A stretch of DNA of 64,000 nucleotides from Zophobihabitans entericus (GTDB taxonomy: Bacteria; Pseudomonadota; Gammaproteobacteria; Enterobacterales; Orbaceae): contig NZ_CP050253.1 in assembly GCF_011745665.1 (NCBI RefSeq), forward strand, positions 1,897,418 to 1,961,417. The letters are read 5' to 3'. This document shows positions 1 through 64,000 of this stretch, one piece after another (position 1 is the first letter of the stretch; every line of letters begins with the position of its first letter). The position numbers were made by a program, and so were the translations under genes. Under the pieces are notes generated by a model. That model was not told the origin of the DNA, ran no database searches, and saw nothing but the letters and a program-made list of their open reading frames with translations.

Positions 1-1
1 A

Positions 2-4761
<4,760 letters not shown>

Positions 4762-4814
4762 TACTTTCATTAACGTCATTAAATCAGGCGCTATACAAGC
4801 AAGATATTGTGTAA

Positions 4815-4833
4815 AGCGGGGCAATGCCCCGCT
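4815..4833 (+). terminator. GC-rich hairpin after gltD
   Basis: A perfect 8-bp stem (AGCGGGGC/GCCCCGCT) with a 3-base loop lies 54 bases after the gltD stop. There is no U-tract directly after it, so it may be an mRNA-stabilising 3' hairpin or a weak terminator. A second, looser inverted repeat (TCAAAAG...CTTTTGA) follows. It separates gltBD from the convergent minus-strand operon. Confidence 0.5.
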
Positions 4834-4893
4834 CAAAAGCTAACTAATAGTGAGAAACTTTTGATTGTTAAAACCTTTCTATCATTACTTAAT

Positions 4894-6147
4894 TTAAAAA
4901 TACGTCTCTACCGCTTCCAGCACATTATACTGCCCATCAACAAAATAGAGCTGACGCCACTTATCAAAGGTAATACAAGGGTGCGAAGTGCCAAAAATTA
5001 AAATATCACCGACCTGCAAATCAACATCCTTACTGTAATGCAGCATAGCATGTTGATCCATAATGTTTTGTGTCTTCATAGTACCTGTAACAAAAGGCAT
5101 TGCCTGACCGTGACGATAATGGGCAATTGGCTGAGGAAGCCCTTCATCAAAAGCAGCATCACGCTTACCAAAACCAATAATCGCTAAATCAGGCTCTGGC
5201 ATAGATTGTACAAACGCACACAGTTCCATGGCTGAAGCTAAATCGCCCTGAATATGGCAGGCAAGTTCACTACGGTTTTTGAGCGCATTATGGGATTGTT
5301 GATATACGCCTTTATCCTGGGTTACGTAGCATCCCGGGCGAATGACATAACGTATATTCTGTCCCAGATTGGCTTGTTGCATTTGCTGGCAAACAAGGTC
5401 ATACCAGACCGAGCCGGCTCCGGTTAAAATAACTTCTTCAGAGTCTGGGAATAAATTTAATTTAATCAAATTGTTAGATGTGTTGATGACACGAGTTAAA
5501 AAGCCATTAATTTTATCAATATCCGTCAGTTCATTTTGACTATGAATTACGCCCTCATAAAATTCGACACCAGACAATTTAAGCCCCGGTAAGGAATGGA
5601 TATATTTTGCCAGCTCGATCGCTTCTGACTCAGAGCGGCAGCCGCATCTGCCTCCTTCAATACCAAGTTCCAGTAACACATTCATCGTTTGTTCTTGTGC
5701 AGCAAAATGGGTTGAAAGCTGTAAAGCATTCCCTTTATTATCTACACAACAAAAAATCTTAGTATTTGACTGTTGTTTGAGTTTTGACACAAATAACATA
5801 TTGGCTTTACCAATCAGCTGATTTGCCATAATGATATTGGTGATACCCGATTCAATAGCAATTTTGGCCTGATAAGCTGTACCCACACCAATTCCCCATG
5901 CTCCGGCTTGTAACTGTTTCTTGAAAATAGCCGGCGTCATAGTGGTTTTACCATGAGGTGCTAAAGAAACCTGACAGGCATTTGTATAATCCTGCATCCA
6001 GCGAATGTTATTATCAAGTATCTGCTCTTTAATCACGACGACGGGTAAGCACACATCTTCATTAAGAATATTGATCTGTCCGTCCGTAGAATGAGACATG
6101 GCCGCGGCTTTATGATCCAGCTTGCCTGATATTAATTGATTTTTCAT
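4894..6147 (-). CDS. PLP-dependent D-amino acid dehydratase/deaminase, DSD1 (D-serine dehydratase-like) family
   Basis: 417 aa. An alanine-racemase-type N-terminal barrel carries the PLP lysine in SLAPHGKTTM (about residue 67). The C-terminal D-serine-dehydratase-like domain has the His-x-Cys metal pair in GTSHPC. Such enzymes remove ammonia from D-configured 2-amino-3-hydroxy acids (D-serine, D-threonine, and probably D-glucosaminate). I chose the start at 6147 because AGAGGG sits 5 bases upstream; an ATG 7 codons earlier lacks a site. It is the last gene of a minus-strand operon with a D-aminoacylase, RidA and ketodeoxy-sugar-acid kinase and aldolase. That context favours a 2-amino-2-deoxy aldonate substrate giving 2-keto-3-deoxy acid plus ammonia. 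Family is clear, substrate inferred. Confidence 0.85.
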   Translation of the reverse strand: MKNQLISGKLDHKAAAMSHSTDGQINILNEDVCLPVVVIKEQILDNNIRWMQDYTNACQVSLAPHGKTTMTPAIFKKQLQAGAWGIGVGTAYQAKIAIESGITNIIMANQLIGKANMLFVSKLKQQSNTKIFCCVDNKGNALQLSTHFAAQEQTMNVLLELGIEGGRCGCRSESEAIELAKYIHSLPGLKLSGVEFYEGVIHSQNELTDIDKINGFLTRVINTSNNLIKLNLFPDSEEVILTGAGSVWYDLVCQQMQQANLGQNIRYVIRPGCYVTQDKGVYQQSHNALKNRSELACHIQGDLASAMELCAFVQSMPEPDLAIIGFGKRDAAFDEGLPQPIAHYRHGQAMPFVTGTMKTQNIMDQHAMLHYSKDVDLQVGDILIFGTSHPCITFDKWRQLYFVDGQYNVLEAVETYF

Positions 6148-6235
6148 ACTATCCCTCTTATTCATCACACTTTGATAAAATATTCAAAGCGCTACTAAAA
6201 ATATTCTGTTCATCAATATAAAATCATTGAATGGA

Positions 6236-6259
6236 TAAGAGAGGAGTAACCCTCTCTTA
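6236..6259 (-). repeat. Intercistronic inverted repeat
   Basis: A 9-bp perfect inverted repeat (TAAGAGAGG/CCTCTCTTA, 6-base loop) lies in the 146-bp gap between the symporter gene and the DSD1-family gene. There is no U-tract on the minus strand. It is probably an mRNA-stabilising or processing hairpin that sets the expression of the last gene of the operon. Confidence 0.5.
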
Positions 6260-6293
6260 TTAAGATTTACTGATGACTTAATCAATCACTTTT

Positions 6294-7736
6294 TTAAGCA
6301 TTATTTTCACGCTCATCAGTGATCATTTTTAGGACTTCCTCGCGGGATAATTTATTTGCCGGAGTAACCAAGGTAACAAGTACAGAAGCAACTAAACTCA
6401 CCGTTAAGGCAGGAATACATGGATTACCAAAATAAGCAGACCAGTCACTGTTTAGAATAATGGCTACTGACGTTAAGCTACCACCAAGTAACGCAGCGAT
6501 ACAACCTTGCCAGTTAAAGCGCATCCAGAATTTACCAAGTAATACAGAGATACACATACCTGACATTACGGTTGAAATCATTTTAGTGATATAACCGATG
6601 ATGTCATTGGAAGTTAATGCAAAGACCAACGCCAAACAAATAACCACTAACAGGAATAAACGGGATAAGTTAATCGCTTTGTCTTTTGGCGGCATTTTGC
6701 CAGTAATTAAGGTATAAATATCGCGTAGAATAATAGAAACACCTGCGATTGCATCAGAACTACCTGATGACATATTGGCAGACATCCCAGCGATTAATAC
6801 CACCATTGCCAATGCATAAGGTAAAGCGTTAGTTGCGTATAAGAAGGCGAAACTACTATTTTCAAGATTCGGTTCCATTACATGAGTTGCCATACCGATA
6901 ATAGCCGGTAAGAACGAGAAACCCATATAGAGCAAACCAGTAATGATAAAGGATTGTCTGATAGCTGTGGTTGATTTTGCTGCGTAAATGCGTTGACGAT
7001 AAGATGGTGTTGCTAAAACTCCAATACAAATCACTATTGAGAGCGAAATCGCTGGCAAAATACCTAACTTACCAATACCAAATGGGGTAAAGGCTTTTGG
7101 GTCAGTGTTAGCCACAACCACATCCCAGCCACCAACGTAACTGACTGACATCACTGCCAGAACAATAAAGCCTAGGAACAAGACAATAGATTGTAAAGTA
7201 TCGATCCAGGATACTGCTTTATATCCGCCGATTCCGACATAGAAGATGAAGCCAACGGCAATAATGATTTTAGCAACAGTAATATCAATGTCAGCAGCCC
7301 AGGCTAAATACAGACCACCACCTAAAATATGTGCCCCCAGCCAGCCAAGAGAAGCTAAAAAGATAATTAGCGCCACCACGTTTTTTACGACTTTACTACC
7401 ACCAGTGTAATAACAAAGTTCTTCACTCATAGTCATAAAACGCAGGTTACGCACCGGTCCAAATAACCAGGCAGTGACTAAAATACCCGTTGCACCGCCA
7501 ATACCATATAGCATACCAGCCCAACCATTGGCATAACCAAAACTAACCGCACCGATACTTGAGCCTGTACCAACCATCGTACCAACAGTAGAGCCCAATG
7601 TGAGTAACATCGGTAACTTACGTCCACCAAGAATAAAATCATCACCGGTTTTTTGATGGCGGGTCACGTACCAGCCAATAAACATCATCCCAACCGCATA
7701 AAGTAGAAACCACATTAAAAAATTATCATGATTCAT
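6294..7736 (-). CDS. Sodium:solute symporter (SSS family)
   Basis: 480 aa with about 13 hydrophobic segments and SSS-family features such as GSTVGTMVGTGSSIGAVSFG near residue 50, a sodium-site-like region, and IGGYKAVSWIDTLQ. It should couple import of a solute to Na+ at the inner membrane. The start has GGAG 8 bases upstream. It lies between ridA and the DSD1-family gene in the operon, so I infer it imports the operon's substrate, likely an (N-acetylated) amino sugar acid or D-amino acid. The family does not reveal the substrate. Confidence 0.9.
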   Translation of the reverse strand: MNHDNFLMWFLLYAVGMMFIGWYVTRHQKTGDDFILGGRKLPMLLTLGSTVGTMVGTGSSIGAVSFGYANGWAGMLYGIGGATGILVTAWLFGPVRNLRFMTMSEELCYYTGGSKVVKNVVALIIFLASLGWLGAHILGGGLYLAWAADIDITVAKIIIAVGFIFYVGIGGYKAVSWIDTLQSIVLFLGFIVLAVMSVSYVGGWDVVVANTDPKAFTPFGIGKLGILPAISLSIVICIGVLATPSYRQRIYAAKSTTAIRQSFIITGLLYMGFSFLPAIIGMATHVMEPNLENSSFAFLYATNALPYALAMVVLIAGMSANMSSGSSDAIAGVSIILRDIYTLITGKMPPKDKAINLSRLFLLVVICLALVFALTSNDIIGYITKMISTVMSGMCISVLLGKFWMRFNWQGCIAALLGGSLTSVAIILNSDWSAYFGNPCIPALTVSLVASVLVTLVTPANKLSREEVLKMITDERENNA

Positions 7737-7777
7737 AAAGATATCTCCAGCTTACGTTACTTTGTAATCTATTTAAT

Positions 7778-8167
7778 TTATTTGAATTTTTTATTAAAGC
7801 AGGTCATATCAACTTCAACCATGCAATCAACAACTAAGTCCGCAACACAGCACACTCTGGCTGGTGGACAATCACTAAAGAACTCTTTAAATACTTTATT
7901 AAATGATTGAAAGTAACGTGCGTCAGTAAGGAACACCTTCATATGCACAATATCTTCTTTACTAAATCCGGCTTGCTCAACAATATCCAGACAATTTTGG
8001 ATTGCTAATTGTGACTGAGCGATAATACCGCCGTCAATAATTTCACCATCAATCATTGGGGTTTGCCCCGAAACATATAACCAACCGTCTGCGGCAACGG
8101 CTTTGGCAAAAGGTAAGGATTGTCCTCCTGTCCCTTTACCACCTTCAATGCCATATCGTTTAATCAT
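7778..8167 (-). CDS. RidA family enamine/imine deaminase
   Basis: 129 aa, the normal length for RidA/YjgF/UK114. The conserved PAR motif (CPPARVCCVADL), whose Arg binds the carboxylate of the substrate, is present near the C-terminus. RidA proteins hydrolyse reactive enamine/imine intermediates released by PLP-dependent dehydratases. Being in one operon with such a dehydratase points to a dedicated partner that speeds conversion to the keto acid and protects other PLP enzymes. AGGAG lies just upstream of the ATG. Confidence 0.92.
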   Translation of the reverse strand: MIKRYGIEGGKGTGGQSLPFAKAVAADGWLYVSGQTPMIDGEIIDGGIIAQSQLAIQNCLDIVEQAGFSKEDIVHMKVFLTDARYFQSFNKVFKEFFSDCPPARVCCVADLVVDCMVEVDMTCFNKKFK

Positions 8168-8221
8168 GTTCTTGCTCCTATGCTTATCAATTTTGTTTTA
8201 ATCATTTTTGTTGTATAGATA

Positions 8222-9658
8222 CTATTGTTGTCTTTCGATAAATCGTCCTGCCCGTTTACCCGTCATCTGTTTTTGGGTATAAGTCAGAACGCCGTTTACA
8301 AACACATATTCAATGCCGTCAGCCTTTTGTTTTGGATCTTCAAATGTCGCGCTGGCATTAATTTTTTGCGGGTCAAATAACACTAAATCGGCAAAATAGT
8401 CCTCACGAATAAAGCCTCTGCCCGTGAGAGAGAAACGCTCTGCTGATTTACCTGTCATCTTGTGAATAGCGATGGCTAGTGGAAAGAGTTTCTCGTCTCG
8501 ACTGTAATAACCTAAAACGCGAGGAAAGGTTCCCCATAAACGTGGGTGAGGATTAGGATCACAAGGCAGACCGTCTGACCCAATCATTGAAGTGTCATGT
8601 TGCAGGACGCGTCTGACATCGTCTTCATGCATCTGAAAATAAATGGCACCAGCAGGGAGAAGTTTTTCAGCTGCTGCAAGTAGTGTGACTGACCAGATTT
8701 TGGCAATCTCTGCCAGTGTTTTACCTGCCATCTCCGGATGAGGTGTTGACCATGAAATCACAATATCGTAATCAGAGGTAACCTGACCTAAATCCAGATT
8801 GGAAGAACCGGCACGATAAGGATAGCAATCACAACTGATGTCTTGTTGTTTACGATATTTATCAATCAGGGCTAATGTTTCAACTGTTCTACCCCAGTTT
8901 TTAGCACCGGCGCATTTATGATGAGAGATTTGAACCGGTACTTTGCCATGTCGGCCAATCAGGAAAGCCTCATGCATAGCGTCAATAATACAGTCATACT
9001 CAGTACGCATATGCGTTGCATAAAGTCCTTTATACTGCGCAAGCACTTCTGACAGAGCACAAATTTCTTCAGTTGAGGAGTTAATCGCGTTACCGTAGGA
9101 TAAGCCTGTTGTCAGTCCTAAAGCACCTTGCTCCATGGCTTCAATAAGTTTTTGCTTCATCACGGCAACATTGGCTTCTGTTGCTGGTTTTAACAGTGAC
9201 TCCACACAGTTATTACGTAAGGTGGTATGACCAACAAAGGTGCCGACATTGACACTGGGTGAGATATCATTAATTTTTTGCTTATAAGATTTGAGGTCAG
9301 GATAGACAAACTCATCCAGTTCACCGAGTAGGTTTATCGGATCAGGGACTTCGCCATGCATCGTAGCACAAACTCCACTGATACCACAGTTACCAACAAT
9401 AATAGAGGTGACACCTTGTGAGGTTTTAGCCTCATACTCAGGTTGTCTGATCACCACTAAATCATCATGTGTGTGGACATCAATAAAACCGGGGGATAAT
9501 ATTTTATCCTGACAATCGATAACGATATTCGCCTCATCATCAATTTTCAGTGCAATTTTAGCTATTTTATCGTTTTTTACCGCAAGATCAGCACGGTAGC
9601 CTTCTTGTCCTGAGCCATCAATAATCGTGGCATTTTTAAATACATAATCATATTTCAT
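8222..9658 (-). CDS. D-aminoacylase / N-acyl-D-amino-acid deacylase family amidohydrolase
   Basis: 478 aa. The amidohydrolase fold is shown by the metal motif DVHTHDD (about residue 60), a conserved Cys in IIVGNCGISG, metal-site histidines in ATHMRTE and QISHHK, and a catalytic-type Asp in MIGSDGLP. Known members cleave N-acyl-D-amino acids to free D-amino acid and carboxylate. Next to a D-amino-acid dehydratase and sugar-acid genes, deacetylation of an N-acetyl-2-amino-aldonate (itself a D-2-amino acid) is a good fit, but that substrate is inferred. It lies 40 bp downstream of the aldolase gene. Confidence 0.88.
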   Translation of the reverse strand: MKYDYVFKNATIIDGSGQEGYRADLAVKNDKIAKIALKIDDEANIVIDCQDKILSPGFIDVHTHDDLVVIRQPEYEAKTSQGVTSIIVGNCGISGVCATMHGEVPDPINLLGELDEFVYPDLKSYKQKINDISPSVNVGTFVGHTTLRNNCVESLLKPATEANVAVMKQKLIEAMEQGALGLTTGLSYGNAINSSTEEICALSEVLAQYKGLYATHMRTEYDCIIDAMHEAFLIGRHGKVPVQISHHKCAGAKNWGRTVETLALIDKYRKQQDISCDCYPYRAGSSNLDLGQVTSDYDIVISWSTPHPEMAGKTLAEIAKIWSVTLLAAAEKLLPAGAIYFQMHEDDVRRVLQHDTSMIGSDGLPCDPNPHPRLWGTFPRVLGYYSRDEKLFPLAIAIHKMTGKSAERFSLTGRGFIREDYFADLVLFDPQKINASATFEDPKQKADGIEYVFVNGVLTYTQKQMTGKRAGRFIERQQ

Positions 9659-9698
9659 ACTATTTTTACCTTATTCACCTGTAATGTTATTTTGCTCA

Positions 9699-10322
9699 CT
9701 AAAGTTTGTTAAAGCTTTGGTAAGCCTGAATAAATGCTGCTGCTTTTTGTCTTGTAGCGTCAGGGGATTGCCCGGCTTTATAGAGATCGCTGCCCAGCCC
9801 TGCACCGACACAACCTGCCCGCAAATAATCATGTAAGTTTTCTGGTGTAATTCCACCCACCGCGAAAATACCGATGTGTTTTGGAATCACCGCGGTTAAA
9901 GCTTTGATATAATCAGGACCAAAGGCAGAAGAGGGGAACACTTTTAAATTAGGCGAACCGGCATCAATAGCGGTAAAAGCTTCTGTGGCAGTGGCACACC
10001 CGGGGCAAATCACCAGTCCTAGTTGTAGGGCTTTTTTAATTACACTTTCATTGATATTTGGTGTCACAATTAATCGCCCGCCAAGACGGGCAACTTCTTC
10101 TACCTGTTCAGCTTTGAGGACTGTGCCGGCACCTATCAGAGCCAAATGTCCGTAACGTTCTACCGCAATACGAATACTTTCCTGCCAGTTTGGTGAGTTC
10201 AGCGGAATCTCTATCGCATCAAAGCCTGCTTCAATCAATAAGGAGATGTGCTGTTCAACTTCGTCAGGAGTGATTCCTCTTAAGATTGCAATTAAGGGAA
10301 TTTTGGTTGTTTGCCATGTCAT
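9699..10322 (-). CDS. dgoA: 2-dehydro-3-deoxy-6-phosphogalactonate aldolase (KDPGal/KDPG aldolase family)
   Basis: 207 aa, very like DgoA of E. coli in length and wording (PLIAILRGITPDE, DAIEIPLNSP, LIGAGTVLK, IVTPNI, VCPGCATATEAF-like, FAVGGITPEN). The class I Schiff-base Lys is probably that in LKVFPSSAFGP. The enzyme splits 2-keto-3-deoxy-6-phosphogalactonate, and with varying efficiency the gluconate epimer, into pyruvate and glyceraldehyde-3-phosphate. Its ATG overlaps the dgoK stop (ATGA). No dgoD galactonate dehydratase or galactonate permease is nearby, so the feed is not ordinary galactonate. Confidence 0.92.
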   Translation of the reverse strand: MTWQTTKIPLIAILRGITPDEVEQHISLLIEAGFDAIEIPLNSPNWQESIRIAVERYGHLALIGAGTVLKAEQVEEVARLGGRLIVTPNINESVIKKALQLGLVICPGCATATEAFTAIDAGSPNLKVFPSSAFGPDYIKALTAVIPKHIGIFAVGGITPENLHDYLRAGCVGAGLGSDLYKAGQSPDATRQKAAAFIQAYQSFNKL

Positions 10323-11347
10323 TGAGATATCTCCTTTTCAGATAATAAATTAGCTATTTTTGCCAGAGCGATAGAGCCTAAACCTGATAGGGGTTGTTCT
10401 TTTTGTTCGTTCAATTCGATAATTTTCCCGGTAAAAAAATCGTCGTGAGAAATCAATAGTTGTAGTGCTTGTTGTAGAATTTTTTTACCAGTCAGGATAA
10501 TTGTGGTGTCAGCCTCAACGTTAAGAGCCTGACTTTGTTTAATCGTTAATAGATCGCCATATAGCACAGCGCCAAGTAGATAATTGGCTCGTTGATTGAT
10601 CGTGGTCTGGCCAAATAAATCCAGCAGACGAACCAGAAAACAGCTACGTGCCAGACCGACGTCTTGGCAAGACGCAGCACCTTTTAGTAGATAATCCTGG
10701 TCAATTGATTTTGCAAATTGATGATCCAGTGAACCACTAATAATGGTTTGCTGGGTGATGATATCTAGCATCTCACCCGCTATCGTGGTGGTACAGGCAG
10801 TAATGTTTTTTTGTTGATCTATTTTGACAAATTTAGAGTGTGAGCCCGGTAAGACAATTAATGCTGGAGAGTTGATATCTGACAGGGAAAGAACACCTAT
10901 TGTTTCGGTTTCTTCACCGCGCATGATATCCATCATTTCACAATCATCAAGACTAATAGGGTTAGCACTATTTTTAACGCCGGGAATAAACCAGACCGGT
11001 GAGGAGGATATTTCAGGCAATAATTTTTTTACCATATTGGCGGCTAAATCTTTCATGCTGACTGGTGTAACCAGATGAGGAATTTCACAAAGTCCCAGAT
11101 TAGAGGTGATCATGCCACAAGCCAGAATCAATAAAGGTTGTTCAGGTTTAATTTTGGCAGTCAGTAAGGCTTCATCAAGCGCGGTTTTGACGGCTTGTTT
11201 TAATTTAATAGTATTTCCGGTAATGGCGGTATCGCGCACACCAACAGATTGAGTTGCTTCAGCAATCACTTTTTGTTCCGACCAGACTCTGACTCTGGTA
11301 TTGGTTGTTCCAGAATCGATGGTGACTATAGGTAGTATTTCACTCAT
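10319..11347 (-). CDS. dgoK: 2-dehydro-3-deoxygalactonokinase
   Basis: 342 aa. The N-terminus (IVTIDSGTTNTRVRVW) is the ATP/sugar-binding start of the DgoK family, and the HSKFV segment near residue 170 is typical. It is somewhat longer than E. coli DgoK (about 292 aa). It phosphorylates 2-keto-3-deoxygalactonate, the substrate-maker for DgoA, with which it overlaps by 4 bases. AGGAG precedes the ATG. Promiscuity towards ketodeoxygluconate is possible. Confidence 0.9.
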   Translation of the reverse strand: MSEILPIVTIDSGTTNTRVRVWSEQKVIAEATQSVGVRDTAITGNTIKLKQAVKTALDEALLTAKIKPEQPLLILACGMITSNLGLCEIPHLVTPVSMKDLAANMVKKLLPEISSSPVWFIPGVKNSANPISLDDCEMMDIMRGEETETIGVLSLSDINSPALIVLPGSHSKFVKIDQQKNITACTTTIAGEMLDIITQQTIISGSLDHQFAKSIDQDYLLKGAASCQDVGLARSCFLVRLLDLFGQTTINQRANYLLGAVLYGDLLTIKQSQALNVEADTTIILTGKKILQQALQLLISHDDFFTGKIIELNEQKEQPLSGLGSIALAKIANLLSEKEISQ

Positions 11348-11383
11348 AACTTCTCCTAAAAAAAGGCAAAAAAATCCCCTGAA

Positions 11384-11420
11384 TGACCAGTTATGAACTG
11401 GTCACTAAATTAAATTTAGT
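11384..11420. promoter_or_regulatory. Two abutting perfect palindromes between the RpiR gene and dgoK
   Basis: TGACCAGTT-ATG-AACTGGTCA (11384-11404, 9-bp arms) directly abuts ACTAAATT-A-AATTTAGT (11404-11420, 8-bp arms). Both lie 37 bases or more upstream of the dgoK start on the minus strand. They could be an operator, an attenuator, or a processing hairpin that separates regulator from enzyme expression. There is no adjacent U-tract, although a T-run follows the first palindrome by about 10 bases on the minus strand. Confidence 0.5.
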
Positions 11421-11448
11421 TTCTTTAATGAATATTTACTGGAGTACG

Positions 11449-12312
11449 CTAATCACCAAGAGGCTGTCTGTTGTTTCCTCCGCGGTGGCTATCTAGCGCA
11501 ACTTTAACTCGCCTTAAGCGGTCTCTGGCATGGCGCTGATTAGAAACACCAAGTTCAGTCGCCAGTACGTCAATAGCAGCCAACATCACGTAGCGGGACG
11601 CAGTTGGTTTATAGATATAGTCATTTTCCTGAACGATGATGGGTAACAAGGCATCTGCATGTTTGGCAAGTGGTGTGTTTTCTTGCGTCACAATAATAAT
11701 TTTTGCACCATATTGTTTAGCAATAGCGACACTTTCGATAATTTCATTGGTGTAACCGCCAAGAGAAAGGGCAATCACTACGTCATTTTTTTCAACTGCA
11801 GCAGTCACCATACGTACTAATAAGCCATCGTTATAGGATGTAACAGGGATTCCCAATCGGAATAAACGATGCTGAACTTCTTGTGCCACAAAACTGGAAC
11901 CGCCGCCCATACCAATGACGATTGTGTGTCTGGCATGACTTACCCAGTTAGCGGCTTTTTTGAGAACCTTTTCATCAATGACATTACGATTGACCATTAA
12001 TGCATTGATGATGGTACTATAGACACCCTGAATACCGTCTAGATCAGGAACGTCATTGATAAAGCGTTGTCCGGCGGAAAGTGACTGAGCCAGACTTAGT
12101 TTTAGGTCACGTACATCATCACAGCCGAGTGATTTTGCGAATCTCGTGATAGTAGCTGGGCTCACTGCCATTTCATGAGCGAGTTTGGCAATAGGTAAAC
12201 GGCTAACAGATTCGATGTCATCCAAAATAAATTGGGCAACTCTCTTTTCAGAACCGGTCATTTCAACAAATTTCTCTTTAATGCGAGAAATAATATCAAT
12301 ACGATAATTCAT
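11449..12312 (-). CDS. RpiR family transcriptional regulator
   Basis: 287 aa from the start chosen here. An N-terminal RpiR-type helix-turn-helix (LAHEMAVSPATITRFAKSLG, about residues 38-57) is followed by a SIS phosphosugar-binding domain (VIGMGGGSSFVAQE; VVIALSLGGYTNE). The start at 12312 has GGGAG 8 bases upstream; the frame is open 25 codons further but lacks a site there. Members sense phosphorylated sugars or sugar acids. As first gene of the operon it probably controls it, with a KDPGal- or KDPG-like effector by inference. A perfect palindrome lies about 90 bases upstream. Confidence 0.88.
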   Translation of the reverse strand: MNYRIDIISRIKEKFVEMTGSEKRVAQFILDDIESVSRLPIAKLAHEMAVSPATITRFAKSLGCDDVRDLKLSLAQSLSAGQRFINDVPDLDGIQGVYSTIINALMVNRNVIDEKVLKKAANWVSHARHTIVIGMGGGSSFVAQEVQHRLFRLGIPVTSYNDGLLVRMVTAAVEKNDVVIALSLGGYTNEIIESVAIAKQYGAKIIIVTQENTPLAKHADALLPIIVQENDYIYKPTASRYVMLAAIDVLATELGVSNQRHARDRLRRVKVALDSHRGGNNRQPLGD

Positions 12313-12400
12313 GTCATTCTCCCACCAATAATCTGATGATAGGAAGTCTACAGGAAAATAGAAAGAAAACCTTGAAGGGACACACAAATACAGCAGGTTT

Positions 12401-12421
12401 TTATGATACTAAATATCATAA
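12401..12421. promoter_or_regulatory. Perfect palindrome, candidate RpiR operator
   Basis: TTATGATA-CTAAA-TATCATAA is a 21-bp perfect interrupted palindrome 89 bases upstream of the RpiR-family start and within the presumed promoter region of the operon. Size and symmetry fit a dimeric or tetrameric RpiR regulator. No experimental consensus for this protein is known to me. Confidence 0.5.
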
Positions 12422-12504
12422 TTTATGAGGAATTTTTAATTAGTTTTTTAAAATCAAAAAGTTAAAAAAGATACTGAAAATATAAAAACTAATAACCTTA
12501 TTGA

Positions 12505-12510
12505 TATAAT
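12505..12510 (+). promoter_or_regulatory. Possible -10 box before the hairpin array
   Basis: A consensus TATAAT lies about 23 bases before the first GC-rich hairpin of the array. No convincing -35 box is seen at 17 bp, so this is a weak promoter prediction. It matters because base changes in the array suggest plus-strand RNA. Confidence 0.25.
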
Positions 12511-12523
12511 GTTATTTAATATT

Positions 12524-12580
12524 TTTTGAGTTGCGCGACGTAGTCGCGCTTTTAGATCTTAGTGCAGTGAAAGTAATTAG
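12524..12580 (+). repeat. Hairpin unit A, first copy
   Basis: This is a solitary copy of a unit that recurs at about 12582 and 12773. Its core is GCGCGAC-GTA-GTCGCGC (12533-12549), preceded by TTTTTTGAGTT and followed by TTTTAGATCTTAG and then GTAATTAG. The stem followed by four Ts could act as a terminator. No coding potential is seen. Confidence 0.6.
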
Positions 12581-12581
12581 G

Positions 12582-12963
12582 TTTTTTCGAGTTGCGTGGC
12601 GCAGCCACGCTTTGTGGCTCTTAGAGCGGTGTTGTAATTAGCCTGTGGGTGAGCTTAGCGGTACTATTCCGATGCGCTGGACATGCAAGCCATGTAACGC
12701 TTACTCCATAGCACTGCTAAGCTCAATTGACTTTCTATAATATCCAAAGATAGAAGATAATATTTTAGATTGGGTTTTGAGTTGCGCGACGTAGTCGCGC
12801 TTTATGGATCTTAGAACGGTGATTGTAATTAGCCTGTGGGTGAGCTTAGCGGTACTATTCCGATGCGCTGAACATGCAAGCCATGTAACGCTTACTCCAT
12901 AGCACCGCTAAGCTTAGTCTACTTTTAATAACATCTAAAGATAAAAGATAAAATTAGATTCTG
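12582..12963 (+). repeat. Tandem duplication (about 190 bp, two copies) of composite hairpin element A+B
   Basis: Copy 1 is about 12582-12772 and copy 2 about 12773-12963. Each has hairpin A (GCGTGGC-GCA-GCCACGC in copy 1, GCGCGAC-GTA-GTCGCGC in copy 2) and a 76-base element B. B is bounded by a 13-base inverted repeat (TGAGCTTAGCGGT ... ACYGCTAAGCTYA; 12650-12725 and 12841-12916) with an inner ACATG-CAAGC-CATGT hairpin. Hairpin A differs by two compensated base pairs, and B's arm differences are G-U wobbles if read on the plus strand. An AT-rich tail closes each copy. The function is unknown; it could be a REP/MITE-like element or a structured RNA. Confidence 0.75.
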
Positions 12964-13059
12964 ATTTTGATATGAGTTCTATAGTTTTCTGATATTTATT
13001 TTATGGTTGAGATAATTGATTTGATAGTTTTATTTCAAGTTACAGCACTGTTGCTATGA

Positions 13060-13132
13060 TTGATGGAGAGCGTACCTCATAGGTCTTAGCGAGCCCTCGA
13101 GCGGGCGCCTATGGGGTGCGGTAGGCCATCAA
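13060..13132 (+). repeat. Nested 73-bp imperfect palindrome
   Basis: The outer arms are TTGATGG/CCATCAA. The middle arms GTACCTCATAGG (13072-13083) and CCTATGGGGTGC (13108-13119) pair with two G-U wobbles on the plus strand. The inner stem is GCCC/GGGC. It is much more GC-rich than its surroundings and lies about 340 bases before folD. A short open frame across it (13111-13347) looks non-coding. Confidence 0.6.
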
Positions 13133-13153
13133 GTCTCACTGAGCCTACAACAT

Positions 13154-13281
13154 CACCAAAAACATTGCGCTGGGCGGCGCAGTCCGCCCCAAACCCCATG
13201 TTAATAACAAGCGCCAAACAAAAATTACACGCAGGGCGGGGCGTGCTCCCTGACAATCACCATGCTAATAACAACACCAAA
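13154..13281. repeat. Two diverged REP-like hairpin repeats
   Basis: Two related units of about 60 bp share the sequence CCATGYTAATAACAA and an adjacent GC-rich hairpin: GGGCGG-CGCAGT-CCGCCC in the first and CAGGG...CCCTG in the second. Each is flanked by a CACCAAA- or GCCAAAC-type motif. They resemble repetitive extragenic palindromes in size and position. The rest of 12313-13474 holds no gene that I can support. Confidence 0.5.
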
Positions 13282-13474
13282 CCTTTAAAATCAGCACCTT
13301 TTCTACCCCGGTTATTTAAAAACTGTAATAAAATCAACAACTTATAATTAATTTAACTGTTTGATTTTATTAAATATTTTATTTCTTGATAAAAACCTGA
13401 CAACAACGCTATCTTTTGCGACAATACTCACTGTTTTTATTTTTGGTCGATTATTTGTAGGATTAGGTAAGTTC

Positions 13475-14326
13475 ATGTCAGCAAAAATTATTGATGGTAA
13501 GGCTTTAGCACAACAGGTTCGTAGTAAAGTCGCAGAACGTGTTAAAGAACGTTTAGCAAGTGGTTTAAGAGCTCCTGGTTTAGCTGTTATTCAGGTTGGT
13601 TCTGACCCGGCATCACAAATCTATGTAAATAATAAACGTAAAGCGTGTGATGAAGTGGGCTTAGTTTCTAAAGCGTATGATTTTCCTTCTTCGAGTACCG
13701 ATGAACTGTTAGATTTAATTACTGAATTAAATAACGATCCCACTATCGATGGTATTTTAGTACAACTACCTTTACCGGATAATATCGATAAAACCCGAGT
13801 GCTTGAACACATTCACCCAAATAAAGATGTGGATGGTTTCCACCCTTATAATATTGGTCACCTGTGCCAGCGTGATCCAAAACTGCGTCCTTGTACGCCT
13901 TACGGTATAGTCACTATGCTTGAGTCAACCGGTGTTAAGCTTTCTGGCTTAAATGCGGTCGTTGTGGGTGCTTCAAATATTGTTGGTCGTCCGATGGCGA
14001 TGGAATTATTACTTATTGGTTGCACGACCACAATTACTCACAGCCGTACCGTTGATTTAGAAGACCATGTGCGTCGTGCTGATGTGGTGATTGCCGGTGT
14101 TGGTATGCCGGGTTTTGTAAAAGGTGAATGGATTAAACCGGGAGCTATTGTGATCGATGTGGGGATTAATCGTCTTCCATCAGGCAAAGTTGTCGGTGAT
14201 GTTGAGTTTGATACAGCAGCACAACGCGCTGGTTTTATTACGCCAGTTCCGGGTGGTGTAGGACCAATGACGGTTGCTACACTGATTAGAAATACACTTG
14301 AAGCTTGTGAAAAATTTCATTCTTAA
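13475..14326 (+). CDS. folD: Bifunctional methylenetetrahydrofolate dehydrogenase/cyclohydrolase
   Basis: 283 aa from the ATG at 13475, close to the 288 aa of E. coli FolD. It interconverts 5,10-methylene-, methenyl- and 10-formyl-tetrahydrofolate using NADP+. Signature motifs are visible: the active-site region [23 protein letters not shown], and the dinucleotide-binding GASNIVGRP followed by PGGVGPMT. The frame is open upstream to 13361, but that extension is hydrophobic, atypical and lacks a ribosome site; the chosen start has AGGTAA nearby. Confidence 0.96.
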
Positions 14327-14398
14327 GCGATAATAGCCACACAACTGAATATAGCTGCCCCTGAGGTTAGCATTGATTAATTATTTAAGGAAAAAATC

Positions 14399-14890
14399 AT
14401 GATTATTTTTCATACCAATAAAGGCGATATTAAGATCAAAACGTTTGATAAAGAAGCACCGGAATCCTCTAAAAACTTTATCAAATATTGTCAGGACGGT
14501 TTTTATAACAACACGATTTTTCACCGTGTAATCAATGGTTTTATGATTCAGGGTGGTGGCTTTGAACCGGGTATGAAACAAAAACGTAACAATGCGCCTA
14601 TCAAAAATGAAGCAGACAACGGTTTAAAAAATACTCGTGGTACGCTTTCTATGGCACGTACTTCTGATCCGCATTCAGCAACGTCTCAGTTCTTTATCAA
14701 TGTGGTTGATAATGACTTCTTAAATTACCGTTCATCAGATATGAATGGCTGGGGATATGCCGTATTTGCTGAAGTGGTTGAAGGTATGGATGTAGTTGAT
14801 GCCATCAAAGGTGTTAAAACTGGCCGTAACGGTATGCATCAGGATGTTCCTGTTGAGGACGTTGTGATTCAAAGCGTTACTGTTGAATAG
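14399..14890 (+). CDS. ppiB: Peptidyl-prolyl cis-trans isomerase B (cyclophilin)
   Basis: 163 aa cytoplasmic cyclophilin, the same length as E. coli PpiB. It catalyses cis-trans isomerisation of X-Pro bonds. Active-site motifs [13 protein letters not shown] (about residues 40-52) and the [11 protein letters not shown] segment are clear. There is no signal peptide, which separates it from PpiA. AAGGA precedes the ATG. It is followed 20 bp later by lpxH, as in enteric bacteria. Confidence 0.96.
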
Positions 14891-14910
14891 TCATTGTTGA
14901 ATAAATACCA

Positions 14911-15645
14911 ATGACAAGTTTTTTTGTTGCGGACGTTCATTTAGATATCAAACAGCCTTCAATTACCGAAGGCTTTTTGCGTTTCCTGCATCGTTTACCT
15001 GATGGCAGTAATCTGTATATTTTAGGTGACCTTTTTGATTATTGGGTCGGGGATGACATTCTCACTGATTTTCATCAGCAAATTGCTGGCGAGTTAGCCG
15101 CGTTATCTGGACGTAACATCAAAACTTATTTTATTCAGGGTAATCGAGATTTTATGATCGGTCAGCCTTATGCGGCTTTGTGTAAGATGACACTGTTACC
15201 TGATGTGACTTTAATTACTCCAAATAATATTAAAGTGGTGATACTGCATGGCGATACGTTATGTACCAATGATGTGTCCTATCAGCGTTTTCGTCGTTTT
15301 ACCCGTATTAAATTTTATCAAAAAATCTTTCTCTGGCTACCGCGCTCTTTCCGCCAAAAACTGGGCGGGGATATTCGTAAAGAGAGTCGTAAGCACAACA
15401 AAAAATACAACTCTGAGAAGTCAGCTTATATTTTAGATGTCAATCAGGATACTGTTGTTGAAACCATGGAAAAGTATCAGGCGACGATTATGATCCACGG
15501 GCATACACATAAACCGGCTGTTCATCAGTTTGAGATGAATGGGCAACCTGTACAACGTATTGTGCTGGGTGCGTGGCATGATGCCTGTGATTATGTGGTA
15601 TTTGATGAGGCGCCGATTTTACTGCCTTTTATGAATTTATCATGA
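14911..15645 (+). CDS. lpxH: UDP-2,3-diacylglucosamine diphosphatase
   Basis: 244 aa. LpxH removes UMP from UDP-2,3-diacylglucosamine to give lipid X in lipid A synthesis, at the inner membrane face. Calcineurin-like metallophosphoesterase motifs are intact: ADVHLD (start), GDLFDYWVGDD, GNRDFM, HGD and HGHTHKP. The length is usual (about 240). It indicates a lipid-A-containing Gram-negative cell. Confidence 0.96.
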   Translation: MTSFFVADVHLDIKQPSITEGFLRFLHRLPDGSNLYILGDLFDYWVGDDILTDFHQQIAGELAALSGRNIKTYFIQGNRDFMIGQPYAALCKMTLLPDVTLITPNNIKVVILHGDTLCTNDVSYQRFRRFTRIKFYQKIFLWLPRSFRQKLGGDIRKESRKHNKKYNSEKSAYILDVNQDTVVETMEKYQATIMIHGHTHKPAVHQFEMNGQPVQRIVLGAWHDACDYVVFDEAPILLPFMNLS

Positions 15646-15672
15646 ATACCTAAGTGGTGAGGAGGAGATTAA

Positions 15673-16062
15673 ATGAAACCTATTGAGTCCCCGGCTGTTG
15701 CTGCTGTTTTTAATCATTATCCTGTTGAATACCAAAAATCTTTACTGGCAATTCGCCAGCTTATTTTTGATACCGCTGATACGCTCTCTCCTGAAATGAT
15801 TGTTGCTGAAAGTTTGAAATGGAATCAGCCAAGTTATTCAACAAAATTTGGCTCACCGATTAGAATTGATCGCTTTGGTGATAATAAAATCGCGCTTCTT
15901 TTTCATTGTCAGACTTCACTTGTTGGAACATTCAGAGCAATGTTTGCTGACCTGTTTGAGTTTTCTAAGAATAGGGCTATTGTTCTTGACCCAAAGCAGA
16001 AATTACCGGTTAAAGAGCTTGCTCTGTGTATTGAGATGGCGCTTACTTATCATAAAAAGTAG
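15673..16062 (+). CDS. DUF1801 domain-containing protein
   Basis: 129 aa, small and soluble, resembling the YdhG/DUF1801 alpha-beta fold (LKWNQPSYS and DNKIALLFHCQ segments). The biochemical role is not known. It has a strong ribosome site (GAGGAGGAG) before the ATG and lies 27 bp after lpxH on the same strand, so it may be cotranscribed. It converges on modC. Confidence 0.7.
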   Translation: MKPIESPAVAAVFNHYPVEYQKSLLAIRQLIFDTADTLSPEMIVAESLKWNQPSYSTKFGSPIRIDRFGDNKIALLFHCQTSLVGTFRAMFADLFEFSKNRAIVLDPKQKLPVKELALCIEMALTYHKK

Positions 16063-16085
16063 TGGTGATTTCTCACGATTTTGTT

Positions 16086-16769
16086 CTATAACCAGTCTTT
16101 GAAATAATCACTTTCCAAAACTTGTGCTGTTGGGCCTGAGTTAATAATTTCACCCTGATTCATTACCAGTACATGACTGGCAATCTGCCGAGCTTCATTC
16201 ATGTTATGTGTGACGTAGATGATTGGAATATTGATTTCCTGCACTAGTTTTTGGATATAAGTTAATAGTTCTTTTTTTCTTGGCATATCCAGCGCTGACA
16301 GGGGTTCATCCATCAGTAAGAAGCGTGGACCGGAAAGAAGTGCTCGTCCGATTGAGACACGCTGTTTTTCACCACCAGAAAGCATTGCCGGGTAACGATT
16401 GAGTAAGTTACGAATATTGAGGACATCAATAATTTCATCAAACCGGCGCTGCATATGAGGAGCCATACCATAAGTCAGATTATTGATGACTTTATAATGA
16501 GGAAAAAGTAAGGCTTCCTGAAATACGGTACCGATATGGCGTCTCTCAGGCGGAATGAAAATAGAATTCTCGGTATCGAACAGAATCGTATTATTCCACT
16601 GAATCAAGCCTTGATCAGGTTTAGTTAAGCCATTAATGAGATTGATTAAAGTCGTTTTTCCTGAACCTGATACGCCAAGTACAGCAGTGACTCCCTCACA
16701 GGCAAGCTGAGTATTAACACATAAGGTAAAGTGGGCGAGCCGTTTTTTAGCCTGAATAATTAGCATCAT
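16086..16769 (-). CDS. modC: Molybdate ABC transporter ATP-binding protein, lacking the C-terminal MOP domain
   Basis: 227 aa. The Walker A motif GVSGSGKTT, ABC signature LSGGEKQRVSIGRAL and Walker B FLLMDEPLSALD are intact, so ATPase function is expected. E. coli ModC has about 352 aa, with a C-terminal TOBE/MOP molybdate-binding domain that regulates transport. Here the protein stops after the ATPase domain, so trans-inhibition by molybdate may be absent. Its ATG overlaps the end of modB. It is last in modABC. Confidence 0.93.
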   Translation of the reverse strand: MMLIIQAKKRLAHFTLCVNTQLACEGVTAVLGVSGSGKTTLINLINGLTKPDQGLIQWNNTILFDTENSIFIPPERRHIGTVFQEALLFPHYKVINNLTYGMAPHMQRRFDEIIDVLNIRNLLNRYPAMLSGGEKQRVSIGRALLSGPRFLLMDEPLSALDMPRKKELLTYIQKLVQEINIPIIYVTHNMNEARQIASHVLVMNQGEIINSGPTAQVLESDYFKDWL

Positions 16770-17459
16770 TTACCCCGCGAGTTTTCGTTTGTGCCAGCGC
16801 AATAGCCAGTCAGAAAAAAGCAGGGCACCAAGTGATAGAATAATAGCAATAACACATAGACGCATCGCAGCTTGCTCACCATTTGGACTTTCAATTAGCG
16901 TGTACATGGCTAGTGGTAAGGTACGGGTTTCGCCAGGAATATTAGACACAAAGGTAATTGTGGCGCCAAACTCCCCAAGACAACGGGCAAAACCAAGCAC
17001 GATACCCATCAAGATTCCAGGTAAAGCCAGTGGCAGGGTGATAGTAAAAAAGATGCGTAATCTGGTCGCGCCCAGTGTTCTGGCTACATTTTCAAGCCGT
17101 AAATCGATCGATTCAATTGATAAACGAATAGAGCGAACAACCAGTGGAAAAGCCACAACGGCAGAAGCCAGTGCTGCACCTTTCCAGTTTAAACTAAAGC
17201 TGATATTAAAATGTTCGTATAGCCATGCACCGATAAAACCGCGCCTGCCCATGGTGATCAGTAACAGATAACCAAGCACAACAGGTGGCAAAACAAGCGG
17301 TAAATGGATGATGCTATCAAACAGAGATTTGCCCCAGAACTGGCGACGGGCAAGCAGCCATGCGACTAAAATGCCGAGCGGTAAACTAAAAACAATTGCT
17401 GCTCCGGCTATTTTTAAGCTGAGTAGCAATACCTGCCATTCTGAGTCAGTTAGTATCAT
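16770..17459 (-). CDS. modB: Molybdate ABC transporter permease
   Basis: 229 aa inner-membrane permease with about five transmembrane segments. The EAA loop that contacts ModC is visible (ENVARTLGATRLRIFFTITLP, quoted in part, around residues 120-140). It passes molybdate from ModA to the cytoplasm. The length equals that of E. coli ModB. Its start overlaps the modA stop by 4 bases (ATGA), implying translational coupling. Confidence 0.95.
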   Translation of the reverse strand: MILTDSEWQVLLLSLKIAGAAIVFSLPLGILVAWLLARRQFWGKSLFDSIIHLPLVLPPVVLGYLLLITMGRRGFIGAWLYEHFNISFSLNWKGAALASAVVAFPLVVRSIRLSIESIDLRLENVARTLGATRLRIFFTITLPLALPGILMGIVLGFARCLGEFGATITFVSNIPGETRTLPLAMYTLIESPNGEQAAMRLCVIAIILSLGALLFSDWLLRWHKRKLAG

Positions 17460-18196
17460 TGAGTCACAAAACCATATTGATCAAATACTGCTTTAGCCAG
17501 ATCAGTTTGTAAGAAGTTATAGAAACCTTCTGCATCTTTATTTAAAAGCGCAACCGGGTATTCAATGGATGCAAAAGTATCAGCCGGGAATTCACCGATG
17601 ATTTTCACTTTATTACTTACTTTAGCATCTGTGCTGTAGACGATACCAATTGGTGTTTCTTGCAATTCGACTAAAGTTAGTGCTGCACGAACGTTATTAG
17701 CACGCGCAAGTTGTGGTTCAAGTTTGCTATATACACCTAGATTAGTCAGTGATTCTTTAGCATATAAACCAGCCGGAACGTGGTCAGGGTCACCAACAGC
17801 TAAACGCTCACCCGTTGGTAGTAATTGACTCCAGTCAGTTTGCTTATTGATTGTCACATCAGTTAGTGTTGAATCTGCTGCGGTAATTAATACCAGTGAG
17901 TTTTTTAGTAGGGTTTCTTTTTGTTTAACGATATTTTTCTCAATCAGGTAATCCATCCATTTTTGATCGGCAGACATAAAAATATCAACAGGTGCACCTT
18001 GTTCAATTTGTCTGGCTAGCGTTGATGATGAAGCAAAAGAGAAAACAATTTTAGTATCCTGATTTTGTTGCTCATATAACTTACCAATATCTTCCATGGC
18101 GTTAGTCAGAGAAGCAGCAGCAAAGACAGTGACTTTTTGTTCTGCATTAACATTTAAACAAAATAAGACAGCGATAATCCCAATCAGTTTTTTCAT
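17456..18196 (-). CDS. modA: Molybdate-binding periplasmic protein
   Basis: 246 aa. A signal peptide (MKKLIGIIAVLFCLNVNA) is followed by a type II solute-binding fold. Molybdate-contacting features are the FAAASLTNAMEDI segment and FSFASSSTLARQIEQGAP. It delivers molybdate (or tungstate) to ModBC. A perfect ModE-type operator lies about 40 bases upstream, so expression should be repressed when molybdate is plentiful. Confidence 0.95.
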   Translation of the reverse strand: MKKLIGIIAVLFCLNVNAEQKVTVFAAASLTNAMEDIGKLYEQQNQDTKIVFSFASSSTLARQIEQGAPVDIFMSADQKWMDYLIEKNIVKQKETLLKNSLVLITAADSTLTDVTINKQTDWSQLLPTGERLAVGDPDHVPAGLYAKESLTNLGVYSKLEPQLARANNVRAALTLVELQETPIGIVYSTDAKVSNKVKIIGEFPADTFASIEYPVALLNKDAEGFYNFLQTDLAKAVFDQYGFVTQ

Positions 18197-18235
18197 AACA
18201 GATCCCAGGTAATAGTGAGTGAGGACAAATATATT

Positions 18236-18259
18236 CGTTATATAATAAAAAACATAACG
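18236..18259. promoter_or_regulatory. ModE-binding site in the modA/modE divergent promoter region
   Basis: CGTTATAT-8-ACATAACG matches both half-sites and the 8-bp spacing of the E. coli modA operator exactly. It sits 40 bases upstream of modA and 133 bases upstream of the modE start, between divergent genes. ModE itself is encoded next door, so molybdate-dependent repression of modABC is well supported. Confidence 0.9.
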
Positions 18260-18391
18260 ATAATATCAGATGTAAATCTGTTCGTACAGAGGAAGGAATC
18301 AAAGAAATTTTCTTGAATAGCGCGTATAATATGACACAATTATTTGATAACTATTTTTCGCCTGACAGGGTAAGTGTGCATAGAGCCTGAT

Positions 18392-19177
18392 ATGTCTGAA
18401 TCTGAAATTTTATTAACCTTAAAACGAAATCAGCAACTGTTTGCTGATCCTCGTCGTATTGCTTTATTAAAACAGATCGATAAAACTGGTTCTTTATCTC
18501 AGGCGGCTAAAATTGTTGGGGTGAGTTATAAAACTGCCTGGGATGCGATTCATGAGATGAATCAGCTCTCTTTACATCCACTGGTTAATAGTATGACCGG
18601 AGGTAAAGGCGGTGGCGGTGCTCAGTTGACAGCTTATGCAGTACGTTTTATTCAGTTATATGATTTACTGACGACTATTCAGCATAATGCGTTCAATATC
18701 CTTAGTGACGATGATGCCCCACTGGATAATTTACTGGCAGCAACAGCCAGACTTTCGTTACAAACTAGTGCGCGTAATCAGTTGTATGGCACTATCTCTG
18801 ACGTAATATCAAATACTGTTTATAGTCAGGTCATTATCATGCTAAATGATCAGCAAACAGTGATAAAAGTGAATGTGACAAGGCGTAGTATTGACCGTTT
18901 ACAGTTAAGTAAAAATAAAGCGGTTATTCTCTTGATAAAAGCACCGGCAGTAGCCATATCCTTAACAAACTCGTTGAGTGAAAACAGTTTTAAAGCCACG
19001 ATTAAACAAATTCGTCAGGATAATATCTGGAGTGAGCTGGATTTATCACTTTCAGATGATGTGGTGATTTGTGCAACCAAACTCACGCAGGAATTTCAGG
19101 CGCTCAATCTTCAGCTCAATCAAACGGTATATATCAATATTCATCCGGAAAATATTATTATTGCAACACTGGTGTGA
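18392..19177 (+). CDS. modE: Molybdate-responsive transcriptional regulator ModE
   Basis: 261 aa. The N-terminal winged helix-turn-helix (GSLSQAAKIVGVSYKTAWDA, about residues 30-50) is followed by a GGKGGGGA wing. Two C-terminal MOP domains carry the molybdate motif SARNQLYGTI. I chose the ATG at 18392 because MSESEILLTLK aligns with the E. coli N-terminus; an in-frame GTG at 18374 is possible. It is a dimer that represses modABC and may activate molybdoenzyme and moa genes. Confidence 0.94.
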   Translation: MSESEILLTLKRNQQLFADPRRIALLKQIDKTGSLSQAAKIVGVSYKTAWDAIHEMNQLSLHPLVNSMTGGKGGGGAQLTAYAVRFIQLYDLLTTIQHNAFNILSDDDAPLDNLLAATARLSLQTSARNQLYGTISDVISNTVYSQVIIMLNDQQTVIKVNVTRRSIDRLQLSKNKAVILLIKAPAVAISLTNSLSENSFKATIKQIRQDNIWSELDLSLSDDVVICATKLTQEFQALNLQLNQTVYINIHPENIIIATLV

Positions 19178-19209
19178 TAAAACTTATTGATTTATAAAGA
19201 GGTTTTAAT

Positions 19210-20667
19210 ATGTTAGCGATTAAACAAGCAAAATATCGTATTAGTGACACCCGAGTTTTTACCATTCCGGAGTTAACTATCTCTTCCGGTAGCAGCTGGG
19301 CTTTTGTTGGCAGTAATGGCAGCGGTAAATCAACACTGGCTAAAGCGTTAGCTAATGTTCTGCCATTATTGAGTGGTGAAGTGACGAATCAGTTTACGAC
19401 TATTGCCCGTATTTCGCTTGAGCAATTGCAGAAATTGGTTGAAGAAGAGTGGCAACGCAATAATACTGATTTACTCAGCCCGGGCGAGGATGATACAGGA
19501 AGAACCACAGCTGAAATTATTCAGGAACATATTAAGAATGAAGCGCGTTGTCAGCAACTGGCACAGCAATTTGGTATCAGTCATTTACTGAGCCGTCGTT
19601 TTAAATATTTATCCACCGGTGAAACACGTAAAACATTATTGTGCCAGACATTAATGTCTGAACCGGATTTGTTAGTGCTGGATGAACCATTTGATGGACT
19701 GGATGTGTTATCGCGTCAACAATTGGCTAAGTTATTGGAACAACTTTCAGGTCATGGGATCACGATTGTACTTGTACTTAATCGGTTTGATGATATACCT
19801 GATTTTATTGAGAATATTGGCGTTCTAGTTGAGTGTGAATTAATTAAAACGGGTAAAAAAGCAGAGTTAATGGCTGACCCGGTGGTGACACAACTCAGTA
19901 ATCTGGAACATTTAGAGCATATTACGTTGCCTGATGCTGATGAAGAACCTGTCAGACCATCAACAACCGATGCCTTAATTGTGCTTAATGATGCTCATGT
20001 TCACTATAATGATCGGCCGATTATTCAGGGGTTAAGCTGGCAGGTTAAGTCAGGTGAACACTGGCAGATTGTTGGTCCAAATGGAGCAGGTAAGTCAACA
20101 CTGCTTAGTCTGGTGACAGGTGATCATCCTCAAGGGTACAGTAATGATTTGACCTTATTTGGACGAAGACGCGGTTCTGGTGAAACGATCTGGGATATCA
20201 AAAAGCATATTGGTTATGTCAGCAGCAGTCTGCATCTGGATTATCGGGTGAGTTCCAGCGTAATGAATGTACTGGTGTCAGGATATTTTGACTCTATTGG
20301 CGTTTATAATGCCATTAGTGATAAGCAGCGTAATCTGGCCATGCAGTGGCTGACCCTACTGGGACTAAATAAATACGCTGAGCAACCGTTTCATGCCTTG
20401 TCATGGGGACAGCAGCGTATTGTGTTAATCGCAAGAGCTTTAGTTAAACACCCGACACTGCTTATTCTGGATGAGCCGTTACAAGGCTTAGATCAGCTAA
20501 ATCGTGAACTGGTAAAACGCTGGATCGATTTATTGATTCGGGAAGGGCAGAGTCAATTGTTATTTGTGTCTCATCATGCGGAAGATGCACCGGCTTGTAT
20601 TACACATCGATTAACATTTGTTCATGTAAAAGAGAGTGTTTATCAATATCAGTTCGAACGTTTATAG
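19210..20667 (+). CDS. modF: Molybdate-associated ABC ATPase ModF
   Basis: 485 aa with two tandem ABC ATPase domains: Walker A GSNGSGKST (about residue 37) and GPNGAGKST (about residue 295), signatures STGETRKTL and SWGQQRIVL, and Walker B LVLDEPFDGLD and LILDEPLQGLD. E. coli ModF (about 490 aa) lies in the same place after modE. Its exact role in molybdenum handling is not firmly known. It is 32 bp downstream of modE, with AGAGG before the ATG. Confidence 0.92.
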   Translation: MLAIKQAKYRISDTRVFTIPELTISSGSSWAFVGSNGSGKSTLAKALANVLPLLSGEVTNQFTTIARISLEQLQKLVEEEWQRNNTDLLSPGEDDTGRTTAEIIQEHIKNEARCQQLAQQFGISHLLSRRFKYLSTGETRKTLLCQTLMSEPDLLVLDEPFDGLDVLSRQQLAKLLEQLSGHGITIVLVLNRFDDIPDFIENIGVLVECELIKTGKKAELMADPVVTQLSNLEHLEHITLPDADEEPVRPSTTDALIVLNDAHVHYNDRPIIQGLSWQVKSGEHWQIVGPNGAGKSTLLSLVTGDHPQGYSNDLTLFGRRRGSGETIWDIKKHIGYVSSSLHLDYRVSSSVMNVLVSGYFDSIGVYNAISDKQRNLAMQWLTLLGLNKYAEQPFHALSWGQQRIVLIARALVKHPTLLILDEPLQGLDQLNRELVKRWIDLLIREGQSQLLFVSHHAEDAPACITHRLTFVHVKESVYQYQFERL

Positions 20668-21075
20668 GCGGGTAGCTGTCAAGCTATTAAAGTGCATTTA
20701 AAAATAGATAAAAAGTATTAAAAAAAATTTAAATTAGCCGGAATTTTTATCTTGGATTTTTACCCGTAAGGGAAAAAATATAGATAACACTAGGCTTTAG
20801 TAAGTTATCCCCGAAGGCTGTGGATAACTCTGTTGATAGTTTAATAGAAATGGCAAAAAATGCTGATAGCGTCTGTAATTAGGCTAATTTGTTTAGATTG
20901 TAATCATAAAACGTCATTTCTTTTAAAATCAAATAGTTATATTAAATCAATAACGATTTTGATAAGCATAAGTTAGTTAATTTTCCTCAAAAGAAGTAAA
21001 AAATGAAGAAAAATAAAAGGTCAAGCTTTTTTGGGGATAAATTTATTAATAGGTAAAATTTAAGGTACTATTTTA
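20668..21075. promoter_or_regulatory. AT-rich leader of uvrB with a DnaA box inverted pair
   Basis: This is a 408-bp gene-free region. TGTGGATAA (20819-20827) is a perfect DnaA box on the minus strand. With AGTTATCC at 20804-20811 it forms an 8-bp inverted repeat (AGTTATCC/GGATAACT). A DnaA-binding site in the uvrB regulatory region of E. coli has been described. I see no LexA box (CTGT-N8-ACAG) here. The last 100 bases are very A-rich. Confidence 0.45.
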
Positions 21076-23079
21076 ATGAAAAAATTTGAATTGTGTTCTA
21101 GCTTCAAACCAGCCGGTGATCAGCCAGAAGCAATTAGACGAATAAATGAAAATTTACAAGACGGTATTGCCCACCAGACTCTGCTTGGAGTAACGGGTTC
21201 AGGTAAAACATTTACTATGGCAAACGTCATTGCTACACATAATCGTCCAACGATCATTTTGGCACCGAATAAAACACTTGCGGCACAGTTATATGGAGAG
21301 ATGAAAGAGTTTTTCCCCAATAATGCAGTTGAGTATTTTGTGTCGTACTATGATTATTATCAGCCGGAATCTTATGTGCCAACTACAGATACATTTATTG
21401 AAAAGGATGCGTCTATCAATGAGCATATAGAACAAATGCGTCTGTCAGCGACTAAATCGATGCTGGAACGTCGTGATGTCATTATTGTAGCTTCGGTCTC
21501 GGCAATCTATGGACTTGGTGCACCTGAAAGTTATATGGCAATGATTTTGCATTTAACTAAAGGCACAATTACCGATCAGCGTGCGATTTTAACTCGTCTG
21601 GCAGAACTTCAATATAAGCGTAATGATGTTGGCTTCTTCCGTGGTACGTTCCGCGTGCGTGGTGATGTGATTGATATTTTCCCGGCTGATTCAGATTCTA
21701 CTGCGGTGAAAATCGAGTTATTTGATAACGAAGTTGAACGTATTAGTATTTTTGATCCGTTAACAGGTCACACGGTGAGTGAAGTACCACGTATCACTAT
21801 TCACCCTAAAACGCATTATGCTACGCCGCGTGATATTTTGATGAAAGCGGTAGAACAGATTAAGGTGGATTTAACTAAACGCCAGAAAGAGCTGTTAGAT
21901 AATCACCGTTTGGTTGAAGAGCAGCGATTAACACAGCGTACTCAGTTTGATTTAGAGATGATGACGGAAATGGGTTATTGTTCAGGGATCGAAAACTATT
22001 CACTGTATCTGGATCAGCGTCAAACCGGTGAACCACCATCGACCTTGTTCGACTATCTGCCGGCAGATGGCTTATTGTTTATTGATGAATCTCACGTTGG
22101 TGTTCCGCAAATCTCCGGTATGTATAATGGTGACCGTTCACGTAAGATGACACTGGTTGAATATGGTTTCCGTTTACCATCAGCACTGGATAACCGTCCA
22201 CTGCGTTTTGCTGAATTTGAAAGTATTATGCCCCAGACCATCTATGTGTCAGCGACACCGGCTAAATATGAGTTAGAAAAATCAGGCACCGAGATTATTG
22301 AGCAGGTAGTGCGTCCAACCGGATTACTTGACCCAATTATTGAAGTCAGACCGGCAACAACACAGGTGGATGATTTGCTGTCAGAAATTCGTCAGCGCGT
22401 GGCTAATAATGAAAGGATTATCGTAACCACATTAACCAAACGTATGTCAGAGAACTTATCGGATTATCTGGCAGAGCATCAGGTCAATGTTAAGTATCTG
22501 CACTCAGATATTAATACCGTTGAGCGTATGGAAATCATTCGTGATTTACGTTTAGGTGAGATCGATGTACTGGTTGGGATCAACTTGTTACGAGAAGGTT
22601 TAGATATTCCGGAAGTCTCACTTGTGGCAGTGCTTGACGCGGATAGAGAAGGGTTCCTGCGCTCTGAAAGTGCACTCATGCAGACAGTTGGACGTGCCGC
22701 GCGTAATGCGAATGGTAAAGCAATTTTATATGCCGATAAGATTACGCCGTCAATGCAAAGAACGATTGATGAAACTGCGCGTCGTCGTATTAAGCAGGAA
22801 GCTTATAATACTGAGCATGGTATTACACCAAAATCGGTGATTAAACGGATTAAAGATATACTGGAAATTACTCAAATGGGTGGTAAGAAAACCAGTAAAG
22901 GTAAGGCGGCAGAGCAAACTAAACATTATGCAGCGTTATCGGTTAAAGATATTCATCAGCATATTAAAGAGCTGGAAGCACAAATGTATGAAGCTGCTAA
23001 GAATCTGGAATTTGAAAAAGCTGGCGTTCTGCGTGATGAGATTAAGCAGTTAAGAGAAGAATTTATTCAGATATCGTAA
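21076..23079 (+). CDS. uvrB: Excinuclease ABC subunit B
   Basis: 667 aa (E. coli 673). UvrB is the damage-verifying helicase-like subunit of nucleotide excision repair, loaded by UvrA and then recruiting UvrC. Visible are the Walker A motif [10 protein letters not shown] (about residue 39), the beta-hairpin [16 protein letters not shown] in motif [16 protein letters not shown] in motif VI, and a C-terminal UVR domain (about residues 630-665) that contacts UvrC. It is a single gene with its own leader. Confidence 0.97.
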
Positions 23080-23154
23080 GGTATTAAGACAATATGCTGG
23101 ATATGAAACAGGTATTGTCAGGAATTATATCAATATCATAAGAAAGGAGACATT

Positions 23155-23505
23155 ATGTCTATTACAAGAATTGATCCGGCAGCTCGTTGGTCGGAAGCCG
23201 TTGTTCACAATGGCGTAGTTTATTACACCAGTGTTCCAGCTAATTTAGTGGCAGATGCCTATGAACAAACCAAAAGCACTCTGGCAGAAATTGATGCCAT
23301 GCTTGCACGGGTAAATAGCGATAAATCAATGATCTTAGATGCCACGATTTTTTTGGTTAATAAAGAAGACTTTCAGGCGATGAATAAAGCGTGGGATGAA
23401 TGGGTGGTTGCGGGTAGTGCTCCAGTTCGTTGTACTGTGCATTCAGGTCTGATGAAAGACAGCTACAAAGTTGAAATCAAAATTGTGGCTGCGGTGAAAG
23501 GGTAA
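23155..23505 (+). CDS. yoaB: Rid family protein, YoaB-like
   Basis: 116 aa. The sequence follows E. coli YoaB closely (MSITRIDPAARWSEAVVHN start; LDATIFLVNKEDFQAMNKAW; APVRCTV with the conserved Arg). It is likely a trimeric cytoplasmic protein acting on enamine/imine or related metabolites, though YoaB's substrate is not established. AGGAG precedes the ATG and a strong terminator follows. It is a different subgroup from the RidA at 7778. Confidence 0.85.
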   Translation: MSITRIDPAARWSEAVVHNGVVYYTSVPANLVADAYEQTKSTLAEIDAMLARVNSDKSMILDATIFLVNKEDFQAMNKAWDEWVVAGSAPVRCTVHSGLMKDSYKVEIKIVAAVKG

Positions 23506-23528
23506 TTAGTCTTTACTTCAGCTTAAAT

Positions 23529-23558
23529 AAAAAAAGCGACTTTATTAGTCGCTTTTTT
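23529..23558. terminator. Bidirectional terminator between yoaB and fabA
   Basis: AAAAAGCGAC-TTTATTA-GTCGCTTTTTT is a stem with runs of A and T on either side, so it can stop transcription from both convergent genes. Confidence 0.9.
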
Positions 23559-23584
23559 GTAAATTCAGTTCAGGTATTTCCGGA

Positions 23585-24106
23585 TTAGAACGCGCTGGTA
23601 TCCTGGAATAGACCGACTTTAAGATCAGTTGCCTGATAAATGAGTTTACCATCAACAAAAACTTCGCCATCAGCTAAGCCCATGATTAATTTACGGTTAA
23701 TGACACGTTTGAAGTGAATTTTGTAAACCACTTTTTTCGCCGTTGGCAGAACCTGACCAGTGAATTTAACTTCACCCACACCCAGTGCGCGACCTTTGCC
23801 TTTACCACCAAGCCAGCCTAAGTAGAAACCAACTAATTGCCACATCGCATCAAGGCCTAAACAACCAGGCATCACCGGATCGTTTTTAAAGTGACATTTG
23901 AAGAACCATAGATCAGGATTGATATCCAGTTCAGCTTCAACATAACCTTTTTCAAAATGGCCACCAGTTTCATTCATCTCATTGACGCGATCCATCATCA
24001 GCATATTATCTGCTGGTAATGGTGGGCCATCGTGACCAAATAGTTCGTTATTTCCTGATTTAATTAGGTCTTCTTTTGAGTAAGAGGATTTTCTTTCAAA
24101 TGTCAT
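23585..24106 (-). CDS. fabA: 3-hydroxydecanoyl-ACP dehydratase/isomerase
   Basis: 173 aa (E. coli 172). FabA dehydrates 3-hydroxydecanoyl-ACP and isomerises trans-2- to cis-3-decenoyl-ACP, the branch point to unsaturated fatty acids. The catalytic His ([14 protein letters not shown]) and Asp (GLDAMWQL) are present. The neighbour upstream on the same strand is lonH, as in E. coli. A ribosome site (AAGG) precedes the ATG. Confidence 0.97.
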
Positions 24107-24206
24107 AACTTACCTTAATTATAGATTTTAAGTGTTGATTAAAATTAGCGTACAAGTGTAAGCCGAAAAAACTTGATTTGCAAATATTTAATCGGCTTAT
24201 TTGTGA

Positions 24207-25940
24207 CTATTTAAACCATTTGGAAAACAAGCCGCCTTGCTTACGATCTAAACTTAGCATCTGCTGGATTCTGGTCTGAATCAGAGTATATAAATTAATC
24301 CCTGATTTATTCTTATATTCAATACCTGTCAGTAAATAGAGCGCTTCGCTAACATGTTCAACTGTCCAGATGGAGAACTGCTCATTTTTAATTGCGTCCA
24401 GTACTTCATCACTTAAACAGAGGTGGCGGCTGTTAGATGCGGGAATAACCACACCTTGTTGACCCGTTAAGCCCTGATTTTTACAAACCGCGTAGAAACC
24501 TTCAATCTTTTCGTTAATCCCGCCAATTGGCTGGATATTACCAAACTGGTCAACTGAACCTGTAACTGCCAGTTGTTGGTCGATAGGCTGTTCTGCCAGT
24601 GCGCTCATCAGCACACATAAACTGGCCAAAGAAGCACTATCACCATCAACTTCATTATATGATTGTTCAAATACCAGTGAGGCAGAAAACGGGAGCTGGT
24701 GTTGTAGCGCAAATTCTGAGGTAATAAATGATTGCATGATCATCATACCTTTGGAGTGAATATTGCCGGCCAGTTCATTCTTGCGCTCAATATCAATAAA
24801 TTCACCATCACCAAAATGCACTACGCAGCTTAGTCTGGTCGGTTCACCAATCGCTTTTGGGTAACCCGGATATTCAATAACAGATAACCCATTGATTTGT
24901 CCAACGATCTGATCCTGAGTATTAATCATGATCTGTTTAGCATAGATTTGTTCACGGAAGCGCTGAAGTAAATAGCCTTCTCGCCAGTCTTTTTGCTGAA
25001 TGGCTTTTTCAATCGCTTCGCCATTAATCACATTATCGGCATAGCGTGCAGCATCAGATAACAAACTATTCACCCAGTCAGGAGAAAGGGGGAAGTAATA
25101 TTGATCTTCCAGATAACGGGTTGCCGCTTTCATGATTGGATTATAGGCGGAGCCATCCAGTTCTGGTAAATTTTGATATTTTGCAATGGCTTTTAGATAA
25201 CTTGCCCAGTCAGTAATGACTTGTTCTTTATCAATAAAGAGATCTTCTTCAAATTCTGCATACAGCGCGGTTTGATAGAAATCGGGATCAAATTCCTGTA
25301 AATCGGATAAAGACACGCGATCGCCCACAAGAATAATACGTAAATCCAGTGGCAGTGGGGGAATAGAAAACGGTAACGGATGAGAGTCATCGTTAGAAAA
25401 CCATTGATATTCCCGGTTGAGTACCATATTTTTCAAACGTAGCCAGAGCATTGGGTGATCAAGCAAAGACTGCAAGCCAATAATGAGTACTCCACCATTG
25501 GCTTTGTGTACCAGACCCGCTTGTAGTTTAAAAGTTTCATCATCAGGCTGACGGACGCAACCAAATAATATCTCGCTCTCTACCCACTGAGCTGCCAGAC
25601 AGCTATCTGAGGCAGCAAAATTATCCTGACGATTTTGTGTTTCAGTCAATGTCACTTTATGTTCATTGATATGATAAGCAAAGGCGGTATTATTTTCTGG
25701 CAGACGTGATTTTATCTCACTTTGTAGCAGAGACAACATAAGATGACTGTCACTGGCCTTAATCAGCATAAACTGATGATCAAAATGACGCCGTTTGGTA
25801 GGGCACAAAATATCCAGACCAGATAGTAAACGTGACTGTAATGCTAAAGGGGAGACATCGCCAGAGGCAGATGTAAAAATGTCCGGAGCATTATCGATAT
25901 TAGGTTGTATCTGTTCCCAGATTAATTGAGTAATTGCCAA
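24207..25940 (-). CDS. ycbZ: Lon-related protease LonH/YcbZ
   Basis: 577 aa (E. coli YcbZ about 586). The C-terminal Lon-type protease domain has the Ser/Lys dyad in VDGDSASLAS and NEKIEGFY. The N-terminal AAA-like part lacks a clear Walker A, as in the family. It starts with TTG at 25940: MAITQLIW aligns with the E. coli N-terminus and no better start is seen. It lies 100 bp upstream of fabA in the same orientation. Its cellular substrate is poorly known. Confidence 0.9.
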   Translation of the reverse strand: MAITQLIWEQIQPNIDNAPDIFTSASGDVSPLALQSRLLSGLDILCPTKRRHFDHQFMLIKASDSHLMLSLLQSEIKSRLPENNTAFAYHINEHKVTLTETQNRQDNFAASDSCLAAQWVESEILFGCVRQPDDETFKLQAGLVHKANGGVLIIGLQSLLDHPMLWLRLKNMVLNREYQWFSNDDSHPLPFSIPPLPLDLRIILVGDRVSLSDLQEFDPDFYQTALYAEFEEDLFIDKEQVITDWASYLKAIAKYQNLPELDGSAYNPIMKAATRYLEDQYYFPLSPDWVNSLLSDAARYADNVINGEAIEKAIQQKDWREGYLLQRFREQIYAKQIMINTQDQIVGQINGLSVIEYPGYPKAIGEPTRLSCVVHFGDGEFIDIERKNELAGNIHSKGMMIMQSFITSEFALQHQLPFSASLVFEQSYNEVDGDSASLASLCVLMSALAEQPIDQQLAVTGSVDQFGNIQPIGGINEKIEGFYAVCKNQGLTGQQGVVIPASNSRHLCLSDEVLDAIKNEQFSIWTVEHVSEALYLLTGIEYKNKSGINLYTLIQTRIQQMLSLDRKQGGLFSKWFK

Positions 25941-26141
25941 AGTGTTGATCTTGTTTTTAGTGATTAATAGTTTGATTATAACAGGAAACCATACTGAGAA
26001 TATATCCGAACAAAAATATTACAGAAAGATTTATCAAAATACGGTAAACTACTCAACAATTTTAATTAAACTAATCCCATTATGATACGGGTAATGACTG
26101 ATATTAATTGTCTTAAACCTGTTTGATATTGAATAGACTCT

Positions 26142-27944
26142 ATGCATAAGATAAAGAATAATCATACTAAAGATGAAAAATCATCCCAGATTGTTAGTTG
26201 GGGGCACTGGTTTACTCTTTTTAATATTTTTTTAGTGATTATTTTAGGTAGCCGTTACATACTCCTTGCTGACTGGCCATCGACTTTTATGGGGCGGTTT
26301 TATGCTATTATCAGCAGTCTTGGTCATTTTAGCTTTCTGACTTTTGCTGTTTATCTGATTCTGTTATTCCCGCTCAGTTTCTTCATTCACTCCCAGCGCT
26401 GGAACCGTATTATTGCAACTGTAGTGGCAACGATTGGAATCACGCTACTGCTTATTGATATTGAAGTCTTTGCCCGCTTTAGGATGCACCTTAATTTAAC
26501 TATTTGGGATATTCTTACCTCAACGGAAGATAATATTCTCAATGCTGACTGGCAGAAACTATTTATCTTTGTCCCGCTCATCTTTTTTATTGAAACGGTC
26601 TTTTCTATCTGGAGCTGGAAAAAGCTGCGTAGCTTATCAAAGCGCAAGTTTATAGCCAGACCGATCGTGGTTATTCTGGTTTTATCATTCCTGTCTTCAC
26701 ATATCATTCATATCTGGGCTGATGCTAACTTCTATCGCCCAATTACGATGCAAAGAGCAAGTTATCCGCTATCTAATCCGCTGACAGCACGTCACTTCCT
26801 TGAAAAATATGGTTTCCTAAATCCTGGTGATTATAGTGAACGAGCAGAACAAGAGGGGAATCACTTTGCTGTTGCGGTTGAATATCCACTGAGTCGGGTG
26901 AGTTTTGACCGTCAGGATAATCCATATAATTTATTGTTGATAGTAATGGATGGATTGCCGGTACAGTCAATGACCAATGATATGCCATTTTTAACCAGTT
27001 TTTCTGGTCAAAACAGTAATTATACACAGCACTATAGCTCCAGTAATCGGGATACGCTTGGTGTGTTCTCGTTATTTTATGGTCTTGACCCTAACTATTA
27101 TAATAGTATTTTGGCGAGTCATACCTCATCAGTATTGTTAGATGGCTTAACTCGCCAACGCTATAATTTAGGATTGTTCTCAACTGATGGCTTTAATCAG
27201 CCGCTCTATCGTCATGCTTTATTGTCAAATTTCTCCTTACCTAAGCCGAAATTTACCAACAATGGTACAGTGACTAAATATTGGGAAGAGTGGCTGGATA
27301 ATTTAAATCAATCAGAGACACAGACGCCTTGGTTCTCGTTCTTAAATTATCAGGTAGTTGATAAAGAGAGAACGCTTAAATCTCCTGCGACAATGAGTGA
27401 GAAAGAGTTTAGCCAGTACCTGCAAAAAATGGATAATCAGATTAAAGAAGTGATTACTCATCTGGAAGAAAACGGGCAGCTGAATAATACAGTGGTTGTT
27501 ATTACCGCAGCGAAAGGACTCATGACTGAAGGTCAAAAAGTGGTACTAAGCAATGATAGTGATTTACGTAGCTATGATCGTGAGTCTTTACATGTACCTT
27601 TAGTGATTTCGTGGCCAACTCAGGTTAATCAAATGGTAGATACACGAACAACACACACTGATATTATGCAGACTTTGATGCAAAACTTATTGCAAGCGAA
27701 AACATCGCCAGCTCAGTATAGTCAGGGTATGAATCTGTTTGATCTTTCTACCCGTAACTGGTTAATAGCGGGTAATGAGAGTGAAGTGGCTGCGCTTTAT
27801 GAAGATAAGACGATTGTGATTGATTCATTCGGTCATTACCGTATTTATGATACAAATAATGAGTTACAAAAAGATGAAAAACTGAGTTTATCTATTTTCT
27901 TACAATTGATTACAACAAATCGTCGATTTATGGTAACTAATTAG
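26142..27944 (+). CDS. yejM: Inner-membrane LPS/cardiolipin regulator YejM (PbgA/LapC)
   Basis: 600 aa (E. coli 586). Five transmembrane segments lie in the first 190 residues, followed by a periplasmic alkaline-phosphatase/sulfatase-like domain (LLIVMDGLPVQS). Near-identical blocks to E. coli include IVSWGHWFTLFNI-like, WADANFYRPITMQRA and GLFSTDGFNQPLYR. YejM senses periplasmic LPS and controls LapB/FtsH degradation of LpxC. The catalytic Thr/Ser of true sulfatases is not evident, so a non-enzymatic role is likely. Confidence 0.93.
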   Translation: MHKIKNNHTKDEKSSQIVSWGHWFTLFNIFLVIILGSRYILLADWPSTFMGRFYAIISSLGHFSFLTFAVYLILLFPLSFFIHSQRWNRIIATVVATIGITLLLIDIEVFARFRMHLNLTIWDILTSTEDNILNADWQKLFIFVPLIFFIETVFSIWSWKKLRSLSKRKFIARPIVVILVLSFLSSHIIHIWADANFYRPITMQRASYPLSNPLTARHFLEKYGFLNPGDYSERAEQEGNHFAVAVEYPLSRVSFDRQDNPYNLLLIVMDGLPVQSMTNDMPFLTSFSGQNSNYTQHYSSSNRDTLGVFSLFYGLDPNYYNSILASHTSSVLLDGLTRQRYNLGLFSTDGFNQPLYRHALLSNFSLPKPKFTNNGTVTKYWEEWLDNLNQSETQTPWFSFLNYQVVDKERTLKSPATMSEKEFSQYLQKMDNQIKEVITHLEENGQLNNTVVVITAAKGLMTEGQKVVLSNDSDLRSYDRESLHVPLVISWPTQVNQMVDTRTTHTDIMQTLMQNLLQAKTSPAQYSQGMNLFDLSTRNWLIAGNESEVAALYEDKTIVIDSFGHYRIYDTNNELQKDEKLSLSIFLQLITTNRRFMVTN

Positions 27945-27977
27945 ATTTATAACTTATTGATTAATAAAGAAAAATAT

Positions 27978-28001
27978 AAAAGATGCCAGATGGCACCTTT
28001 T
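27978..28001 (-). terminator. Terminator after kduD
   Basis: On the minus strand AAAAGGTGCC-ATCT-GGCATCTTTT forms a 10-bp stem with one G-U pair, followed by T-rich sequence. On the plus strand the same position is an A-C mismatch, so it best serves kduD. Confidence 0.75.
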
Positions 28002-28019
28002 ATATTTATAGTGAAAAGA

Positions 28020-28781
28020 TTAACGAGCTAACCAGCCACCATCAACAGCTACGGTGTAACCATTGATATAGTCAGATGCTGGGGAGGCAAGGAATACTAC
28101 AGGTCCCATAACATCAGACGGGAAGCCCCAACGACCTGCCGGAATACGTCCTAAAATCTCATTACTGCGCGCTTCATCAGCACGAAGCTGTTCAGTATTA
28201 TTGGTTGACATATAACCCGGAGCAATCGCATTAACATTGATATTATGCTTCGCCCATTCGTTAGCCATCAGGCGAGTAATCCCCATCACGCCGCTTTTTG
28301 ATGCTGTATAAGAAGGTACACGAATCCCCCCCTGGAATGACAGCATCGAAGCGATGTTAATGATCTTGCCGCCAGTACCTTGTTTAATAAATTGTTTAGC
28401 AATCGCCTGAGACAGGAAGAATACGGTTTTGATATTCACATTCATCACATCATCCCAGTCTTTTTCTGAAAACTCGATAGCATCCTGACGGCGAATAATA
28501 CCCGCATTATTAACCAGAATATCGATACGTCCAAAAACACTAATTGCTTTATCCGCTACTGTCTGAATGCTGTCATACTGACTCAAATCTGCAGAGATAT
28601 TCACAAACTGACGTCCCAGTTTTTCAATTTGTTGCTTAGTTTCAACTGGTTCTGTAATATTTACACCGATAATATCACAGCCTGCTTGTGCAAGCCCGAC
28701 TGCCATACCCTGTCCAAGTCCGGTATTACAACCCGTCACAAGAGCAACTTTCCCGGTTAATTTAAATTGATCTAAAATCAT
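28020..28781 (-). CDS. kduD: 2-dehydro-3-deoxy-D-gluconate 5-dehydrogenase
   Basis: 253 aa short-chain dehydrogenase. NAD-binding motif TGCNTGLGQGMA, NNAG, and the catalytic S...YTASK pattern are intact. KduD reduces 2,5-diketo-3-deoxygluconate to 2-keto-3-deoxygluconate in pectin and uronate breakdown, after KduI. It lies 56 bp after kduI on the same strand and ends at a terminator. Confidence 0.93.
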   Translation of the reverse strand: MILDQFKLTGKVALVTGCNTGLGQGMAVGLAQAGCDIIGVNITEPVETKQQIEKLGRQFVNISADLSQYDSIQTVADKAISVFGRIDILVNNAGIIRRQDAIEFSEKDWDDVMNVNIKTVFFLSQAIAKQFIKQGTGGKIINIASMLSFQGGIRVPSYTASKSGVMGITRLMANEWAKHNINVNAIAPGYMSTNNTEQLRADEARSNEILGRIPAGRWGFPSDVMGPVVFLASPASDYINGYTVAVDGGWLAR

Positions 28782-28837
28782 AATAATCCTCTATTCTTTA
28801 TAAACTGATCACTCTTTATGAGCTAGTTTGCTATAAA

Positions 28838-29674
28838 TTAGCGAATGTCTTTCATGGCGATATGATCCATATCATCAAAGGTTAAATTCTCACCAATCAT
28901 ACCCCAGATAAAGGTGTAACGTTTGGTACCCACACCTGAGTGAATTGACCAGCTTGGGGAGATAACGGCTTGTTCATTATGCATAACCACGTGACGGGTT
29001 TCTTGTGGTTTACCCATCATATGGAAGACAATAGTTTCATCATCCATATCGAAGTAGAAGTAAACTTCCATACGACGTTCATGAGTGTGAGTTGGCATTG
29101 AGTTCCAGTTGCTGCCTTCTTCCAGACGAGTCATTCCCATACTAAGCTGGCAGGTTTCCAGTACGTCAGGAACAAGGTATTTGCGAATAGTACGCTTATT
29201 ACAGGTTTCTAAGCTGCCAAGTGGTTGGGCAACCGTATCATTTTTAGTAATAGTACGAGTTGGATAAGTGTGATGTGCCGGTGCGCTGTTATAATACAGT
29301 TTTGCTGGTTTACTGCTATCAACACTTTTAAATTCAAGCGATTTAGCGCCTTTACCAATATAAAGCGCCTCTTCATTTTTAACAGTATAAGTGGTGCCAT
29401 CAACGATGATTGTGGCATCACCACCAATATTGATGAGTCCCAGTTCACGACGCTCCAAAAAATAGTTAACGCCAAATTGTTTACCTACTTCAGCACCAAT
29501 TGTGACCGTATTTTTAACCGGCATAATACCGCCGATGACAATACGGTCGATATGGCTGTAAACCATTGTGTATTTATCAGCTTCAAAGATTTTTTCTACT
29601 AAAAATTCTTTTCTGATTCCGGTAGTATCAAGTGTTTTTGCATGATCACTGTGAATACTTTGTCTTACGTCCAT
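28838..29674 (-). CDS. kduI: 5-dehydro-4-deoxy-D-glucuronate isomerase
   Basis: 278 aa, the same length as E. coli KduI. The cupin metal site [13 protein letters not shown] (about residues 196-208) is present. It isomerises 4-deoxy-5-ketouronate, from unsaturated oligogalacturonides, to 2,5-diketo-3-deoxygluconate, the substrate of KduD. AGAGGA precedes the ATG. No pectate lyase or oligogalacturonide lyase is in the window. Confidence 0.95.
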
Positions 29675-29695
29675 GATATATCCTCTGTGTTATAT

Positions 29696-29731
29696 ACAAT
29701 GACAAATGGGGCTAGTCCTATTTATCATTGT
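29696..29731 (-). repeat. Inverted repeat between kdgT and kduI
   Basis: ACAATGACAAAT and ATTTATCATTGT (12-base arms, one mismatch) flank a 12-base centre in the 103-bp gap. It has no U-tract. It may be a processing or stabilising hairpin, or an operator; the arms do not clearly match a KdgR box. Confidence 0.45.
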
Positions 29732-29777
29732 GTGTTGATATTCTGTTATTACAAGATGTTAACTAAAAATTCTTATC

Positions 29778-30764
29778 TTATTCTGCCGGAGCAGCAGCCG
29801 GAGCTGTTTGTGTACTGGCTTTTTTAATATGTTTTGCCCAAAGTGCCGTGATAATTGGTACAAGAATAGATGTTACAATCACGCTGGTTGCGACCAGTGC
29901 GGTAGCTGCAGGGGCAACAGGTGCAAAATCCGGAATCATTTCTGCAATCAAGACTGGCGTAGCTACTGCAGCACCTGCGGTACTTGACGCAGCAACACCA
30001 GCTGTTCCATCACCACCACCCAGGAATTTATCTGCCAGAATCAGTGGAATGCCAGTCACGATGATAACTGCAACGCCTAAGAAAATACCGGCAAAACCTG
30101 TTTGTACAATAACTTGTAGTTTGATGGTATTACCCAGAGCAAAGGCAAAGAACGGAATAAGTGTTTGAACTGCACCACCAAACATTTTACGTAGCTCTGG
30201 ATCAAGATTACCTAGTGCAAAACCAACTAAGAAAGGAAGTACCGCACCAACAAAGAGTTGTGGTTCAAATGAAGCAATTCCGGCGGTACCTAAAATAATC
30301 ATGGTCATTAAAGGACCAGATTCTAAAGACATTAAAACAAAGGCTCCGGCTTCTTCTTTTGAACCGTATTGATTCATGAGTGCTGCATATAAACCACCAT
30401 TGGTCATATCCATTGCAGCAACCAGAGCAAGTGTTGAGATCCCTGCAAAAATTCCGGTTTGCACGCCGGTTAATGGCAGGAATGAACCAACTACCATCGC
30501 TACAACCCAGGCTGTAGCTATTTTGGTTACTACAAGCACGCCAGATTTTCTAAGCATTGTACCTGTTGCTTTGAGCTCTATTGATGCGCCCATACAAAAG
30601 AACCATACCGCTAAAATGGGAACGGTTCCAGTGATGAGGCCATTAGTAAATGAACCTAAATATTTACCTGTTCCGGGCGCAAGTGTATTACATAGTGCGC
30701 CTAAGAATAGTGGTACTAACATCAGACCACCGGGAATTTTGTCTATCGCTTTCTTGATTTGCAT
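29778..30764 (-). CDS. kdgT: 2-keto-3-deoxygluconate permease
   Basis: 328 aa with about ten hydrophobic segments. It follows the KdgT family (start [56 protein letters not shown]). It imports ketodeoxygluconate with protons. The C-terminus is an Ala/Pro-rich tail. GAGGAAG precedes the ATG. It is probably first in kdgT-kduI-kduD. Confidence 0.93.
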
Positions 30765-30898
30765 GATTCACTTCCTCAATTAATTTAAAATTAAACTATC
30801 AATTCATTGTCATGTACTACGGAAAACATATTTTTACTATTGACTCAATTCTCTTACTGACTTGCGTACTTACAAACTAAATAACTGTTTGGTTCAGA

Positions 30899-31681
30899 CT
30901 ACTTTTTTAGTCCAAAATTTATGGCATTAGATATTTTTTCTGTGGTGGCTAATAAATGGTTTAAGTATTCCTCCTTTTTACCATTAGCAAATTGAGAGAC
31001 CATACCTGTCAGCCCGATGGCGCAAAGTACTTCTCCTTTGGTATTAAATACTGGGGCAGAGATACAGCGGATTTCATTAATATTCTCTCCGTCATCATAG
31101 GCCCAGCCTTGTTGTTTAACTAAAGCTAGGTGTTTTATAAAACTCTCTTTATCAGTAATTGTGGATTCAGTTTTTTTGACAAACTTTGCTTTATCCAGAA
31201 TCTGATTTACTTGTTCGGTGGGTTTCCAGGCTAGTAAAATTTTCCCCAGAGAAGTACTGTGCAAACGAATGCGCTTACCTTCCCATGAGGTTAAAATAAT
31301 CGCATGTGGAGATTGAATTTTGCTTAAGAAGAAAGCTTCATCACCTTCCATAATGCCCTGATGGCAGGTTAAACCGGTGAGTTCAACCAGTTCATGTAAA
31401 TAGGGAATAACCTCCTGACGCATATCCAGCCCACTGGCTGCGAGTCCACCAAGTTCAAATAGGTGTAAGCCCAGAGCATAGCGACCATCGACACGCTGGC
31501 GCAGCATTTGTGTTTCACATAAAACATCAAGTAAATGATGAGTACTACTTTTAGGAATGGCGAGCTGAGAGCTAATTTCACTAAAACTAGCAGCTCCTTT
31601 CTCAGCGATGAAATCTAAAATCGCGACCAGCCTGACGGCTGCCGGTGCTTTACTTTCTTTTAAACTTTCAGGAATACTCAT
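30899..31681 (-). CDS. kdgR: IclR family regulator, KdgR-like
   Basis: 260 aa. The N-terminal winged helix (FSEISSQLAIPKSSTHHLLD, about residues 37-56) is followed by the IclR effector domain (SLGKILLAW; CISAPVFNTKGEVLCAIGLTG). KdgR-type proteins repress pectin/uronate genes and are released by ketodeoxygluconate. Its position between kdgT and the divergent kdgK operon supports this assignment. I see no textbook KdgR box, so the exact operator is open. Confidence 0.82.
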   Translation of the reverse strand: MSIPESLKESKAPAAVRLVAILDFIAEKGAASFSEISSQLAIPKSSTHHLLDVLCETQMLRQRVDGRYALGLHLFELGGLAASGLDMRQEVIPYLHELVELTGLTCHQGIMEGDEAFFLSKIQSPHAIILTSWEGKRIRLHSTSLGKILLAWKPTEQVNQILDKAKFVKKTESTITDKESFIKHLALVKQQGWAYDDGENINEIRCISAPVFNTKGEVLCAIGLTGMVSQFANGKKEEYLNHLLATTEKISNAINFGLKK

Positions 31682-31780
31682 TATTATTTACTCTTTTTGT
31701 TTTATATATAGAACTTTAAATATCATAAGTGAAACTATAAAGAGAAGTAATAGAAAAAAACGTTAACCTGATCACATTAT

Positions 31781-31826
31781 TTCACCAGATAAGGTTTTTA
31801 GTATAAAGATCGTGAATAGGATCACG
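31781..31826. promoter_or_regulatory. Candidate CRP sites in the kdgR/yhcH divergent region
   Basis: CGTGA-ATAGGA-TCACG (31811-31826), embedded in AAAGAT...TTTT, has the CRP spacing and one deviation per half-site. A second, weaker right half (ATCACATTA) lies at about 31780. Together they suggest catabolite control of the uronate genes; CyaA is encoded in this window. Confidence 0.5.
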
Positions 31827-31886
31827 TTTTTTTATTTCAGAGGATGTTTTTTATTTTTAAATAGAGGATATTCAATAAGACAATAA

Positions 31887-32390
<504 letters not shown>

Positions 32391-32437
32391 TTTAATCAGG
32401 ACGAGAAAATTTATCCAATTAATCAGAAGGATTCTTT

Positions 32438-33370
32438 ATGACAACAAATATTGCTGTGATTGGCGAGTGTATGATTGAACTTTCCGAAAAGCATAAGCAA
32501 GCTAAACGTAGCTTTGGTGGTGATACACTCAATACATCAGTTTATATGGCTCGTTTACTGCCTCATCAGGATTATAAAATTCATTATGTGACCGGTCTTG
32601 GAACCGATTCCTTTAGCGATGAGATGATCACTGCCTGGCAAAAAGAGGGTGTAGCTACTGATCTGGTACAGAGAATGGCGAATAAACTTCCTGGTTTATA
32701 TGCAATTGTCACAGATGATAAAGGGGAGAGGAGTTTCTATTACTGGCGTAATGATGCTGCTGCACGTTTCTGGTTGAAGACGGCAGAAACAGAAATTATT
32801 TTAAAGCAGATAGAAAATTATCAATATCTCTATCTTAGTGGTATTAGTATTGCTATCTTAGATGGCGAAAGTCTTAGAAAACTGGTTGAGTTATTAAAAC
32901 GATTCAGAGCTAAAGGCGGTAAAGTAGCATTTGATAACAATTATCGGCCAAGACTTTGGGCAGATCAGCAACAGGCTCAGGCGGTATATTGGGACATTTT
33001 GTCTTGTACTGATATTGCTTTTTTAACACTTGATGATGAAGATCTGTTATGGGGTAAACAATCCCTTGAATCTGTGATAAAACGCTCAAAACAATTAGGA
33101 ATTTCTGAGATAATTATCAAGCGCGGTGCAGAGAGCTGTATCATTGATGCACCGGAAGGACAGTTTGATGTTCCGGCTAATAAGATTGCTAAATCGGCGA
33201 TTGTTGATACCACAGCAGCAGGTGATTCATTTAGTGCAGGATATTTAGCTGCCCGTTTACAAGGTAAAGATCCTGTCAGTGCAGCCAAACAAGGTCATTT
33301 AGTCGCAGGAACAGTAATTCAACATCAAGGTGCAGTCATTCCAAAGGAAGCAATGCCCAAAATAAAGTAG
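32438..33370 (+). CDS. kdgK: 2-dehydro-3-deoxygluconokinase (PfkB family)
   Basis: 310 aa. PfkB signature 2 (DTTAAGDSFSAGYLA, with the catalytic Asp) is near residue 265. The N-terminal GECMIELSE...FGGDTLNTSVYMARL matches KdgK. It phosphorylates ketodeoxygluconate to KDPG, the step after KduD. The KDPG aldolase eda is not nearby; the DgoA-like aldolase at 9699 is the only candidate in the window. AGAAGGA precedes the ATG. Confidence 0.92.
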   Translation: MTTNIAVIGECMIELSEKHKQAKRSFGGDTLNTSVYMARLLPHQDYKIHYVTGLGTDSFSDEMITAWQKEGVATDLVQRMANKLPGLYAIVTDDKGERSFYYWRNDAAARFWLKTAETEIILKQIENYQYLYLSGISIAILDGESLRKLVELLKRFRAKGGKVAFDNNYRPRLWADQQQAQAVYWDILSCTDIAFLTLDDEDLLWGKQSLESVIKRSKQLGISEIIIKRGAESCIIDAPEGQFDVPANKIAKSAIVDTTAAGDSFSAGYLAARLQGKDPVSAAKQGHLVAGTVIQHQGAVIPKEAMPKIK

Positions 33371-33381
33371 GTTTATGATTC

Positions 33382-34590
33382 ATGGCTGGTCCAAAGTTTT
33401 CAATTTTATCGCAAATTTCTATCGCCCATTTGGTCAGCCATATCCATATGATGGCACTGCCAGCACTGATGCCGTTTATGGTTGTCCAGACTGAACTGAG
33501 CTTTATTCAGATCGGTCTTGCGATTAGTGTGTTTAATATTGTGTCTGCCTTAATTCAGGCTCCGATGGGCTTTTTTGTCGATCATATTGGCGCTAAGCGG
33601 GTATTAATTGGCGCTCTTATCTTTGGTGGATGTTCGTTTATCTCAATTGGTTTAATTGATCACTATTACTGGCTGATTATTGCTATGGGACTGGCAGGGG
33701 TTGCCAATTCCGTCTACCATCCGGCGGATTATGCCATTTTATCCCAAAATATTGTAGAAAATCGTATGGGAAGAGCGTTTTCCATCCATACGTTCTGTGG
33801 CTTTTTAGGTACAGCTATTACTCCAGTATTATTACTCGCTATCGCAGCCTTTAGCGGTATTGCGTCTGCGTTTATTGTTACCGGGCTGATTGGGATTGTG
33901 TCAGCATTAGTCTTAATTCCACCCGCTAAAGAACAGGCAGTGGCTCGTCAGGTTGAAGCTAAACCGGTGGCAAAAAAACTGAATGTACGCAAAAGAGATT
34001 TGCTTACTCCATCCATTTTATTGATGTTGATGTTGTTTTTATTAACCAGCTTAAGTGGTGGGGCGATTCAAAACTTTTCAGTTTCTGCCTTTATTACCGG
34101 CTATGGCTTACCATTAACTGAAGCGAATATTGCATTAACCACGTTTTTATTTGCCAATGCTGCAGGTGTTTTAATTGGTGGACAACTAGCTGATTACACT
34201 CAGCGTCATGGCATGATAGCTGCAATGGCCTTGATATTTACTGCGATACTGGCGATGTTTATTGTCTATTATGATTTTTCTTCAATGACACTTCTGATCA
34301 TTATGGGCTTGATGGGATGCGGTTCTGGTATCATTGCACCATCACGAGATATGCTGGTACGTGCTGCTGCCCCCGTTGGTGCTGAAGGGCGAGTATTTGG
34401 TATTGTTTCCACTGGCTTTAATATTGGGGGGACGATAGGCCCATTACTCTTTGCCTGGATTCTTGATCAGGGGCACCCAAGAGGTATTTTCTTGTGTGCC
34501 GCACTATTTATGGTGATGACATCAGCGATTGCAATTTATCAGGAGCTTTATGGAACGAAAAGAGCCCCAGTTGCTGCTGTTAGCTCTTAA
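33382..34590 (+). CDS. Major facilitator superfamily transporter
   Basis: 402 aa with about 12 transmembrane segments and a basic central loop (about residues 185-205). The MFS motif between TM2 and TM3 reads GFFVDHIGAKRVL. The sequence recalls the fosmidomycin-resistance (Fsr)-like branch (SHIHMMALPALMPF start). As third gene after yhcH and kdgK, 11 bp after kdgK, a sugar-acid import or export role is likely, but the substrate is not known. Confidence 0.8.
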   Translation: MAGPKFSILSQISIAHLVSHIHMMALPALMPFMVVQTELSFIQIGLAISVFNIVSALIQAPMGFFVDHIGAKRVLIGALIFGGCSFISIGLIDHYYWLIIAMGLAGVANSVYHPADYAILSQNIVENRMGRAFSIHTFCGFLGTAITPVLLLAIAAFSGIASAFIVTGLIGIVSALVLIPPAKEQAVARQVEAKPVAKKLNVRKRDLLTPSILLMLMLFLLTSLSGGAIQNFSVSAFITGYGLPLTEANIALTTFLFANAAGVLIGGQLADYTQRHGMIAAMALIFTAILAMFIVYYDFSSMTLLIIMGLMGCGSGIIAPSRDMLVRAAAPVGAEGRVFGIVSTGFNIGGTIGPLLFAWILDQGHPRGIFLCAALFMVMTSAIAIYQELYGTKRAPVAAVSS

Positions 34591-34922
34591 GACTTCACCA
34601 GATACATAATCGCAGTAACAACGCTTAAAACCATAAGTACAATGCCAAAATATTGCATTGGGATCCAGTAAAAACGATGTTTATTATGTGGAGTCAAGCG
34701 ATATTGTGGTTTGGTTTGGACCATTGAATCTTCTTGTGGGATCAATTCTTTATGCGTATTCCATTTTTTACCCAGAAAATAGATGATAATTCCTGATAAT
34801 AAAAAGCTGGCAGCTATCCACATCAAAGACGTATCAGAAGAGAAAAAAGGAATTAATACCATAGCACTCACAACAACTACTAACGGGATCACTAACCCCC
34901 GACCTGACCAAGAAATGAACAT
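34587..34922 (-). CDS. Small hypothetical membrane protein
   Basis: 111 aa with three predicted membrane segments (about residues 9-29, 33-50 and 89-109) and a polar loop between the second and third. I do not recognise the family. It converges on the MFS gene with a 4-base overlap of their 3' ends and has no clear ribosome site. Confidence 0.55.
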   Translation of the reverse strand: MFISWSGRGLVIPLVVVVSAMVLIPFFSSDTSLMWIAASFLLSGIIIYFLGKKWNTHKELIPQEDSMVQTKPQYRLTPHNKHRFYWIPMQYFGIVLMVLSVVTAIMYLVKS

Positions 34923-35140
34923 ATATATTTCCTAATTTTTATTTTTATATTGATTTATAGCCCGGCTATTCTATGCTCTAAATTAGAGATTAATCAAATA
35001 AATTAGAAGAATATTATCAGTTATCAATGTTTCTAATTAATGATATTTGTACTGATTTTTGGAACCTATATTTCACGGTATCAAATCATAGCCCTTATGA
35101 TATAATTTCGCTCATTACTCAGAAATAACGAGAAGTCATT

Positions 35141-35386
35141 ATGTGGTGTTTTATTTATCGAAGTACGAAAAAAATGGGTAGCTACTTGTATATTGAAAAA
35201 GAGAATGATTTTTCTCCGGTACCGGAAGAGCTCATGAAACTATTTGGTAAACCGGTTTTTGCGATGAAGTTATACTTAGACGATGCGCGTAAACTTGCCG
35301 CGGCAACACCACAAGAAATTAAGCAAAAAATGGCTGAACAAGGTTATTTTTTACAGATGTTAAGAGAAGACGATTTTAAAATTTAG
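35141..35386 (+). CDS. ycgL: YcgL domain-containing protein
   Basis: 81 aa. The N-terminus (MWCFIYRSTKKMGSYLYIEK) and PVPEELMKLFGKP match the YcgL family, a small conserved gammaproteobacterial protein of unknown function. It is shorter than E. coli YcgL (about 108 aa) at the C-terminus. It heads a tight operon with mltB and ycgN. Confidence 0.88.
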   Translation: MWCFIYRSTKKMGSYLYIEKENDFSPVPEELMKLFGKPVFAMKLYLDDARKLAAATPQEIKQKMAEQGYFLQMLREDDFKI

Positions 35387-35396
35387 CAGGTCAAGT

Positions 35397-36446
35397 ATGA
35401 AACAATATACGAAATTATTTTTATCACTAGCCATTAGCGCAGTATTAATTAGTTGTTCTGATAATCAGCTAAGAGCAGAATCAACCAAAGATGAAATTAT
35501 TTATACTGACTCGCGTGATGCTGAGCACTTCCCGCAATATGTTGAAGAACTTAAACAATATGCACGTTTAAATGGTATCGATGAAGAGACGATTAAGATC
35601 GCTTTTACTGATGTTTATCATATCGATCGGGTGATTACCGCTGACAGAAATCAGCCGGAAAAGAAAAGTGATCTTAATGAATATTTAACACGAGTGTTAT
35701 CTGAAAATCGTTTAAAAACAACACAGCAAAAATATACTGAATTCCGTTCTGATTTAGCAACAGCAACAGAGCAGACAGGTGTTCCGGGCAATTATATTGT
35801 TTCACTCTGGGGCATTGAAAGTGGCTTTGGCCGTTATCAGGGTAATGAAGACGTGATTTCAGCCGTATCGACACTGGCTTTTGAAGGACGACGAGAGAAG
35901 TTTTTTGGACGTGAATTACTGGCGGCCTTAACTGTCCTGGAACGTGGATATATCACTAAAGATAAACTTAAAGGTTCCTGGGCGGGAGCGATGGGGCAGT
36001 CTCAGTTTATGCCATCGTCTTTACTGGCTTACGGTAAAGATGGTGATAATGATGGTGTGATTGATATCTGGAATAATCAACACGATGTTTTTGCCTCAAT
36101 TGGTAATTATCTGGCAACAGTTGGGTGGAATGCTCAGGATCGCTGGGGTAATAAAGTCAATCTGCCAAAGAACTTTGATATCAGTTTGACCGGGCTTGAT
36201 AACAATAAAGCTAAAACGATTGCTCAGTGGCAAAAACTGGGGGTGGTGATCACTGATGGTAAGCTGACACCAGCAAAAGAAACTAATGCCTGGGTTATTC
36301 TGCCTGATGACGAGCCCGCTAAGGCCTATCTGGTTTATAATAACTTCAAAACGTTAATGAACTGGAATCGTTCATATTACTTTGCATTAAGTGTGGGATT
36401 ATTGGCAGATAGTCTGGATACTAAAACTACCGGTTCAACAAAATAG
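35397..36446 (+). CDS. mltB: Membrane-bound lytic murein transglycosylase B
   Basis: 349 aa. A lipoprotein signal with lipobox LISC (Cys about residue 20) precedes an SLT-type domain. The catalytic Glu lies in [14 protein letters not shown] (about residue 140), and the [12 protein letters not shown] motif is typical of MltB. It cleaves peptidoglycan glycan strands to 1,6-anhydro ends at the outer membrane's inner face. The gene lies 10 bp after ycgL. Confidence 0.93.
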
Positions 36447-36463
36447 TCATTGAGAATAGAGAG

Positions 36464-36889
36464 ATGAGTCAAAATCGTTTTTGGGAAACGAAAACCCTTG
36501 ATGAAATGAGTGATGCAGAATGGGAACAGCTATGTGATGGTTGTGGTCAGTGCTGCCTGAATAAACTCATGGATGATGATACTGATGAAATTCTCTACAC
36601 TAATGTGGCGTGTGATCAGCTAGATAGTCAGACCTGCCAGTGCAGGGACTATGAGAACCGATTTAAACTTGAGCCTGATTGTATTAAGTTAACCAGAGAG
36701 AGTGTGCTCACTATCCCTTGGCTACCTAAAACTTGTGCTTATGTGTTGATTGAAAACAAGCTACCGCTTGCCAGCTGGCATCCGCTTATTGCTGGCGATA
36801 AAACTAAGATGCATAAGAAGCGTATCTCGATTCGTAACCGTGTGGTGTATGAACGAGATGTGATTCACTGGGAAGATCATATTCTTTAA
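36464..36889 (+). CDS. ycgN: YcgN family cysteine-cluster protein (UPF0260)
   Basis: 141 aa. The cysteine cluster [12 protein letters not shown] (about residues 24-35) with further Cys pairs near 60-80 defines the YkgJ/UPF0260 Zn- or Fe-S-binding family, whose function is unknown. It lies 17 bp after mltB. ycgN and ycgL are also near neighbours in enterics. Confidence 0.88.
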
Positions 36890-36916
36890 TTATTCCTTTA
36901 AATTAATTTCTTCAAT

Positions 36917-36956
36917 AAAATCAAAGGGTTATATTTTTATTTAACTCTTTGATTTT
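36917..36956. terminator. Bidirectional terminator between ycgN and lipA
   Basis: AAAATCAAAGGGTT and AACTCTTTGATTTT form a 14-bp stem with one wobble, flanked by A- and T-rich sequence. It is placed between convergent ycgN and lipA. Confidence 0.8.
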
Positions 36957-36971
36957 ATTACTTTTTTACTG

Positions 36972-37937
36972 CTATTTTACTTCTTTACCCATCGCTTGTA
37001 GATCTGCATGATAGGATGAACGAACAAAAGGCCCACAAGCGGCGTGAGTAAAGCCCATATTAAGTGCCACTTGTTTTAATTCATCAAATTCTTGCGGAGA
37101 GACATAACGATGTAATGGGTGATGATGTTTGCTTGGTTGCAGATATTGCCCCAAAGTCAGCATAGTCACGCCATGAGTTCTTAAATCCTGCATAACTTTA
37201 ATCAGCTCTTCATTGGTTTCACCAAGACCAACCATTAAACCTGATTTGGTTGGAATTTCCGGGTGGCGCTGTTTAAATTCAGCCAGTAAATCTAAAGAAC
37301 CCTGATAACTTGCCCCTAAGCGAATCTCTTTATATAAACGGGGAACATTTTCCAGGTTGTGATTGAAAACATCAGGTGGTGTCTTGGTAAGTATGTCTAA
37401 AGCAATATCCATACGACCACGGAAATCCGGTACCAACGTTTCAATTTTAATCTCTGGATTTAGGGCGCGAATCTCTCTGATACTCTCAGCAAAATGTTGT
37501 GCTCCACCATCTTTAAGATCATCACGATCAACAGAAGTGATAACGATATAACGCAGCTTCATCTCCTGAATCATCTTAGCTAGTTTTGCGGGCTCGTGAG
37601 CATCAGGCGGTAAAGGCCGGCCATGTGCGACGTCACAAAATGAACAGCGGCGTGTACAGATATCACCTAAAATCATAAACGTTGCTGTACCGTGATGGAA
37701 ACATTCAGACAGGTTAGGGCAGGCAGCTTCTTCACAAACTGAATGCAGGCCATGTTTACGCATTGTATCTTTGATATGTTGAATCTTTTCTGATGTTGCT
37801 GGGAGCTTAATTCTCATCCAGTCTGGTTTTTTCAGAGGTAAGTTATCTAAAGAAACAGTTGGAATCAGGCGAACTTTGTCTGCATCGCGGTATTTCGTAC
37901 TTCGATTAACTGTTTGAGTTTCTACGCTATTATTCAT
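36972..37937 (-). CDS. lipA: Lipoyl synthase
   Basis: 321 aa, the E. coli length. It is a radical-SAM enzyme that inserts two sulfurs into octanoyl-lysine. The SAM cluster motif [13 protein letters not shown] and the auxiliary cluster [12 protein letters not shown] are both intact. It follows lipB by 11 bp in the same direction. Its product modifies the lipoyl domains of AceF, encoded divergently just beyond lipB. Confidence 0.97.
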
Positions 37938-37948
37938 TGTGTTACCAC

Positions 37949-38602
37949 TTATCCGTATTGAGTGTTGTATTCGTAGTGAACATTGTCATAATGCAAAAGC
38001 TGAGTAAAAGTATTGACCATCTGCTGACAGACCTGTTGTTGGTCGATATCAGGAATATAGTCATGTAGTTGTGTCATTTGTAATCCTTGATAACCACAAG
38101 GATTGATATCATTAAAAGGTGATAAATCCATTTTTATGTTGAGGGCCAGTCCGTGTAAGGTGCAGCCTTTTTTAACATGTAAACCTAAAGAGGCAATTTT
38201 TTTGTGATCAATATACACACCGGGAGCACCGGGTTTGGTATAAGAATCTAAATGATATCTGCTTAGAGTTTGAGTGACGCTTTGCTCCAGAGCATCAACC
38301 AGTGTGCGAATATTCAACTCTGCTCGTCTTAAATCAATCATAACATACATAATCTGTTGGCCCGGACTATGGTAAGTCACTTGCCCACCGCGATCTGTGT
38401 GTACGATAGGAATATGGCTGGTTCGTAGGATATGTTCCGCTTTACCCGTTCTGCCTTGTGTAAAGGTGGGAAAGTGTTCGACTAACCAGATTTCATCCTG
38501 GGTATTTTGTGTTCGGGACGTCGTAAAGTTATGCATAGCCTGATAGGTATCGAGGTATGAAGTCAAACCAAGTTGTCGGATTTGCATCGATTTTTCGGTC
38601 AT
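37949..38602 (-). CDS. lipB: Octanoyl-[acyl carrier protein]:protein N-octanoyltransferase
   Basis: 217 aa. LipB moves octanoate from ACP to the lipoyl domain lysine, forming an acyl-enzyme on the Cys in NPCGYQG; the Lys in [12 protein letters not shown] is also conserved. I chose the ATG at 38602 (AGAGG 4 bases upstream); an ATG 4 codons earlier has no site. It is first in lipB-lipA. Confidence 0.95.
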
Positions 38603-38614
38603 TGTACCTCTCAT

Positions 38615-38980
38615 CCATGAAGTGCTGTCAATTGGTCAAGATTCTAACATTGAATAATTATTTATGTGAGTATAAAAAATAACTGTGATGTTATGCGTAA
38701 CTTCAATTTATTCTTTTTAAAACCATTGAAAATTGAGATAAATCAAAAGGTACGGTTAATCCCCTAAATTAACTAGGGTATTAAATCAGGATAACGAATT
38801 AATTTAATAGGAAAAATCATAAGTTTTATGCTGGTCACTTGTTGATAGCTTTGATAATTTATTGCACAGCTTGATATTATTGGATAAGGGTATATATTTA
38901 TGCGGTACAGTGCTGTATATTTATATTGTGCAACATCAAATATTTATACTCTTCCTGTCTTTAACTAAAGAGGCCACTAC
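38615..38980. promoter_or_regulatory. lipB/aceE divergent promoter region with an FNR-like box
   Basis: This is a 366-bp gene-free region. TTGAG-ATAA-ATCAA (38733-38746) matches the FNR consensus TTGAT-N4-ATCAA at 9 of 10 positions. The pdhR gene that precedes aceE in E. coli is absent, and I see no complete PdhR operator. AGAGG precedes aceE. Confidence 0.45.
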
Positions 38981-41647
38981 ATGTCTGATATTTTAACAAA
39001 TGATATCGATCCCATTGAAACAAAGGACTGGTTACAAAGCATCGAATCAGTGATCCGCGAAGAAGGTACAGAAAGAGCTCAATACATCATTGAGCAAATT
39101 ATCAATCAAGCAAGACAAGGCGGCGTACCGCTACTGTTTGGTTCTTCAACAAGTAACTATATCAACACGATTCCAAAGGAAGAAGAGCCTGAATATCCTG
39201 GGGATTGGGAACTTGAGCGTCGCATTCGTTCTATCGTGCGTTGGAATGCGTTAATGATGGTACTTAGAGCGTCTAAAAAGGATTTAGACCTTGGTGGTCA
39301 TATGGCATCATTCCAGTCTGCAGCAACATTTTATGAAGTGGGTTTTAACCATTTCTTCCGTGCTCGTAACGAGAAAGATGGCGGTGACTTAGTTTACTTC
39401 CAGGGGCATATTTCTCCGGGTGTTTATTCCCGCGCATTTATCGAAGGTCGTTTAACCGAAGCACAACTGGACAATTTCCGTCAGGAAGTCGATGGTAAAG
39501 GATTATCTTCTTATCCACATCCAAAATTAATGCCTGAATTCTGGCAGTTCCCAACAGTATCAATGGGTCTTGGGCCAATCAGTGCAATCTATCAAGCTCG
39601 TTTCTTAAAATACTTGCATAACCGTGGACTGAAAGATACATCAGAACAAACTGTATATGCGTTCCTTGGTGATGGCGAGATGGACGAGCCGGAATCAAAA
39701 GGTGCAATTACCGTTGCAACGCGTGAGAAGTTAGATAACTTAGTTTTTGTTATCAACTGTAACTTACAACGTCTGGATGGTCCGGTAACAGGTAATGGTA
39801 AAATCATCAATGAACTTGAAGGTATTTTTGCAGGTGCTGGCTGGCAGGTAATTAAAGTTATCTGGGGTGATCGTTGGGATAAATTACTGCAAAAAGACAA
39901 ATCAGGTAAATTGATTCGTCTGATGAACGAAACATTAGATGGTGATTACCAAACATTTAAATCAAGAGATGGTGCTTATGTTCGTGAGCATTTCTTTGGT
40001 AAATATCCGGAAACCGCTGAACTGGTTAAAGATATGTCTGATGATGAGATCTTCCGCCTAAATCGTGGTGGTCAGGATCCGGCTAAGATGTTTACTGCTT
40101 TCCAAAAAGCGAAAGATACTAAAGGTTGTCCTACAGTGATTCTTGCACATACCATTAAAGGTTATGGTATGGGTGATGCAGCAGAAGGTAAAAATATCGC
40201 TCACCAGGTGAAGAAAATGAATATGGACAACGTGCGTCATGTTCGTGATTTCTTCAATATTCCGGTAACTGATGATGCGCTTGAAAAACTACCATATATC
40301 AAGTTTGAAGAGCATACACCTGAGTACAAATATTTACATGAACGTCGTCAAGCGTTAAAAGGTTATGTACCAAGTCGTTTACCGAACTTTACTCAACCGC
40401 TTTCAATTCCGCCATTAAGTGAATTCAGTTCATTACTTGAAGCACAATCTAAAGATATTTCAACCACGATCGGTTTTGTGCGTGCGTTAAATATCATGCT
40501 GAAAGATAAAGAACTTGCTCCACGCTTAGTGCCAATCTTAGCCGATGAAGCTCGTACATTTGGTATGGAAGGTCTGTTCCGTCAAATTGGTATTTATAAT
40601 CCTCATGGTCAGCAATATATCCCTCAGGATAAAGAGCAAGTTGCTTATTACCGTGAAGACGAAAAAGGTCAAATTCTGCAAGAAGGTATCAATGAAATGG
40701 GTGCTGGTGCGTCATGGCTTGCAGCTGCAACGTCATACAGCACAAATGACTGCCCGATGATTCCTTTCTATGTTTACTACTCAATGTTTGGTTTCCAACG
40801 TATTGGCGATTTACTGTGGGCTGCGGGCGACCAACAAGCGCGCGGTTTCTTAATCGGTGGTACTTCTGGTCGTACAACACTGAATGGTGAAGGTTTACAA
40901 CATGAAGATGGTCATAGCCATATTCAATCATTAACCATTCCTAACTGTATCTCTTATGATCCAGCTTATGTGTATGAAGTCGCGGTTATCATGCAAGATG
41001 GTTTACGTCGCATGTATGGTGATCAAGAGAATATTTACTACTACATTACTACCCTAAATGAAAACTATGCTCAACCGGCAATGCCAGAGGGTGCAGAAGA
41101 GGGTATTCGTAAAGGTATTTATAAACTTGATACTGTTAAAGGGCAGGATGGTAAACCAGCTATTCAGTTACTTGGTTCGGGTTCAATTCTACGCCACGTT
41201 CGCGATGCGGCAGATATCCTTGCCCGCGAGTATGGTATTACTTCTGATGTGTATAGTGTGACCTCATTCACTGAGGTAGCACGTGAAGGTCAGGATTGTG
41301 AACGCTGGAATATGTTAAATCCAACTGAAACACCAAAAGTACCTTACATTGCACAAGTTATGAATAAAGCACCTGCGATTGTTTCAACAGATTATATGAA
41401 ACTATTAGCAGAGCAAGTTCGTGCTTATGTTCCGGCTGAAAGTTATAAAGTACTTGGTACAGACGGCTTTGGTCGTTCAGATAGTCGTGAGAACTTACGC
41501 CACCACTTCGAAGTTGATGCGTCATATGTTGTGGTTGCAGCACTGAGTGAATTGGCAAAACGTGGTGATATTAACGTATCTGTTGTGACTGATGCGATGA
41601 AGAAATTTAATATCGATCCAAACAAAGTTAACCCACGAATTGCTTAA
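38981..41647 (+). CDS. aceE: Pyruvate dehydrogenase E1 component
   Basis: 888 aa (E. coli 887), homodimeric type E1. It decarboxylates pyruvate with thiamine diphosphate and acetylates the lipoyl groups of AceF. The ThDP-binding motif starts at [14 protein letters not shown] (about residue 227) and ends in VINCN. It is first gene of aceE-aceF-lpd. Codon use is typical of a highly expressed gene. Confidence 0.98.
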
Positions 41648-41658
41648 GAGGTAAAGTT

Positions 41659-43257
41659 ATGAGTATGGAAATTAAACTGCCTGATATCGGTTCGGATGAA
41701 GTTGAAGTTACCGAAATTCTGGTTAAAGTTGGCGATAAAGTCGAAGTTGATCAGTCGTTACTTTCTGTTGAAGGCGATAAAGCATCAATGGAAATCCCAG
41801 CATCTGTCGCGGGTGTTGTGAAATCAATTACAGTTGCTGTTGGTGATAAAGTTCAGACTGGTTCAAGCATTATGGTGTTTGATGTTGAAGGTACAGCTAC
41901 GGCAGCGCCAGCTCCGGCACCAAAAGCTGAAGCTGCACCTGCTCCAGCCGCGGCTCCTGCTGCAGGTGGAACAACGACGCAAGATGTTGCTGTTCCGGAC
42001 ATTGGTCCAGATGAAGTTGAAGTAACAGAAGTTCTGGTTAAGGTTGGCGATAAAGTTGACGTTGATCAGTCACTACTGACTGTTGAAGGTGATAAAGCTT
42101 CAATGGAGATCCCGGCATCGGTTGCTGGTGTAGTGAAATCAATCAGTATCGCTGTTGGTGATAAAGTTAAAACTGGTTCTAAAGTGATGGTCTTTGAAGT
42201 GGCAGCTAGTGGCTCCGCTCCAGTGGCAGCACCGGCTCCTGCCGCTGCGCCTGAAGCACCAAAAGCAGCTGCTCCAGCCCCGGCAGCAACGCCAGCACCA
42301 GCTAAGTCATCAGGTAATGAATTTGTTGAAAATGATGCTTACGCCCATGCAACGCCATCAGTACGCCGTTTAGCACGTGAGTTTGGTGTTAACTTAGCTA
42401 AAGTTGCGGCAACAGGTGCGAAAAAACGCATCCTGCGCGAAGACTTACAAGCTTATGTGAAAAATGCAGTTAAACAAGTTGAATCAGGTTCGTCATCAGC
42501 GGGTGGTTCTTTACCTGGTTTATTACCATGGCCAAAAGTAGATTTCAGTAAATTTGGTCCAGTTGAAGAACTTGAACTGACTAAGATCCAAAAAATCTCA
42601 GGTGCGAATTTACATCGTAACTGGGTTATGATTCCTCATGTAACTCATTTTGATGAAACAGATATCACTGAACTTGAAGCATTCCGTAAGCAACAAAATG
42701 CAGAAGCAGAGAAGAAGAAACTTAATTTGAAAATTACGCCACTTGTTTTCATTATGAAAGCAGTAGCGAGTGCGCTTGAAGCCTACCCACGTGTGAACAG
42801 CTCGATTTCTGAAGATGGACAAAAATTGACGCTTAAGAAATATGTCAATATTGGTGTTGCGGTTGATACACCAAATGGTTTAGTTGTTCCTGTGATTAAA
42901 GATGTGAACAAGAAGGGTATTATTGCTCTTTCTAATGAACTTTCAGAAATTTCTAAGAAAGCACGTGACGGTAAATTGACGGGTGCTGATATGCAAGGTG
43001 GTTGTTTCACTATCTCTAGCCTTGGTGGTATTGGTACAACTTCATTTACACCGATTGTGAATGCACCAGAAGTAGCAATTTTAGGTGTTTCTCGTTCAGC
43101 GATGAAACCTGTCTGGAATGGTCAGACATTTGAACCTAAATTAATGCTTCCTCTATCATTATCATTTGATCACCGTGTGATTGATGGTGCTGATGGTGCG
43201 CGTTTCTTAAGTCACATTACATCAGTTCTTTCTGATGTTCGTCGTTTAATCATGTAA
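41659..43257 (+). CDS. aceF: Pyruvate dehydrogenase E2, dihydrolipoamide acetyltransferase, two lipoyl domains
   Basis: 532 aa. Two lipoyl domains (about residues 1-75 and 112-186) each carry the lipoyl lysine in [10 protein letters not shown], the first at Lys41. Ala/Pro-rich linkers lie between them. A peripheral subunit-binding domain follows ([15 protein letters not shown], about residue 235). The catalytic domain ends in [16 protein letters not shown]. coli AceF has three lipoyl domains and about 630 aa, so this is a two-domain version. It lies 11 bp after aceE. Confidence 0.97.
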
Positions 43258-43270
43258 TTTGGAGATAGCG

Positions 43271-44695
43271 ATGAGTACAGAAATTAAAACTCAGGTTGTT
43301 GTTCTTGGTGCAGGTCCGGCTGGTTATTCAGCCGCTTTCCGTGCAGCAGATTTAGGTTTAAATGTTGTTCTGGTTGAGCGTTACTCTACCTTAGGTGGTG
43401 TGTGTTTAAATGTAGGTTGTATTCCATCTAAAGCCTTATTACATGTGGCCAAAGTTATTGATGAAGCGAAATCATTAACTGCTCATGGTATTGTATTTGG
43501 TGAACCAACACTTGATTTAGATAAAGTTCGTGGCTGGAAAGAGAAAGTTATCAACCAACTAACAGGTGGTCTTGGCGGAATGGCTAAGATGCGTAAAGTG
43601 ACTGTGGTTGAAGGTGAAGGTAAGTTTGTCAGCGCTAATACTATTGAAGTGAAAACTAAAGACGGTATTACGAATGTTAACTTTGATAATGCAATTATTG
43701 CTGCTGGTTCTCGTCCGGTTAAATTACCATTTATTCCACATGATGATCCGCGCGTTTGGGATTCGACAGATGCACTTGCTCTGCGTGAAGTACCAAAACG
43801 CCTACTATTAATGGGTGGTGGTATTATCGGTCTGGAAATGGGGACGGTATACCATGCTCTGGGTTCAGAAGTTGATGTCGTGGAAATGTTTGATCAGGTT
43901 ATTCCTCCTGCTGATAAAGATGTAGTGAAAGTCTTTACCAAACAAATCGAAAAGAAATTTAAACTGATTCTTGAAACGAAAGTGACAGCAGTTGAAGCTA
44001 AACCTGATGGTATTTATGTTTCAATGGAAGGCGATAAAGCACCTAAAGAGCCACAGCGTTATGATGCGGTATTAGTTGCGATTGGTCGTTCACCAAATGG
44101 TAAACTATTAGATGCAGAGAAAGCAGGTGTTAACGTTGATGAGCGTGGTTTTATCAAAGTTGATAAACAAATGCGTACCAATGTGCCAAACATTTATGCA
44201 ATTGGTGATATTGTTGGTCAACCGATGCTTGCACATAAAGGTGTGCATGAAGGTCACGTTGCTGCAGAAGTTATTGCTGGTAAACAACACTATTTCGATC
44301 CAAAAGTGATTCCTTCTATCGCCTATACTGAGCCTGAAGTTGCCTGGGTTGGTGTAACGGAAAAAGAAGCGAAAGCTAAAGGTCTTAACTATGAAACTGC
44401 GGTATTCCCGTGGGCTGCTTCTGGTCGAGCGATTGCTTCTGACTGTGCAGAAGGTATGACTAAACTAATCTTTGATAAAGAGACTCACCGTATTTTAGGT
44501 GGGGCGATTGTCGGGGTGAATGGTGGTGAGCTACTTGGCGAAATCACCTTAGCTATTGAAATGGGTTGTGATGCAGAGGATATTGCTTTAACTATCCATG
44601 CTCACCCAACATTACATGAGTCAATTGGTTTAGCTGCAGAAATCTATGAAGGCTCTGTGACTGATTTACCAAATCCAAAAGCTAAGAAAAAGTAA
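43271..44695 (+). CDS. lpd: Dihydrolipoyl dehydrogenase (E3)
   Basis: 474 aa, identical in length to E. coli Lpd from the ATG at 43271 (GGAG 6 bases upstream; a TTG at 43259 is open but disfavoured). The FAD motif VLGAGPAGYSAA, redox disulfide GGVCLNVGCIPSK, NAD motif GGGIIGLEMG and C-terminal catalytic HAHPTLHE are intact. It reoxidises lipoamide for pyruvate dehydrogenase and other 2-oxoacid complexes. Confidence 0.98.
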   Translation: MSTEIKTQVVVLGAGPAGYSAAFRAADLGLNVVLVERYSTLGGVCLNVGCIPSKALLHVAKVIDEAKSLTAHGIVFGEPTLDLDKVRGWKEKVINQLTGGLGGMAKMRKVTVVEGEGKFVSANTIEVKTKDGITNVNFDNAIIAAGSRPVKLPFIPHDDPRVWDSTDALALREVPKRLLLMGGGIIGLEMGTVYHALGSEVDVVEMFDQVIPPADKDVVKVFTKQIEKKFKLILETKVTAVEAKPDGIYVSMEGDKAPKEPQRYDAVLVAIGRSPNGKLLDAEKAGVNVDERGFIKVDKQMRTNVPNIYAIGDIVGQPMLAHKGVHEGHVAAEVIAGKQHYFDPKVIPSIAYTEPEVAWVGVTEKEAKAKGLNYETAVFPWAASGRAIASDCAEGMTKLIFDKETHRILGGAIVGVNGGELLGEITLAIEMGCDAEDIALTIHAHPTLHESIGLAAEIYEGSVTDLPNPKAKKK

Positions 44696-44721
44696 TATAC
44701 TTATTTCTTACATATATGCAG

Positions 44722-44748
44722 AAAAGCCATCATAAAGATGGCTTTTTT
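44722..44748 (+). terminator. Terminator of aceEF-lpd
   Basis: AAAAGCCATC-ATAAA-GATGGCTTTTTT is a perfect 10-bp stem with a U-tract, 26 bases after the lpd stop. Confidence 0.93.
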
Positions 44749-44852
44749 ATTAATAAACATAAAGTTATCGGTAACAAAAGCTAGTTATTCGAACTTTTAA
44801 TTTAATTTTATTCTATTATAGTGATATTTATTTTATCTATTGATTTTTTGTG

Positions 44853-45010
44853 TATAATTTAGTCGGGATTTCTTTCTAATTGTATTGAGTTGATTCCTGT
44901 TTTCTTATTTGCATGCAAAATTTGAAAATAAACTTTCATTACTAACATTGAGATTTATCCCTGTCCGTTCCCTTGGCTCGATATCTACTCCGATATCGGG
45001 TCATTTTTTT
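44853..45010 (+). ncRNA. Candidate small RNA with its own -10 box and terminator
   Basis: A consensus TATAAT (44853-44858) is followed by about 145 gene-free bases that end in a 9-bp stem (CTCGATATC-TACTCC-GATATCGGG, 44977-45000) and a seven-T run (45004-45010). The -35 region is weak. This arrangement of promoter, unstructured AT-rich body and terminator fits a trans-acting Hfq-type small RNA. It matches none of the enteric sRNAs I remember. It could instead be a stray terminator of read-through from lpd. Confidence 0.4.
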
Positions 45011-45036
45011 ATCTTAGAAAAAGTAAAGTTGTAAAC

Positions 45037-45065
45037 TGACAGTTGTCATGATATTTTATTGTCAT
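45037..45065. promoter_or_regulatory. Candidate autoregulatory operator of the RES-Xre module
   Basis: A palindrome TGACA-GT-TGTCA (45037-45048) is followed by a second TTGTCAT, placed 16 bases after the first TTGTCAT as a direct repeat (45043 and 45059). It lies 24-52 bases before the antitoxin start, where Xre-type antitoxins usually bind to repress their own operon. Confidence 0.45.
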
Positions 45066-45088
45066 ATGTCTTTTTTGATGGGTGAAGT

Positions 45089-45565
45089 ATGACAAATAAA
45101 GTTAAAGAATATCGTAAGACTGCAGAACCAATAGCTTCTTCATACCATTCGGATAAGATTTGGCAATTAGCGGGATTCCCTGCTAGTGGTGGTCTTACTT
45201 TAATTCAAGAGTTACAACGTGGTTTATCGGTTGATGTTATTAACCGATTAAATAATGGGTTAAATTTATCCAAAAAATACGTATTAGAGATTACTGGTAT
45301 TAATGAGCGAAATCTGGCACGTCGTAAAAAAACTGATGATCAAAGACTTAACCCGGAAGAGAGTGAAAGAGTTGCGCGTTTAGTTCGTGTCATGGATATT
45401 GCTATTGATCTATTCGATGGTGATAAAGATGCAGCAATTGACTGGTTAAATACACCTGCTATTGCGTTAGGGAACCGTTCTCCTGTAGAGCTACTGGCCA
45501 CAGAAACAGGTGCTCTTGAAGTATCTAATTTGATCGGACGTCTTGAGCATGGAGTTTTTTCGTGA
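45089..45565 (+). CDS. Xre/MbcA/ParS family antitoxin (DUF2384)
   Basis: 158 aa. It has the N-terminal helical Xre-like part (LIQELQRGLSVDVINRL; LNLSKKYVLEITGIN) and the C-terminal ParS/MbcA toxin-binding domain (AIDWLNTPAIALGNRSPVEL, about residues 112-131). Such antitoxins neutralise RES toxins and repress their operon. The stop overlaps the start of the toxin gene by 4 bases (GTGA), typical of tightly coupled toxin-antitoxin pairs. The ribosome site is GGTGA. Confidence 0.9.
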   Translation: MTNKVKEYRKTAEPIASSYHSDKIWQLAGFPASGGLTLIQELQRGLSVDVINRLNNGLNLSKKYVLEITGINERNLARRKKTDDQRLNPEESERVARLVRVMDIAIDLFDGDKDAAIDWLNTPAIALGNRSPVELLATETGALEVSNLIGRLEHGVFS

Positions 45566-46023
45566 AACTCTACCGTATTGTGAAGACGGAACATATCGCC
45601 TCAGCCTGGTCTGGTTATGGGGCTCAGCAGTTTGGTGGCCGATGGAATCATCCGGGTCGGGCAATGGTATATACTGCCAGTAGTATTTCTTTAGCAATGC
45701 TTGAAATTTTGGTTCATCTGCAAAAAAGTCAGTTTATGTCGTCTTATTCTTTATTAAGTATTGAGATCCCTGATAAGAAGTTACTAAATTTGGATAGTGA
45801 TAAATTAAGCCGTAAATGGAATACTTATCCGGCACTGGATGAAACTATGGACGTTGGTGATAAGTGGCTGGAAGAGGGGAAAAGTGTTGGATTAATTGTA
45901 CCCTCTGTGATTATTCCACTGGAAAAAAATGTAGTACTCAATCCTGCTCATCCTGATTTTTCAGGTTATATTAAAGAGCAAACAATACAGCTTGTCTCTT
46001 TTGATTCGAGACTAATTAAGTAA
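45562..46023 (+). CDS. RES domain toxin (NAD+-degrading type)
   Basis: 153 aa with GTG start, GGAG 7 bases upstream. The RES-domain Arg (FGGRWNHPG, about residue 27) and Glu (LAMLEILVH, about residue 50) are present, with conserved Ser residues later. Characterised RES toxins (MbcT, Res) destroy NAD+ and stop growth until neutralised by the cognate Xre antitoxin. It appears intact in length. It sits at the edge of an accessory stretch. Confidence 0.9.
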   Translation: MKLYRIVKTEHIASAWSGYGAQQFGGRWNHPGRAMVYTASSISLAMLEILVHLQKSQFMSSYSLLSIEIPDKKLLNLDSDKLSRKWNTYPALDETMDVGDKWLEEGKSVGLIVPSVIIPLEKNVVLNPAHPDFSGYIKEQTIQLVSFDSRLIK

Positions 46024-46328
46024 TCTGTTTTAAGTAAAAATTCTTCTCTTTATCTATTAAATTAATAGTTATCTATTTATTCATTAATGGATTATATTTA
46101 ATCTTATACTGAATGAAATTTACACAATTTAGTATGTAAAGGTTTAGTAAAATAGCATTTTCAGTGCTATTTGTTACTAAATAAAGTTTGATAATGGATT
46201 TATTAAATGGTTTCTAATAGACAAGGATGAAATACTTCAATTATCTCTGGCGTTATCAGTAGGATTATGCTGATAGGAGATATAAGTCCTATTGTTCATT
46301 CTTGTTCAATGGCTAAAAGGAGGTTTCT
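46024..46328. other. AT-rich intergenic with small hairpins
   Basis: This 305-bp region has no supported gene. An 8-bp inverted repeat AAATAGCA/TGCTATTT (46150-46172) may end the toxin transcript, but it lacks a full U-tract. TATCAG...CTGATA (46254-46275) lies in the probable leader of the next gene, which has a strong AAGGAGG ribosome site. Confidence 0.4.
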
Positions 46329-47072
46329 ATGTTTACGTTCAAAAAAACAATCATCGCATTAAGTTTATCATTACTATTCCCTCTCTCTTTTGCACAAGCA
46401 GCAAATGAAGGTGAAATTATTAATCCGGCTCTGGACTCTGCTGTTGTCATTAAAGGTGATAAACCAGTTGTTCCTGAAAAAAGCGAAGCACTATACTTTG
46501 TCAGTAAAACTGAAGATGGTAAGTTAAATATCATCTATTCTGACTTCAATAAAACTGACGCGAATCCAAATAATTATGTGATTGAGTTAAAACAAGTTGA
46601 GGGCATGTATGTATTCCCAAGATATATGCAAAACCCATTTGTTCCTTATGAAGTTGTAACTCATCGAGGTTATTATCCAAATGTAGTTGATTTAGATAAA
46701 GATGCGGTAAAAATTGCTGCAGAAAAAGGCGCGTTTGCTTATCAAATTTCCAGAGTAGAGGAAGTTAACTCTGACGGTGAGAATATCGATATGGATATTT
46801 CTCTTTATAATGCTGACGCTCCACTTAGACATATGGGTTCTGTTTATTACACTTATAATGGCCATACTGCACGTAAATTACCTTTGGGTATGATTAAACA
46901 AATGAACCCAACCAGTACTTTTTCTTTTGATACGGATGCATCGCTTGGCTATGCTTTAGAATTTGAAGCCGCTAAACAAGCTATTGATCGTGGAGCAAAA
47001 GCCTTCTATATCTCTAATATTCAGGAGTCTTCATCAAGTGTTCGCAAAACAGTTGATGTAAATATCTACTAA
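46329..47072 (+). CDS. Exported protein with two DUF1471-like (YdgH/BhsA-type) repeats
   Basis: 247 aa. A signal peptide (MFTFKKTIIALSLSLLFPLSFAQA, quoted in part) ends near residue 24. Two segments, about residues 130-165 and 217-247, share the pattern alanine-rich helix, GA-aromatic-x-I, then an alternating strand ending in D(I/V)xxY (KGAFAYQISRVEE; RGAKAFYISNIQE). That resembles DUF1471 domains of periplasmic stress proteins such as YdgH. The function is unknown. AAGGAGG precedes the ATG, suggesting strong translation. Confidence 0.6.
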   Translation: MFTFKKTIIALSLSLLFPLSFAQAANEGEIINPALDSAVVIKGDKPVVPEKSEALYFVSKTEDGKLNIIYSDFNKTDANPNNYVIELKQVEGMYVFPRYMQNPFVPYEVVTHRGYYPNVVDLDKDAVKIAAEKGAFAYQISRVEEVNSDGENIDMDISLYNADAPLRHMGSVYYTYNGHTARKLPLGMIKQMNPTSTFSFDTDASLGYALEFEAAKQAIDRGAKAFYISNIQESSSSVRKTVDVNIY

Positions 47073-47087
47073 TTTATGTATATAGTG

Positions 47088-47117
47088 AAAAGGCCATGTT
47101 AAGCCATGGCCTTTTTT
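47088..47117 (+). terminator. Terminator after the YdgH-like gene
   Basis: AAAAGGCCATG-TTAAG-CCATGGCCTTTTTT is an 11-bp stem with a U-tract, 16 bases after the stop codon. Confidence 0.93.
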
Positions 47118-47230
47118 ATTAGTCATTATTTTGTATCTGTGTTCAAAAAATGCCTCTCTTTATCATATCTTGTTTGCTTTCAGTATATAAAATCGATAAG
47201 ATTTAGCCTCAATAATTGCAGGGTCTGACT

Positions 47231-47767
47231 ATGAGAAAAACATTATTAACCATCGCGTTGTGTGCATTTATCATTTTTACTTCTTTTAGTATGTACATTA
47301 TGGCGACAGTAAAAAATAAAGATGTACTGAACTATAATATGGTTAATGCCTGTTCTCAGATTATTCAAGAAAAAAGTTCAGCCACAGATTCATGGAATAT
47401 TTCAGATGTGAAAGTTTCATCGAATGTAACGTGGAGTAAGGATGAGATTAATAAATTCCTTAATCTTGAGCATAAAAATGTCAGTATGGATCAAGATATA
47501 GGCTTTAGTGATTTTTATAACACGACAGTATCTTTTAACTTTTCAATTGATAGTATCCAAGATTCTAAGGTAAGCTCTGCACAGTGTGAGATATTAACTT
47601 ATCTGCAAGGTCGAACTTATAAAGTAGAGCGTTTAGACAGCCTTATGATTAATGAAGCAATATTGATCATGACAAGTGATGAATTAGCTTCTGTAAATAA
47701 TATTTTTATTGAAGCTCAGGAAAATAACGTAATGAATCAATTTAGAGCTTATTTCAATAAATATTAA
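47231..47767 (+). CDS. Hypothetical protein with N-terminal membrane anchor
   Basis: 178 aa from the ATG at 47231 (AGGG 8 bases upstream; a TTG five codons earlier is open). One hydrophobic segment (about residues 5-25) suggests an inner-membrane anchor or uncleaved signal. The rest is polar with two cysteines (about residues 39 and 122) and is predicted periplasmic. I recognise no family. It stands alone between terminators. Confidence 0.6.
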   Translation: MRKTLLTIALCAFIIFTSFSMYIMATVKNKDVLNYNMVNACSQIIQEKSSATDSWNISDVKVSSNVTWSKDEINKFLNLEHKNVSMDQDIGFSDFYNTTVSFNFSIDSIQDSKVSSAQCEILTYLQGRTYKVERLDSLMINEAILIMTSDELASVNNIFIEAQENNVMNQFRAYFNKY

Positions 47768-47785
47768 TGATATAAGGTAAATACT

Positions 47786-47812
47786 GAAAGACTACAAATT
47801 TGTGGTCTTTTC
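47786..47812 (+). terminator. Terminator after the anchored hypothetical protein
   Basis: AAAGACTAC-AAATTT-GTGGTCTTTT forms a 9-bp stem with one G-U wobble and a short U-run, 18 bases after the stop. Confidence 0.75.
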
Positions 47813-47914
47813 ATTACTAGGTGATTAGAGATTTAGCGAATATGAATCTTAACCTTTTAATTAAATTGAGTATTTTAAAGATGTTATTTTAATCTTAATT
47901 TAATTACGTATTAC

Positions 47915-47943
47915 TTGACTCATTTACGTTTTTACTGTATATT
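47915..47943 (+). promoter_or_regulatory. Sigma70 promoter upstream of tandem terminators
   Basis: TTGACT (47915-47920), a 17-bp spacer, then TATATT (47938-47943): each hexamer has one deviation. The start site would be about 47950. Two intrinsic terminators lie between it and the next open frame. Confidence 0.6.
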
Positions 47944-47987
47944 TAAACAGTAGAAATGCCATTTTTGCGTATATTACAACAATCAGA

Positions 47988-48008
47988 AGACCGCGAAAGC
48001 GGTTTTTT
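47988..48008 (+). terminator. First tandem terminator (before the tail-fibre-like gene)
   Basis: ACCGC-GAAA-GCGGT with a GNRA-type tetraloop is followed by a run of seven Ts. It would end a transcript of about 60 bases from the promoter at 47915. Confidence 0.85.
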
Positions 48009-48032
48009 TATGCCTAAAATTTAGTATTTACT

Positions 48033-48055
48033 TAACCGCCTTTTGGCGGTTTTTT
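48033..48055 (+). terminator. Second tandem terminator, next to the ribosome site
   Basis: AACCGCC-TTTT-GGCGGTT followed by TTTT. The ribosome site GGAG of the next gene begins about 5 bases after the T-run, so termination here or read-through decides expression. Confidence 0.85.
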
Positions 48056-48068
48056 ATTGGAGAAAAAT

Positions 48069-48902
48069 ATGACAGTAAGACAAAATACAAATAACTTGGT
48101 TCCATCGAATAATATGAAAGATTTAAATGATAACACCATTATTCTTGATGAATGGGTAAATAGTGAAAATGATTATACTCAGGATCGTTTTGGTAATACG
48201 TTTGAAACACGAAAAAAGGTTTTGGCTGATTTGAGTAGTACAGTAAAAGAAATAAAAGAAGGGACAGGGTTTTTACCAATATCTGGTGGAGAACTATCCG
48301 GTAACTTAAATGTACAAGGTAAGTTACTACAAGAGAACGTTGATGTTTTAACAAAAAATGGTGGGGAAATTTCGGGTGATATTAATATTATTAGAAATAT
48401 GACTATATCAGGTAATACAAATGTGAATGGTAATTTAAAACAAAATGGGGTTAATGTATTTACTGAAGATGGTGGAGTTGTCACTCGTAGAACAAACTTT
48501 ACAGATAAACTACAGCAGAATAGCCATGATGTGTTGACTTCTGAGTCTTTTCCCCAGCAGTTACTTTATCCAAATGGAACGCCAGAAGCGCCGGATCAGC
48601 TTGTTGTTAATAATAGGGTATCTATTCCAAATCCATTGGGTGATTTAAGTAATACAAGAGTACAAGTTGAAATATTAGTTAATGGACAATGGGGAACATA
48701 TAATAATGTAGTGAGGTCAATTGCTGAGGGCACAGGTTCATCGAGAGGGATAGGAATCAAAATTGAACTTGTTGAAAGCGACATTGTTATTCAGACAGGC
48801 ACATCAGGATTACTTCAACCGTCAGCGGTGGATGGAAATCCATTTGGCTTAACAGTAGCAATTAATACCGTTCCTTATCGCGTAAGAGTTTTTAAGGTAT
48901 AA
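48069..48902 (+). CDS. Orphan phage tail-fibre-like protein
   Basis: 277 aa from the ATG at 48069 (GGAG 6 bases upstream; an in-frame TTG at 48057 is disfavoured). The N-terminus (NNLVPSNNMKDLNDNTIILDE ... DRFGNTFETR, in part) is the kind seen at the virion-binding end of tail fibres and spikes. Residues about 75-165 hold imperfect repeats of the type GGELSGNLNVQGKL / GGEISGDINI. The C-terminus is beta-rich. No other tail gene is adjacent, so it is a phage remnant or a domesticated fibre. Confidence 0.7.
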   Translation: MTVRQNTNNLVPSNNMKDLNDNTIILDEWVNSENDYTQDRFGNTFETRKKVLADLSSTVKEIKEGTGFLPISGGELSGNLNVQGKLLQENVDVLTKNGGEISGDINIIRNMTISGNTNVNGNLKQNGVNVFTEDGGVVTRRTNFTDKLQQNSHDVLTSESFPQQLLYPNGTPEAPDQLVVNNRVSIPNPLGDLSNTRVQVEILVNGQWGTYNNVVRSIAEGTGSSRGIGIKIELVESDIVIQTGTSGLLQPSAVDGNPFGLTVAINTVPYRVRVFKV

Positions 48903-48908
48903 ACTAAT

Positions 48909-48930
48909 AAGCCAGTTTTAACTGGCTTTT
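48909..48930. terminator. Terminator shared by the tail-fibre-like gene and acetyltransferase
   Basis: AAGCCAGT-TTTA-ACTGGCTTTT is an 8-bp stem that overlaps the stop codon of the convergent acetyltransferase gene. Confidence 0.8.
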
Positions 48931-49505
48931 ATAACTATTTCATTCAATTTCTTTGTATATACTACACAATTATCTGGTAGAGATTTATCTACAAATGATA
49001 GTGCACCAATGCGAACATTGTCACCAATGACAAATTCACCTCCTAGTATTACACTATTTGCGCCAGCATAAAAATTATTGCCTATTGTTATTTTTATGTG
49101 TTGTTCTCTATGCTTCATTCCAATTGTTACACCTTGTAATAATGTTGCGTTATCACCAATCTCAACCTTGTCATTAATAACTATTCCGCGTGTATGTGCA
49201 AGATGTAAGTTTTTCCCTATTTTTGCGCCAAGCAATATTTCAGTATTGTATTTCATCAACAGGTCACAGTTAATTGATAACGCAATATTCTTATACTTTT
49301 GATTTTCTGTTAAATACATTTCATTAGCCAGTCTCCACCAAAACCAATAAAATTCTTGTCTAGATTTTCGTTTTGACTCTTTAAGCCTGCGTAAAATTCT
49401 ACGCCATTTAAATGATTTGTTTTTGATAATTTCAGATTGCCAAAATTCTTTTAATTTAGTTGTGTCATGTGTCATTAAAAAAATAAGTATGTGAATATAT
49501 TTCAT
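48918..49505 (-). CDS. Hexapeptide-repeat acetyltransferase (serine O-acetyltransferase-like)
   Basis: 195 aa from the ATG at 49505 (AAGGAG 5 bases upstream). A helical N-terminus of about 85 residues is followed by a left-handed beta-helix of hexapeptide repeats (IGKNLHLAHTRGIVINDKV; IGDNATLLQGVTIG) with the catalytic His region LHLAH. It is CysE-like in the helix but shorter. Similar genes modify surface polysaccharides or ride on phages. Beside a tail-fibre-like gene, O-antigen or capsule modification is plausible, but this is inference. Confidence 0.75.
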   Translation of the reverse strand: MKYIHILIFLMTHDTTKLKEFWQSEIIKNKSFKWRRILRRLKESKRKSRQEFYWFWWRLANEMYLTENQKYKNIALSINCDLLMKYNTEILLGAKIGKNLHLAHTRGIVINDKVEIGDNATLLQGVTIGMKHREQHIKITIGNNFYAGANSVILGGEFVIGDNVRIGALSFVDKSLPDNCVVYTKKLNEIVIKAS

Positions 49506-49539
49506 AGATACTCCTTTATCGTTTTTTTTATTGTACATA

Positions 49540-49565
49540 AAAAAGCCCTGATTAACAGGGCTTAA
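49540..49565 (-). terminator. Minus-strand terminator after a gene relic
   Basis: Read on the minus strand, AAGCCCTG-TTAAT-CAGGGCTT is followed by TTTTATG. It lies just downstream of the degraded frame at 49570-49692, the only candidate for the gene it once served. Confidence 0.8.
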
Positions 49566-49569
49566 TTAA

Positions 49570-49692
49570 TTAAAATTCATTTAATGCTTGAGTTCTAATC
49601 ATAGGTAAAACATTTTTCCAGTTTGTAGCTTGTTCGCCTTGATTATTCGCAATAATATGCTTGGTTTCCCTCTCAATAATAACTAGTGTCGT
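49570..49692 (-). pseudogene. Short open frame remnant of a lost gene, possibly phage
   Basis: A 40-codon minus-strand frame ending in NWKNVLPMIRTQALNEF and a stop, followed at once by a good terminator. It has no start codon with a ribosome site, and the frame is closed by a stop just upstream. This looks like the 3' end of a gene whose front has been deleted. I do not recognise the family. Confidence 0.4.
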
Positions 49693-49980
49693 TTAGTTCT
49701 TCTGTGAGAATATGAATAGTTATATGAGTTTTAATTGTGATCATCGGTTGATGATAAATGACTGTTAAAAGTGACTAATAAGAGAGAGTGATTTTTGGGA
49801 TATGGCTCGGAAAAATTACCAGTAATTTTCATTTGTGGATAACTGGGAAATGTGAATAAATCTGTTGATATTAAAATATTGGTAGCGGGGAATAATACAA
49901 CTGGATATTACAAGTTTATTACAAGTGTGATTTTTGATGTTTATTTTGAGCTGTAGATTGTTGATTTTATTGGTATTTGA
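49693..49980. other. Gene-free AT-rich segment with DnaA boxes and short repeats
   Basis: It contains TGTGGATAA (49834-49842) and TGTGAATAA (49851-49859), which both fit the DnaA box TTWTNCACA on the minus strand and are 17 bp apart. It also has an 18-bp palindrome AAAATTAC-CA-GTAATTTT (49812-49829) and a direct repeat ATTACAAGT at 49907 and 49918, with a looser third copy just before. No gene is seen. Confidence 0.45.
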
Positions 49981-50055
49981 TGGCTGGGGTACGAGGATTC
50001 GAACCTCGGAGTGGCGGGATCAAAACCCGCTGCCTTACCGCTTGGCTATACCCCA
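49981..50055 (-). tRNA. tRNA-Gln (anticodon TTG)
   Basis: A 75-nt cloverleaf with encoded CCA end, anticodon loop TT-TTG-AT in the stem GCGGG/CCCGC, and T-loop GGTTCGAATCC. It is last in a Met-Leu-Gln tRNA operon. Confidence 0.97.
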
Positions 50056-50081
50056 TCAGAGGTAAGAAGTTTAAGATAAAA

Positions 50082-50166
50082 TGGTGCGGGTGGAGAGACT
50101 TGAACTCACACGCCTCGCGGCGCCAGAACCTAAATCTGGTGCGTCTACCAATTTCGCCACACCCGC
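50082..50166 (-). tRNA. tRNA-Leu (anticodon TAG)
   Basis: An 85-nt class II tRNA with long variable arm and encoded CCA. The anticodon loop TT-TAG-GT sits in the CCAGA/TCTGG stem. It is the middle gene of the operon, as leuW is in E. coli metT-leuW-glnU. Confidence 0.97.
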
Positions 50167-50192
50167 ATTCTATCTTACTACTAACTTTTTAA

Positions 50193-50269
50193 TGGTGGCT
50201 ACGACGGGATTCGAACCTGTGACCCCATCATTATGAGTGATGTGCTCTAACCAACTGAGCTACGTAGCC
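50193..50269 (-). tRNA. tRNA-Met (anticodon CAT, elongator)
   Basis: A 77-nt cloverleaf with encoded CCA and anticodon CAT in the stem CATCA/TGATG. The acceptor stem GGCTACG/CGTAGCC pairs fully, including the first base pair, so it is an elongator rather than an initiator tRNA. It is first in the operon. Confidence 0.96.
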
Positions 50270-50308
50270 AACTAATGTCGCAACGTCATAACCAACACTG
50301 CGAGGCGC

Positions 50309-50337
50309 ATTATGCTTTTCTTCACGCTAATCGTCAA
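50309..50337 (-). promoter_or_regulatory. tRNA operon promoter with GC-rich discriminator
   Basis: On the minus strand: TTGACG (50337-50332), a 17-bp spacer, CATAAT (50314-50309), then GCGCCTCG. A GC-rich discriminator directly after -10 is the mark of stable-RNA promoters under stringent (ppGpp) control. The leader before tRNA-Met is about 33 bases. Confidence 0.75.
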
Positions 50338-50462
50338 CCCCTTTTTATAAAAAATTTTATCGATTGTTTGAGTTATAAACAATCTGCTGGAAAAAAAGAC
50401 ATGATTTTACCTGCTTTGTCGAGTTTTTAATCAAAAAGATAAAATTTTCAACAAAAATAAAA

Positions 50463-51698
50463 TTAGCCTATTTTAGGGGAATGTTGTTTCCATTGTTCGA
50501 CCGCTTTTACCCGGCGACGATGTAATTCGGTTTTAATATCTTTATCTTTATATCCATCAGAGATTACGTCTTGTACCGGAACTTGTTTAGCAACAAGATA
50601 GACATTACGCAGGTAGTCTGCTTGCGGATAGGGCTGATTTTCCCAGCCTGTGCGCCCTAATGAGTCTGCTTTACTGGATAGGACTAATTGCTCTAAGTTG
50701 TGTGGATTACGCCAGACATCTAATGAATCAAGTAAATTAACTAACGTATTACTACGTAGCTGATCAATGGTATGGACGATATCGTGATACTGGCAAATAC
50801 GTAGCGCAGCATCGCGATAAGAATTAGGGATTTTAAATCGTTCACAAAGATTTTTAATCAAAGGCATTGCCGCAGGACCGTGCCCATGATGATGTGGCCA
50901 TCTAGATGGTGGAGTCAAACCTTTACCTAAATCATGACACAGAACAGAAAATCGAACTTCCAGTTCATCAGTGAGTAAAGCTGCCTGTTTTAGAGATAAC
51001 ATGGTATGAATACCTGTGTCTATTTCAGGATGCCATTTGGCTGGCGCAGGGACACCATATAAGTTATCTATCTCTGGGAATAATACTTTTAGTCCATGAC
51101 ATTCACGCAGCACTTCAAAATAAATTTGTGGATCTTGAGTACGTAACGCCTTTTCCGTTTCTCGCCAGACACGTTCAGGCGTCAGATGAGATAACTCTCC
51201 CTGCTGAACAATTTCTGTCATTAAAGTCATGGTTTCTGGTGCGATAGTGAATCCTAAATGATAAAAACGTGCCGCAAAACGGGCAACTCGTAGAACTCTT
51301 AAGGGATCTTCACGAAAAGCGAGGGAGACATGGCGTAGAATTTTAGCGTTTAAATCGGTAACACCATGATAAGGATCGATGATCTTACCCTGAGCATCCT
51401 GCGCAATAGCATTAATTGTCAGATCTCGACGGATTAAATCTTGATCTAAAGTGATCTCTGAGCCGAAATCACAAATGAACCCAGTATAGCCTTTGCCTGA
51501 TTTACGTTCAGTTCTGGCTAAGGCGTATTCTTCACCTGTCCTTGGGTGTAAAAATACCGGGAAGTCCTTACCAACTTGAATATAACCTTGCTGTAATAAC
51601 TGTTCAGGTGTGCTACCAACTACTACCCAATCTTTTTCTGTAACGGGTAAGTTGAGCAGGGCGTCTCTGACTGCTCCTCCAACAAGGTAGATATCCAT
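50463..51698 (-). CDS. cca: Multifunctional CCA-adding enzyme
   Basis: 411 aa (E. coli 412). It adds or repairs the CCA end of tRNAs from CTP and ATP. The N-terminal nucleotidyltransferase motif [10 protein letters not shown] and DFPVFLHP region, and the [10 protein letters not shown] motif, are intact. The C-terminal HD domain (HDLGKG ... HHHGHG) gives the phosphatase/phosphodiesterase activity of the gammaproteobacterial form. Its ATG overlaps the ygiM stop by one base (TAATG). It lies beside tRNA genes. Confidence 0.96.
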
Positions 51699-52321
51699 TA
51701 ATTCATCCAGCGATCTTTCTTACGGCGACGAGGCATGATAATTGGTAAAATTAGACCAAGAAGCAGACCACCACCAGCAACAAGTCCACCATATAAGAAC
51801 CAGGTTAGAATCAAACTTTGACGTTTTTCATCTAAATGATTGTTAAGTGAATCAATTTCTTTTTCAAGTGCGATAACTTGTAATTTTAAATCTTGATTCT
51901 CTGTTGTCAGGTTGCTAATTGTTGTTTCTGAGACAGAGACAGCATTTCTTAAGTCAGCAGTGGTATTTAAGTGATTATCACTGGTATTAGCAATTTCTTG
52001 TTTTAGCGTTTCAATTTGTTGCTCAAGTTCAGGAATACGAACTTTTAAACTTGGTAGATCGCTTAAAGCACTACTTTCTATCCAGGCGACTCGGCCACGT
52101 GCATCTCTAATTTGAGTAAATTTACCATCTGCACTGACTTCTAAAACGGTGACTTTCTCACCTGCATTTAAAGTACCAGACAGACCATATTGTACGCTTG
52201 GTCCTCTTCTTAAGAATGTAGAGAGATCATCAGACACATATTTTTCTGCTGCTAACACAGTTCCTGCTGTTAGTGTTGAACTAACCAATAAAAGTGTGGT
52301 TAAGAGTTTATTTATTTTCAT
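51698..52321 (-). CDS. ygiM: SH3-domain membrane protein YgiM
   Basis: 207 aa (E. coli 206). A signal peptide precedes a bacterial SH3 domain (about residues 30-85; [15 protein letters not shown]). Then come a coiled coil (about 95-165), a transmembrane helix and the conserved C-terminal KDRWMN. The start at 52321 is the first ATG; a TTG 8 codons earlier is open. The function is unknown. The ygiM-cca order is the same as in E. coli. Confidence 0.9.
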
Positions 52322-52423
52322 GTTGATTTGATTCTTAAGTGACAATTAAATTGAACAAGATAATAGCATAATTTGTTGATAATAGTAAAAATATCAAAGT
52401 ATATTCTCTTTTTGTTCTCTACC

Positions 52424-52453
52424 CGTTATAAATCTGTTATCTTACCGTTATAT
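52424..52453 (+). promoter_or_regulatory. Repeated CGTTATA half-sites before moaC
   Basis: CGTTATAA (52424-52431) and CGTTATAT (52446-52453) are 22 bp apart, and the second equals one half of the ModE box at 18236. No inverted partner half is present, so ModE binding would be weak or of another type. Confidence 0.25.
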
Positions 52454-52480
52454 TTGTTTAATAATTGATGAATATTAATA

Positions 52481-52963
52481 ATGACTAATCAAAAACTTAC
52501 TCATATTAACCAGCATGGTGAAGCTCATATGGTTGATGTATCGGATAAGCAAATTACGTTCCGTGAGGCCAGAGCTGAAGCATTTATTTCTATGCGGGCA
52601 GAGACTTTACAAATGGTTTTAAATAATCAGTTAAAAAAAGGAGATGTACTGGCAACTGCACGTATTGCGGGTATTCAGGCTGCTAAAAAGACCTGGGATT
52701 TGATTCCTTTATGTCATCCGCTGTTACTTAGTAAAATAGAAATTATGATTGAACCGGATCTTAATAAGCAACAAATTAGGATTGAGTCGTTATGTAAGTT
52801 ATCAGGACAAACTGGCGTAGAGATGGAAGCACTGGTCGCTGCATCAACGGCGGCATTAACAATTTATGATATGTGTAAAGCGGTACAAAAAGATATGGTG
52901 ATTACTCAGATACGTTTATTGACTAAGACCGGTGGTAAATCAGGTGATTTTCGGGCGGATTAA
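52481..52963 (+). CDS. moaC: Cyclic pyranopterin monophosphate synthase
   Basis: 160 aa (E. coli 161). MoaC turns the MoaA product 3',8-cyclo-GTP into cyclic pyranopterin monophosphate in molybdenum cofactor synthesis. Motifs [12 protein letters not shown] (about residues 67-78), [12 protein letters not shown] and the C-terminal [10 protein letters not shown] are intact. It starts an operon moaC-moaD-moaE; moaA and moaB are not in the window. Confidence 0.96.
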
Positions 52964-52965
52964 CT

Positions 52966-53211
52966 ATGATTAAAGTATTATTTTTTGCTCAGATAAGAGA
53001 AATTATTGGTGAAAGTAGTCTGGAATTACAAGCTCAAGGTCAGTCGATCTCCGAATTATTGCGGAATTTAAGCCAGCGTAATAGCCGCTTTGCTTTAGCA
53101 CTACAAGATAAGAAAGTATTGTGTTCTGTTAATAAAGTATTAGTTGATGAGCTATACATTATTCAGGATGGAGATGAAGTTGCATTTTTTCCTCCGGTAA
53201 CAGGTGGTTAG
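52966..53211 (+). CDS. moaD: Molybdopterin synthase small (sulfur-carrier) subunit
   Basis: 81 aa ubiquitin-like protein. The C-terminal Gly-Gly (FFPPVTGG) receives the thiocarboxylate that donates sulfur to precursor Z. It lies 2 bp after moaC and one base before moaE's start. The length is usual for the family. Confidence 0.95.
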   Translation: MIKVLFFAQIREIIGESSLELQAQGQSISELLRNLSQRNSRFALALQDKKVLCSVNKVLVDELYIIQDGDEVAFFPPVTGG

Positions 53212-53212
53212 A

Positions 53213-53656
53213 ATGAATCGTATCGTTGTTAATTGTGAACCATTTGACGTTAATGAATTGTATCAATGGCTTTCAAGTTGTCCGCAAGATGGAGCGATTG
53301 TTACATTTACCGGGAAAGTAAGAAAGCTTGAATCTGAGACGATCAGCCTGTTTCTTGAACACTATGCCGGGATGACAGAAGCCGTTCTTGAGAAGATTAT
53401 TCAACAGGCCAGAGCACGCTGGAGTTTAAATCGGGTTGTAGTGATTCACCGAATTGGTGAAATTCAGGCTAATGAATCGATCGTATTTGTTGGTGTGAGC
53501 AGTGCTCATCGGACTGATTCTTTTGCAGCAGCAGAATTTATTATGGATGTCTTAAAAACAGAAGCCCCATTTTGGAAGCGTGAAAAGACACCAACAGGAG
53601 AGAGCTGGGTAGAAGCAAAAAATTCTGACCAGGAATCCTTGAAAAAATGGCAATAG
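53213..53656 (+). CDS. moaE: Molybdopterin synthase large (catalytic) subunit
   Basis: 147 aa (E. coli 150). With MoaD it converts cyclic pyranopterin monophosphate to molybdopterin. The catalytic lysines are in PFWKREKTP, and the Arg-rich VVIHRIGE and GVSSAHR segments are conserved. The ATG at 53213 is chosen (AGGTGG upstream); a GTG three codons earlier is open. Confidence 0.96.
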   Translation: MNRIVVNCEPFDVNELYQWLSSCPQDGAIVTFTGKVRKLESETISLFLEHYAGMTEAVLEKIIQQARARWSLNRVVVIHRIGEIQANESIVFVGVSSAHRTDSFAAAEFIMDVLKTEAPFWKREKTPTGESWVEAKNSDQESLKKWQ

Positions 53657-53760
53657 CCCTTATTTTATATGACAGAAGATTAATAAAATTTCTGTAGTAC
53701 GTTTAACGTTATCATGGCATAATTGCCAATGAAGTTGTTTTTGCATGAGGGGTTTTTTAG

Positions 53761-54459
53761 ATGAACAATTATTCACCTAATGGTTCAATTGTTGAACAAA
53801 CAGGTAGTAAAATTCAAACATATATGAGCCATGTATATGGTTGGATGAGTGTTGGTTTATTATTAACTGGTTTAGTTGCCTGGTACGCATCAGGTAACTA
53901 TACGTTGTTAAATATGTTATATAAAGGTATGTGGGTATTATTAATTGCCCAGTTAGGTTTAGTGTTTGTATTATCAGGAATGGTAAACAAATTATCTGGT
54001 TCGGTCGCAACCGGCTTATTTATGCTTTACTCTGTTTTAACGGGATTAACCTGTTCAATTTACTTCCTGGTTTATACCGGTGAGTCAATTGCAAGTACGT
54101 TCTTTATTACAACAGGTATGTTTGCTGCGTTAAGTATTTTTGGTTATACCACAAAACGTGATTTATCAGGTTTAGGTAGCTTCTTATTTATGGGATTAAT
54201 CGGGATTGTTCTGGCGTCTCTGGTAAACTTATTCCTGCAAAGTGAGCCACTAATGTGGGCTGTAACTTATATTGGTGTGTTTGTATTTGCTGGTTTAACT
54301 GCTTATGATACACAAAAATTAAAGAATATTGGTGAACAATTACCTACTGATGATTCTAACGTATTCCGTCGTTATGTTATCTTAGGTGCATTAACATTAT
54401 ACTTAGACTTTATTAACCTATTTATCATGTTACTTCGTATCCTTGGTAACAGAAGATAA
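53761..54459 (+). CDS. yccA: Bax inhibitor-1/YccA family membrane protein
   Basis: 232 aa with seven transmembrane segments. BI-1 signature residues (YDTQKLK; YLDFINLFIMLLRILG) lie near the C-terminus. E. coli YccA and YbhL/YbiO-type relatives modulate FtsH proteolysis or ion leak. GAGGGG lies 9 bases before the ATG. It is monocistronic with a strong terminator. Which paralog it matches is less certain than the family. Confidence 0.88.
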   Translation: MNNYSPNGSIVEQTGSKIQTYMSHVYGWMSVGLLLTGLVAWYASGNYTLLNMLYKGMWVLLIAQLGLVFVLSGMVNKLSGSVATGLFMLYSVLTGLTCSIYFLVYTGESIASTFFITTGMFAALSIFGYTTKRDLSGLGSFLFMGLIGIVLASLVNLFLQSEPLMWAVTYIGVFVFAGLTAYDTQKLKNIGEQLPTDDSNVFRRYVILGALTLYLDFINLFIMLLRILGNRR

Positions 54460-54475
54460 TCAGAATTTAAGTAAT

Positions 54476-54505
54476 AAAAAAGCATCCATTTGGATGCTTT
54501 TTTTA
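54476..54505. terminator. Bidirectional terminator between yccA and gloA
   Basis: AAAAAGCATCC-ATTT-GGATGCTTTTTTT is an 11-bp stem with runs of A and T either side, between convergent genes. Confidence 0.93.
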
Positions 54506-54521
54506 TATCTATCTAATTTGA

Positions 54522-54929
54522 TTAGGCACTAAGTGCTTTACTCGCCTGATCGTCCTGAATTAATTCAATCTTATATCCGTCAGGATCTTCCACAAAGGCG
54601 ATGATAGTTGTACCACCTTTAACCGGACCTGCTTCACGAGTCACTTTACCGCCTGCTTTTTTGATATTTTCACAAGCGACAGCAACATCTTCAACACCTA
54701 GAGCAATATGACCAAAAGCATTACCGTGCTCATATTCTGAAACACCCCAGTTATAGGTTAGTTCGATAACAGAACCATGAGCCTCATCAGTATAACCAAC
54801 AAAAGCCAGAGAATATTTATATTCAGGATTTTCATCCCGACGTAGCACTCGCATACCAAGTACTTTAGTGTAAAAATCAATAGAGCGGTTTAAATCACCG
54901 ACTCGAATCATGGTATGCAATGTTCTCAT
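54522..54929 (-). CDS. gloA: Lactoylglutathione lyase (glyoxalase I)
   Basis: 135 aa (E. coli 135). It isomerises the methylglyoxal-glutathione hemithioacetal to S-lactoylglutathione. The four metal ligands are visible: His5 (MRTLHTM), Glu in [10 protein letters not shown], His in GHIALGV and Glu in YKIELIQ. AGGAAGAG precedes the ATG. Methylglyoxal detoxification fits the triose-phosphate-yielding sugar-acid pathways here. Confidence 0.96.
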
Positions 54930-54948
54930 TTCTCTTCCTTATTTTGAA

Positions 54949-55461
54949 TTATTGACTATCTTTAATTTGCTGTTGATTTAACATGTAACGAGGTGAAGCA
55001 TTAATTTGCTTACCGTTAGTAACTAAACGGACTTCCTGACCAACATAGAATTGATTAGCTGTTGCTTTTTGTACTAAAACGACAGTCCCACCATTTTCCT
55101 GTTGGACTTCAAGTTCTACCGCATTCACCTGGCTGACTTCATCTTCAACTGCTCCACCAACAACAGAACCGGCAATAGCACCTGTAGCAATAGCTAATGA
55201 ACGACCAGAACCACTACCAATAGTATTACCTAAAAATCCACCTAAAATAGCACCACCCAGAGAACCGACAACATTATTGTTTGAACCTGATGTAGCATTA
55301 GTTTGTAATTTAACCGGACGGACAGAGGTGACTGTGCCGTAGCTAACGCGTTGTGCTTGTTTGGCCTGATCAGCGGTATAAACGTCACCTGAGTAAATAT
55401 CACTGTTACGACAGCCTGCGAGTACAGCAACAACAATAGCAAGTGCGACAAATTTTTTCAT
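54949..55461 (-). CDS. slyB: Outer-membrane lipoprotein, SlyB-like with glycine zipper
   Basis: 170 aa. Lipobox LAGC (Cys about residue 17), then a glycine-rich zipper segment (LGGAILGGFLGNTIGSGSG, about residues 69-87) and a conserved C-terminal beta region (YVGQEVRLV). This is the SlyB/PCP family of outer-membrane lipoproteins that stabilise the envelope under stress. It lies 19 bp upstream of gloA on the same strand. Confidence 0.85.
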   Translation of the reverse strand: MKKFVALAIVVAVLAGCRNSDIYSGDVYTADQAKQAQRVSYGTVTSVRPVKLQTNATSGSNNNVVGSLGGAILGGFLGNTIGSGSGRSLAIATGAIAGSVVGGAVEDEVSQVNAVELEVQQENGGTVVLVQKATANQFYVGQEVRLVTNGKQINASPRYMLNQQQIKDSQ

Positions 55462-55622
55462 GATTTTCTATTCCTTATTAAAAACATATCCCTATGTGAA
55501 AGACAGCATATTCCTAATTTCTAGTTTATGACAATCTCTTTTTACAATTTTAGCGATAGATGTTAATTTTCCAAGTGTTTTTAAGTATAATTGAGTGAAT
55601 TATATTAGTCAGGATGGTTAAC

Positions 55623-55898
55623 ATGTTAGCATATACACGGAATATATTTATTACCTCACTTACAGCGCTATTTCTATTAACTGCATGTGATAATGATAAA
55701 CCTCAGTTACAAAATGGGGGTGATTCAGCCTCAATTCAAGTCTCTGTACCCATTTCAACTTCTGAAACTGATGAGGCAGAATTAAATTCTCAAAACGTGG
55801 CAGATGAATGTCTTGATATTAATGAAGCAAATTCAACACAGACAGACTCTACAGTGAAGTTAGGTGCTCAGGCCGGCTTTAGTTGTTCACTGGATTAA
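55623..55898 (+). CDS. Small hypothetical lipoprotein
   Basis: 91 aa from the ATG at 55623 (AGGA 8 bases upstream; an ATG at 55614 is too close to that site). A signal peptide ends in lipobox LLTAC (Cys about residue 22), then a polar Ser/Asp-rich tail with two further Cys. I do not recognise the family. It lies 30 bp before seqA in the same direction and may be cotranscribed. Confidence 0.65.
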   Translation: MLAYTRNIFITSLTALFLLTACDNDKPQLQNGGDSASIQVSVPISTSETDEAELNSQNVADECLDINEANSTQTDSTVKLGAQAGFSCSLD

Positions 55899-55928
55899 TA
55901 TTACACATTATAAAAAAGAGAACAGATA

Positions 55929-56459
55929 ATGAAGACAATTGAAATTGATGATGAACTTTATCATTATATTGCCAGTCAGACACAGCACATTGGTGAAAGT
56001 GCCTCAAGTATTTTACGTCGCTTATTAAAATGTGAAACGACAACTGTACCGTCAATGGTCGTAGCTAATGTAGCTTCCCAGACATCAATAAAACTGCCTG
56101 CTACCTCATTACTTTCACTAATTCATCACAGTAATTATATTGATGAGAAGAAAACAGTGAATCGTTTTCTAATGCTGTTGTCAGCACTTTATCAGGAAAA
56201 TAGCTCTCGTTTTTCTTTAGCCGCAACGTCATTACATGGTAGTAAAAGACGATATTTAGCGACAGATGAAAAGTCACTCATAGATACGGGTAATAATACT
56301 AAGCCTAAAGCGATACCTGATACACCTTACTGGGTGGTTACTAACAATAATTCAGCACGTAAGAGCTATATTCTGAAAACGATTATGGATAATATGGAAC
56401 TCTCCCCATCAATTATTACTACGGTACTTGATAATTTTATTGCTAAGGCTGGTGAGTGA
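55929..56459 (+). CDS. seqA: Negative modulator of replication initiation SeqA
   Basis: 176 aa (E. coli 181). The N-terminal multimerisation domain (MKTIEIDDELYHYIASQT) and the C-terminal hemimethylated-GATC-binding domain (FSLAATSLHGSKRRYLA; PYWVVTNNNSARKSYIL) are both present. SeqA sequesters newly replicated oriC and so implies Dam methylation in this organism. Its TGA overlaps the pgm ATG by one base (TGATG), as part of a seqA-pgm operon like that of E. coli. Confidence 0.96.
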   Translation: MKTIEIDDELYHYIASQTQHIGESASSILRRLLKCETTTVPSMVVANVASQTSIKLPATSLLSLIHHSNYIDEKKTVNRFLMLLSALYQENSSRFSLAATSLHGSKRRYLATDEKSLIDTGNNTKPKAIPDTPYWVVTNNNSARKSYILKTIMDNMELSPSIITTVLDNFIAKAGE

Positions 56460-58099
56460 TGACACAAAAACATAATCGGGCAGGGCAACCGGCGCAAGCT
56501 GAAGATTTAATCGATGTCAGCCAGCTGATAAAAGATTACTATGATTCTCAGCCTGATGCTAGTGATGCCAGTCAATTAGTGATTTTTGGTACATCTGGTC
56601 ATCGTGGTTCTTCCCATAGACAAACTTTTAATGAAAACCATATTTTAGCAGTAGCGCAAGCTATTGCTGATGTGCGTAAGCTACATAAAATTGATGGTCC
56701 TTGTTTTGTTGGTAAAGATACTCATGCTTTATCTGATTTAGCTCTACAAACTGTGCTGGAAGTTTTTGCGGCTAATCATATTGAAACTGTTATTGCTAAA
56801 GATCGTGGCTATACGCCAACACCAGTTATTTCTCACGCTATCATCACATATAATCAAAATCGACATGAACATTTTGCTGATGGAGTCGTCATTACACCGT
56901 CTCATAATCCACCGGAAGACGGTGGGATAAAGTATAACTGGATTAATGGTGGACCGGCTGATACGGTACTAACCAAAGCGATTGAACAAAGAGCTAATGA
57001 GCTACTACAAAATTCGCTTAATCAGGTCAAAAGAGTGCCATTAAAGCAAGCTCAGGAAAGTGGTTATATTCATGAGAAGCAATTTGAACAGGACTATATT
57101 AACGATTTAGTCAATGTAATTGATATTCAGGCTATTGCAGATTCTACCCTTAATATTGGTGTAGATCCACTTGGTGGAGCCGGGATCACCTATTGGCAAC
57201 AAATTCAGGATCAATATGGTTTAAATCTGAATATTGTTAACAATAAAGTAGACCCAACCTTTAGCTTTATGCATTTGGATCACGACAATGTTATTCGTAT
57301 GGACTGTTCAAGTGCTTATGCAATGGCAGGCCTATTGAAACATAAAAACCGTTTTGACTTAGCTTTTGGTAATGATACTGACTTTGATCGTCACGGTATT
57401 GTGACCCCGCAAGGGCTAATGAATCCAAATGCTTATTTATCCGTAGTGGCTAATTATCTGTTTCAGAACCGCCCGGACTGGAATGCCAATGTTGCTTTAG
57501 GTAAAACAGTGGTTACCAGTGCTATGCTTAATCGTGTAGCTGATTCACTTGAACGTGAATTTAAAGAATTCCCGGTTGGTTTTAAATGGTATTCTGAAGG
57601 GCTATTTTCAGGTGCTATTGGTTTTGCATGTGAAGAGAGTGCTGGTGCCTCATTCCTGCGCCATAACGGTAAAGTATGGACTACCGATAAAGATGGTATT
57701 ATTTTATGTCTGATTGCTGCTGAAATTATGGCTAAAACAGGACTAGACCCGCAGGAGCATTATAAGCAACTTACCGACCAGTTTGGTATCTCTTATTATG
57801 GTCGAATTCAGGCTCCGGCAACATTTGCTGAAAAACAAAAACTATCTAAACTTGATGCGAACCAAATAACAGTGAGTAAATTAGCTGGGGAAGAGATTCA
57901 ACAATCTCTTACTACCGCGCCAGCTAATGATGCACCAATAGGTGGCTTAAAAGTGATTACTGAAAATGGCTGGTTTGCTGCTCGCCCATCAGGGACAGAA
58001 GAAGCCTACAAAATCTATGCGGAAAGTTTTGTCAGTCATGACCATTTAAAACAATTAGAAGACGAAGCAGCTAAACTTATCTCAAAAGCTTTAAACTAA
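56459..58099 (+). CDS. pgm: Phosphoglucomutase (alpha-D-glucose-specific)
   Basis: 546 aa (E. coli 546). It interconverts glucose-1- and glucose-6-phosphate. The phosphoserine loop VITPSHNPPEDGG (about residue 145), metal site FGNDTDFDRHG and substrate loop RPSGTEEAYK are intact. I chose the ATG at 56459, which overlaps the seqA stop; a GTG one codon earlier is possible. Confidence 0.96.
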   Translation: MTQKHNRAGQPAQAEDLIDVSQLIKDYYDSQPDASDASQLVIFGTSGHRGSSHRQTFNENHILAVAQAIADVRKLHKIDGPCFVGKDTHALSDLALQTVLEVFAANHIETVIAKDRGYTPTPVISHAIITYNQNRHEHFADGVVITPSHNPPEDGGIKYNWINGGPADTVLTKAIEQRANELLQNSLNQVKRVPLKQAQESGYIHEKQFEQDYINDLVNVIDIQAIADSTLNIGVDPLGGAGITYWQQIQDQYGLNLNIVNNKVDPTFSFMHLDHDNVIRMDCSSAYAMAGLLKHKNRFDLAFGNDTDFDRHGIVTPQGLMNPNAYLSVVANYLFQNRPDWNANVALGKTVVTSAMLNRVADSLEREFKEFPVGFKWYSEGLFSGAIGFACEESAGASFLRHNGKVWTTDKDGIILCLIAAEIMAKTGLDPQEHYKQLTDQFGISYYGRIQAPATFAEKQKLSKLDANQITVSKLAGEEIQQSLTTAPANDAPIGGLKVITENGWFAARPSGTEEAYKIYAESFVSHDHLKQLEDEAAKLISKALN

Positions 58100-58120
58100 T
58101 TGAAATATAAGTAATATAAA

Positions 58121-58152
58121 AAAAGAAGCGGTATATGAGTACCGCTTCTTTT
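58121..58152. terminator. Bidirectional terminator between pgm and guaB
   Basis: AAAAGAAGCGGTA and TACCGCTTCTTTT form a 13-bp perfect stem around a 6-base loop, flanked by A and T runs. It serves convergent pgm and guaB. Confidence 0.93.
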
Positions 58153-58166
58153 TATTTGAGAATTGA

Positions 58167-59678
<1,512 letters not shown>

Positions 59679-59824
59679 TTATAGATTTTTACGTGAAATT
59701 ACCAGATTTTTTTATGGGAAATGTGAAAAATCTCAAAGTAAATTATTGAGAGGAGGTTAGCCAACCCCCTTACCTGAAGATTAATTTCTAGTTTTTATCA
59801 AATTAGTGACTTAACTTATACTGA

Positions 59825-60538
59825 CTAATAAATGAAGTGGCCAATATAGTTAACATCAATATTGCGGCTTAAAGAAAACTCATTTTTAAGCAGGTGATAT
59901 TCAATGCCGATAAATTCTTCAGTTTTTAAGTTAGCCTGACTAGCCCAGTTCATCATCTCCGATGGGCGAATAAATTTATGGAAGTCATGTGTTCCAATCG
60001 GTACTAAACGGGCGATATATTCGGCACCAACAATTAACATGAAGCGTGATTTATTATTACGATTAATTGTGGATAGAAACAGGTGTCCATCTGGTTTTAG
60101 AAGTGTTGCACAAGCCTGAATAATTGACTCCGGACTCGGGACGTGCTCCAGCATCTCCATACAGGTGATGACATCATATTTTTGAGGGTTATTCTGAGCG
60201 TGCTCTTCAACAGATTGTAGGATATATTGGATAGTTAGCTGATTCTGTGCTGCATGTGCCTTAGCTATATTTAACGAGGCTTCGGCCATATCCAGACCTG
60301 TGACAATTCCACCTTGTTTTGCCAGACTTTCGGTTAAAATACCGCCCCCGCAACCAACATCTAATATTTGTTTACCTGATAAATTGCCCGCTTTTTGTAA
60401 AACATAATCAAGGCGTAATGGATTGATTATATGTAGTGGCTTGAATTTACCCTTAGGGTCCCACCATTCTGCAGCCATAGCTGAAAACTTAGCAATTTCA
60501 TCCTGATCAATATTGGTTGAGGAGTAATTGAATGACAT
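59825..60538 (-). CDS. ubiG: Ubiquinone biosynthesis O-methyltransferase
   Basis: 237 aa (E. coli 240). It carries out both O-methylation steps of ubiquinone synthesis. SAM-binding motif I ILDVGCGGGILTESL (about residue 59) and MAAEWWDPKGKFKPLH at the N-terminus are characteristic. AAGGAC precedes the ATG. It shows the organism makes ubiquinone and so has some aerobic respiration. Confidence 0.95.
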   Translation of the reverse strand: MSFNYSSTNIDQDEIAKFSAMAAEWWDPKGKFKPLHIINPLRLDYVLQKAGNLSGKQILDVGCGGGILTESLAKQGGIVTGLDMAEASLNIAKAHAAQNQLTIQYILQSVEEHAQNNPQKYDVITCMEMLEHVPSPESIIQACATLLKPDGHLFLSTINRNNKSRFMLIVGAEYIARLVPIGTHDFHKFIRPSEMMNWASQANLKTEEFIGIEYHLLKNEFSLSRNIDVNYIGHFIY

Positions 60539-60572
60539 GTTTAGTCCTTTAATAATTTATTAAGTTCGTTCA

Positions 60573-61190
60573 TTAAGTACGAATGACATCTAAATAAGCA
60601 TGGAGTATCTGTGCTGTGAGTCCCCAGATAATATACTGTTTATAAGGATAAAAATAAACGGCATGAGAAGAACGAATACGCCACTCTTTTGGGTGATTAG
60701 GAAGTAAGTTAAATGGAAAATCATCTGCTGGTTTTGAACCTGACTGCATATGTGCAATTTGAGGAGGACTCGCCAGTAGCCAGGAAACTGGGACTGTAAA
60801 CACTTCAGCAACCTCATCCGGATTAATTTTTATATTCTCAGGATGGAGTATTTCTCCCATAACCGGAAAAATCTCCAGACCAAGTGCGGCATTAAATGAG
60901 GGTAAAATACCATGTACCAGAAGATCTTCGTCAGATAGCCCCAGTTCTTCACACGTTTCACGACAAGCCGCTGCAACAGGTGAACTATCAGAAGGTTCAA
61001 TTTTACCGCCCGGAAAGCTAATATCTCCTGGTTGCCAGACTAAAGTATAAGAACGTACCTGAAAAAGGAGATGAAGCTCCTGATCAACTTCCACCAGTGG
61101 AATAAATACCGCTGCTTTAGGTAGTGAAACTTTTGTCGTTTTCGTTTTAGTGCTCTTAAGACGAGAAATAATGTCTGATTTCGTTTTCAT
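60573..61190 (-). CDS. nudL: CoA pyrophosphatase-like Nudix hydrolase
   Basis: 205 aa from the ATG at 61190 (a TTG three codons earlier is open). The Nudix box GGKIEPSDSSPVAAACRETC followed by EELGL (about residues 72-96) matches GX5EX7REUXEEXGU. The upstream FQVRSYTLVWQPGDISFPGG is typical of the NudL/CoAse subgroup that splits CoA to phosphopantetheine and 3',5'-ADP. It lies 34 bp upstream of ubiG. The ribosome site is weak. Confidence 0.85.
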   Translation of the reverse strand: MKTKSDIISRLKSTKTKTTKVSLPKAAVFIPLVEVDQELHLLFQVRSYTLVWQPGDISFPGGKIEPSDSSPVAAACRETCEELGLSDEDLLVHGILPSFNAALGLEIFPVMGEILHPENIKINPDEVAEVFTVPVSWLLASPPQIAHMQSGSKPADDFPFNLLPNHPKEWRIRSSHAVYFYPYKQYIIWGLTAQILHAYLDVIRT

Positions 61191-61199
61191 AAATAACAA

Positions 61200-61501
61200 T
61201 AACAGTAGATTTTAGCTTAATACTAGTCCTGTTCGGTATTTTACACAATAGCATCTGATTATTCTAAAAGCTTTATCTTATTTGAAATAATAAAAATTCG
61301 CCTCATATTATCAATAAGTTAGCAAAATATTGGGTAATGAAAGGGATTATGGTTGAGGCAAAATACCTGTTTAAAATGATTATTTTTAAATAGATTGGAA
61401 GTCCAATGTAATGCCTCTTTACCTTGAAAAGATAACATGTTAGATTGCGCATTGGAATATAAATGTGTGTAATGTCACATTTTTGGAGTCCATTTTTTTA
61501 C
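61200..61501. promoter_or_regulatory. cyaA leader and divergent promoter region
   Basis: This region of about 300 bp has no supported gene. A possible -10 TATAAA (61458-61463) overlaps the left end of the CRP-like site at 61461-61482. That layout suggests repression when cAMP is high. GGAG at 61485 is 13 bases before the chosen cyaA ATG, a poor distance. Confidence 0.4.
61461..61482. promoter_or_regulatory. Near-consensus CRP site at cyaA
   Basis: AAATGTGT-GTAATG-TCACATTT matches the ideal CRP site AAATGTGA-N6-TCACATTT at 15 of 16 specified positions, with exact spacing. It lies 20 bases upstream of the likely cyaA start and overlaps a possible -10, as expected for negative autoregulation of adenylate cyclase by cAMP-CRP. 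Confidence 0.75.
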
Positions 61502-63988
61502 ATGCAACACTATATTGATGAAATAAATATAGAATTACAAGAACTTGCTCAATTAAGAAGAGAGCGAGCGCTGGTCGGTATGCCTGAAAATTACCAGCAT
61601 GTTCTGTTATTATTACCAGCATTATTTCATCTGCATAAACCTTGTTTGCCAGGATATGAACAAGATAATGTTCCTTTTGGTATCGCGCACTACGAATTAA
61701 ATTCTGATTTATTTCAAATCATTCAAAACCAATATCATTGTGAAATCTCACAGGAAGAGCTTGCCCATAAACCCGCTATTGCTGGTCTGTATACGATGGG
61801 TAGTACCAGTTCTTTAGGGCAATCAATTCTTTCTGATCTTGATATATGGGTCTGTATTGAACAGCCTTTATCGACCAGTGAAAAAGAAAGGCTCCAGCGT
61901 AAATGCCACTCGATTGAGTATTGGGCGGAAGCGCAGGGAGTCGAACTCAGTTTATTTATTGTTGACGTTAATCGTTTCAGAAATAATCATCATGACTGCC
62001 TGATCGGAGATAACTGCGGTTCAGCCCAGCATATGTTGCTACTGGAAGAGTTTTACCGGACAGCGAATGTGTTAGCTGGCAAATTGTTACTTTGGTATCG
62101 TATTCCTTCTGACTTAACCCTAAATGACGTGACATATTCTTCTTATGAAGAGTGCGTACAAGCATTGATTAATGAAAAAGCGATTAATCCGGATGACTGG
62201 TTAGATTTTGGCTCATTTGTGTCACTATCTGCAGAAGAGTACTTTGGTGCCAGCTTGTGGCAATTATATAAGAGTATTGATTCACCTTATAAAGCGGTGC
62301 TTAAAACATTACTGCTTGAGGCTTATTCCTGGGAATACCCAAATAATCGACCTGTTGCCTATGAAATTAAAGAACTCATTCACCATAACAGGATGCGTTA
62401 TTTCCATCTGGATCCTTACTTTATGGTGTTTAATAAAGTCACTAAGTACCTGATTGCAATTCATGATGAAGAGCGTTTGTTGCTTGCCAGACGCTGTCTA
62501 TATATGAAAGTGAACGAGAAGCTTTCAATACCATCAGATAATCCAAACTGGCGCCGTCAGGCACTTACTCAGTTGGTGGGTGAATGGGGCTGGGGGATTG
62601 AAGAGCTTACATATTTAGATCAATGTGATAAATGGACTATTCGTGAGGCCAGAGCCTCCCATGAAGAGTTGCTTCATGCCATGATGACCGGATATCGTAA
62701 TTTATTGAATTTTGGTCGTCGTAATAACCTGGAAGCGCTAATCAGTCCGCAAGATCTGGCTATTTTGACCCGTAAACTGTATACCGCATTTGAAGTGTTA
62801 CCGGGAAAAGTTTCTGTTATTAACCCTAACATAGCCAAAGATTTATCAGAGAAAAATTTAACATTCATCCATGTTAAAGAAGATCGGGTTAATCGTGCTG
62901 GTTGGTACTTATATAATCAACGACCAGATATTAAGTCTATTTTAGGACACCAGTATCTGGAGTTTACCCGTAATCTGGTCAAACTAGTGGCCTGGTCATA
63001 TTTTAATGGCTTAATCTCCAAAGATACTGAGCTGTTCTTGTGGAATGGTGGTAATCGAGATAATAGTAAATTGGTTCAGCTGGTGAATGACCTAAGAGGC
63101 TATTTTCCGGTTAAAGTAGCAAGCGCTACAGAAGAGGCGCTCTATGGTCCATGTGAGATTCGTCATTTAGCTATTATTGTGAATCTGACGGATGATCCCA
63201 CTGAAGAGCTAGCTAACAATATCAAAGAGCAAGATCAACTTTCTACCAATATGCTGAGTTATGGAGAGAAAGAACGTAACTTAGTCGGTTCAATTGATCT
63301 GCTGTATCGTAACTCTTGGAATGAAATTCGTATTTTAAATTTTAGCGGTGAACTGAGCGTACTTGATGCTTTAAAAACAGTTTTAAACCGTATGCATAAA
63401 GATGCCGATGTTCCTGACTCTATTGAAATATTTTGTTATAGCAAACATTTTAAACAGGTGATTACAGAACAGCTTCGTTCTTTAATGAATAAATGTGTTG
63501 AGCTCCGTTTAACCACCTCACAAAATAACTTATCAAAGTTTAAACCACTGCGTTTAGCCGGTAATTCGTGGGGGCTATTCTTCGAGCGTTTGGGTGTTTC
63601 CCTACATCAGTTTGATAATACTATCGACTTTTATGGGGCTATCTCAAATAATAAGCTGCAAGGTCGGGCACTAAATATTTTAGATGAGACTAATGAGCTC
63701 CCGAAAGAAATTGATAGCGTGGCCAGTGAAGGAATTATCCAGTTCTTCTTTGAAGACACAGCTACAGGCTTTGATCTCTATATTCTTAACGAACATAATC
63801 AGGTAGAAATTTACCGTAATTGTAACGGGTGTAAAGAAAGCATGGTTAACGATGTGAATCAGTTTTATACGCTTGCTGATGACCGTTTTACTTTTGCTTC
63901 CAGCTCATCGGTTAATTTTAACCTTCCTCAGTTTTACCAAATCATTCATTGTGTGGATGGTCCTCGTCAGGTTGTACCGTTTAGCTAA
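61502..63988 (+). CDS. cyaA: Class I adenylate cyclase
   Basis: 828 aa (E. coli 848). It makes cAMP from ATP. The N-terminal catalytic domain shows GSTSSLGQSILSDLDIWVC (about residues 102-120, nucleotidyltransferase metal Asp pair) and conserved SLSAEEYFGASLWQLYKSID; the C-terminal part is regulatory (EIIA-Glc responsive in E. coli). I chose the ATG at 61502 because its first 27 residues align without gaps to E. coli CyaA; ATGs at 61463 and 61472 fall within the CRP site. The protein stops about 20 residues before the E. coli C-terminus. Confidence 0.95.
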   Translation: MQHYIDEINIELQELAQLRRERALVGMPENYQHVLLLLPALFHLHKPCLPGYEQDNVPFGIAHYELNSDLFQIIQNQYHCEISQEELAHKPAIAGLYTMGSTSSLGQSILSDLDIWVCIEQPLSTSEKERLQRKCHSIEYWAEAQGVELSLFIVDVNRFRNNHHDCLIGDNCGSAQHMLLLEEFYRTANVLAGKLLLWYRIPSDLTLNDVTYSSYEECVQALINEKAINPDDWLDFGSFVSLSAEEYFGASLWQLYKSIDSPYKAVLKTLLLEAYSWEYPNNRPVAYEIKELIHHNRMRYFHLDPYFMVFNKVTKYLIAIHDEERLLLARRCLYMKVNEKLSIPSDNPNWRRQALTQLVGEWGWGIEELTYLDQCDKWTIREARASHEELLHAMMTGYRNLLNFGRRNNLEALISPQDLAILTRKLYTAFEVLPGKVSVINPNIAKDLSEKNLTFIHVKEDRVNRAGWYLYNQRPDIKSILGHQYLEFTRNLVKLVAWSYFNGLISKDTELFLWNGGNRDNSKLVQLVNDLRGYFPVKVASATEEALYGPCEIRHLAIIVNLTDDPTEELANNIKEQDQLSTNMLSYGEKERNLVGSIDLLYRNSWNEIRILNFSGELSVLDALKTVLNRMHKDADVPDSIEIFCYSKHFKQVITEQLRSLMNKCVELRLTTSQNNLSKFKPLRLAGNSWGLFFERLGVSLHQFDNTIDFYGAISNNKLQGRALNILDETNELPKEIDSVASEGIIQFFFEDTATGFDLYILNEHNQVEIYRNCNGCKESMVNDVNQFYTLADDRFTFASSSSVNFNLPQFYQIIHCVDGPRQVVPFS

Positions 63989-64000
63989 AATTGGCGAATA

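Follow-up and report, generated by a model that had tools for sequence, protein, structure and literature searches.

The late operon of lambdoid phages is activated by Q through antitermination, and terminators inside such operons are already in print, with a role given as "not known" in the phage L study (PMC8022706). Two roles for termination are proposed there, namely a smaller amount of downstream mRNA or the halting of spurious transcription. The phage L case resembles the locus described here in that a Rho-independent terminator lies within a unit of structural genes for which one late promoter and Q-type antitermination are expected; it differs in that its terminator stands at the end of the procapsid module, whereas here the site is the tip/fibre junction of Orbaceae phages and the copy under study is probably a remnant without its operon. 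Lambda stf (orf-401) is also comparable, having a perfect 9-bp hairpin with a T-run that ends 16 nt before the fibre ATG, but this gene follows lom and not a tip gene directly, its stem is unrelated and its fibre has another type of N-terminus. Terminators that lie within or border a mobile or phage-like operon and are passed by a modified polymerase are described for Tn916, with canT, for conjugation operons that combine terminators with antitermination (PMC11658703, PMC8955417) and for the Caulobacter GTA cluster with GafZ (PMC11150451); the antiterminators are other ones in each case, and the material covered in these sources is unrelated to tail-fibre genes. For SfIV, terminators are drawn in a figure (PMC3851460). 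In the literature covered, which included Gilliamella prophages and was mostly other than subscription literature, no published statement that terminators precede fibre genes was found.

The window analysed here is a stretch of 64,000 nucleotides of the Zophobihabitans entericus genome, and its features are shown in Table 1 together with hairpins of phage lambda. Two strong predicted intrinsic terminators stand back to back before a tail-fibre gene, in agreement with the preliminary description, which had claimed a GAAA-capped terminator followed by a second one close to the ribosome site. Each hairpin had a folding energy of about -12 kcal/mol (z -4.2 and -4.4 against shuffles). Dinucleotide shuffles of 47915-48068 produced at least two terminators in 2/2000 cases and at least one in 55/2000, and on the terminator scanner the two hairpins were the only plus-strand terminator pair within 80 nt across the whole window. 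An internal promoter between the terminators and the gene, which would speak against expression by read-through, was not found, the best match from 48000 to the ATG being only 5/12. The arms of the two hairpins are able to cross-pair because both share ACCGC/GCGGT, and this pairing is the one adopted in the minimum-energy fold of 47980-48071; a reading of this form as an antiterminator fold was set aside, since the pairing follows from the shared motif.

Table 1. Coordinates of the features before and in the orphan fibre gene of the window, and of comparable hairpins in phage lambda
Feature	Position	Strand	Basis or remark
Sigma70-like match TTGACT-17-TATATT	47915..47943	+	10/12 match, chance level
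Possible relic of tail-tip gene end; frame E-D-R-E-S-G-F-F-M-P-K-I-stop	47986..48024	+	Comparison with G003; 21-mer specificity
Terminator hairpin 1 (predicted), GAAA loop	47988..48005, T-run to 48009 (7 T)	+	Sequence, folding, shuffles
Spacer between hairpins, like the sequence after the terminator at the lysis-cassette head of relatives	48003..48033	+	Sequence comparison
Terminator hairpin 2 (predicted)	48034..48051, T-run to 48055; stem end 17 nt before ATG	+	Sequence, folding
Ribosome binding site GGAGA	48059..48063	+	Sequence
Orphan tail-fibre gene, 277 aa, intact frame, ATG at 48069	48069..48902	+	Profile and sequence comparison
Lambda hairpins, T-rich tail, 16-29 nt upstream of E, FI, J, lom, orf-401	L300 6099-6116, 7163-7180, 15461-15484, 18920-18935, 19612-19633		Loose scan

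The "good sigma70 promoter" described upstream of the hairpins did not hold up. The pattern exists, but it is indistinguishable from chance: its score was equalled in 178/1000 local shuffles of the AT-rich stretch 47768-47990, and a 4-kb scan gave 16 sites of 10/12 grade against 19.3 +/- 4.8 in shuffles. A DNA search of 60 genomes gave no convincing relatives of the leader upstream of 47973, the sole match starting there being weak and in an AT-rich stretch (47848-47893, E 5e-4). With gathering scores as the threshold, Rfam returned three tRNAs only for the whole window and no match in the leader. The idea that a promoter-driven leader RNA of 60 bases could itself be a product is left unsupported by these three results. 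They also make it quite improbable that the site is a gene for a small RNA of about 60 nt, started at 47915 and ended by hairpin 1 in the manner of small RNAs from E. coli prophages, with the fibre gene merely lying downstream. Terminator-ended prophage small RNAs are known from two studies (PMC4104026, PMC13192938), and the site does have a promoter-like match, a leader that is short and a good terminator whose T-run counts 7 T; it shares the terminator with such RNAs, but neither a supported promoter nor a conserved short RNA.

Profile comparison showed that residues 4-116 of the fibre protein match PHROG 17635 'tail fiber protein' (E 1.7e-5), while no Pfam family was above cut-off and a scan of viral contigs with the whole protein gave no matches. 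Over its N-terminal ~65 residues the protein matches the fibre that six prophage-like loci of Orbaceae encode downstream of their tail-tip (J-like) gene, and residues 1-65 contain 14 invariant positions common to the window fibre and eight phage or prophage fibres (9 sequences). From residues ~155-165 onward the protein matches tail proteins in 22/24 of the phage records found (30-34% identity), with 21 of those 22 belonging to Yersinia phages and the remaining two of the 24 matching the fibre N-terminus. A protein match to the fibre was present in 10/44 family genomes, the window's own counted. Judged by these matches, the gene is phage-derived. It has the phage-shared N-terminal module expected of a siphoviral tail fibre, but in the window it does not lie right after a tail-tip gene, and no tip-gene profile match was obtained within 46000-50000; the earlier naming as an orphan tail-fibre-like gene is thus sound. 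A moron is a gene carrying its own promoter and terminator. No promoter of its own was found reading into the fibre gene, as the promoter match precedes both terminators and only the 5/12 match follows them.

The equivalent place is bounded by lpdA, a tRNA-Met-Leu-Gln-Gln cluster and cca in two related genomes (G002 and G006), and no fibre DNA match was obtained between those flanking genes in either. Since the same flanks occur there without it, the fibre gene is, on this comparison, an insertion or a leftover beside the tRNA cluster. No convincing attachment-site repeat was found at the site, the tRNA-Gln ends having also been tried. Among the neighbours, the tRNA-Gln-Leu-Met cluster of the window (49981-50269, minus strand) has one tRNA-Gln against two in G002 and G006. 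A hexapeptide-repeat acetyltransferase (48918-49538, minus strand) belongs to the phage-associated family PHROG 2154 (E 9e-52), and G002 carries a DNA relative of it in the corresponding position; a pair of an Xre/MbcA-type antitoxin and a RES-domain toxin lies at 45089-46023 (plus strand).

In all six other genomes (6/6), the homologous fibre directly follows a tail-tip gene of ~840 residues, which is PHROG 469 (E 1.8e-152, one copy scanned). A hairpin with a T-run was present in 5/6 of these tip/fibre junctions, at a distance of 22-30 nt from the stem end to the fibre ATG; in the sixth (L047) the hairpin is kept and the T-run is broken. The hairpin contains the last codons and stop of the tip gene in G004, G008 and G066, the tip frame continues through it and ends at the fibre start in G003, and it lies 19 nt past the tip stop in G002. 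An intrinsic terminator between two late structural genes is accordingly predicted in five of the six relatives, and the window keeps the fibre side only. At the tip/fibre junctions of the related loci, a relaxed Rfam search had no matches. Elsewhere, in a Frischella prophage-like locus (L045 7146-7229, plus strand), Rfam matched sRNA-Xcc1 (RF02221) at 64.5 bits, above the gathering score of 53. The preliminary description had held double hairpins before single tail genes to be worth comparing across prophages. The terminator at the junction recurred in the five Orbaceae loci, but the double hairpin did not prove a special device, and the usual pattern in these sequences is single terminators before several late genes rather than a double hairpin before single fibre genes. 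In G002 (L049, reverse complement 4885-4944), a tandem double terminator stands 27 nt upstream of a PHROG 384-like gene and gives a precedent for the double hairpin of the window.

The 21-base pattern of hairpin 1, GACCGCNAAAGCGGTTTTTTT, occurred three times in 44 family genomes (window, G003 and G066), each time directly before a homologous fibre gene. The 21 bases are identical in the window and G003, and the frame over them reads E-D-R-E-S-G-F-F in the window and Y-D-R-E-S-G-F-F in G003. Because of this specificity for the junction and the in-frame residues shared with G003, hairpin 1 is most probably a relic of the tip-gene end. No similarity to tip-gene codons was found upstream of ~47986, so that the relic reading draws on the 21 bases and a few residues. 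The core of hairpin 2 is present in 32/44 family genomes and is a common terminator, and its sequence alone therefore says little; a phage-specific hairpin 2 sequence was dropped as a candidate on this ground, and a frame started just after the core at few of the 30 loci kept. A DNA match to E. coli phage ep3 was likewise set aside, as it is confined to the terminator and the adjoining start region downstream.

In three prophage loci (L301 and L302, both on the reverse strand at ~1400-1560, and L304 at ~1480-1640), a terminator is followed by ATACC(C/T)AAATTTTGAGTATTCACTCAA and then by an inverted repeat, the arms of which vary among the loci yet still match (GGTAGC/GCTACC, GACAGC/GCTGTC). This element precedes lysis genes in the three loci, with the holin confirmed for L301 only. 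The spacer of the window resembles the first part of the element, and the gapped pattern gave 4 matches in 44 genomes. The likeness of the spacer after hairpin 1 to a lysis-cassette leader tells against deriving the site from a tip/fibre junction.

The genome also contains a second phage locus (G000:C1 ~998000-1011000; L187 4019-17005), in the order repressor, Q, holin, endolysin, major tail protein, chaperone, tape measure, minor tail proteins, J and fibre. Its J gene is lambda-type (PHROG 31) and is followed by the fibre gene, before which AACCGCC-TGCTAG-GGCGGTTTTTTATT is found with the stem ending 23 nt before the ATG. One Q-type gene (PF06530 / PHROG 79) was found in the genome, ~10 kb upstream of the fibre of this cluster; the check for a phage antiterminator proposed at the outset was thus positive, but the gene belongs to this separate lysis-tail locus. 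Because no head gene was present among the frames listed and proteins scanned (19 kb), the cluster looks headless and tailocin-like. From such a repressor-Q-lysis-tail cluster, together with a frame intact across 277 codons, one might suppose that the host has retained the orphan fibre for its own use, for instance to serve this cluster as an exchange fibre. We regard this as very improbable: the cluster fibre begins with a lambda-stf-like module and the N-terminal module of the orphan fibre differs from it, there is no promoter after the terminators beyond the 5/12 match, and no assembly gene adjoins the orphan fibre.

The matches of the fibre N-terminus to six prophage-like loci, and the confinement of the hairpin 1 pattern to this junction, make it likely that the site is a decayed piece of a siphoviral prophage, in which a tip/fibre junction and a whole fibre gene are stranded among host genes with the terminators kept and the tip lost. 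Under this remnant reading hairpin 1 is most likely a terminator that overlapped the tip-gene end, and hairpin 2 would be a second terminator directly before the ribosome site of the fibre. In the related phages such terminators would be placed within the late tail operon, ahead of selected genes. Ordinary polymerase, including stray transcription in the lysogen, is expected to stop at the hairpins, and Q-antiterminated polymerase from the late promoter is expected to pass them, so that the fibre would be made only in the lytic cycle. The orphan has neither a late promoter and the remaining operon nor a supported promoter after the terminators, and is therefore probably silent or leaky. The earlier claim that the gene can be expressed only by read-through or antitermination, or is silent, fits with the terminators predicted at five of six junctions in relatives and in the genome's own Q-bearing cluster.

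A terminator before the fibre gene is not a universal trait, and many other phages lack it. Among viral contigs with the fibre module (N-module alignment), a terminator adjoined the start in 4/47, against 0/199 other frame starts in those contigs, which is a low estimate because taking the longest frame per gene may hide a hairpin behind a too-early start. There were 74 contigs of the PHROG 469 type, of which 11 were left out of the set and 2 were passed over, their match ending before the end of the tip gene; the remaining 61 gave 46 distinct junctions, and 8/46 were marked by the scanner, one of them (L158) weak-tailed. The L108 junction, outside these eight, was also terminator-bearing once its start choice was corrected. 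Junction hairpins occur in Erwinia endophytica (L054) and in Hafnia phage Pocitis76 as well, and a large PHROG 469 group with a 39-nt gap has none. An integrase was present in 3/9 contigs with the hairpin and 3/21 without, and a link of the hairpin with lysogeny was dropped, as these counts do not show one convincingly.

Terminators were also found at other late-gene junctions of the six tip-fibre loci and the genome's own cluster. They precede the major tail gene by 23-24 nt in 3/3 found, the PHROG 384-like gene by 19-27 nt in 5/6 (in the sixth locus the contig stops 24 bases past that frame) and the fibre gene in 6/7; none precedes the tip gene (0/6), the tape measure (0/3) or a PHROG 396-type gene (0/5) in the same loci. 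When the first 22.6 kb of lambda were scanned loosely, 20 terminator-like sites were obtained, of which some fall within genes and some are weak-tailed. With 25 gene starts considered, six of the sites stand 16-35 nt upstream of a start (nu1, E, FI, J, lom, orf-401) against ~0.7 expected, with p ~4e-5 relative to a uniform scatter, a background that ignores intergenic composition. A stricter tail rule kept 10 sites, four of them before genes (E, FI, lom, orf-401). For stf, a hairpin lies 16-19 nt before the ATG in 16/16 distinct upstreams, to which the best 80 of 525 loci collapse; these are close lambdoid relatives and not independent.

Spacing across 18 junctions with 16 hairpins, a sample biased by choosing most junctions for carrying a hairpin, was 20.2 +/- 5.1 nt from stem to ATG against 15.8 +/- 14.8 nt from tip stop to stem. 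The hairpin position thus tracks the downstream gene more than the upstream gene, as the tighter spread to the ATG indicates. This spacing could be read to mean that the hairpins are mainly RNA devices, transcribed through under Q, which shield the upstream mRNA piece at its 3' end and leave the next ribosome site free, with termination incidental; several junctions leave a gap of ~56 nt free for a hairpin that is nonetheless placed by the ribosome site. We hold this to be possible but unlikely, for every hairpin in the comparison keeps a T-run, which mere stability does not need, short gaps by themselves favour a site near the ribosome binding site, and the sample is biased. A more general proposal is offered tentatively: the late tail operon may be cut into segments by terminators before the major tail, tip-complex and fibre genes, 16-30 nt from the start codon, each acting as a Q-gated lock for one structural step and insulating a swappable fibre cassette, with unrelated stems rebuilt in separate lineages from Orbaceae phages to lambda.

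Structures of this kind are usual in the late operons of temperate tailed phages, and the one in the window is stranded in a remnant. The possibly new element is a positional rule that places hairpins with unrelated stems 16-30 bases ahead of particular late start codons; the recurrence at the same few junctions, the near-fixed distance to the start codon and the unrelated stems suggest selection. The copy in the window is itself a fossil, and what matters more is the comparison across phages, which gives exact sites in phage lambda.
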